The translations under genes and the position numbers were made by a program. The notes beneath the pieces are model-generated. The model was not told the DNA's origin, made no database searches, and saw only the letters and a list, made by a program, of their open reading frames with translations. A DNA stretch of 29,988 nt from a virus: positions 1 through 29,988 of the IMG/VR virus record IMGVR_UViG_3300045135_002333. One strand, 5' to 3'. Each line of letters opens with the position of its first letter. The stretch's first letter is position 1. Shown here in pieces: positions 1-29,988 of the stretch.

Positions 1-1069
1 TGCCATCCAGCGAATGCTCGACATAGCGGGAAGTTTCGGCGCGTCCGAAGAATTTCAGGTTGCCTTCGCTCTCCAGGTATTTCGCCCAATGGCTCACCAG
101 GTGTTTCACCAGCTGCAAATCCTGTTGTTCCACATTCGAAAACGTGCCGCGGGTCAGGTCTTGCAGGAAGGCCGGCGGGATCTGATAGATGCGCGCCACC
201 TGCTCAATCACAAAGCGCTGCGCATCGATCATTTGCATTTTCTCGGGATCAAACCCCAGAGCATCCAGCTTGTGGCCTTCCGGCACGGTAATGGCATTGC
301 TGCCATTTTCAGCCGCAGCGACAACTGCGGCGCTCATATCCTCGGCCGCGCGGGCCGCACCCGCTGCGGTGCGGATCGGGCCGGTTACGGTAAAGGGCGG
401 AACCCCACCATTATTGAAGAAACGCGCCCCGTAACGGGTGATCGCCTGGGCCAGGCCAATGGTGCCGGCGTTGTGATAGATCGGGCTTCGCGCCGCCACG
501 CCGCCTTTGCCAGGCATATAGGCAAGATCCAGCACATCGGATGCCGCATAGGTCAACACCCGGCCACCGTCACGATATTGATAGGTTGTCCGGCCCTGGT
601 GGCGCTTCACCGCCACGCGCTCGATTTCCAGCGGCCAAAGATTGATCACTTCGCCGCGGCCATTGCGCTCAATAAAGGACACATGCCGGCCGGCGGTGAA
701 CACATCCACCCACATCTGCCGGCGGTACTCAAACGCGCCGCTTTCTTCATTCGACACGCGGTTAAGAATATCCACCAGGCCGCCATCCAGCGGCGCGCGG
801 CCTTCGTCGGTTTTCTCAAAGACTTTGAACGGCAAGGCCGCCAGGGTGCGCGACAGAAAATTGACCGCCGCCCAGACCGCCGGCACGCCCAGGGCGCTTT
901 CGATTGTCACCACCTCGTTAGATCCGGCCGCCTGGCCAAAGAACTGCACCAGGCCAGGATCGCTTTGCACGCTTGTGGGCAGCGCGCGGGCCTCTTCATC
1001 TTGCTGCGGATCATGCACCGCGGCTTCGGTTGCGCTGGCCTGGCCGCGCTTGAAAAATGGAAATGCCAT
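1..1069 (-). CDS. Phage portal protein, HK97 family (C-terminus cut by window edge)
   Basis: Forms the dodecameric portal ring at the head vertex through which the terminase packages DNA and to which connectors attach. I translated the minus strand from the ATG at 1069 (starts MAFPFFKRGQ), preceded by a GGGGGA ribosome site; it stays open to base 2, giving about 356 residues. Family features of HK97-type portals are visible: the early stretch VWAAVNFLSRTLAALPFKVF, the RRQMWVDVFTAGR helix region, YGARFFNNGGVPP, and near the visible end the clip/stem signature IYQIPPAFLQDL followed by FSNVEQQDLQLVKHLVSHW. Family members are usually around 400 residues, so only the C-terminal tail is missing. 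It begins 10 bases after the large terminase stop, the standard HK97 gene order, so cotranscription is likely. Protease and capsid genes would be expected just beyond the left edge. Family assignment is firm; the rest is inference from the family. Confidence 0.93.
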   Translation of the reverse strand, partial: MAFPFFKRGQASATEAAVHDPQQDEEARALPTSVQSDPGLVQFFGQAAGSNEVVTIESALGVPAVWAAVNFLSRTLAALPFKVFEKTDEGRAPLDGGLVDILNRVSNEESGAFEYRRQMWVDVFTAGRHVSFIERNGRGEVINLWPLEIERVAVKRHQGRTTYQYRDGGRVLTYAASDVLDLAYMPGKGGVAARSPIYHNAGTIGLAQAITRYGARFFNNGGVPPFTVTGPIRTAAGAARAAEDMSAAVVAAAENGSNAITVPEGHKLDALGFDPEKMQMIDAQRFVIEQVARIYQIPPAFLQDLTRGTFSNVEQQDLQLVKHLVSHWAKYLESEGNLKFFGRAETSRYVEHSLDG

Positions 1070-1079
1070 GTTTCCCCCG

Positions 1080-2801
1080 TTAATTCGCGCCGTGGCGATA
1101 ATTCGGATCATCCCAGGGCGATGACGCCCCGCCGGCGGCCTCGGGATTGCGCCCCATCAGCACCGCCGCATTGAAAAGACCTATCAGCGGGTCAATCTTC
1201 GCCTTACCCGCCACCGCCTTAGTGATCATCACCGCGTTGCCGCGTTGTTCCGTCCGCGCGTTGGACACGCACCAATCCATCATGGGCTGGCCCGCGTGCC
1301 TAAACGTCCCGTCTTTTAGTTTGCGCTCTATCCCCCAAATGGCCGGCGATAGACGCGCGCCCTGGGGAATGGCCGACAATAGATCGCCCTCAATTCCCAG
1401 GGCTGCCAATTCATCGATCAGCGCCGCCACGCCGTAAGGGTCCAGGCCGATGCCATGCGCTTCGGGCAGCAAGCCTTCGCCATAAACCTCGGCACAAATC
1501 CCCGCCACTTGGCGCAGATCCGCGGTTGGATCTTCACAAATCACCAGATCGCCCTGGCGCGCAAAATCGCGCAGCCTGGGCGCAATCTCTTTGCGCTTTT
1601 CCAGCGCCTCGGGCTGCACCCAGGCGCGGCCCCAACCATGCCAGACGCGGGTTTCACGATGCCGGCCGATCACCGCCAGGCCCAGAAGATCATCCAGGCC
1701 GCCGCCATCAATGCCAATCGTGGCCACATCAGACTGCGCCAGGATTTCATCAAGCCCCATCGGCACCGCCGATGCCGGCCAAAGGTCAACACCCACCCAG
1801 CGGTCAGTGTGAAGGCCCATGCCAATCTGGATGTTTAGGTGCTGGGATGCCCAGCGGATTTCCTCTTCAATGCCCTTTTCCAGGGCTTGCCGGTAAAGGC
1901 GCACCAGGCGGTCAACCGTGATGGATTTGCCCAGGTTTGGCAGGACCATCGGCCAAAATTTTGGATCGCGCCACGCCTTGTCCTCGGACGTTTGCAGATC
2001 CTCGGGAAACTCATAAAGCACCGGCAGCAGGTTGCCGCCCTTCACCGTGCCATCGCGCACCTTGCGCGCGTATTCCAATTCCATCTTGAACACACCGGCC
2101 GGCACTTCGTCGCTTTGCGTCGTGATAAACAGCAAAAGCGTGTTGCCGCGGGTGATCATCCCGCCGCGGATCTGCGCCAGAACGCGCGCAGCCTTGGCGT
2201 TAGATCCCAGAACGTGCAATTCGTCCACGATCACCAGCACCGGAATTTTCCCGGTCATAACCCGCATGTCAAATGCCGCGATTTTCAGGGTGGCGCCGGT
2301 CAGCCGGTCCACAATTTCCTGGCTATGATCCTTCACATGGAAGCGATTTTGCAGGTAGCTTTCGCCGGTTTCTTCGTCCACCGGGTCCGCTTCGATCATC
2401 CCCTTGGCCTGGCTGAAACAGGTATCAGCAATTTCCTTTGTTGGCCCCACGATCAGCATGGGCGCATTCGGCACTTCGTTTAGCAGTAGCGCCACCAGGC
2501 CCAGGGCCGCGGAATTGGTGGTTTTCGAATTTTTCTTAGGCACCAGGCAAAAGATTTCACCCACCAGGCGCTCGCCCGTTTCTGGATCATCCGACCCAAA
2601 GGCCGCGCGCACCAGATCGCGGAACCATTCGCCGCCGGCCTCTTCCAGGCGCGGCTGGCCCGGCACGTCCGGCAAGCGCAGATTGTTAAACACCCCCACC
2701 GCGCGCTCGGCTGCCACTTCATCCAGCGGCAGATCCGGCATGGGCGTGCGGCCTTGCTGCAGCCGCTCCACCCAATCGGGACACGCAAAATCGAATGCCA
2801 T
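1080..2801 (-). CDS. terL: Terminase large subunit (HK97/Terminase_1 type)
   Basis: ATP-driven packaging motor and nuclease that cuts concatemers and pumps DNA through the portal. The 573-residue length is normal for the family. The ATPase domain has a variant Walker A, LVPKKNSKT at residues 86-94 (the LVPRKNGKS type typical of this family); Walker B with catalytic acidic pair, VLVIVDELH at 188-196; and a coupling-motif-like LLLFITTQS at 222-230. The nuclease domain starts with IGIDGGGLDD at 362-371, whose Asp would bind metal, followed by downstream acidic residues (ICEDPTADL). The ATG directly abuts the small-subunit stop, and the portal starts 10 bases downstream. An HK97-like large subunit suggests cohesive-end (cos) packaging, but I cannot see a verified cos site. 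Confidence 0.95.
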   Translation of the reverse strand: MAFDFACPDWVERLQQGRTPMPDLPLDEVAAERAVGVFNNLRLPDVPGQPRLEEAGGEWFRDLVRAAFGSDDPETGERLVGEIFCLVPKKNSKTTNSAALGLVALLLNEVPNAPMLIVGPTKEIADTCFSQAKGMIEADPVDEETGESYLQNRFHVKDHSQEIVDRLTGATLKIAAFDMRVMTGKIPVLVIVDELHVLGSNAKAARVLAQIRGGMITRGNTLLLFITTQSDEVPAGVFKMELEYARKVRDGTVKGGNLLPVLYEFPEDLQTSEDKAWRDPKFWPMVLPNLGKSITVDRLVRLYRQALEKGIEEEIRWASQHLNIQIGMGLHTDRWVGVDLWPASAVPMGLDEILAQSDVATIGIDGGGLDDLLGLAVIGRHRETRVWHGWGRAWVQPEALEKRKEIAPRLRDFARQGDLVICEDPTADLRQVAGICAEVYGEGLLPEAHGIGLDPYGVAALIDELAALGIEGDLLSAIPQGARLSPAIWGIERKLKDGTFRHAGQPMMDWCVSNARTEQRGNAVMITKAVAGKAKIDPLIGLFNAAVLMGRNPEAAGGASSPWDDPNYRHGAN

Positions 2802-3275
2802 TTAATTCAGCAAGCCGCCCCAGCCGCCGGTCGGTTTCTTCGCCGCCTCGGCCATGCGCTCTTTCTTGCCCATCTTGTCGGCCGGCACGGCTTCGCCTTC
2901 GTCGGCCTCGGGCTGCGGGTTTTTCGGGGCAGGCGGTACAGCCTTGCCCTTTTCGGCCAGGGTGATCACCTTTTGCGCCGCGGACACGTTGCCCTCTTTC
3001 ATCCGGCGATGGATTGTCAGCAGGGCCGCCGCCTCGGCGCGATCACTGGCCAGATCCAACTCCTGGGAAAAATGTTTTCGCAGCGTCTTAACATCGCACC
3101 CCAAATGGCGCGCGATCCGCTCATTTGACCAGGCTGCAGCCTTTAAAACCGTCACAATCTCTTGATTTTCAACGGTTTTTTTAAACCCTGGGCGCCCCCA
3201 GGTTTCGCGGTTCTGGTCAACCGGATCGCCCAGCAGGTCGCGGGGCGCGTCTTTTGCTGGGAAATCGTCGCTCAT
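2802..3275 (-). CDS. terS: Terminase small subunit (DNA-recognition subunit)
   Basis: Expected to bind the packaging site and recruit the large subunit. From the internal ATG at 3275 (MSDDFPAKDA) it is 157 residues; the frame extends to an ATG at 3296 (MRRFFFL), but that start has no ribosome site, while 3275 has a GGAG, although 13 bases away. The N-terminal half holds a helix-turn-helix of the terminase small-subunit kind: ENQEIVTVLKAAAWSNERIA followed by RHLGCDVKTLRKHFSQEL. A helical segment rich in Ala and Lys follows, with a Lys/Pro/Glu-rich tail (PPAPKNPQPEADEGEAVP) that probably contacts the large subunit. It abuts terL with no gap. Identification rests on the HTH, the size and the position. 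Confidence 0.82.
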   Translation of the reverse strand: MSDDFPAKDAPRDLLGDPVDQNRETWGRPGFKKTVENQEIVTVLKAAAWSNERIARHLGCDVKTLRKHFSQELDLASDRAEAAALLTIHRRMKEGNVSAAQKVITLAEKGKAVPPAPKNPQPEADEGEAVPADKMGKKERMAEAAKKPTGGWGGLLN

Positions 3276-3328
3276 CAGGAAAAAAAATCTCCGCATTGTG
3301 GGGGGTCGGGTCTGCAGACATTCACGTT

Positions 3329-3733
3329 TTAGAAATCGGACCCACCCCCCCGGTTGTCCATTGCCTGCTTCGCGCCATCGTGGCAGCGCTTACACAGGGC
3401 TTGCAGGTTCCCTTCATCCCAGAACAAAACCAGGTTGCCCTTGTGTGGCTTGATGTGATCCACAACCGGACTATTGGGCGCGTGGCGCTTACCCACCAGC
3501 AACACGCCGCAGCCTGGCATCTGACAAGTGAACCCGTCACGCTCCAGGATCTTGATCCGCACACCAGTTTCTGGATGGCGCCAGCGCTTCGTGTTGTATA
3601 GCCCGCGCAGGGATGTGCCGGCGTGATCGCGCCGGTGCTGATCGCGGGCGCGCTCGGCCGCGGCCTTGTCTGCATAACCCACCGCCCGAGGCGCCATTGC
3701 CAGGCGCTTAGGCGGCGCCTTCAAGCGCCCCAT
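3329..3733 (-). CDS. HNH endonuclease
   Basis: A 134-residue protein with a complete HNH fold in its C-terminal half: the zinc-knuckle pair DGFTCQMPGC, the catalytic VVDHIKPHKGN, the Asn-bearing LFWDEGNLQALC and a second knuckle CKRCHDGAKQ. The N-terminus is basic (RLKAPPKRLAMAPR), suited to DNA binding. HNH proteins encoded next to terminase genes are common in cos phages, and in HK97 the equivalent protein (gp74) stimulates terminase cleavage at cos. The position directly upstream of the small subunit supports that role rather than a homing nuclease. The ATG at 3733 has GGTGGTGA upstream. A hairpin between this gene and the preceding one may separate or attenuate transcription. Confidence 0.92.
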   Translation of the reverse strand: MGRLKAPPKRLAMAPRAVGYADKAAAERARDQHRRDHAGTSLRGLYNTKRWRHPETGVRIKILERDGFTCQMPGCGVLLVGKRHAPNSPVVDHIKPHKGNLVLFWDEGNLQALCKRCHDGAKQAMDNRGGGSDF

Positions 3734-3764
3734 GCGTCACCACCTGTTGATCTGGAAAAGGTAA

Positions 3765-3791
3765 GCCCGGCGCACATCACTGCGGCCGGGC
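3765..3791 (-). terminator. Possible weak terminator or attenuator hairpin ahead of the HNH gene
   Basis: GCCCGGC at 3765-3771 pairs perfectly with GCCGGGC at 3785-3791 across a 13-base loop. Read leftward it is followed by TTACCTTTTCC, an interrupted U-run. The hairpin is clear but the U-tract is poor, so it may only attenuate. Confidence 0.35.
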
Positions 3792-3852
3792 CTATCTTGC
3801 TGGCGCATTTCTGTGCCGTTGGGTCAGGACATGGCGCGACAGTTAGCAACCG

Positions 3853-4575
3853 TCAAGCCTTTTTCTTTTCCCACCGCCCGAAGCCCAGGCCATCGGCCAC
3901 ATCATCCAGGGCCGCCAGCAGCGCCTCGGCCAGGGCTTTGCGGTTGGCAGTTTGGGCTGACCACCCATGGCGGCGCAGCACATCATCCAGCGCCAGGCCA
4001 TCGACACAGACCGCAATCAGGGCAGGAAACGCTTTAATATCCTGGCGCTTGCCTCCATTGCGCTGCACCAGCATCAGAATGCGCTCGGCCGCCGGCATCG
4101 CCCGACCACGCCGGCGATGCGGCCAGCGGTTGGCCAGCATTTCGATGATCAGCAGCCGCTCGGCATGTTTTACGCGGGTGGTGGCGCCACCGTCTGAAAT
4201 TCCGCCCTTACTATCTGTTCCCGCCAAATCGGACCCCTTCACCGATCCGATCCGCTCCATTGTATCGGCCAGCTGATTTGCGGCACGCCGGCGCGGGTCT
4301 ACCTCGGACAGATCCGACAGAACGCGGGGCAGCGCGCGCCGCGCGGTCTTATACCCCAGCGGGGTGATAGGCTCGGGCCTGCCATCGGCGCCGGCCTCTT
4401 CGATCACATCCAGCGCAACACGAGACTGACCCAACGCGGCCGGCGGTCGCGCCCCACCAGGCGCGTGCGGCCGATCATCATGGCCCTGGCGCCGGCCAGC
4501 TGCCGCCGCAATGATCGCCAGATTTACCTGGCCCAGGTATTTGGCCGCCCGGCCCTGGTCAACGTCATAAGCCAT
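3853..4575 (-). CDS. Unknown basic phage protein with HTH-like C-terminus
   Basis: A 240-residue protein that I do not recognise with certainty. The ATG at 4575 has a good GGAGG ribosome site. The N-terminal third is rich in Ala, Arg and Pro (AAAAGRRQGHDDRP). The middle is helical (ERLLIIEMLANRWPHRRRGR). The C-terminal 45 residues, including LALDDVLRRHGWSAQTANRK followed by ALAEALLAALDDVADGLG, look like a compact helical DNA-binding domain, recalling the C-terminal module of alphaproteobacterial DUF6456 proteins; that resemblance is my impression only. It is the first gene after the repeat-rich stretch 4576-5100 and starts the packaging transcript, so it could regulate that transcript or bind the repeats. 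That role is inference. Confidence 0.75.
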   Translation of the reverse strand: MAYDVDQGRAAKYLGQVNLAIIAAAAGRRQGHDDRPHAPGGARPPAALGQSRVALDVIEEAGADGRPEPITPLGYKTARRALPRVLSDLSEVDPRRRAANQLADTMERIGSVKGSDLAGTDSKGGISDGGATTRVKHAERLLIIEMLANRWPHRRRGRAMPAAERILMLVQRNGGKRQDIKAFPALIAVCVDGLALDDVLRRHGWSAQTANRKALAEALLAALDDVADGLGFGRWEKKKA

Positions 4576-4637
4576 CTGCGATGCCTCCTATATTTTGTGC
4601 CTCTTCTACCTACCACCACCACATTCTGATTTAATCA

Positions 4638-5063
4638 GGGATTGAGACAATAAATAGGGATTGAAAAGGGATTGAGTAGGGATTGAGATAATGCGCAAAA
4701 ATTACGCAAAGCGTTGATATATCACGAAAAAACATAACATGAGGGATTGAGGGACTGAAACACCCGACTATTACGCGACCCGGCTTTTTTGCGCGCCCCT
4801 TACCCCTTTAGCAAAATCCAAAAGACCCCAATATTCAGTCCCTCAATCCCCAAACAGGAAAGCCCGTCTTATATCTCGTTGGAAATATTCACTTATTTCT
4901 GTGGATTGAGTTACATTTTTCACGCCCTCTTTTGGGGATTGAGGGATTGAAAATCATTTTCTGAGAATGAGGGGTGCGGGGTTTTGGGTGAAGGCGCGGC
5001 CGGGCTGGGGAAGCGCGCCGCCGCCGGCCGCCGCCGCTCGGCGCTCCCCACCGCCTCAATCCC
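4638..5063. repeat. Cluster of GGGATTGA 8-bp repeats (iteron-like region)
   Basis: This gene-free stretch carries repeated GGGATTGA units. Direct copies lie at 4638-4645, 4657-4664, 4668-4675, 4679-4686, 4743-4750, 4935-4942 and 4943-4950, with GGATTGAG at 4903-4910. Reverse-strand copies (TCAATCCC) lie at 4843-4850 and 5056-5063. Two variants GGGACTGA occur at 4751-4758 and, inverted, at 4835-4842. Copies are spaced 8-19 bases apart in the left cluster and in tandem at 4935. The region is strikingly AT-rich between copies (for example 4641-4670 and 4681-4740) in an otherwise GC-rich sequence, then turns extremely GC-rich at 5010-5045. Repeats plus an AT-rich segment next to primase and helicase genes fit a replication origin; closeness to the terminase genes also allows a packaging site. 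No protein-coding gene is evident from 4576 to 5168. Confidence 0.8.
4743..4850. repeat. 17-bp perfect inverted repeat within the iteron region
   Basis: GGGATTGAGGGACTGAA at 4743-4759 is matched exactly in reverse complement by TTCAGTCCCTCAATCCC at 4834-4850. Each arm is one GGGATTGA unit fused to one GGGACTGA unit. The 74-base interval is AT-rich at its ends and contains GCGCGCCCC in the middle. Confidence 0.9.
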
Positions 5064-5099
5064 TGCGATGATCAGGGCAAGCCTGGACGGACCAGGCAC

Positions 5100-5136
5100 A
5101 AAAAAAAGGGCCGGCCTACGTTGTGCAGGCCGGCCC
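5100..5136 (-). terminator. Strong rho-independent terminator of the early/replication operon
   Basis: A perfect 10-bp stem, GGGCCGGCCT at 5108-5117 with AGGCCGGCCC at 5127-5136, has a 9-base loop and is followed on the minus strand by eight U (A-run at 5100-5107). It lies 33 bases after the last gene of the leftward operon and separates it from the repeat region and packaging genes. Confidence 0.93.
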
Positions 5137-5168
5137 GGTCAGGGTGGATAATATTGGTCAACTACATT

Positions 5169-5411
5169 TCAAAACAGCGCGCCCTGGTCAGGATCGGCGG
5201 GCGTGGCCGGCCGCGCAGTCGGTCGGCGCGCACCATCCCCAAACGGATCGGCCTTATCCATCACGGCCTTCCTGCGCGCTTCGGCCTGGGCCTTGCAGGC
5301 CTCTTTCGCACAGGTCCAGATCGGGCGGCGCACCCGCACCAGGCGCGGCGGCGGCGCATATCCAAATGGTGCCACGGGATCGCCGCAGAAATCGCAAGGG
5401 TGGCCGCTCAT
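5169..5411 (-). CDS. Small zinc-ribbon-like protein
   Basis: An 80-residue product starting at the ATG at 5411 (MSGHPCDFCGD), chosen because it overlaps the preceding stop as ATGA. Four cysteines in a CxxC ... CxxxxC arrangement (CDFCGDP and WTCAKEAC) suggest a single zinc-binding knuckle, and the region between is basic (RLVRVRRP). The C-terminus is disordered and Pro/Asp-rich. It is the last gene before the operon terminator. Function is unknown; DNA or protein binding through the zinc knuckle is a guess. Confidence 0.72.
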   Translation of the reverse strand: MSGHPCDFCGDPVAPFGYAPPPRLVRVRRPIWTCAKEACKAQAEARRKAVMDKADPFGDGARRPTARPATPADPDQGALF

Positions 5412-5797
5412 TGCGCCACCTGGCGCCGGCTGCGGCGGGTACGCCGCCCGCAATGCTTTTTGCGCAGATTGCGCCCCAGCCGTGACGTGGATTTTTCAGC
5501 CTGGCTATAGATCGTCACGGCCACGCCGTTGTCGCGGCGGATCACCGGATAAAACGCGCCCTCGGGCAACAGGATGCGATACAGCGATGTGTCTGGGCAT
5601 ATGTCCCACACCTTTTCAATCACATCCTGGCGACCCTCAAACAGCGCGCGCTCCACCGCCCATTTCAGAAGATCCCCAGGAATGCAGCACACGCCGCGCT
5701 GGCCGGCGCGCTCACCGAAATGGGTAAGAGGCGTGGAATTGAATAAAGCGGGCGGCGGCACCATGTCGGCCACGCCGGGCAGAAATGGCCGCAGCAT
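5408..5797 (-). CDS. Hypothetical protein in replication operon (129 aa)
   Basis: Starts at the ATG at 5797, overlapping the helicase stop as TGATG; a GTG three bases upstream is also in frame. No family is recognised. The first part is compact (VPPPALFNSTPLTHFGERAG and CCIPGDLLKWAVERAL). The centre looks beta-rich (TSLYRILLPEGAFYPVIRRD, VAVTIYSQ), and the C-terminus is strongly basic (RLGRNLRKKHCGRRTRRSRR), suggesting nucleic-acid contact. Tight coupling to helicase and primase implies a replication-related or DNA-related role. Confidence 0.75.
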   Translation of the reverse strand: MLRPFLPGVADMVPPPALFNSTPLTHFGERAGQRGVCCIPGDLLKWAVERALFEGRQDVIEKVWDICPDTSLYRILLPEGAFYPVIRRDNGVAVTIYSQAEKSTSRLGRNLRKKHCGRRTRRSRRQVAQ

Positions 5798-7590
5798 CAC
5801 ATACCACCCCCGTACCGCATCAGCTCTTCGCGGCGCTCGATCCGCCGGCTGGTGGCCTCTTCACTGATTTTCAGGCAGCGATACCCGGTCACGCCTCCGG
5901 TTTTCGCGTCGGTATAGCTATTGCCGGCCGGCCCCTTCACCACGCCCATGCGTTCACGAATGCGCAGGGCAATGTTGCGCGCGCCCCAGGGCTTTTCCCC
6001 GCGATCCAGCTGCCACGCCATAAAGGCATCGCGCAGATCCCGGCCGCTTTCGAAATCTTTGGGGTTTTCCGTCACCTCGCATTGCGTGGTTAAAAATTCG
6101 CGCATCGGGTCGGACAGGGTGCGATATTCCGCCGTTGCATCCACCACCGCTTGCGGCACCGGCAGGCCATCCTGCAGATAGTCCAGACAGCCCTGGACCA
6201 GCCAGGCCATGATGCCATCGCGCTCGGCCTCCAGCTTGGCCGGCAGATCCCGGTCCACCTCACCATCTGGAATTTGTTCCTGGAACGGCACCAGCATGAC
6301 CCGGCGCCAAATCCCATCATCTGCACCGCGGATTTCCGGCTTGTGGTTGCCCGAAATAGTCAACTTAAACTCCGGCACAACTTCGATAAATTCCGAGTGC
6401 ATCCGGCGGATCATAATCGCTTCGCCGCCGGTCAAAGCCTTAATCAGCGCCTCTTTCATGCGCTGGCCCTGTTCAGGCTCCGAGGCGCGCACAAACCGCG
6501 CACCAGGAATGCGCACCAGGTCCGGCGTGGCATCCGATCCCTTGCGCTGTTCGCTGCCGGTCAGGGTTTCAATGGGCAGGGTGGTGCCGTAGTCGTCAAA
6601 CAGCTTTGCCAGCGTGTCCACCATGGTGGATTTACCATTGCGCCCGATCCCGAAAAGGAAGGCCAGCTTTTGCTCGCCGGTTAGCCCGGTCATGGAATAG
6701 CCAAACCAGCGCTTTAGGAATGTCCGCACTTCTTGATCAGGCTGCACCCGCTCCAGAAAGGCCTCCCAGATCGGCGCCTTCGCATCCAGGCGAAACTCGG
6801 CCTGCATCATTTTGCTGATTTTTTGCTCGCGCTTCTGGGGCAGCAACTCGGCACGCCAGATTTCACTCGGCTGGCCGAAACTGGCCGCCACCTGGTCAAT
6901 ATCCTTTACGAAATGCACCACCCCATTCAGGCAGTTGACCATGTATTTCTCGCGGTTCAGGCTATCCACATCGGTACTGGCCGCAATCTTCGCCTCCGCC
7001 ACCATGTTGCTGATCTTCGACGTGTTGCCCGAGTTTTTGGCATGGCTGGCGTGGCTGGATCGCTTCGTGCGCAAAGCCTTGGCCGCCTCTTCCCCCGCAT
7101 CGCGGATCGGCAGCAATTCCTTGTAGCGCTTCTTTTGTTCGTCGCTGCGGTCGCTGGGCGTGATCGCCTCCAATTCCCGATAGTCCGACCGGACATCATG
7201 CCACAGATCCAGGGCATCGCGCTGCCAATCATCCAGGGCAATGAACGGTATTTCGTGCAGTATGTGCGCGGCAATTTTCTGCGCATCGCGGCGCACTTCA
7301 ATTTCATCTTCATCTGCCACCCAGCGCTGGCCAGACCAGCGGAACCAACCCAGGCGCTTCACAAACAGCAGATCCTCGCCGTAATAGGTCATAAGGCGCT
7401 GACCATTCCCGAAATCGTTCAAAGGGAAGGCCGCGGCCCTGGCCTCGGGCGCATCTTCATCTGGAAGATCGCGCGGCGGCGGCATGTCGCCTTCGGGCGG
7501 ATCAAGCCCATCCCCTGGCGCGACCATATCCGCAGGGATTTCTACAGTTTCGGCACCCTCGGCAACCGATTGAATGTTTTCGAATGTCAT
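5797..7590 (-). CDS. Replicative SF3 helicase, phage D5/P4-type
   Basis: 597 residues from the ATG at 7590 (MTFENIQS), which overlaps the primase stop as ATGA. An N-terminal D5-type region (about 70-290) precedes a superfamily 3 helicase core. Visible motifs: Walker A GIGRNGKST at about 314-322, then the region LVRIPGARFVRASEPEQGQR with the acidic Walker B-like segment, and motif C TISGNHKPEIRGADDGIWRR at about 411-430 with the Asn sensor and Arg. The C-terminus (ALRIRERMGVVKGPAGNSYT) resembles the winged-helix tail common in this family. SF3 helicases assemble at an origin as hexamers and unwind it. Together with the separate Toprim primase just upstream this makes a two-gene equivalent of the P4 alpha protein. 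Confidence 0.93.
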   Translation of the reverse strand: MTFENIQSVAEGAETVEIPADMVAPGDGLDPPEGDMPPPRDLPDEDAPEARAAAFPLNDFGNGQRLMTYYGEDLLFVKRLGWFRWSGQRWVADEDEIEVRRDAQKIAAHILHEIPFIALDDWQRDALDLWHDVRSDYRELEAITPSDRSDEQKKRYKELLPIRDAGEEAAKALRTKRSSHASHAKNSGNTSKISNMVAEAKIAASTDVDSLNREKYMVNCLNGVVHFVKDIDQVAASFGQPSEIWRAELLPQKREQKISKMMQAEFRLDAKAPIWEAFLERVQPDQEVRTFLKRWFGYSMTGLTGEQKLAFLFGIGRNGKSTMVDTLAKLFDDYGTTLPIETLTGSEQRKGSDATPDLVRIPGARFVRASEPEQGQRMKEALIKALTGGEAIMIRRMHSEFIEVVPEFKLTISGNHKPEIRGADDGIWRRVMLVPFQEQIPDGEVDRDLPAKLEAERDGIMAWLVQGCLDYLQDGLPVPQAVVDATAEYRTLSDPMREFLTTQCEVTENPKDFESGRDLRDAFMAWQLDRGEKPWGARNIALRIRERMGVVKGPAGNSYTDAKTGGVTGYRCLKISEEATSRRIERREELMRYGGGM

Positions 7591-8708
7591 TTGCCCGCAT
7601 CCTCTTTTAGCGCTTCGCGCCACATATCGTTGAAGTCTTTCCCCGCGTCGGCGCGCAGGATTTCCGCCACCAGGCCCGGCCGGGTCAGCCGCGCGCGGAT
7701 CGCGCCGGCCTCCAGCTTGGCGCGGGTGGCCTTTTCGGCGCTATCGCCATCCTGCAAACTCAAATACCGGGCGATGCCTTCCGGCGGCACAAAGGCCTCC
7801 AGATCTTCCATGTCCGGCTTGCCGCTATGGCGCTTGCCTGGCTCTTTCAGCTGGCGGCCGGACATATTGCCCAGGTCCACACCGGCCCAGAAAATCGCCC
7901 CCGGCCAAATCCGCATCATCATGGCGCTGGCGGTGGTTTCGATCCCTTCGCCCATCACCATGCGGCCGGTGTTGTTCCAAGGCGATAGGCGGATGGCGCC
8001 GCCCTTCTTTGACCCGCGCACCAACTTGGAAGGCAGCGCCTTGCCATCAGCGCCGATGATCCTGGCCTTTTCACCAGGGCGCGCCGGATCGATCCATGTT
8101 TGGTGAACCGCACGCACCTGGCCGGCGGCATCCTGGATGGCCGCAATCATGCAAGGCCCGCGATGGCACTGGATTGCGCGCCCTCGGGCGGCGGCCTTCA
8201 TATAGGGATGATCTGGCAGGAAGCGCAGCGCCGGCGGCCAGACTGCAAAGCGAATGCCGCGGCCGGCCAGATACGCCTCGGCCGGGCTGCCCTGGCCTGG
8301 CTGCGCAGCGTGCCAAATCTCGCGCGCGTCACGGATGGCCCGCGCACGCATGGCCGCTTCCACCTCGCGCCGTTTCTTGTCGGCCGCCTCGGCCTTGGCC
8401 TTGCGCTTGGCCACCACGGCCGGATCTGGCGCAACGTCCGCAGACCCCACCAGGAAATCCAACGCCTTCACAAAGTTACAGCCCAGCACATGCTGGACCA
8501 GCTTTAGACCGTCGCCACCCTCGTTACAGGTGCGGCAATTCCACAACCCGCGCGCAGGATTGACGCCAAATCGATCACGGCCGCCACACACCGGGCAAGG
8601 CCCGTGGCGCTCGCCACCCGTGGGGCGCAGCCCACCAATACCCAGGCGGGAAACCACTTCCATGATCGGGATGGCTTTTGCTTCATGCTTTCGCCCATCG
8701 TCGCGCAT
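7587..8708 (-). CDS. DNA primase with CHC2-like zinc ribbon and Toprim domain
   Basis: 373 residues from the ATG at 8708, which overlaps the preceding stop as TGATG. The N-terminal zinc ribbon has Cys at 38, 41, 58 and 61 (CPVCGG ... WNCRTC), followed by GGDGLKLVQ as in phage P4/T7-type primases. The Toprim domain has the acidic EGIET at 254-258 and the DGD at 320-322. A late motif GKDFNDMWRE is typical of Toprim_3 phage primases. It would lay down RNA primers on DNA opened by the SF3 helicase encoded next. The region between zinc ribbon and Toprim (residues 95-135) is a highly charged helix, probably a linker. Confidence 0.92.
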   Translation of the reverse strand: MRDDGRKHEAKAIPIMEVVSRLGIGGLRPTGGERHGPCPVCGGRDRFGVNPARGLWNCRTCNEGGDGLKLVQHVLGCNFVKALDFLVGSADVAPDPAVVAKRKAKAEAADKKRREVEAAMRARAIRDAREIWHAAQPGQGSPAEAYLAGRGIRFAVWPPALRFLPDHPYMKAAARGRAIQCHRGPCMIAAIQDAAGQVRAVHQTWIDPARPGEKARIIGADGKALPSKLVRGSKKGGAIRLSPWNNTGRMVMGEGIETTASAMMMRIWPGAIFWAGVDLGNMSGRQLKEPGKRHSGKPDMEDLEAFVPPEGIARYLSLQDGDSAEKATRAKLEAGAIRARLTRPGLVAEILRADAGKDFNDMWREALKEDAGK

Positions 8709-9169
8709 CACGCCGCACCCCGCGCCTTCTGGCCAGGTGCAACACCATCCATAGCAAAGGAAGGCGGCGCAAAGGCTTCAAACGTGAACCCCGCGCCAGC
8801 GGTCAGCGCATAGCCCAGGCCATCCACAGAACGGATTTCCACCGGCAACTCCAGGGCTGCCAGCGCTTTGCGCAGCGCGCAAATGCCCTTAATCACCATA
8901 TCGTCGCTACCCCATTCATCGCAGGGCCGATCAAGGCACCGCGCGGCCAGCAGGCTATCGATGGACACAAACCGGCCCCGGCGCCGATCCAGGGCAAACA
9001 ACATGCGAAGATCCGCGGGCGATGCCTCCAGCTGCAATTCTGCGCAGCCCTCAAAGAAGGCCGGCACCGGCGCCAGGTAATAGCCGATCAGATCCATGGC
9101 ATATTCCACTTGCTCGGCAGCAGGCTGGGCCATGATTTCATCGCGGATATGGGCCATTGGATCACGCAT
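8708..9169 (-). CDS. Orphan OmpR/PhoB-type winged-helix DNA-binding protein
   Basis: 153 residues from the ATG at 9169 (MRDPMAHIRD), chosen because it overlaps the upstream stop by 8 bases (ATGCGTGA) and has GGGGG upstream; a start at 9217 is possible but lacks a ribosome site. Residues about 45-122 match the OmpR/PhoB C-terminal winged helix in shape: LEASPADLRMLFALDRRRGR, FVSIDSLLAARC, the recognition-helix segment DDMVIKGICALRKALA, and the wing VEIRSVDGLGYAL. Alphaproteobacterial CtrA has the same layout with VWGRGYVL. There is no receiver domain, so it is not a standard two-component regulator. Placed in the replication operon, it may be an origin-binding or early regulatory factor; the function is inference. 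Confidence 0.78.
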   Translation of the reverse strand: MRDPMAHIRDEIMAQPAAEQVEYAMDLIGYYLAPVPAFFEGCAELQLEASPADLRMLFALDRRRGRFVSIDSLLAARCLDRPCDEWGSDDMVIKGICALRKALAALELPVEIRSVDGLGYALTAGAGFTFEAFAPPSFAMDGVAPGQKARGAA

Positions 9170-9446
9170 CACCGGCACCCCCAGACTTTCGCGCCCAATG
9201 TCGGCAATTCCAGGCATTCGCGCGGCGGGACTTTTGCACGGTTAAACGTGCGCACTCGGCATGGGGGAATTCACCCGCCGCCAGGTTGGGGCGCAGCTTA
9301 CCCTGGTAATGGGTGCAGGTGCCGCAAATACGCTGCAAATGCAGCGGGCAGGATGGATTATGGGGCAAATGCTCTACAGGCCGCTTTGGCAGCGGGCGAT
9401 CACCGGCGCGCGCATCCAGATAATCGGCGTCAAGTTCGTCAGACAT
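9162..9446 (-). CDS. Small Cys/His-rich protein
   Basis: 94 residues; the ATG at 9446 has AAGGGTGAAG upstream. Five cysteines, including CPLHLQRICGTCTHYQG, then C in HAECARL and C in NAWNCRHW, suggest a metal-binding fold such as those of small phage NinF-like or zinc-finger proteins, but I cannot name a family. It overlaps the winged-helix gene by 8 bases. One of the GCACG-N6-CGTGC palindromes lies inside its coding sequence, encoding part of CARLTVQ, so that operator copy is constrained by both protein and DNA function. Confidence 0.72.
   Translation of the reverse strand: MSDELDADYLDARAGDRPLPKRPVEHLPHNPSCPLHLQRICGTCTHYQGKLRPNLAAGEFPHAECARLTVQKSRRANAWNCRHWARKSGGAGDA
9236..9251. promoter_or_regulatory. 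Operator-like palindrome GCACG-GTTAAA-CGTGC
   Basis: A perfect 5-bp inverted repeat around an AT-rich 6-bp centre, inside the Cys/His-rich early gene. An intragenic copy far from a start codon resembles the roadblock (stoperator) sites of some temperate phages. Confidence 0.65.
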
Positions 9447-9449
9447 ACT

Positions 9450-9650
9450 TCACCCTTTCCGGCGAATGGCGCCAGCGGTCAGGCGGCGCAGTGGGCTTTT
9501 AGGAAGGGCATTCGGTGCTGATCGCACCAGGCCCAGATATTCCCGCAGGATTTGTTTCGCCATAGCGCTGGCGCTGGTCTGCGCATCCTCGGCCATGGCC
9601 TCAATCAGATTGCGATCACTGCGCGGCAAGGCATCCAGAAGATCATCCAT
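9450..9650 (-). CDS. Small ribbon-helix-helix-like protein
   Basis: 66 residues from the ATG at 9650 (MDDLLDALPRSDRNLIEAMA), chosen because it overlaps the preceding stop by 8 bases (ATGGATGA). The segment LPRSDRNLIEAMAEDAQTSA then SAMAKQILREYLGL has the spacing of an Arc/MetJ-type ribbon-helix-helix: short strand, helix, turn, helix. The C-terminus is basic (SPLRRLTAGAIRRKG). It is the second gene of the leftward early operon, after the Cro-like gene, so it may be a second early regulator. The RHH assignment is by eye and not certain. Confidence 0.7.
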   Translation of the reverse strand: MDDLLDALPRSDRNLIEAMAEDAQTSASAMAKQILREYLGLVRSAPNALPKSPLRRLTAGAIRRKG

Positions 9651-9912
9651 TGGACGCCCCCAGCCGTGGCAGAGACTTACCAGCCAGGGCGGCCTGGGTG
9701 CGCAGATAGGCGGACACGCTGGAAGCGGTTTCCAGGCGGATCGACTTATTGCGGCGGGCCAGGAAATCGCCCAGGGTGTTTTTACCCAGACCCAGGGCGC
9801 GCCCCACCGACAACGCAGACAAACCCAGATCGGCCAGGGCATCCTGCACCCAGCTGCGGAAATCGTCAGGCGTGGGAATGTCCGCGGCCTGGTATTTTTT
9901 TTCGTTGCTCAT
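9643..9912 (-). CDS. Cro-like HTH regulator, first gene of the leftward early operon
   Basis: 89 residues; the ATG at 9912 has GAGGTGAGC upstream. An HTH lies at about residues 31-52 (LSALSVGRALGLGKNTLGDF), resembling the XRE/Cro type. It is divergently transcribed from the CI-like gene at 10121 across a 208-base region with operator-like sites, the usual arrangement of a phage genetic switch. It heads the operon that runs through the primase and helicase genes. Calling it Cro-like is based on position and HTH; which of the two regulators maintains lysogeny is not shown by the sequence. Confidence 0.8.
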   Translation of the reverse strand: MSNEKKYQAADIPTPDDFRSWVQDALADLGLSALSVGRALGLGKNTLGDFLARRNKSIRLETASSVSAYLRTQAALAGKSLPRLGASNG

Positions 9913-10120
9913 TGCTCACCTCAGAATGGAATTACGGCCGCTACATCTTGCGCCTGCCAATCCTTTGCACGGTAAACCGTGCATTGCAACACAAAATATA
10001 GTGATGCACACGCCTCCGTGCGCTAGTCGGAAATTATTCAAGGATTTTACGGTTTCCCTTACTCTTCCCGTTAAAATGTGCAAGGTAAGGTTGCCCACAT
10101 ATAAGGAAAAGGAATTAACT
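9913..10120. promoter_or_regulatory. Divergent switch region between the two HTH regulators
   Basis: This is the gene-free interval between the leftward Cro-like and rightward CI-like genes. It contains one perfect GCACG-N6-CGTGC palindrome (9967-9982) and two weaker relatives: GCACA-CGCCTC-CGTGC at 10006-10021 and TCCCG-TTAAAA-TGTGC at 10066-10081. Three graded sites recall the three-site operators of lambdoid phages. The stretch 9989-10003 is AT-rich (ACACAAAATATAGT), and the 3' part is rich in A up to the ribosome site AAGGAAAAGGA. I could not fix promoter boxes with confidence. Confidence 0.7.
9967..9982. promoter_or_regulatory. Operator-like palindrome GCACG-GTAAAC-CGTGC
   Basis: A perfect copy located 55 bases upstream of the Cro-like start codon, in the divergent control region. 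It is the best placed site for control of the leftward early operon. Confidence 0.75.
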
Positions 10121-10447
10121 GTGGCAAAAGAAGAAAACGATCCCCGTAACAGCATTGCGCGCAAAAATCTAAGGATCGCAGCCGCAATGCGGGAAATGTC
10201 CCTGGCTGAAATATCCCGCCAGGCCGGTTTGTCCAGAAATGGATTAAGCCAGTATATTAACGGCAGCACGTCCCTTTCTTATGCCAACATGCTGCGCATC
10301 TGCGATGTGCTGCAGCTTCCCATCGGCCTGGTGCATAAAGCCGATGCCATGACGGAAAGCCGCATTCGGATCTGGCGCGCCCTGGAACGCCTGCCCGATC
10401 ACCTGGTGGGCAAGGCACTGGAAGAGGCGCAAGCCTCGCGCAGCTGA
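10121..10447 (+). CDS. CI-like XRE-family repressor (HTH only)
   Basis: 108 residues from a GTG at 10121, chosen for the ribosome site AAGGAAAAGGA; an in-frame ATG at 10076 has none and lies in operator-like sequence. The HTH is at about residues 27-49 (SLAEISRQAGLSRNGLSQYI), a clear XRE helix-turn-helix. The C-terminal half (LPIGLVHKADAMTESRIRIW followed by RALERLPDHL) is helical. There is no LexA/CI-type peptidase domain, so induction would not be by RecA-stimulated self-cleavage. It is transcribed divergently from the Cro-like gene. It is probably the lysogeny regulator and the best candidate to bind the GCACG-N6-CGTGC sites, but that is inference. Confidence 0.82.
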   Translation: MAKEENDPRNSIARKNLRIAAAMREMSLAEISRQAGLSRNGLSQYINGSTSLSYANMLRICDVLQLPIGLVHKADAMTESRIRIWRALERLPDHLVGKALEEAQASRS

Positions 10448-10560
10448 TCGGTGTCGGCCTGGTCCGCCAGCGCTTCCAGGCGATCCGCCAAAGCGGCCAG
10501 GCCATCCTCTGCTACATCTTTGATTTGGCTCCAAACCCGTTCAATATTTTCAGCATTCAT
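10399..10560 (-). CDS. Possible small helical protein, antisense to the end of the regulator
   Basis: 53 residues from the ATG at 10560 (MNAENIERVWSQIKDVAEDG), overlapping the regulator gene tail-to-tail by 49 bases. The sequence is an amphipathic helix with heptad-like LAALADRLEALADQ, which favours a real protein. There is no obvious ribosome site, and a half operator (CGTGC at 10561-10565) abuts the start codon. If expressed it would produce antisense RNA to the repressor 3' end. Uncertain. Confidence 0.4.
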   Translation of the reverse strand: MNAENIERVWSQIKDVAEDGLAALADRLEALADQADTDQLREACASSSALPTR

Positions 10561-10668
10561 CGTGCAAAGTCCCGTAGTTAGTTGTTCTCGCATTAGGTGT
10601 TTTTTTCAACTGCAGCAGGCATAGCAAAAGGTTAATAGAAAAGGCAACGGAAAAAATTGATTGAATAT

Positions 10669-10684
10669 GCACGTTTAACCGTGC
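10669..10684. promoter_or_regulatory. Operator-like palindrome GCACG-TTTAAC-CGTGC
   Basis: A perfect copy in the 164-base gap before the integration operon, ending 40 bases upstream of the first start codon at 10725. It overlaps an AT-rich stretch (10640-10668) that probably holds the promoter, so it is well placed for repression of that operon. Confidence 0.72.
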
Positions 10685-10724
10685 TACGCCTCGGGAAATC
10701 ATCAACCCTAGAAGGTTTTGACCA

Positions 10725-10856
10725 ATGCCGCATATTCGCACTAGCCCCTACGTTATCTGGGCCGAAAAACTTGAAAAGATCACCGACCGCAGCACGCCCA
10801 TTTTGATTCTATCGGCGGTGGCGATTATCACAGCCAAACACCTGGGGCTTACATGA
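10725..10856 (+). CDS. Small hypothetical protein, first gene of integration operon
   Basis: 43 residues (starts MPHIRTSPYVIWAEKLEKI), with GAAGG eight bases before the ATG. The C-terminal half is hydrophobic (TPILILSAVAIITAKHLGL), possibly a short membrane segment. The stop overlaps the next gene as ATGA, which supports expression. No family is recognised. Confidence 0.6.
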   Translation: MPHIRTSPYVIWAEKLEKITDRSTPILILSAVAIITAKHLGLT

Positions 10857-11068
10857 CCAGCTGCGCATCGATCACAAAGACCCGCACACACCTGCAGCGC
10901 CACATCGCCAAACGCGGCGGCGCCTATATCCGGCCCGAGGACAACCACCAACCCAACCCCGCCCTGCGCATCGCATCGATCCGCCTAGATGGCATCCAAG
11001 CGATAGGCCAGACCGAAGCACAGGCGCAGGCCAATTGGTTCAAGCAAAAAGAAGAGGCACCCCAATGA
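10853..11068 (+). CDS. Small hypothetical protein in integration operon (71 aa)
   Basis: Begins with ATGA overlapping the preceding stop and ends with ATGA overlapping the excisionase-like gene. It is rich in polar and basic residues (ITKTRTHLQRHIAKRGGAYI), with a Gln-rich C-terminus (QTEAQAQANWFKQKEEAPQ). No family is recognised. Translational coupling to the excisionase-like gene suggests a link to integration or early lysogenic functions. Confidence 0.68.
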   Translation: MTSCASITKTRTHLQRHIAKRGGAYIRPEDNHQPNPALRIASIRLDGIQAIGQTEAQAQANWFKQKEEAPQ

Positions 11069-11466
11069 CCGCAGCAGCCATCACCCCCAGCCTGGCCGCC
11101 GGCTATAACCTCTCTACCCCCCAGGCGGTTGACTACCTGGCAAGCCTGGGCGTTCGCACATCACGTCGCACCCTGGAAACCCTGCGCGCGGAAGGCCGGC
11201 TGGCCTGCCTGCGCGTGCGCGGCCGGGTGCGCATCCTCTACCGGCCCGAGGATCTGGTGGCCGCCTTTACAGAACTGGAAACGCCATGCCCCTCAATCTC
11301 TACAAACCGAAAGGGTATAAAAATTACTACATCCGCGGCACCATCGCGGGAACATACATTCACGAAAGCACTGGAATTGGCAGCAAAGCCAAAGCCGACG
11401 CCTACCGGGTCCGGCGTGAAACCGAAATCCTTGAACGTCACGCCTTTGGCGCCAAGGCCACGCTAA
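11065..11466 (+). CDS. Excisionase-like MerR/HTH_17-type DNA-binding protein, overlapping int
   Basis: 133 residues from the ATG at 11065, in ATGA overlap with the preceding gene. Residues about 15-70 form a winged-helix domain of the excisionase/MerR kind: LSTPQAVDYLASLGVRTSRR, TLETLRAEGRLACLRVRGRV, RILYRPEDLVAAF. That domain ends close to position 11280; the remaining 60 residues are low-complexity (SREHTF, KPKPTPTGSG, LAPRPR) and are read in another frame over the first 181 bases of int. Excisionases bend attachment DNA and set recombination direction. The domain is clear; the role is inferred from position just upstream of the integrase. Confidence 0.75.
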   Translation: MTAAAITPSLAAGYNLSTPQAVDYLASLGVRTSRRTLETLRAEGRLACLRVRGRVRILYRPEDLVAAFTELETPCPSISTNRKGIKITTSAAPSREHTFTKALELAAKPKPTPTGSGVKPKSLNVTPLAPRPR

Positions 11467-12341
11467 CCTTTGCCGAAGCCGCCACCACCTACATGAAACG
11501 CGGTGGCGAAACTCGATTTCTCGGGCCAATCCTGGAACATTTCGGCCCCGATACCAGGGTGCGCGATATTGATAACGAAGCAATTGAAGAGGCCGCCGAC
11601 GCACTTTATCCAACCGCCGCAGCCAGCACCCTAAACCGCCAGCTGGTCACGCCCATTTCTGCCGTGATCACCCTGGCCGCCGAAAACGGCAAAGCCGAAT
11701 GGCGCAAATTTCGGCGCTGGAAAGGCGGCGCCGTGCGCACGCGCTGGCTGACCCCCACAGAAATGGATCGCCTACTTGACCAGGCAGCACCGCACCTGGT
11801 GCCGATCCTGGCCTGCCTGATCGGCGGCGGGTGCCGCGCATCCGAAGCCCTGGCCATCCAGGCGCGCTATTTCTACCCCGACACTGGCGAAGCCTGGCTG
11901 GAAGATACCAAAAACGGCCACCCGCGCATGATGAAACTGCCGGGCAGGGCGCGCGACCTGATCACATCCACAGGCCTGCCAGAGACCGGCGCGCTGTTTT
12001 GCACCCCCAAAGGCCAGCCATATGTGCAGCGCGACAATGGCGGCGGGCAAATCCAGACAGCCTTCAACACGGCCCGCGATGCGGCCGGCCTGGGCGATGA
12101 TGTAACCCCGCACGTTTTGCGCCACACCTGGGCAACCTGGTATTATGCGGCAACGCGCGATTTTGGCGGGCTTATGGATCTGGGCGGGTGGCGCACCTCC
12201 AGCTGCGCCAATCGATACCGCAAGATTGCCCCCGACAACCTGGCCGATCAGCTGCAGGATCATGGCTGGGATTTCACCCGCCTGGGGCGCAACATCCCAG
12301 CGCCGGCAGAACGCCAGGCCGGGCTGCGCCTGGTCAAATAA
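11286..12341 (+). CDS. int: Tyrosine recombinase / phage integrase
   Basis: 351 residues, a normal length. The ATG at 11286 has GGAAA upstream. An N-terminal arm-binding region (residues 1-60, basic, with NYYIRGTIAGTYIHESTG) precedes a core-binding region (about 60-145) and the catalytic domain. Catalytic residues: Arg184 (GGCRASEAL), Lys209 (EDTKNG), His276 and Arg279 (HVLRH), Trp302 in place of the usual second His (LGGWRTSS), and nucleophile Tyr311 (NRYRKI). Trp at that position is known in active family members such as Cre. The attP core, a tRNA-Ser 3' segment, lies 1.1 kb downstream, so the enzyme likely integrates the phage into a tRNA-Ser(GCT) gene. Confidence 0.95.
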   Translation: MPLNLYKPKGYKNYYIRGTIAGTYIHESTGIGSKAKADAYRVRRETEILERHAFGAKATLTFAEAATTYMKRGGETRFLGPILEHFGPDTRVRDIDNEAIEEAADALYPTAAASTLNRQLVTPISAVITLAAENGKAEWRKFRRWKGGAVRTRWLTPTEMDRLLDQAAPHLVPILACLIGGGCRASEALAIQARYFYPDTGEAWLEDTKNGHPRMMKLPGRARDLITSTGLPETGALFCTPKGQPYVQRDNGGGQIQTAFNTARDAAGLGDDVTPHVLRHTWATWYYAATRDFGGLMDLGGWRTSSCANRYRKIAPDNLADQLQDHGWDFTRLGRNIPAPAERQAGLRLVK

Positions 12342-12346
12342 AATTG

Positions 12347-12392
12347 CAATGCCCATTAAAAAGGGCATTGACCCACAGGGGCAACTGCCCCT
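12347..12392 (+). other. Two tandem hairpins after the integrase gene
   Basis: CAATGCCC/GGGCATTG (12347-12354 with 12363-12370) and AGGGGCA/TGCCCCT (12377-12383 with 12386-12392) form two perfect stems just after the int stop. Neither is followed by a U-run, so an RNA processing or stability element between int and the small downstream genes is more likely than termination. Confidence 0.55.
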
Positions 12393-12447
12393 ATAAGGGA
12401 AGCACACCAGGGGCAAGGCGCCCCGCCAAAGCAAGGAAACGCACCCT

Positions 12448-12666
12448 ATGAAAACCCTAAACCTGACCAGCACCACCGGCGAAGAAACCACCGTGGCAAT
12501 CGTGCGCGAAACCGCGAAAGCCATCCTGGTGAAAGGCAATTGCAGCGAAGCCTGGTTGCCCAAGGCCGCGATCAGCGAAGCCGGCGAAATTGCGCCCTGG
12601 CTCGATTTCAGCCTAAGCCACACTTTTCTGTTTATTGCACCATTTGGCCCAGCCGCGGCCCAATGA
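12448..12666 (+). CDS. Small hypothetical protein (72 aa)
   Basis: Starts MKTLNLTSTTGEETTVAIVR, with GCAAGGAAA upstream of the ATG. It looks like a small beta-rich protein (ILVKGNCSEAWLPKAAISEA) with a hydrophobic end (HTFLFIAPFGPAAAQ). The pattern of an aliphatic strand followed by an AWLPKAAI turn occurs in small phage proteins that follow host-takeover or early genes, but I cannot name a family. The stop overlaps a tiny downstream reading frame as ATGA. Confidence 0.65.
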   Translation: MKTLNLTSTTGEETTVAIVRETAKAILVKGNCSEAWLPKAAISEAGEIAPWLDFSLSHTFLFIAPFGPAAAQ

Positions 12667-12704
12667 GCAACTGCACCACCTGCCAGATAAGGATCAAACC
12701 ATGA
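12663..12704 (+). CDS. Possible 13-residue CxxC micropeptide
   Basis: Reads MSNCTTCQIRIKP. The start overlaps the preceding stop as ATGA, and the stop overlaps the next start (ATG at 12701). Perfect coupling at both ends suggests it is at least translated, possibly only to pass ribosomes to the next gene. The CxxC could bind metal. Evidence is thin. Confidence 0.3.
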   Translation: MSNCTTCQIRIKP

Positions 12705-12910
12705 CCCCCACCGAAGTAAAAGAAGCGCGCCACAGCCTCGGCCTTACCCAGGCCCAGCTGGGCCACCTCCTAGACACAGACGGGCAGACCGTCCGCCGCA
12801 TGGAACTAGACCCAGCCGCAAGCACGTTTCGCAAGCCAGCGCCGCGCATGGCGCGGCTGATCCAGGCATACCTGGACGGATACCGCCCGGCCGATTGGCC
12901 CACCAGCTAA
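12701..12910 (+). CDS. Small XRE-type HTH protein
   Basis: 69 residues; the ATG at 12701 has AAGGATC upstream. Residues 4-28 are a clean helix-turn-helix start (TEVKEARHSLGLTQAQLGHL then LDTDGQTVRRMELD), followed by RMARLIQAYLDGYRPADWP. This resembles antitoxin-like or phage control HTH domains of minimal size. A third small regulator in the phage, encoded downstream of int. Confidence 0.78.
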   Translation: MTPTEVKEARHSLGLTQAQLGHLLDTDGQTVRRMELDPAASTFRKPAPRMARLIQAYLDGYRPADWPTS

Positions 12911-12922
12911 GGAACCAAAAAA

Positions 12923-13180
12923 ATGAACTTCGCAAACATCGCAAACAAGCCCGAAAATTTCGACCTGGAAGCCCTGCGCGCCATGATCCTGGGCAAGGTC
13001 AACAATGGCGGCGGGTTCATGCCCATTACCTTCAAATGTATGCCCAACACCATGGCGGAATTTCTGCGCGGCGCCGGCTTTGAAAAAGTCGAATTGGATG
13101 CGGGAAACGTCGCTTGCGTTACCCACCTGGGGAAATCCTTTGAAGTCACCGGCAACGGGTATGTTTCCAGCCTCAAATAA
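12923..13180 (+). CDS. Hypothetical protein (85 aa), last gene of the integration operon
   Basis: Starts MNFANIANKPENFDLEALRA, with AAGGAA upstream. The body has the feel of a small alpha/beta protein with a glycine-rich turn (GKVNNGGGFMPITFKCMPNT) and C-terminal strands (VACVTHLGKSFEVTGNGYVS). No family is recognised. A strong terminator follows 40 bases after the stop, closing the rightward operon. Confidence 0.68.
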   Translation: MNFANIANKPENFDLEALRAMILGKVNNGGGFMPITFKCMPNTMAEFLRGAGFEKVELDAGNVACVTHLGKSFEVTGNGYVSSLK

Positions 13181-13219
13181 TCACACCGCCAGGGCCGCAG
13201 CCCTGGCGCCACCACCAAC

Positions 13220-13249
13220 AAAGGCCCGCCATTTGGTGGGCCTTTTTTC
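13220..13249 (+). terminator. Rho-independent terminator of the rightward integration operon
   Basis: The stem AAGGCCCGCC (13221-13230) pairs with GGTGGGCCTT (13235-13244), including a G-U pair, across the loop ATTT, and is followed by a run of T (13243-13248). It lies 40 bases after the last gene and isolates attP from int transcription. Confidence 0.9.
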
Positions 13250-13265
13250 TTGCGATCAGGGCAAG

Positions 13266-13281
13266 GCACGAAAAACCGTGC
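13266..13281. promoter_or_regulatory. Operator-like palindrome GCACG-AAAAAC-CGTGC
   Basis: A perfect copy between the rightward terminator and the attP core, about 160 bases left of the core. Confidence 0.65.
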
Positions 13282-13361
13282 AAGCCTATCGCGCCACCCA
13301 GCCGGCGCCAGCATGTCCGGCGAAAGCCAGGCGCCCAGATCCTGGCCGCGGCCGAAAAAAC

Positions 13362-13383
13362 AAACCCGCGGCAAATCCGCGGC
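13362..13383. repeat. attP-flanking 22-bp direct repeat, left copy
   Basis: Contains CCGCGG-CAAAT-CCGCGG preceded by AAAC. An identical 22-bp copy lies at 13636-13657 on the other side of the attP core. Candidate integrase arm-type or accessory protein site. Confidence 0.8.
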
Positions 13384-13397
13384 CGTGCATTGCACGG
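13383..13397. promoter_or_regulatory. Everted half-sites CCGTGC-ATT-GCACGG
   Basis: The same half-site as the 16-bp operators, but pointing outward around a 3-bp centre and directly abutting the left 22-bp repeat. It might be a variant site for the same protein. Confidence 0.5.
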
Positions 13398-13442
13398 TTG
13401 GGCCTAAGCCTATGGGAACAAATGGAAATCATAGGGCGCGTA

Positions 13443-13506
13443 ACTCCCCTGCTAAGGGAGTAAACCGGAAACGGTTTCGAGGGTTCGAATCCCTTCGTCT
13501 CCGCCA
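13443..13506 (+). other. attP: Phage attachment site attP core: 3' part of tRNA-Ser(GCT)
   Basis: The sequence folds as the 3' two thirds of a tRNA-Ser: anticodon stem CTCCC/GGGAG (13444-13448, 13456-13460) with loop CTGCTAA, giving anticodon GCT; long variable arm AAACCG-GAAA-CGGTTT (13462-13477); T arm GAGGG-TTCGAAT-CCCTT (13479-13495); acceptor strand CGTCTCC, discriminator G and CCA ending at 13506. The 5' acceptor strand (GGAGACG expected) and D arm are absent upstream, so this is not a functional tRNA gene but the identity block that restores the host tRNA on integration. Int lies 1.1 kb away, and phage genes lie on both sides. Confidence 0.9.
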
Positions 13507-13558
13507 TACCCCCCAGAAATCATTGAATAAATCAGCTTTCTGCGGGCATCCTGGGCGC

Positions 13559-13574
13559 GCACGATAAATCGTGC
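13559..13574. promoter_or_regulatory. Operator-like palindrome GCACG-ATAAAT-CGTGC
   Basis: A perfect copy 52 bases right of the attP core. Confidence 0.65.
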
Positions 13575-13635
13575 AAATGCGCGATTTGCGAAGCATTGCG
13601 CAAAATGCCGCGCGGCATCGACCGCCCGTCACGAA

Positions 13636-13657
13636 AAACCCGCGGCAAATCCGCGGC
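13636..13657. repeat. attP-flanking 22-bp direct repeat, right copy
   Basis: Identical to 13362-13383. The two copies are 274 bases apart in the same orientation, with the tRNA-derived core between them, 60 bases after the left copy and 130 bases before the right one. Confidence 0.8.
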
Positions 13658-13670
13658 ATGGCCCAGACTG

Positions 13671-13699
13671 AAAAAAAGGCCACCCCCGAAAGGATGGCC
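13671..13699 (-). terminator. Rho-independent terminator of the leftward late operon
   Basis: On the minus strand GGCCATCC pairs with GGGTGGCC (one G-U pair) across TTTCGG, followed by seven U (A-run at 13671-13677). It lies 63 bases after the kinase stop and faces the rightward terminator at 13220, so attP is shielded from transcription on both sides. Confidence 0.88.
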
Positions 13700-13739
13700 C
13701 AGACCGCCAGGCAGGAAAGGCGGAAATCATAGGTGCAAA

Positions 13740-13755
13740 GCACGCTTAAACGTGC
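13740..13755. promoter_or_regulatory. Operator-like palindrome GCACG-CTTAAA-CGTGC
   Basis: A perfect copy between the end of the kinase gene and the leftward terminator. Read in the direction of late transcription it sits just after the last stop codon, a position unsuited to promoter control but possible for a roadblock or an attachment-region role. Confidence 0.65.
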
Positions 13756-13762
13756 GCGCGGA

Positions 13763-14356
13763 TCAACCACCTAAAGCCGATCTGATTTGTGCGGCCAACA
13801 CCACCAGATCGCCCGAGTTGTCCAGGGTCACATCATGCGGCAAGCGCTGGGTTTCGCTGGCGTGCTGCGCCCCGCCCAGGCCGCCGCGGCCGGCCACGCG
13901 CCACATTTCGCGCGCACCCTGGGCGTGCGCCAACTCGCAGCCAGTGATCGCGGCCGCTTCATTTGGGAAACGCACATCATCGATCACCACCCGCTTACCC
14001 TCGGCCAGCAGGCGCTCGGCGCCGGCCATGGTCAGCCGCACCCAGACTTCCGAATGGATTAGATCGCGGCCCCATTCTTTGCCCAGGGTTTGCATGGCGT
14101 GGCGCATCGTCTTGCCGCCCAGCACATCCAGCGGCGCTTCTTTCAGGTCGCCATCAATATGCCGCGCCGCCTCGGCCGCAGTCATGCCGGCTTCGGTCAG
14201 CAAGGCTTGCAGCATTGCTTTTAATGGCCCAGCGAAGCGCAGGCGCACATAGCCCTGGCGCTCCAAAATATTGGCCACCGTTGACTTGCCAGACCCGGCC
14301 GCGCCGCAAAGCCCGATCAGCTGCGGGGCGCGGGTTACATCCATCGTGCCATCCAT
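13763..14356 (-). CDS. Deoxynucleoside monophosphate kinase
   Basis: 197 residues from the ATG at 14356 (MDGTMDVTRA), chosen for GAGGTGGC upstream; an ATG at 14386 would overlap ssb further. The P-loop GAAGSGKST is at residues 18-26, followed by VANILERQGYVRLRFAGPLK, the characteristic dNMP-kinase stretch. Family motifs KTMRHAMQTLGKEWGRDLIH and VVIDDVRFPNEAAAI follow. The enzyme phosphorylates dNMPs released from host DNA to feed phage replication (T4 gene 1 type). It is last in the leftward late operon, directly after ssb, so two replication-support genes ride at the end of this transcript. Confidence 0.92.
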   Translation of the reverse strand: MDGTMDVTRAPQLIGLCGAAGSGKSTVANILERQGYVRLRFAGPLKAMLQALLTEAGMTAAEAARHIDGDLKEAPLDVLGGKTMRHAMQTLGKEWGRDLIHSEVWVRLTMAGAERLLAEGKRVVIDDVRFPNEAAAITGCELAHAQGAREMWRVAGRGGLGGAQHASETQRLPHDVTLDNSGDLVVLAAQIRSALGG

Positions 14357-14366
14357 GCCGGCCACC

Positions 14367-14840
14367 TCAGAATGGGATTTCATCATCTAAGCCACCGCCC
14401 TGGCCGCCACCCTGGCCACCGCCTTGCTGGGCAGATCCGCCACCATAGCCACCACCCTGGCCGCCATATCCGCCGCCCTGGTCATTCGGTCGCCCGCCCA
14501 GAAGCACCAGCGTGCCATTATAGGGCCGCAGCACCACTTCGGTTGAATAGCGATCATTGCCGGATTGATCTTGCCACTTGCGGGTTTCCAGCTGGCCCTC
14601 CAGGTAAACCTTGGACCCTTTGCGCAGATATTTTTCCGCGATCCCCACCAAACCCTCGGCCATGATCGACACGCGGTGCCATTCGGTGCGCTCGCGCTTT
14701 TCGCCCGTCGCCCGATCCTTCCAGGTTTCGCTGGTGGCAACCGTCAAATTGCACACCTTGCCACCGTTCTGGAACGCGCGCACCTCGGGATCATTGCCCA
14801 GGTTGCCGATCAACTGGACCTTATTCAAACTTCCGGCCAT
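14367..14840 (-). CDS. ssb: Single-stranded DNA-binding protein
   Basis: 157 residues. A bacterial-type OB-fold occupies residues 1-110 ([54 protein letters not shown]). A flexible Gly/Gln-rich linker ([10 protein letters not shown] repeats) and the conserved acidic tail DDEIPF follow; the tail recruits replication and repair proteins. GAGGTG precedes the ATG at 14840. It overlaps the DUF7220 gene by 20 bases. Phage SSB of this type coats displaced strands during SF3-helicase replication or recombination. Confidence 0.96.
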
Positions 14841-15066
14841 TGGAACACCTCACAGTTATGCCGTTGAAAATTCGTCGCAAGACATAGCTACGCACTAGCG
14901 ATACCGCGGTGAAAGCCGCCGAAATGCCCGCAGCCTGGCCCAGCGAAACAGGCAGACCAAAGGCCGGCAAAATCATCAGATTGGCGATGAATGCGACACC
15001 CACGCCAACCACAATGTTTGCCAAGGCCTCCAGGATCGATGCCAGGCGGGATTGCCCGCCTGGCAT
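14821..15066 (-). CDS. DUF7220 family small membrane protein
   Basis: 81 residues from the ATG at 15066, in TGATG overlap with the preceding gene (an ATG at 15075 is also possible). The family signature is easily seen: [20 protein letters not shown], a first membrane segment ([14 protein letters not shown]), the [20 protein letters not shown] motif with a second segment, and [13 protein letters not shown]. This family is frequent in alphaproteobacterial phages and predicted to be an inner-membrane protein. Its function is not established. It lies just before ssb and after the phosphoesterase. Confidence 0.85.
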
Positions 15067-16298
15067 CAGAACCATTCCGTAAACCGGGCCGCCTGGCCAT
15101 CATGCGGGTGGTGTAAAAACACTTCCACCGCCTGGCGGTTCACATAGCCGTTGCGATCGTGCCACCCATCGGGCGGGCTTGCCGATCGCACATATTCAAT
15201 CTGCGGCGCATCGGTGGCCGCCAGGCCCGCCTTGTTGCGCATCACCGACATGCCTATCAGGTCTTTTTCGGTCTGGCGCTTTTGCGATCCGGCGCCCTTC
15301 TTTGCGATCTTGTGGTGCAGGTGGTGCAGATACCAATAGCGCCGCCTGGCCCCGTCCAGGTGTTGCGGTACTTCGTCCAACATCAGCGCCGGCAGATCCA
15401 CTTCCTTGGCGCCATCGGCGTGGGTGAAGCCCAGCAGATTGCCGCCATAGCGAAAATATTTGCGATGGCGGTGGCTGGTGTTGTAATTGCTGGCGATCAC
15501 CTCGGGGCAATCCCGATACCAGGCGCCCACGGCACGGGCCAGCGCAAATCCCGCGAACCAATCGTGGTTAGACGGGCAGTAAAGAAGCGATACCGGCGCC
15601 ACCTGGCGGCACAGATCAATGCAGGCCACATAAAATGCCAGGGCATCATCCCACATCACCGCCAGCGTGCCTTCGGTATCCTGGGGCGTGCCGCTGGTGG
15701 TGGTGCCGTTGGGCTTGTCAATGTGGATAATGTCATTGCCCAGCACGAAAAGGATATGCGCAACACCGTGGCGCGTGGCCTTTTCCAGAAGCGCGCGCGT
15801 GCCTTCGATCCCGCGCCGCACGGCTTCCTTGCGGTCATAATGAAAGCCGGTTTCGGACTTCACGCACAGCTTGCCAATGTGCAGATCTGCAATGTCCACC
15901 ACCAGAAGGTTTTCGCCCGAGGACACCGGCCGCGTCGGCTTCGCCAGGTCGCCCTTGAAAACCTTTTCAAGCGCCGATGCCATGACGGTTTCCAGGTCCG
16001 CTTCGGATGGCTGGCCATCCTTGCCCAGATAGTAATAAACGGACACAAATTCGCCCGTTTCTTTATCCTCGCGATGCACCCAGCCCGAATGCTGGCCGGT
16101 CAGATCGCCCATGCCGAACTTACCCAGCACCGCCTGCGCGCCAGGATCAAGGCGCGCAGCCTTCGCGTCCAGCTTTTTGCGCGCCGCCTTATAGGTGCGG
16201 TGCGCATTGCGCGCACCCAGGCGCTTTTCGATTTCCTTGAATGTAAGCCCTTCGCGGTCACGCATATTGACCACTTGGCGCTGCCTATCCGTCAGCAT
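15066..16298 (-). CDS. HTH-metallophosphoesterase fusion protein
   Basis: 410 residues; the ATG at 16298 has GGAAAGGATCGG upstream. The N-terminus (residues 1-50) is a sigma-region-4-like or winged helix-turn-helix: LTDRQRQVVNMRDREGLTFK then EIEKRLGARNAHRTYKAARK. From about 130 it is a calcineurin-like phosphoesterase: DLH at 138-140, GNDIIH at 187-192, SNHD at 243-246 (Ser for the usual Gly), H293 in FTHADG, and HLHH at 326-329. These residues bind two metal ions, so nuclease or phosphatase activity is expected. Such proteins occur in alphaproteobacterial phages without known substrate. It lies between the spanin candidate and DUF7220, in a tightly overlapping block. Confidence 0.87.
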   Translation of the reverse strand: MLTDRQRQVVNMRDREGLTFKEIEKRLGARNAHRTYKAARKKLDAKAARLDPGAQAVLGKFGMGDLTGQHSGWVHREDKETGEFVSVYYYLGKDGQPSEADLETVMASALEKVFKGDLAKPTRPVSSGENLLVVDIADLHIGKLCVKSETGFHYDRKEAVRRGIEGTRALLEKATRHGVAHILFVLGNDIIHIDKPNGTTTSGTPQDTEGTLAVMWDDALAFYVACIDLCRQVAPVSLLYCPSNHDWFAGFALARAVGAWYRDCPEVIASNYNTSHRHRKYFRYGGNLLGFTHADGAKEVDLPALMLDEVPQHLDGARRRYWYLHHLHHKIAKKGAGSQKRQTEKDLIGMSVMRNKAGLAATDAPQIEYVRSASPPDGWHDRNGYVNRQAVEVFLHHPHDGQAARFTEWF

Positions 16299-16680
16299 TG
16301 GCCGATCCTTTCCGCTTGAAAATTCTTCGCACCGCGCGGCCGATTTCGCCAGGGGAAGGCAACACCCACCCCGCGATCAACAACAACCACACCCAGGCCG
16401 GCGCCTCATTGCGCACCATGACAGATTGCACCGCCTCGGCCCGCACGCCGGTTTCGCCGGCGCTTTGCTCTATTCGCTGCGCGCTGACATCCTCCAGGCG
16501 TTGATCCGAATGGCTGGCACGCCCCAAAACCTGGGCGTTGGTGCGCCCGGCCTGGACATTGGCCGCGACACCATCCCCGCCGCCCGATAGGGCGCGCTTG
16601 GCCACGCCCGTGGCCACCTGGCTGCAGCCGGACAAATCCAGCACCAGGGCCAGGGCCAAAAGTGACGCCCGCCACCTCAT
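16285..16680 (-). CDS. Probable unimolecular spanin (lipoprotein with C-terminal TM segment)
   Basis: 131 residues from the ATG at 16680, in ATGA overlap with the endolysin stop. N-terminal signal MRWRASLLALALVLDLSGCS with lipobox LSGC puts the lipidated Cys at residue 19. A polar, Gln/Ser/Arg-rich periplasmic stretch (about 20-92) follows, then one transmembrane segment (APAWVWLLLIAGWVL, about 94-108) and a positively charged tail RAVRRIFKRKG. An outer-membrane lipid anchor at one end and an inner-membrane anchor at the other is the architecture of u-spanins such as T1 gp11, of about the same length. Position directly after holin and endolysin genes fits the final lysis step of joining outer and inner membranes. 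Confidence 0.72.
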   Translation of the reverse strand: MRWRASLLALALVLDLSGCSQVATGVAKRALSGGGDGVAANVQAGRTNAQVLGRASHSDQRLEDVSAQRIEQSAGETGVRAEAVQSVMVRNEAPAWVWLLLIAGWVLPSPGEIGRAVRRIFKRKGSANADG

Positions 16681-17459
16681 AGCGCAGGCGCCTGGACGTG
16701 CATCCAATCATAGCCGCGCGCGCGGCCCAGACTGGTCCACCCCTCGGCTTCCCAAATGCTCCAGAAGGCGCTGGCATCGGGCTGCCCCAGCCGCGCGCGC
16801 TGGCCACTCCAGGTCAGGCGATTGCGGGCCGGGTCAAAATCGATTGCCAAGCCCCAGGCGTGCATCGAAAGCGCCTTGCCGCCGCGCATTGGGCGATAAT
16901 TGTAACAGCCGCCAAATAGGTGCAGGCCCAGGTGGCGGATCTGCACCGCGCTATGGGTTTCTGCGATCCGATCCAGGGCGCGCTGCGCCGATGGCGCCAC
17001 CATTTCATGGCAGCTAAAACTGGTGATCACCTGGGATCGATCCCAAGCCAGAACCGTGCGCCAGGGCATCACCACCTTGCCGGACGTGCAGGCCGCGCTG
17101 CCGGCATCACCAAACCTGCGCACAACATCCGCCTGGCGGCCAAAATCAGCCTCCAAGGATCGATCCAGGAAAGGAACACCCAGGCCTGCCGCGCGCCACT
17201 CCAGATATGCGCCATCGGTGCGCACGCCCCACTTGCCATCCACAGGGCCAGGATTGAAGCCCTCGGCCTCCAGGATCGCCTGGGCGGCCGCAATCACAAT
17301 GTCAGAAGGGGAAACCACCCCCAGCTGCCCCAGAACGCCATCCACGCGATAGGCCGCGGCCAGAGAAGCCGGGCCAGGCACCCCGTCCAAATCGCCAGCA
17401 TAACCGGCGCGGGCGCGCAGCACGCGCTGCGCATTCCGTACAAAATTTCTAAGCATCAT
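16677..17459 (-). CDS. Endolysin: M15 (VanY-type) peptidase with peptidoglycan-binding repeats
   Basis: 260 residues from the ATG at 17459 (another ATG follows at 17456; GGGGGTG lies just upstream), overlapping the holin stop by 11 bases. The N-terminus has two peptidoglycan-binding-like repeats: about 8-36 (NAQRVLRARAGYAGDLDGVP) and about 56-88 (AAQAILEAEGFNPGPVDGKW). The C-terminal peptidase domain has zinc ligands H200 and D207 (SMHAWGLAIDFD) and H254 (DWMHVQ), the signature of D-Ala-D-Ala-type M15 peptidases. It cuts peptide cross-links of peptidoglycan. No signal peptide is present, so release depends on the adjacent holin. Having the binding repeats at the N-terminus is usual for Gram-negative phage endolysins. 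Confidence 0.92.
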   Translation of the reverse strand: MMLRNFVRNAQRVLRARAGYAGDLDGVPGPASLAAAYRVDGVLGQLGVVSPSDIVIAAAQAILEAEGFNPGPVDGKWGVRTDGAYLEWRAAGLGVPFLDRSLEADFGRQADVVRRFGDAGSAACTSGKVVMPWRTVLAWDRSQVITSFSCHEMVAPSAQRALDRIAETHSAVQIRHLGLHLFGGCYNYRPMRGGKALSMHAWGLAIDFDPARNRLTWSGQRARLGQPDASAFWSIWEAEGWTSLGRARGYDWMHVQAPAL

Positions 17460-17847
17460 CACCCCCGCGGTTTTCACCAGGCAGAAAGTGATCAATCGCC
17501 TTGTCCGCCACTTCCCCGCTGCGGTCCTCCAGGCGATCCTGCAGCGCCACTAGGATCGTGGCGCCTGGGCTGCCCAGCACGCCCATGGATGCCATCACCA
17601 GCTGCACCGGCAGCCATTGCCATTCCATCCACTGCCAAGCGATGGCGGCCAGCACAGCCGTAATGCCGGCCGTGACCAGGGCGCCCCATAGCTTGCGCTG
17701 GTCCTTGCGATGGCGCGCCAGACTACTGGCCAACGCCAGGGCCAGGAAAAGCCCCCCTAGGAACTCATGCAAAGCAAAGGAAATCCCCAGCCCCGCCAAA
17801 AATAGAGACACCCAATCCTGGGCCGTATCCGTTGCCATGGCCCTCAT
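17449..17847 (-). CDS. Putative holin
   Basis: 132 residues from the ATG at 17847, in ATGA overlap with the DUF1353 gene. Hydrophobic segments lie at about 13-43 (SLFLAGLGISFALHEFLGGL, continuing FLALALASSLA), 54-72 (GALVTAGITAVLAAIAWQW) and 79-102 (LPVQLVMASMGVLGSPGATI). A charged cytoplasmic tail (LQDRLEDRSGEVADKAID) follows. Three membrane segments and position immediately before the endolysin match a class I-like holin that forms inner-membrane lesions. The exact family is not recognised. A TATAAA (17869-17874, minus strand) and an operator-like palindrome lie just upstream, suggesting its own repressible promoter. Confidence 0.78.
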   Translation of the reverse strand: MRAMATDTAQDWVSLFLAGLGISFALHEFLGGLFLALALASSLARHRKDQRKLWGALVTAGITAVLAAIAWQWMEWQWLPVQLVMASMGVLGSPGATILVALQDRLEDRSGEVADKAIDHFLPGENRGGDDA

Positions 17848-18254
17848 TTCGCAGAACCCTTTTCGACATTTATAGTTTGTTTTGCACGATATAACGTGCG
17901 CACCAGGCGCGGGAAAAGCCAGCGCACCAGACGCCGCCACCCCATGAACGCATAAACCAGGCGCGTGCGCATCGGCGGCGCGCCCTCGGACAAGGCCACT
18001 GCCAACCATTGCGTGTCCGCCAATTCTGGCTGGTGGCCACTTTCCAGCATGTAATCATGCACCGCCGCGGCGCGCAGATAGCGCGGCGCGTGGGGCGACC
18101 AGACCCAGCGAAGCCAGGCCGGCACCGAACTTTCAAATTCAAAACCGGCCGGCACCACGACTACAAAGCCCGAGGCGCTACAGCCGACAAGCCAGCGCAC
18201 CGGCCGCGACACCACATAGCCCCGCGCACCGCCGCGGACGCACCATTTAGACAT
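17844..18254 (-). CDS. DUF1353 family phage protein
   Basis: 136 residues from the ATG at 18254 (MSKWCVRGGARGYVVSRPVR), overlapping the preceding stop by 8 bases (ATGTCTAA). Family features: beta start, VVVPAGFEFESSVPAWLRWV in place of the common VPAGFVTDLASVPRW, and PRYLRAAAVHDYMLESGHQ with the conserved HDY. The C-terminus is basic and aromatic (MGWRRLVRWLFPRLVRTLYR). DUF1353 proteins are common between tail-fibre and lysis genes; no function is established. An operator-like palindrome is embedded near its 3' end, encoding RTLYRAK. Confidence 0.88.
   Translation of the reverse strand: MSKWCVRGGARGYVVSRPVRWLVGCSASGFVVVVPAGFEFESSVPAWLRWVWSPHAPRYLRAAAVHDYMLESGHQPELADTQWLAVALSEGAPPMRTRLVYAFMGWRRLVRWLFPRLVRTLYRAKQTINVEKGSAK
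17884..17899. promoter_or_regulatory. Operator-like palindrome GCACG-ATATAA-CGTGC upstream of holin
   Basis: A perfect copy 37 bases upstream of the holin ATG. Downstream in the minus direction is TATAAA at 17869-17874, a possible -10 box, so the palindrome would cover the spacer and -35 region of a lysis promoter. No good -35 is visible. Confidence 0.65.
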
Positions 18255-18810
18255 TCGGCCAATGCCCATCATCTGCATATGTCGCAGGAATAGGGCTTTG
18301 CGCCAGCAGCGCTTTTTTCGCGCCCAGGATCGCACCGGCGGCCGCCTCAAATGCTGCAGCTTTTTGCAGCACGGCCGCCGCCAGGGCTGGAACAGGCACC
18401 CCCGCGACACCGGCCAGACCGCGCAGCATGGGCGCAGCAGCGGCCGGATCTTCAACCAACAAACCCGCCTCGCGCACCTGGGTGGCCCAGGTTTCACGCT
18501 CCTGGCGCGTATATCCAGCGCCTAGAAGGTCAAGACGCCGCGCGCATTCCCGCTCGACATGATCCGGCATGACCGGCACCACCTCAAACTGGTTTACAAC
18601 CTGCACAACACCCCCGACACGCTCCACATTGGACGACGACACACGATGCCCGGCCGGCGCCGCCGCGCCAGGCGCAGGCTTGAACAAACCAACCGCGGCA
18701 AGCTCGGCCGCGCTCCACAGGCGCTCAATTTCGACAGGGTGCAAAATGCCGCCAATCGGCTCACCGTGCCATCGGACAAACTCACCTGGCCTTGCCTCAA
18801 AATACAACAT
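18247..18810 (-). CDS. Probable tail fibre assembly protein
   Basis: 187 residues; AAAGGATC lies ahead of the ATG at 18810. The N-terminus (MLYFEARPGEFVRWHGEPIG then GILHPVEIERLWSAAELAAV) resembles tail-fibre assembly proteins that begin by describing position along the fibre. The centre has ERECARRLDLLGAGYTRQER, like the ERDRRL...GF motif of DUF4376-type chaperones, and the C-terminus is Ala-rich helical. It follows the fibre and propeller genes, the normal place for a fibre chaperone. The family match is moderate. Confidence 0.72.
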   Translation of the reverse strand: MLYFEARPGEFVRWHGEPIGGILHPVEIERLWSAAELAAVGLFKPAPGAAAPAGHRVSSSNVERVGGVVQVVNQFEVVPVMPDHVERECARRLDLLGAGYTRQERETWATQVREAGLLVEDPAAAAPMLRGLAGVAGVPVPALAAAVLQKAAAFEAAAGAILGAKKALLAQSPIPATYADDGHWPNV

Positions 18811-18823
18811 GCACCGATCCTTT

Positions 18824-19618
18824 CTAAAGCGCGAAATAGTTGATCTCGTTGCCCGAATAAGAAACGGTCACAAGATGTTTACCATCGGGCGAAATATCCA
18901 AATCCATCGGATTGCCCGTCCAGGCCTTCAAAGACTGGCTATCGGCAAGCGTGGCCGAACTTAGATCCCAGGGTATCGAGAAATCGTACAAATGCACTTT
19001 GTCATCACTTTCGCCAGTTACCAGCATTTGAAGCCCCGAAGGGTGCATTCTAACCCCACGAATACCGTTATAAGTAAGCCACTGGTCCGCCGCTTGGGCC
19101 GTGGATACATCCCAGGGCGTCAACAACTCGTGCCGGCGCACCTGGTCGGTGCCAGCCATTTCTGCGATGAACATATAACGACCGTCAGGCGAGAAAGAGA
19201 CCCCCGAAATATCATCGGACATATTCGGTGCCGCAGCCCCAGCGCCGGCCGTTGACAAATCCCACGCCACCGACAGGTCAAACTGTTGCAAATTCGGGGC
19301 GCGATCCTGGCCGACATAAAGCCGCGTGCCATCTGAATTGAAGTCAACCGCCCGCGCCCAATCCGACACGATTGGGTTGGTGGTAAAGTTGTCATACGCT
19401 TGAAGCGTCGCCACATCATAGGGCGTTGCAAGCGGATACCGCAGGATGTAGCCGTTATCCACACCAACAAACAGATAATTGCCATTATCACCGAACCGGC
19501 AGCCGGTGGCGTTATTCCATGCGGTTTGCACGCCCTGATAAGCAAGACCAGAAATACTCCACGGCGGACTTATGTCCAGGCACATACGCGCACCACCTAG
19601 CGCTCCAGGAAATGGCAT
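18824..19618 (-). CDS. Beta-propeller tail protein, possible receptor-binding protein
   Basis: 264 residues, starting in TAATG overlap with the fibre gene. Five repeats of about 50 residues are visible. Each has an FSPDGRYMFIA-like strand pair (residues 42-52, 93-103, 142-152, 191-201, 242-252) and a PWDLST-like motif (19-24, 66-71, 118-123, 168-173, 216-221). This is the pattern of a WD40/YVTN-like beta-propeller, with the PWD element probably closing each blade. Position between the tail fibre and its chaperone indicates an adhesive or receptor-binding tip component exposed on the virion. No enzymatic motif is seen. Confidence 0.8.
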   Translation of the reverse strand: MPFPGALGGARMCLDISPPWSISGLAYQGVQTAWNNATGCRFGDNGNYLFVGVDNGYILRYPLATPYDVATLQAYDNFTTNPIVSDWARAVDFNSDGTRLYVGQDRAPNLQQFDLSVAWDLSTAGAGAAAPNMSDDISGVSFSPDGRYMFIAEMAGTDQVRRHELLTPWDVSTAQAADQWLTYNGIRGVRMHPSGLQMLVTGESDDKVHLYDFSIPWDLSSATLADSQSLKAWTGNPMDLDISPDGKHLVTVSYSGNEINYFAL

Positions 19619-20520
19619 TAGCTGCCCCCCTTTTTCATGGCGCTGATAGCGATATGGTTGATACCAATCACAGTGTAAAAAAGGATCGTCACACTTTCCG
19701 GCGCCGTGTCTATCGCCGGCGCTACACCATTCGGGCCATGAAACTTTCCCCCGAAGCTAATAGTGCGCCCGCCCGTGGCGTCCTGCTTTACGCGGATAAA
19801 ACCCTGTTGCCCCGCCCGCACATTAAGCGGGTTTGCAAGCGTCCGGTTGCCGCCGATGGTATCCCAATTCCAATTCAAACCATCGTTAAAATCCAGCGTC
19901 ACGGTGGCCGCGTCGGTAATATCCTTGCGCGAAACACTAGCCCAAAGAACATCTGGCGAAACAACCTTACCCGCAGCGCTCGCGCGCAGATCCGCCTCAC
20001 TAGATTTGGCAAGGCGCGCATCCGGCAGAACGCCCGCATTCATGTTGCTTGCATCTTGATAAAAGGCACCGTGCTGGCCATCCAACTTGTCCGCATCAGC
20101 CGCCTGGGCGGAAACGCCCAGCTTGCCCGCCAGGGCATTTGTCATAGTGGTGGCAAAATTCGGATCATCGCCCATTGCCGCGGCCAATTCGTTCAACGTA
20201 TCCAGCGCGCCAGGGGAAGCGTCCACCAGGCTATCAACGGCCGCCTGAATAAGGGCCGCCACGCCGGCAAACTCCAGCACCGCGTGGGTGGTCGGATTGA
20301 TCGCCAGCACCATCACATCCTGCACCCCGTCATAAAACATGATTTCCTCGCGGGTGGCATCAATGGTTTTTACCCAAACCATACCGGCAACAGCATAAGA
20401 AGGCCGCGCCGCACCGCGGTGCGAAGAATGCAAAGCGGTGCGCCAGGCGTTCAACAGATCCGCCAGGCCAACGCCGGTTTTCGTCGCGGGATCGATTGTC
20501 CCGAAATCATATTGCGACAT
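19618..20520 (-). CDS. Tail fibre protein
   Basis: 300 residues; GGGGAG lies upstream of the ATG at 20520. The segment SPGALDTLNELAAAMGDDPN, continuing FATTMTNALAGK, is the tail-fibre repeat found in many phage fibres, followed by DADKLDGQHGAFYQDASNMN AGVLPDARL, typical of fibre shafts. The C-terminal third (residues about 190-290) is beta-rich (TVTLDFNDGLNWNWDTIGGN, VRAGQQGFIRVKQDATGGRT), like a trimeric fibre tip. It follows the J-like tip protein, as expected for a side or central fibre. Confidence 0.88.
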   Translation of the reverse strand: MSQYDFGTIDPATKTGVGLADLLNAWRTALHSSHRGAARPSYAVAGMVWVKTIDATREEIMFYDGVQDVMVLAINPTTHAVLEFAGVAALIQAAVDSLVDASPGALDTLNELAAAMGDDPNFATTMTNALAGKLGVSAQAADADKLDGQHGAFYQDASNMNAGVLPDARLAKSSEADLRASAAGKVVSPDVLWASVSRKDITDAATVTLDFNDGLNWNWDTIGGNRTLANPLNVRAGQQGFIRVKQDATGGRTISFGGKFHGPNGVAPAIDTAPESVTILFYTVIGINHIAISAMKKGGS

Positions 20521-20556
20521 GCCGCAAACTCCCCAAACTGATATGAAAAAGCCGCG

Positions 20557-23500
20557 CTATTCCGCGCGGCCGTATCCTTTTGCAACCCAATCAAAGCTGC
20601 AGGCGATGCCATTGCCCTGGTCATCCAGGAATTGCTGGTGAAAGCCCGTATTGCTGGCCTGGGTGCGCACAGATCGCGCGCCCACCGGCAGGCTTTGCCC
20701 ATCCACCGAAATGGCAGGCTTGACCTTAAATGGCGGGTCAAATGTCACCGCGACACCCGCGGCCGGACAGTTGATATCGTCCCCGCCCTCCACCCGGTCG
20801 GGCATGTCAACTTCCACCTGCAATTCATCAATGCGCGCAGAAATCGATGGCCCGGCGGTGGAGATATCCAGCTTAAAATCAAACCCGCGGGCCTGATAAT
20901 CGCCAACCACAAAATCAGACCAAGCCGACCAGGCCGAGGCATCGGGCTGCGATCCATCCGGCATCAAGGCCTCAATCGACAGATGGCTAAAACGCTGGAT
21001 GCTGGCCGCCGTGACACCGCCGCCATAGTTTGTCAGACAGCCTATACGGAATGTTTCTGCATCCTGGCGCAGATTGGCCAGATCATATTCCCAGACATAT
21101 TCCACCCATGACCCCTCCGGCAGATCGGCATTCGTTGCGCCGCCGTAATGATTGAAATTTGTCCAGGTGGGTGCATTCCAATCTGGACGTGTCGGCAGCG
21201 TTTTTCCATGCGCATCCGCACAATGAATAAACAGGTAAAGCCGCGGGTCTTCCCCAGCGCCAACCGCCTCTTGCTTGACCCGCACCTTGACCCGCACCCG
21301 CCGCGACCGATCCACCTTGTAAAGCGGCAAAAGGGAAAAATCCTGCCGGCCCTTTACCACCAGGTCTTGCCCCGTTGCCCCCGCATCCGTTCCCGCCTCA
21401 AAATACTTATTGGCATTCGGCACAAAGACGCCGGGGTTATAGTAGCCAGCCAGCACAGACGCCGCCCCATTGGCAAAATCCCAATCCCAGGCCAGATCCG
21501 CGTCATAGGCATTCACGCGCGCCGCAATCGGATCTCCCAGGGTGGTGCGCATTTTCAGCCCAATCGCAAACGACGATGCATCAGTGCCATTCAAGGTTCC
21601 CAACTGCGACAGAACCGGCCAGACATCCATGGTGTTGGTCAGCGCATAGCCAAAGCCCACCACCCTGGCCGCCAGCCTGGATGTATAGACCTCGGACAGA
21701 TCAACCGGCGCCGCAAAGACATATTCCCCCGATGTGGCTACATCGGAATGCAATTCCAGCTTACCGCTGACCACTTCCAGGCCAGCGGATCGCACACCCG
21801 CAAAATCCTGCGCCTCATCCACCGTTTCCACCACATTCAACACCGCCAGGCCGGCGGCCGATGTGGTCACGGTTGTGGCGCTTGCAGACAGCACCCCAAA
21901 GGCAGACACCGCGCGGATCATGTAAGTGCCCGCCAGGGCCGGCACGATCACATTTTGCCCATAGACCGCCGGCTCCATATCCATCGCCTGCGGCCAATCG
22001 CCAACCACACCAGAAGGCAGGTGGCGCACCACATAATGGGTGACATGCGGCCCGGCCTGCGCCCAGGACAGGGTGGCAAACTCCCCCGCCACACGCACCC
22101 GAAAATCCGGCACATCTGGCGGCGCCACAACGGACGATGTGAAGTTAAACGTGGTTTCCACTTTGAAACTGGCAAAGCCGTTATGGCCCACCGCGCGCAA
22201 TTCGACCGTGTAAAGCCCGAATTTTGCCGGGTCCAGGCGCATACGAATTTCACCCACCTGGTTGCTGCGCCATTCGGTGCGGCCGCCATCAGGCGCCACC
22301 AGGTCCACCTTGAACCATGCAACATCCGAGGCATCCGCGTGCGAATAGGTCAAATCTGCATACACAGCCAGATCTGCCGCCGATGCCGACAGAGAAACCG
22401 CGCCAATGGCTGGCGCTGCCGGCATCCCCACCGCCGGCGTGGTCACAGATTGCCAACCGGTCCACACTGCGCGCCGCTCGACACCCAGCTTGGCGCGCAC
22501 TTCAATATCAGCCGCGGGCAGGATACCAGACGACACCACAAGATCCCCGGCGGCAATATCCAGGGTGTAACCTTTGGAAATCACATCCACCGTGCCAACC
22601 AGGCGCGCCTCATACTCAAACCCGCGTGCGCCAGCTGCGGCCGCCGCATCCCAGGTCAGGCGCACCGCCGGGAAGCGATCCTTGCCGGCGACATCCTTGA
22701 TCGATGCCGGCGCCACTGCGAAGCCTTCCACCTCCAGGGCTTCGGGCATAACCACAACCGTGCTGACCCCTTCAATTTCTTCTTCATCTTCGGTCAGCCA
22801 ATCAAAATCACCAGAAACACGCTCGCGCATGGCCAGTGTTTGCAGGCAGGTTTGCAGGTCGTCGGTTAGGTCCGCGACTTCGAAAACCTTGGACGTGTAA
22901 CCCTCGCGCGCGCTGGTCCAAGACACAGTGTCCAGCGGCTCCAGCACCGCCGCATCTGGCGGCAATGTCAGGCTATGCCGGCGAAACCGGCGCTCATCCT
23001 GTATCCAGGCCTTCATCAAACGCTGCACCTGGGCGTCGTCCGACACGGCGGGCAACGTCACCTCGGCCACCAGCTGCCGGCCCGCGTCCTCGCTTTCCCA
23101 TTCGGCATTATAGCGCGGCGGGGCGTCCCGAGGCTCCCACAAGGCGTCAGGCGATGGATAGGTGGCATGGATAGCATTATGCACGCTATCCAGGCCAGGA
23201 TGCGGCGCCAGGCTTTCCGGCCGATTTGCCACCACATCATCATCGGTGAAGAAATAGACCGGCAGGGCAGGCGGACCAACCCGCAGCTTGTAAACCCCGC
23301 CCATTTCGGAAATGTCACCGCTGCAGGCCTTTAGCAATTCTTCGATCACCGCCACCGGCTCATCAGCCACCGACACCTCCAGGCCCGCGCGGTAGCGCGC
23401 CTGGGTGCCGCCGCTTGCCAAATCAACCGGCTCGTCACATTCATTCATGGCGGCAAACCAGTTATCCAGCGGCAGATCCGCAGCCTGGACACTACCGCCC

Positions 23501-24330
23501 CAGCGCCGACCATCGGGCAAGGTGATGCCGCGCAGGATGTTATAGATCATTACAGCCGGATTGCGCGAGAATACCCAGGTTGCCGGATCATCCCAGCGCT
23601 GCGCGCCCGATCCCCCCACCGTGGCATCCTGGCGCGGATCATAAAGCGGCACGCCATCGCACTCAAAACGCACGCCTGGCAGGCTATTGAACACCTCTCG
23701 ATTATAAAGGAAGGTCAAAACAGCATAGGACACGCCCAGACCCACCATATCGGATTTCCACGGCCGTTCTGGGTGCGTTGCGTAGTTTTCCAGCATGTAA
23801 GCATCGGCCACCGTCTGGGTGCCATCGTGGAAAGTCATAAACAGGTGCGGATCGCCATCGTCCACCATACCTTCCAGATCGTGCGTCCCACTATGCGCGG
23901 CCAGATCCGTGACATACTCACCATTAACCATCAGACGCGAGAACTGCGCCCCCGGCAGATCCGAAACATCCAGCACATAGGTCAGATATCGATTTGGCTT
24001 CTTCTTCGTGTTCGGGTGGCTATAAGGTGGACAAACGAAATTTCCCCCGGTGGCATAGCGCCCCAGGATGAACGATTGCGGCACATCGCCGCCGGCCGTG
24101 CTGGCCTCGGTCTTGATACCTGGCGCACGCGGCTTGCCTCGCAACGCGCTTGATAGCGCCGAAAGGGCCAACGATGCACCCATGCGTGCCAGGAAGGCCG
24201 ACCCAAAAAGGGTAATTTCGCCCGCACCAACCGTCAGCAACGCAAAAAGCGACGAAATAGGCTCTGCCGATGCCGGCGTGGCCACCAGTGCCAGCGCCAC
24301 CACATAGGCCGCAAAAGTAAGTTTCTTCAT
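20557..24330 (-). CDS. Large tail tip protein (J-like / GTA gp15-like)
   Basis: 1257 residues; the ATG at 24330 overlaps the peptidase stop as ATGA. Order of parts: a hydrophobic N-terminus resembling a Sec signal (MKKLTFAAYVVALALVATPA, with ASA-EP after it); a second hydrophobic stretch (about 45-62); the conserved tip core at about 75-540, with SFILGRYATGGNFVCPP, WVFSRNPAVMIYNILRGITL and ACSGDISEMGGVYKLRVGP as in lambda J and phage-tail_3 proteins; fibronectin III-like domains (about 545-850); and C-terminal lectin-like beta domains. This protein forms the tail tip and contacts the host surface. The length equals that of GTA gp15-class proteins. Confidence 0.93.
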   Translation of the reverse strand: MKKLTFAAYVVALALVATPASAEPISSLFALLTVGAGEITLFGSAFLARMGASLALSALSSALRGKPRAPGIKTEASTAGGDVPQSFILGRYATGGNFVCPPYSHPNTKKKPNRYLTYVLDVSDLPGAQFSRLMVNGEYVTDLAAHSGTHDLEGMVDDGDPHLFMTFHDGTQTVADAYMLENYATHPERPWKSDMVGLGVSYAVLTFLYNREVFNSLPGVRFECDGVPLYDPRQDATVGGSGAQRWDDPATWVFSRNPAVMIYNILRGITLPDGRRWGGSVQAADLPLDNWFAAMNECDEPVDLASGGTQARYRAGLEVSVADEPVAVIEELLKACSGDISEMGGVYKLRVGPPALPVYFFTDDDVVANRPESLAPHPGLDSVHNAIHATYPSPDALWEPRDAPPRYNAEWESEDAGRQLVAEVTLPAVSDDAQVQRLMKAWIQDERRFRRHSLTLPPDAAVLEPLDTVSWTSAREGYTSKVFEVADLTDDLQTCLQTLAMRERVSGDFDWLTEDEEEIEGVSTVVVMPEALEVEGFAVAPASIKDVAGKDRFPAVRLTWDAAAAAGARGFEYEARLVGTVDVISKGYTLDIAAGDLVVSSGILPAADIEVRAKLGVERRAVWTGWQSVTTPAVGMPAAPAIGAVSLSASAADLAVYADLTYSHADASDVAWFKVDLVAPDGGRTEWRSNQVGEIRMRLDPAKFGLYTVELRAVGHNGFASFKVETTFNFTSSVVAPPDVPDFRVRVAGEFATLSWAQAGPHVTHYVVRHLPSGVVGDWPQAMDMEPAVYGQNVIVPALAGTYMIRAVSAFGVLSASATTVTTSAAGLAVLNVVETVDEAQDFAGVRSAGLEVVSGKLELHSDVATSGEYVFAAPVDLSEVYTSRLAARVVGFGYALTNTMDVWPVLSQLGTLNGTDASSFAIGLKMRTTLGDPIAARVNAYDADLAWDWDFANGAASVLAGYYNPGVFVPNANKYFEAGTDAGATGQDLVVKGRQDFSLLPLYKVDRSRRVRVKVRVKQEAVGAGEDPRLYLFIHCADAHGKTLPTRPDWNAPTWTNFNHYGGATNADLPEGSWVEYVWEYDLANLRQDAETFRIGCLTNYGGGVTAASIQRFSHLSIEALMPDGSQPDASAWSAWSDFVVGDYQARGFDFKLDISTAGPSISARIDELQVEVDMPDRVEGGDDINCPAAGVAVTFDPPFKVKPAISVDGQSLPVGARSVRTQASNTGFHQQFLDDQGNGIACSFDWVAKGYGRAE

Positions 24331-24743
24331 ACGCGAAACGCCCTTTCAACATGCAAGCGGTTGACCAGGCCCAGGCCACCAGGGTGCAAAACATAAACCG
24401 CGGCGCCCTGGACCAAACCCAGGGCCGCACCCTTTCCAGCACCAGGCAGCACGGCAATATCGCCCACCGCCGCCAAGGCCGGCGGCACCTCTTCACAGGC
24501 CGCTGCCACCAGGGCCACATGGTCAGCAAACCCCGCGGCCTGCAAAGCATCTTGGCCTGCATCCAGGCTGCGATAAGCGCCGCGCCAGGCCGCCGCCGGA
24601 TCTTCCCCGGTCATGGCTTCCACAGCACCAGCGACAAACAGCGCGCAATCGTGGCGCCCAGGGCGGAATGGCTGCCCAGCAACACGGGCCAGATAATCCT
24701 CCAGGCGCGTGCGCCAATCAGGCAGCCGCGGCGCTAATTTCAT
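24327..24743 (-). CDS. DUF6950/NlpC-P60-like tail tip peptidase
   Basis: 138 residues from the ATG at 24743 (MKLAPRLPDWRTRLEDYLAR), in ATGA overlap with the hub gene. The segment GRHDCALFVAGAVEAMTGED supplies the likely catalytic Cys, and YVLHPGGLGLV the His, both in the NlpC/P60 arrangement. DUF6950 members hold the same position in alphaproteobacterial phages and the gene transfer agent (gp14). They are thought to open peptidoglycan locally during DNA entry. Confidence 0.86.
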   Translation of the reverse strand: MKLAPRLPDWRTRLEDYLARVAGQPFRPGRHDCALFVAGAVEAMTGEDPAAAWRGAYRSLDAGQDALQAAGFADHVALVAAACEEVPPALAAVGDIAVLPGAGKGAALGLVQGAAVYVLHPGGLGLVNRLHVERAFRV

Positions 24744-25408
24744 TTTGAAGTCCATCCCAAATCCAATCGTAAATCGCGCAGAATCCAATTCCGCGAAGCC
24801 CCACCATCAGCCTTCTTTTCCCCCCAATAGACGCTTACAGATCCGGCAATGTCACCATAACGCCGGAACCGATCACCAGCCCGCTGGCGGTGGGTGGCAT
24901 CTGATTTTTTTGACGCCAGGGTGCGTGTCAATGCGCGCGTTTCACTCACCACATCCACCACACAAGCCGGAATGCCCCCAGGCTCGGCCCGCTGAAATTC
25001 CACTTCGTTGATCATTCCGCGGAAAATGCGGTGCGGCTCGGAAACCATTTGCCGGGTTTCGGGATCGAACAGGGCGCGCCGCATTTCCACCGGCGCGAAG
25101 CGGGTTTCATATCCCTTAATCAGATCCTCAACTTCGGGCGCAACTGCGGCCATCATCAGCCGGTGAACCCGAACCGACAGACCCGCGGCCGCGCGGATCG
25201 GCTCAGATTGCAGCAGGGTGCCGGCGCCCTGGTAGGTGCGCGATACCCCGTCAATGGTCACGGTCAGATCCTCTTCGCCTGACCACAGGCCTATGGTTTC
25301 GGTGACAGTCTCGCCAACGCGCGGCGCTTCGATCCACACCAGCAATTGAGACACAATTCCAGGGCGCGCGGCCAGGTGGGCCGCGGTTGCCGCATCATAA
25401 CTTCGCAT
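24740..25408 (-). CDS. Tail hub protein, DUF2163-like (GTA gp13 position)
   Basis: 222 residues; GGGGG precedes the ATG at 25408. The N-terminus MRSYDAATAAHLAARPGIVS and the following beta-rich part (TVTIDGVSRTYQGAGTLLQS) fit tail-hub proteins. The end has SKKSDATHRQRAGDRFRRYG and GSVSVYWGEKK, a signature shared by this group of Rhodobacterales tail proteins. In the gene transfer agent the corresponding hub protein sits between the distal tail protein and the peptidase, exactly as here. The family name is my best match, not certain. Confidence 0.75.
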   Translation of the reverse strand: MRSYDAATAAHLAARPGIVSQLLVWIEAPRVGETVTETIGLWSGEEDLTVTIDGVSRTYQGAGTLLQSEPIRAAAGLSVRVHRLMMAAVAPEVEDLIKGYETRFAPVEMRRALFDPETRQMVSEPHRIFRGMINEVEFQRAEPGGIPACVVDVVSETRALTRTLASKKSDATHRQRAGDRFRRYGDIAGSVSVYWGEKKADGGASRNWILRDLRLDLGWTSK

Positions 25409-25417
25409 AATTGCCCC

Positions 25418-26074
25418 CTAGCGCAGCGTTTGCCGAAAACTGAAAGACAGGCCAAAGTTTTTGCCATTGCGCGTGCCGCCGTAGCTCACCGAACCAGGCA
25501 CCAGCACCGCCTTGCAATATGGCTTCAACAACTCCACAGCCTCGCCAATGGCCGCGCCTGGGCGAATGTGTGGTGCCACCTGGAAAGCCGGCGTATTTCC
25601 CAAAGCATCAGCCACAACGGCTTCTTGCGCCCGGTGCAGCGCGCGCCGCGTGGGCGTGGCGCCATAGCTGAATGACAGAAAATCGCCCACGCTGATCGAA
25701 TAACCAACCGGCAAGCCCTGCAGCTGCAAAAGCCCCTGCGCCTCATCGATAGATTTGATCTGCGGCGAAAAGCCCGACAATGCCGCACCGACAGGATCGG
25801 CGGCCGGGCCAATCTGATTTTTCTTATACGCCAGGAAAGAACGCCCCGGCACCTCCAGGGCGGCCAGCAAGGCCTCAACCTCGGCTGCCTGGCGCGCAGG
25901 CATCGGCGCCAGGACAATAGACCCCTGCCACAGGGCCGGCCCCACTTCGGCCGTTAGAATTTCGCCGCCACGAAGCCCGTTTTGCTGCAGCTGGGCCGCG
26001 CAGGACATTACCACCTCTTGCACAGGCAACTTGTCTAGGAACGCTTCGCGCGCCAGGGGAAACACCAAGGCCAT
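25418..26074 (-). CDS. Distal tail protein-like (GTA gp12 position)
   Basis: 218 residues, in TAATG overlap with the tape measure gene. I do not recognise a family by sequence alone. It begins MALVFPLAREAFLDKLPVQE and appears beta-rich through the middle (GSIVLAPMPARQAAEVEALL, SFLAYKKNQIGP, GYSISVGDFLSFSYG), ending KAVLVPGSVSYGG then GKNFGLSFSFRQTLR. Position between tape measure and hub matches the distal tail (Dit) protein that joins tail tube to tip; this is positional inference. Confidence 0.72.
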   Translation of the reverse strand: MALVFPLAREAFLDKLPVQEVVMSCAAQLQQNGLRGGEILTAEVGPALWQGSIVLAPMPARQAAEVEALLAALEVPGRSFLAYKKNQIGPAADPVGAALSGFSPQIKSIDEAQGLLQLQGLPVGYSISVGDFLSFSYGATPTRRALHRAQEAVVADALGNTPAFQVAPHIRPGAAIGEAVELLKPYCKAVLVPGSVSYGGTRNGKNFGLSFSFRQTLR

Positions 26075-28140
26075 TAGCTAATCCTCCGAGGGTCACTACT
26101 AATCTGGCCAACACGCCGCGGCAGTACGCTGCGGTCATATTCCGCCAGGCCCGTGCGCACACCATTCTGCACCATGTCGGAAATCTCAGAATTGCCGCGC
26201 GCGCCGGATACGTTAACATTGATTTCCACCGCGCCGCCCGAGGTTGCCACGCCCTGGCCCTTCGTGTGATCAATTACGGTTTCTTGCGGGTGCAGCATCG
26301 CCATAAATCCGCCCTTGCCATCCAGACCGCCAGACCGCGATCCGCCGCCGGTATATCCGCCACCGTCAAAACTCTTGCTCGGCATGAAAAGCCCGGCCAT
26401 GCCCGAGAAAAGGCTAGACCCGCCAAACAAGCCCTGAAAGGCCGCATTTGCCGCCATCTGGGCCAACTGGCTCAATAGGTTGCTGACAGCATCGCCCAGG
26501 CTTTCCGCACCCGTAACCGCCGAAGTGAACGTATTTCTAAACGCATCTTCCAGCGTTTGCGCGATACGGGCCGAAGTCTCCATTTCGGCTTCCACCGTCG
26601 CCACCGCCTGGCGAAATTCTTCGGCCGACAGCTTGCCCGCGTCATACATCGCCCGCAACTCGGCCAGGGTGGTGTTGTAATCCTGGCCAGCGCCACCGGC
26701 GGCGCCAAACACCTCTTTAATGCGGTCCATTACGTTGGCGTAATCGGTCAGTGCCGGCACTGCCACCCCGGCCGCTTTCCCGCTGCCACTGATTTCCTGG
26801 CGCGCACCCGCCTGGATTGGCGTAACCGCGGTGCCATCGATGTTGACAATCCCACCCTTTGCACTCGCCAAGCCGGCCTCCAGCGTGGCCATGTTTTCGC
26901 CGGATCGCTCCAGCTGGCTGTTCAACTCTTCCAGCGGCTCCAGAAGCGCTTGGCGGTCCTGGATCAATTGAACCAGGCGCAGGCTTTCAGCCTCAAACGC
27001 ATCTGCCCGGTGCGCCGGCGCATAGTCGCCATACGCATCGCCCATGCTGCGCAGGGCGGTGTTGGACTGCGAAATCTGGGCGGTTAGATCCGCCCAGGTA
27101 TCTGAATTAAGCGTCATGGCCCGCTGCTCGGCCAGGGCCGCCTTGGCGTTCTCATGGCGCGCACGCGCCTCTTCCAGCTTCGTCTTGGCGGCGGAAACGC
27201 TCATATTGATACCCCGCCCCAGGGCCGCTTCCAACAGCTGGCTTTGGGTGATTTCGTCAGCCATGGCCGCCACCAGGTTATCGGTGGCAATCTGCAGATC
27301 CGTTTGCGGCTGCGCGAACTGCCGGGCGGCATCGATCCCAGATGCGACGAACCGCACGAAATCGGCCAGCACAGTGGTGGCGCCCACCAAAAGCGGCGCC
27401 AATTCGACCAGGGCCGAATTGACATTGGCGGAAATCACGCGCCCCATTAGGTCCAGCTGGGTCTGCGCATCTTCGGCGCCACGAATGACGCTTTCGTCAA
27501 TCACAATTCCCAGATCCCGCGCTTCCTGGCGCATCTTTTCCATGCCGCTCGCGCCTTCGCGCAAAAGGTTGACCATGGCCACACCTTCGCGGCCAAACAG
27601 CGCCGCGGCACGCGCCGCCCGCTCGGTCGGCTCTTCAATGCTGGCGATGTGGTCAGCCACTTCGGACAGGGCATCGTCCAGGCCCATCGTCACCAGATCT
27701 TCGGCCTTTAGCCCCATTTCCTTCAACGCCTTGGCGGCCGCACCAGATCCCAGGGCGGCTTCGCCCAGGCGCTTATTGAAGCGCTCCATTGAACTATCCA
27801 GCGACGACTGCGCAATCCCGGCGCTTTCCGCCACCGTGCGCAATTCCTGCAGCGCATCGGTGGTCAAGCCCATTTTGTCCGCGGTCTTGCCTATATCATC
27901 CAGGGCAGAAACCGTTTCGCGCAGCTTGCCGACCACTGCACCAGCCCCCAGGGCCGCCACCAAAGGCGCCAAGCGCTTCGACGCAGCGCCCATAACATCG
28001 AATTGCTTGGACGTGCGGCCCAGGTCTTTTTCGGCCCGGCGCGCGAAGCGCTCAATCCGCCGCGTGTTGCGATCCATGGCGCGCGCAAATTCCCGATCAC
28101 GGGCCGCCAGAACAATATTAAGGCGCTCTAAATCGCTCAT
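26074..28140 (-). CDS. Tail tape measure protein
   Basis: 688 residues, starting in ATGA overlap with the frameshift product of the chaperone gene. The N-terminal part is coiled (RDREFARAMDRNTRRIERFA), then carries the tape-measure core DIGKTADKMGLTTDALQELR, continuing TVAESAGIAQSSLDSSMERF and AARAAALFGREGVAMVNLL, a common siphophage signature. The C-terminal part has a hydrophobic stretch (AANAAFQGLFGGSSLFSGMA) and the conserved MLHPQETVIDHTKG motif. It sets tail length; at about 0.15 nm per residue a tail near 100 nm is predicted. It lies inside the tail tube and is ejected with DNA. Confidence 0.94.
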   Translation of the reverse strand: MSDLERLNIVLAARDREFARAMDRNTRRIERFARRAEKDLGRTSKQFDVMGAASKRLAPLVAALGAGAVVGKLRETVSALDDIGKTADKMGLTTDALQELRTVAESAGIAQSSLDSSMERFNKRLGEAALGSGAAAKALKEMGLKAEDLVTMGLDDALSEVADHIASIEEPTERAARAAALFGREGVAMVNLLREGASGMEKMRQEARDLGIVIDESVIRGAEDAQTQLDLMGRVISANVNSALVELAPLLVGATTVLADFVRFVASGIDAARQFAQPQTDLQIATDNLVAAMADEITQSQLLEAALGRGINMSVSAAKTKLEEARARHENAKAALAEQRAMTLNSDTWADLTAQISQSNTALRSMGDAYGDYAPAHRADAFEAESLRLVQLIQDRQALLEPLEELNSQLERSGENMATLEAGLASAKGGIVNIDGTAVTPIQAGARQEISGSGKAAGVAVPALTDYANVMDRIKEVFGAAGGAGQDYNTTLAELRAMYDAGKLSAEEFRQAVATVEAEMETSARIAQTLEDAFRNTFTSAVTGAESLGDAVSNLLSQLAQMAANAAFQGLFGGSSLFSGMAGLFMPSKSFDGGGYTGGGSRSGGLDGKGGFMAMLHPQETVIDHTKGQGVATSGGAVEINVNVSGARGNSEISDMVQNGVRTGLAEYDRSVLPRRVGQISSDPRRIS

Positions 28141-28723
28141 CCATACAGCTCCACCAATTCGAGAACTTCGGCCCTGCTAGGGGCATCGGCGCCAGGCTTG
28201 CCGGCGGCGGCCTGATCGTCGTAACCGCGCTTGATCAGCACCCAATCGCGCGGGATCATCCCGCGCACTTCATCCGGCCGAAACCCGAGGGGCGCCGCCG
28301 ATCTGATAATGCGCCGCACCTGCCAGGCGCGGCTCAGGTCTTTTTTTCGTCGTCGCCTTCCTGGCCTTCATCCGGCGCTTCATCGTCGCTTTCGTCGCCC
28401 AGGTCCGGCATGAACGCCACACCCACCAGGGCGCGCGCCATGTCATAAAGGCGCGGCAACTGATCCGGCCCCAGATCCGCCACCAGGGCATCGGCCTTGG
28501 CATCTTCCATGCCGCCGCCCACCAGGCCCAGGGCCACCAGATCGCGCACCACGGCGCTGGTGGGCTTCGGCTTGCGATCCATGAACCCATCCCAGGCACC
28601 AAAGATGCCGCCGTGCTGATCTTCGAAACGCTCAATCTCGGCGTTTCGCAGAACCATGACGCGGGGCGCGCCGGCCAGATCACTGACCAGGCCGCCCCGC
28701 GGCGCTTTCGCCGCAATGCCCAT
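28137..28723 (-). CDS. Tail assembly chaperone fusion made by -1 frameshift (GT-type)
   Basis: The chaperone gene 28334-28723 ends GAC GAC GAA AAA AAG ACC TGA. A -1 slip on A AAA AAG moves ribosomes into the downstream frame (DLSRAWQVRRIIRSAAPLGF) and gives a 195-residue fusion ending at 28137, in ATGA overlap with the tape measure start. The added 67 residues (FRPDEVRGMIPRDWVLIKRG, APSRAEVLELVELYG) are the T-like part, which in lambda binds the major tail protein while G binds the tape measure. The downstream frame has no convincing start of its own. The same arrangement is near-universal in long-tailed phages. Confidence 0.88.
28313..28346 (-). promoter_or_regulatory. Programmed -1 ribosomal frameshift signal
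   Basis: The slippery heptamer A AAA AAG (28346-28340, minus strand) is in the right codon phase. After a 6-base spacer (ACCTGA, which includes the stop codon) comes a 9-bp stem with loop GGC: GCCGCGCCT at 28333-28325 pairs with AGGTGCGGC at 28321-28313, including one G-U pair. Confidence 0.9.
28334..28723 (-). CDS. Tail assembly chaperone (TAC_11/GTA gp10-like), zero-frame product
   Basis: 129 residues. It has the family pattern APRVMVLRNAEIERFEDQHG then GIFGAWDGF, helical centre (DALVADLGPDQLPRLYDMAR) and an acidic tail (DESDDEAPDEGQEGDDEKKT) carrying the slippery codons. Located between the major tail protein and tape measure, the fixed place of this chaperone. The ATG at 28723 is 3 bases after the major tail stop; the ribosome site is weak, so it may be translationally coupled. 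Acts by coating the tape measure before tube polymerisation. Confidence 0.9.
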   Translation of the reverse strand: MGIAAKAPRGGLVSDLAGAPRVMVLRNAEIERFEDQHGGIFGAWDGFMDRKPKPTSAVVRDLVALGLVGGGMEDAKADALVADLGPDQLPRLYDMARALVGVAFMPDLGDESDDEAPDEGQEGDDEKKT

Positions 28724-28726
28724 GGA

Positions 28727-29146
28727 TTAGGCCGCGGTAAAGGCCACAGCGCCGGTGCTTTCCAGCGACATGGACAGAGTGGCCTTGCCATCGTCGCCAA
28801 ATTCGATTTCCACCGAAAAGGCGCCGGCAAACGTGCCAACACTCGGCACCACGATTTCAAAATTCGCTTCGGCCGATGCCGACATGGCCACGGCCACAAT
28901 GCGCGCTTCCTGGGCATCATCCACCAGGGTTACATCGCCCGAGACAGAAACGGATTTCACATCGTCAAGTGTTTCGCGCCAAAACGCGCCTTCGGGCGTG
29001 TTCGGGTCCGGCGTGGTCGCATCGATCCGCGCGTTATTAACTTTCAGGCTTTTGCCGGTCATACCGCCAAAGGCTGCGAATGCTTCGGTTGGTGTTGCAC
29101 CGTCACCGATTTTAATAAGGAACGTGCGCCCCTTTTGCTTACCCAT
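28727..29146 (-). CDS. Major tail (tube) protein, TP901-1-like family
   Basis: 139 residues; AAAGGGG precedes the ATG at 29146. Features: N-terminal KGRTFLIKIGDGATPTEAFA then AFGGMTGKSLKVNNARIDAT, the central TLDDVKSVSVSGDVTLVDDA, and beta-rich end NFEIVVPSVGTFAGAFSVEI. This is the Phage_tail_2/TP901-1 type tube subunit, which stacks in hexameric rings. Strong ribosome site agrees with high expression. A 59-base gap separates it from the tail terminator gene upstream. Confidence 0.9.
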   Translation of the reverse strand: MGKQKGRTFLIKIGDGATPTEAFAAFGGMTGKSLKVNNARIDATTPDPNTPEGAFWRETLDDVKSVSVSGDVTLVDDAQEARIVAVAMSASAEANFEIVVPSVGTFAGAFSVEIEFGDDGKATLSMSLESTGAVAFTAA

Positions 29147-29205
29147 GATAAGCCCCTTTCAGTTTTCAGAAGATTGGAAAAATTGCGCCCGTCACCGGGT
29201 GCGGT

Positions 29206-29619
29206 TTAGTCGTCCAGATGAATTTCCAGCGACAGACGCCCTTGATATGTCGCACCATCACCGGCGCGATCCACCACCCAGGCCTGCACCTCCAGATCCG
29301 ACACTGCGAAACCTGGCACCGGCACCACCTCGGGCCGGCGATGCAGGGCGGATTTCATCGCCTCACAGATCTGCGCGGCCTCCACCCGGCCCATTTCAGG
29401 CCGGCTATGCACCACCAGACCCACCGTGATCCGCGCACCCTCGGCGCCATCGGTATCATCCGGCACCGGCGTGATCTGGCCAAAGCGGACATAAGGAAAC
29501 TGAATTGCGGGTGCCGGCTCATCCACCACCCGGTCAGCCACCAGGGCCGCCACGGCTGCATCCGCGATCAGGGCCGCGCGCAGGCCATCCATTGCCGCGG
29601 TCATATACCCATCAGCCAT
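29206..29619 (-). CDS. Tail terminator protein, DUF3168 family
   Basis: 137 residues. DUF3168 pattern: AAMDGLRAALIADAAVAALV, AIQFPYVRFGQITPV, ITVGLVVHSRPEMGRVEAAQ, ICEAMKSALHRR, and C-terminal GATYQGRLSLEIHLDD. The family caps the tail tube and joins it to the head connector. It overlaps the HK97-gp10-like gene by 8 bases (ATGGCTGA). Confidence 0.92.
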   Translation of the reverse strand: MADGYMTAAMDGLRAALIADAAVAALVADRVVDEPAPAIQFPYVRFGQITPVPDDTDGAEGARITVGLVVHSRPEMGRVEAAQICEAMKSALHRRPEVVPVPGFAVSDLEVQAWVVDRAGDGATYQGRLSLEIHLDD

Positions 29620-29988
29620 TTGCCACCTCTTTCACCGCCTTGCTGATCGCGCGCTTGATCCGGCCCTTGAATTTCTTCGCCAGGTATTGCCGTGTATTCC
29701 AGACAAAATGCGCGCCATCGGTGCTGCCGTGATCGCCCTTCTTTCGCCCATGCTCAATTGAATAGGCGCGATCCTTTTCCGCCTGGGGCGCCTTGCTATC
29801 GATCACCACCACCGTGGCCGCCATGCCATCCTGGGAATATTCCGTGGCGATCTTGGCCTTTGTCTTGCCGCTGCGCACCGGCGCCAGGGTGCGCGCCACG
29901 CGCGCGCCCTCTTCGGCGTTTAGCTTGATCGCTTTGCGCACATGCGCGCGCTGCGCATCCGGCAGCTGTTCCAATTGCCGGATCAGTT
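29612..29988 (-). CDS. HK97 gp10-like connector/neck protein (N-terminus cut by window edge)
   Basis: The frame is open to the right edge: codons LIRQLEQLPDAQRAHVRKAI lead into the visible part with no stop, so at least 124 residues lie in the window. Family traits are the helical N-terminus (NAEEGARVARTLAPV), the conserved SGKTKAKI and YSIEHGRKKGDHGSTDGAHF, ending FKGRIKRAISKAVKEVANG. Members of this family lie between head closure and tail terminator genes. Upstream connector and capsid genes are expected beyond the right edge, consistent with a circular map that also continues left of the portal. Confidence 0.88.
   Translation of the reverse strand, partial: LIRQLEQLPDAQRAHVRKAIKLNAEEGARVARTLAPVRSGKTKAKIATEYSQDGMAATVVVIDSKAPQAEKDRAYSIEHGRKKGDHGSTDGAHFVWNTRQYLAKKFKGRIKRAISKAVKEVANG

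Follow-up and report, generated by a model that had tools for sequence, protein, structure and literature searches.

A short-repeat array 3' of an SF3 helicase gene as a candidate replication origin of alphaproteobacterial tailed phages and phage-plasmids

Analysis of the viral IMG/VR record IMGVR_UViG_3300045135_002333 (29,988 bases; this whole stretch of DNA is referred to as the window) revealed an array of short repeats that is probably an iteron replication origin, whose likeliest reader is the SF3 helicase of the same phage. The sequence basis of this reading is a set of about 12 short units, in which two inner pairs, inverted relative to each other, enclose a 76-bp centre and the units of an outer direct array are helically spaced. 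On comparison of sequences, the position of the array is best read as that of an origin 3' of a primase-helicase pair, organized like the pri-rep-ori unit of PICI/SaPI elements and residing here in complete tailed phages. More tentatively, and with slightly less than even confidence, we propose that a large group of alphaproteobacterial tailed phages and phage-plasmids may share a PICI-type 12-site dyad origin 3' of a separate SF3 helicase gene; in such origins the layout and the motif GGGGTGCGGGG would be constant, with concerted drift of the unit. No described origin for these phages was found in the literature searched, and no earlier description of these arrays was found in a search limited to one open library. 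If the origin reading is right, it locates the start of replication for widespread, little-studied alphaproteobacterial temperate phages and phage-plasmids.

Architecture of the array in the window

Nine exact copies of GGGATTGA occur in the window, every one of them inside positions 4638-5063, against a chance expectation of 1.30 for the whole window; none of 100 shuffles reached nine, and chance is excluded as the origin of the repeats. Three further copies with one mismatch (GGGACTGA at 4751 and 4835, TGGATTGA at 4902) lie within the cluster, giving an array of 12 sites, nine on the plus and three on the minus strand, with three tandem pairs of units (4743-4758, 4835-4850 and 4935-4950). 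A preliminary description of this DNA had listed about ten 8-bp units in both orientations, which agrees with the 12 sites (nine exact), and two tandem units, where we count three tandem pairs. It was also correct in placing the units in an AT-rich gap, since positions 4591-4961 have the lowest GC content of any 371 bp of the window (0.41 vs 0.607 for the whole window). The centre between the inner pairs has a GC content of 0.50 and contains a G-rich stretch, and the lowest GC content is found in a flank of the centre.

The inner pairs are part of a 17-bp exact inverted repeat, in which 4743-4759 pairs with 4834-4850 across a gap of 74 bp. The far-side units appear to correspond to the outer array in a decayed or rearranged form (Table 1), and the full outer dyad of the window, being decayed, amounts to only two pairs, which is not significant against shuffles.

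The flanking genes all lie on the minus strand, in the order primase, SF3 helicase, two small open reading frames, terminator, array, p240 (a 240-residue protein), HNH, TerS and TerL. The neighboring operon does encode an SF3 helicase and a primase, as had been noted from the sequence at the outset. The strong terminator said to bound the array is likewise present, with a 12-bp stem, a T8 run and a folding z of -5.8; however, the replication operon, which had been taken to be the next operon, lies upstream of the array and is ended by this terminator, and the genes downstream are p240 and the packaging genes. Directly before the primase, the protein at 8708-9217, one of two candidate binders proposed at the outset, has a sub-threshold match to Trans_reg_C (OmpR-type winged helix).

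Table 1. Coordinates of the array elements and neighboring features in the window
Feature	Position	Strand	Support
Probable cos, outside the array: G-rich conserved element between HNH and TerS	3283..3351	-	
p240, 240-residue protein directly after the array	3853..4575	-	C-terminal helix-turn-helix-like region
Outer direct array, four GGGATTGA at 4638, 4657, 4668 and 4679 (steps 19, 11, 11 bp)	4638..4686	+	
Inner tandem pair GGGATTGA-GGGACTGA, forming one of the inner dyad's two arms	4743..4758	+	Almost all relatives have an inner pair or triplet
Centre of 76 bp, candidate melting region, flanked by the inverted inner pairs	4759..4834	none	
Inner tandem pair GGGATTGA-GGGACTGA, opposite arm of the inner dyad	4835..4850	-	17-bp exact inverted repeat
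Far-side units, TGGATTGA at 4902 and a tandem pair	4902..4950	+	
GGGGTGCGGGG, 11-bp fixed motif	4971..4981	+	
Lone GGGATTGA unit, closest to the helicase side	5056..5063	-	
Intrinsic terminator closing the replication operon	5099..5136	-	Stem and T8 run, folding
SF3 (D5_N / DUF5906) helicase, proposed initiator	5797..7623	-	Domain match; array after it in relatives
Toprim / zinc-ribbon primase	7587..8711	-	

Conservation and concerted drift in relatives

Relatives were collected by scans with the helicase and with p240, which gave several dozen loci (L numbers below), and the isolated phages RcapNL, Pthi1 and AmM-1 were included. The gene order primase, helicase, p240, HNH, TerS, TerL is kept in most of them. 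Every close relative has, in the region preceding p240, a short unit that is densely clustered there and rare in the remainder of the locus, and this unit varies from one relative to the next (GGGATTAA, GGGATCGA, TGGGATCA, AGGGATCAA, CAGGGAG, GGGAGGAT and GGGAAGC). The isolated phages have units of their own, GGGACGCA in RcapNL, GGGCCTGA in Pthi1 and GGGAGGCTA in AmM-1. From phage to phage the unit thus changes jointly across all copies of an array at constant layout, and the fact that nearly all copies in one phage are that phage's unit points to one trans-acting reader.

In a uniform test of the site that adjoins the end of the helicase gene or, if other genes lie between, of the site immediately preceding p240, significant arrays were found in 37 of 45 helicase-bearing loci vs none of the 13 post-TerL regions that served as controls. 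Among the eight loci lacking a significant array by this strict count, L037, L071, L072 and L074 have weak but arranged sites, and no array was seen in L060, L062, L079 and L087. The idea of an iteron origin in the preliminary description gains support from the conserved position and layout of the array beside the SF3 helicase of relatives. A search of viral contigs for GGGATTGAGGGATTGA returned 28 loci of mixed GC content, most with a single tandem and with no clear array. Because the unit drifts, sequence alone is a poor guide to these arrays; synteny succeeded.

Site maps of the array loci were derived by motif fitting. The fullest layout consists of an outer triplet (steps 9 and 21), a spacing of about 67 bp and an inner triplet (steps 9 and 9), followed by the centre, which is mostly 70-99 bp long, and by the mirror image of these sites. 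Exact 12-site dyads of six pairs, in which the far side mirrors the other side exactly, occur in L059, L066, L073 and L089, and no shuffle out of 100 reached this arrangement. An inner pair or triplet is present in nearly all relatives, and in 33 loci the centre measures 50-99 bp, mostly 70-99, with a mean GC content of 0.53 vs 0.635 for the genome (below the genome value in 29 of the 33). In the clade of the window, the outer array nearer p240 and the inverted inner pairs are retained, and the outer part on the helicase side is rearranged; outer-array steps of 11, 11 and 18-20 recur at the equivalent place in L037, L039, L041, L043 and L045.

A second element remains constant while the iteron units drift, namely the motif GGGGTGCGGGG/CCCCGCACCCC. 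GGGGTGCGGGG or its complement is present in 28 of the 33 array regions, with 51 matches (at most one mismatch) in 22 kb vs 48 matches in 570 kb outside the array regions; the arrays are thus 27-fold richer, compared with 0 to 9-fold for shuffled patterns. The partner of this motif is possibly a host factor or the primase.

Candidate readers of the unit and comparison with known replicons

The helicase and p240 are both candidate readers. The array lies within about 100 bp of the end of the helicase gene in L059, L066, L073, L075, AmM-1 and the plasmid locus L099, whereas in L036, L039, L045 and L077 it stays with p240 and the helicase is 3.5-6 kb away. The preliminary description had nominated the protein at 3853-4575, p240, as a binder; in most relatives it does follow the array directly, yet several phages that retain the array lack it or carry a replacement (L058, L061, L063, L066, L070, L075, L076, L078 and AmM-1). 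Its position is taken by other open reading frames in AmM-1, L066, L070 and L075 and by a DUF6456 protein in L076, the match of L058 to DUF6456 being weak, and in L063 and L078 no p240-like gene directly follows the array. Across 22 phages, Mantel correlations of unit distance were 0.49-0.55 with helicase distance and 0.43 with p240 distance, and partial correlations were 0.31-0.40 for the helicase given p240 and 0.11 for p240 given the C-terminal part of the helicase, values that leave shared ancestry in and give a lean rather than a proof. Together, these comparisons favor the helicase as the better candidate for the unit-binding protein.

The p240 family is represented in about 30 phage loci, usually just ahead of the terminase block. 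It gave no Pfam or PHROG match above threshold, and neither a single-sequence search nor a first scan of the genome collection returned matches. Its structure model has a mean pLDDT of 69.5; Foldseek found no match to the model below E 2, and VIA-align detected only weak helix-turn-helix similarity in the C-terminal part (RpoE Z 4.3, EL222 Z 4.0).

An unlikely but serious alternative is that the units are operators bound by p240 or another phage regulator and control p240 and the downstream packaging or late operon. The immediate proximity of p240 in most relatives, retained where the helicase is 3.5-6 kb distant, its helix-turn-helix-like C-terminal part, and the correlation of p240 distance with unit distance are consistent with such a role, as is the location of the gap after a terminator, where a promoter would be expected. 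However, a scan for sigma-70-type promoters found none in the gap (a result of little weight in alphaproteobacteria), arrays are also found in phages that lack p240, carry a member of another family instead or have no such gene directly behind the array (L063, L078), operators seldom take the form of an exact dyad of 12 sites spanning about 350 bp, and the unit is better predicted by helicase distance. A combined origin and operator is possible.

According to the origin reading, the SF3 helicase would bind units on both sides of the centre, probably via a non-ATPase domain, load as two opposed rings, melt either the centre, with its low GC content, or the AT-rich flank, and recruit the primase; a role of p240 in modulating initiation, or its own expression, is possible. 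Unit binding, melting and the start of replication at the array are inferred. Cumulative GC skew, which had been suggested as a check for an origin, has no switch at the array.

In PICI/SaPI elements (SaPIbov1, SaPI1 and EcCICFT073), a primase and an SF3-like Rep are encoded with an origin 3' of rep, in which two iteron sets flank a central region and the unit differs among elements, an organization of the replicon reported as absent from any other known bacterial replicon (PMC6092414). The phages described here resemble them in that the primase gene is followed by the SF3 helicase gene on the same strand, the array lies 3' of the helicase (with two small open reading frames intervening in the window), two unit sets flank a centre, and the unit differs between phages. 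They differ in being phage-plasmids or complete tailed phages that encode their own capsid and terminase, in having units of mostly 8-9 bp with an exact 12-site dyad in several members, and in the fixed GGGGTGCGGGG motif, the only mildly AT-rich centre and the remote similarity of the helicase to the SaPI type. If the group-wide proposal is true, the PICI origin organization reaches beyond satellites, contrary to the published view (PMC6092414). The possibility that the phages are themselves PICI satellites was rejected, as genes for terminase, portal, capsid and tail are present in relatives of the window and in isolates. The remote helicase similarity is seen in a profile match (E 6e-5) to PDB entries 7ola/7om0, which we take to be the SaPI5 Pri-Rep.

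Other replicons share single traits with the array. In phage P4, the alpha protein, with a P4/D5-family SF3 helicase, works with short origin repeats (ori and crr); alpha is a primase-helicase fusion acting at two separate sites, whereas here, compared by description only, the genes are separate and one array was found. RepA-type iteron plasmids (pPS10, P1, pSC101) combine helically spaced direct iterons, an inverted operator-like repeat and a downstream gene for a DNA-binding protein, with a winged-helix Rep; direct units at helical spacing, an inverted repeat and downstream p240 are found here as well, but p240 has no match to winged-helix Rep initiators and the array persists without it. 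In ori lambda, four direct iterons beside AT-rich DNA lie inside gene O, and the host DnaB is used; the window likewise has four direct units beside AT-rich DNA in a tailed phage, but here the array lies between genes and an SF3 helicase is encoded by the phage itself.

If the origin reading is right, phage origins would be linked to those of SaPI/PICI satellites and would be recognizable by layout where sequence similarity fails. Were the group-wide proposal true, each helicase would read a word private to its phage, giving mutually incompatible origins and a replication identity for co-infecting phages. If the arrays are origins, the group would offer about 40 matched pairs of helicase and origin, with a varying word and a constant layout, and would be well suited to the study of SF3 initiator recognition.

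Packaging sites and plasmid members

A cos or pac function had been entertained as an alternative to an origin. That the array is such a packaging site, recognized by terminase, is very improbable. The array does adjoin the HNH-TerS-TerL block, and the record of RcapNL (L088), with identical 26-base ends (1-26 and 40464-40489) annotated as a 3' cohesive overhang, ends inside its own array; however, the array is found beside two unrelated terminase types, the HNH/HK97-type and the lambda-type gpA (kept with gpA and without HNH/TerS in L055, L059, L065, L073 and AmM-1), and on a plasmid with no annotated terminase. A circular RcapNL assembly opened in the array would give the same 26-nt overlap, and the ends are possibly an assembly overlap, not virion ends; RcapNL is listed as circularly permuted (PMC8601537).

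Moreover, a conserved noncoding element (GGGGGGTGGGTC...GACCCG...CATnCGGAGATTTTTTT) is present at the HNH-TerS junction of the window and at the junctions of L036-L045 and L088, and contig ends coincide with this junction. The linear contig G008 has both ends there, about 10 nt being missing that probably represent the lost 3' overhang of a cos, and contig G005 starts at the base homologous to the junction end of G008. The cos is thus probably located at the HNH-TerS junction, about 1.3 kb from the array in the window. Our first leaning, based on L036, L039, L045 and L077, that the array is tied to p240 and packaging was overturned by gpA-type phages, p240-less phages and plasmids.

Least probable is that a prophage maintained as a plasmid uses the array for partition, as a centromere-like site. 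ParA/ParB are encoded by some relatives, which are phage-plasmids, and inverted multi-copy sites are usual for partition; however, a non-exhaustive search of the window genes identified no ParA, the par genes of the phage-plasmids are far from the array, and the array is linked to the helicase. In two of the group's phage-plasmids, ParAB occurs together with RepC or a helix-turn-helix protein, so that the array need not be the origin of their plasmid state.

In plasmid unnamed3 of Methylobacterium currus (L099, NZ_CP089299; 46 kb), the array begins 1-5 bp after the stop codon of the SF3 helicase gene; ParA is annotated on this plasmid, and its gene table, which is incomplete, lists no capsid, terminase or other Rep. 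There, positions 4554-9547 contain the helicase and the array followed by a CRISPR-like repeat array and type I-E cas genes. The Phaeobacter inhibens phage-plasmid pP88_h (L098, NZ_CP010733) has repABC-type genes as well as an SF3 helicase array, and encodes an acyl-homoserine-lactone synthase and an autoinducer-binding regulator at positions 35384-36617.
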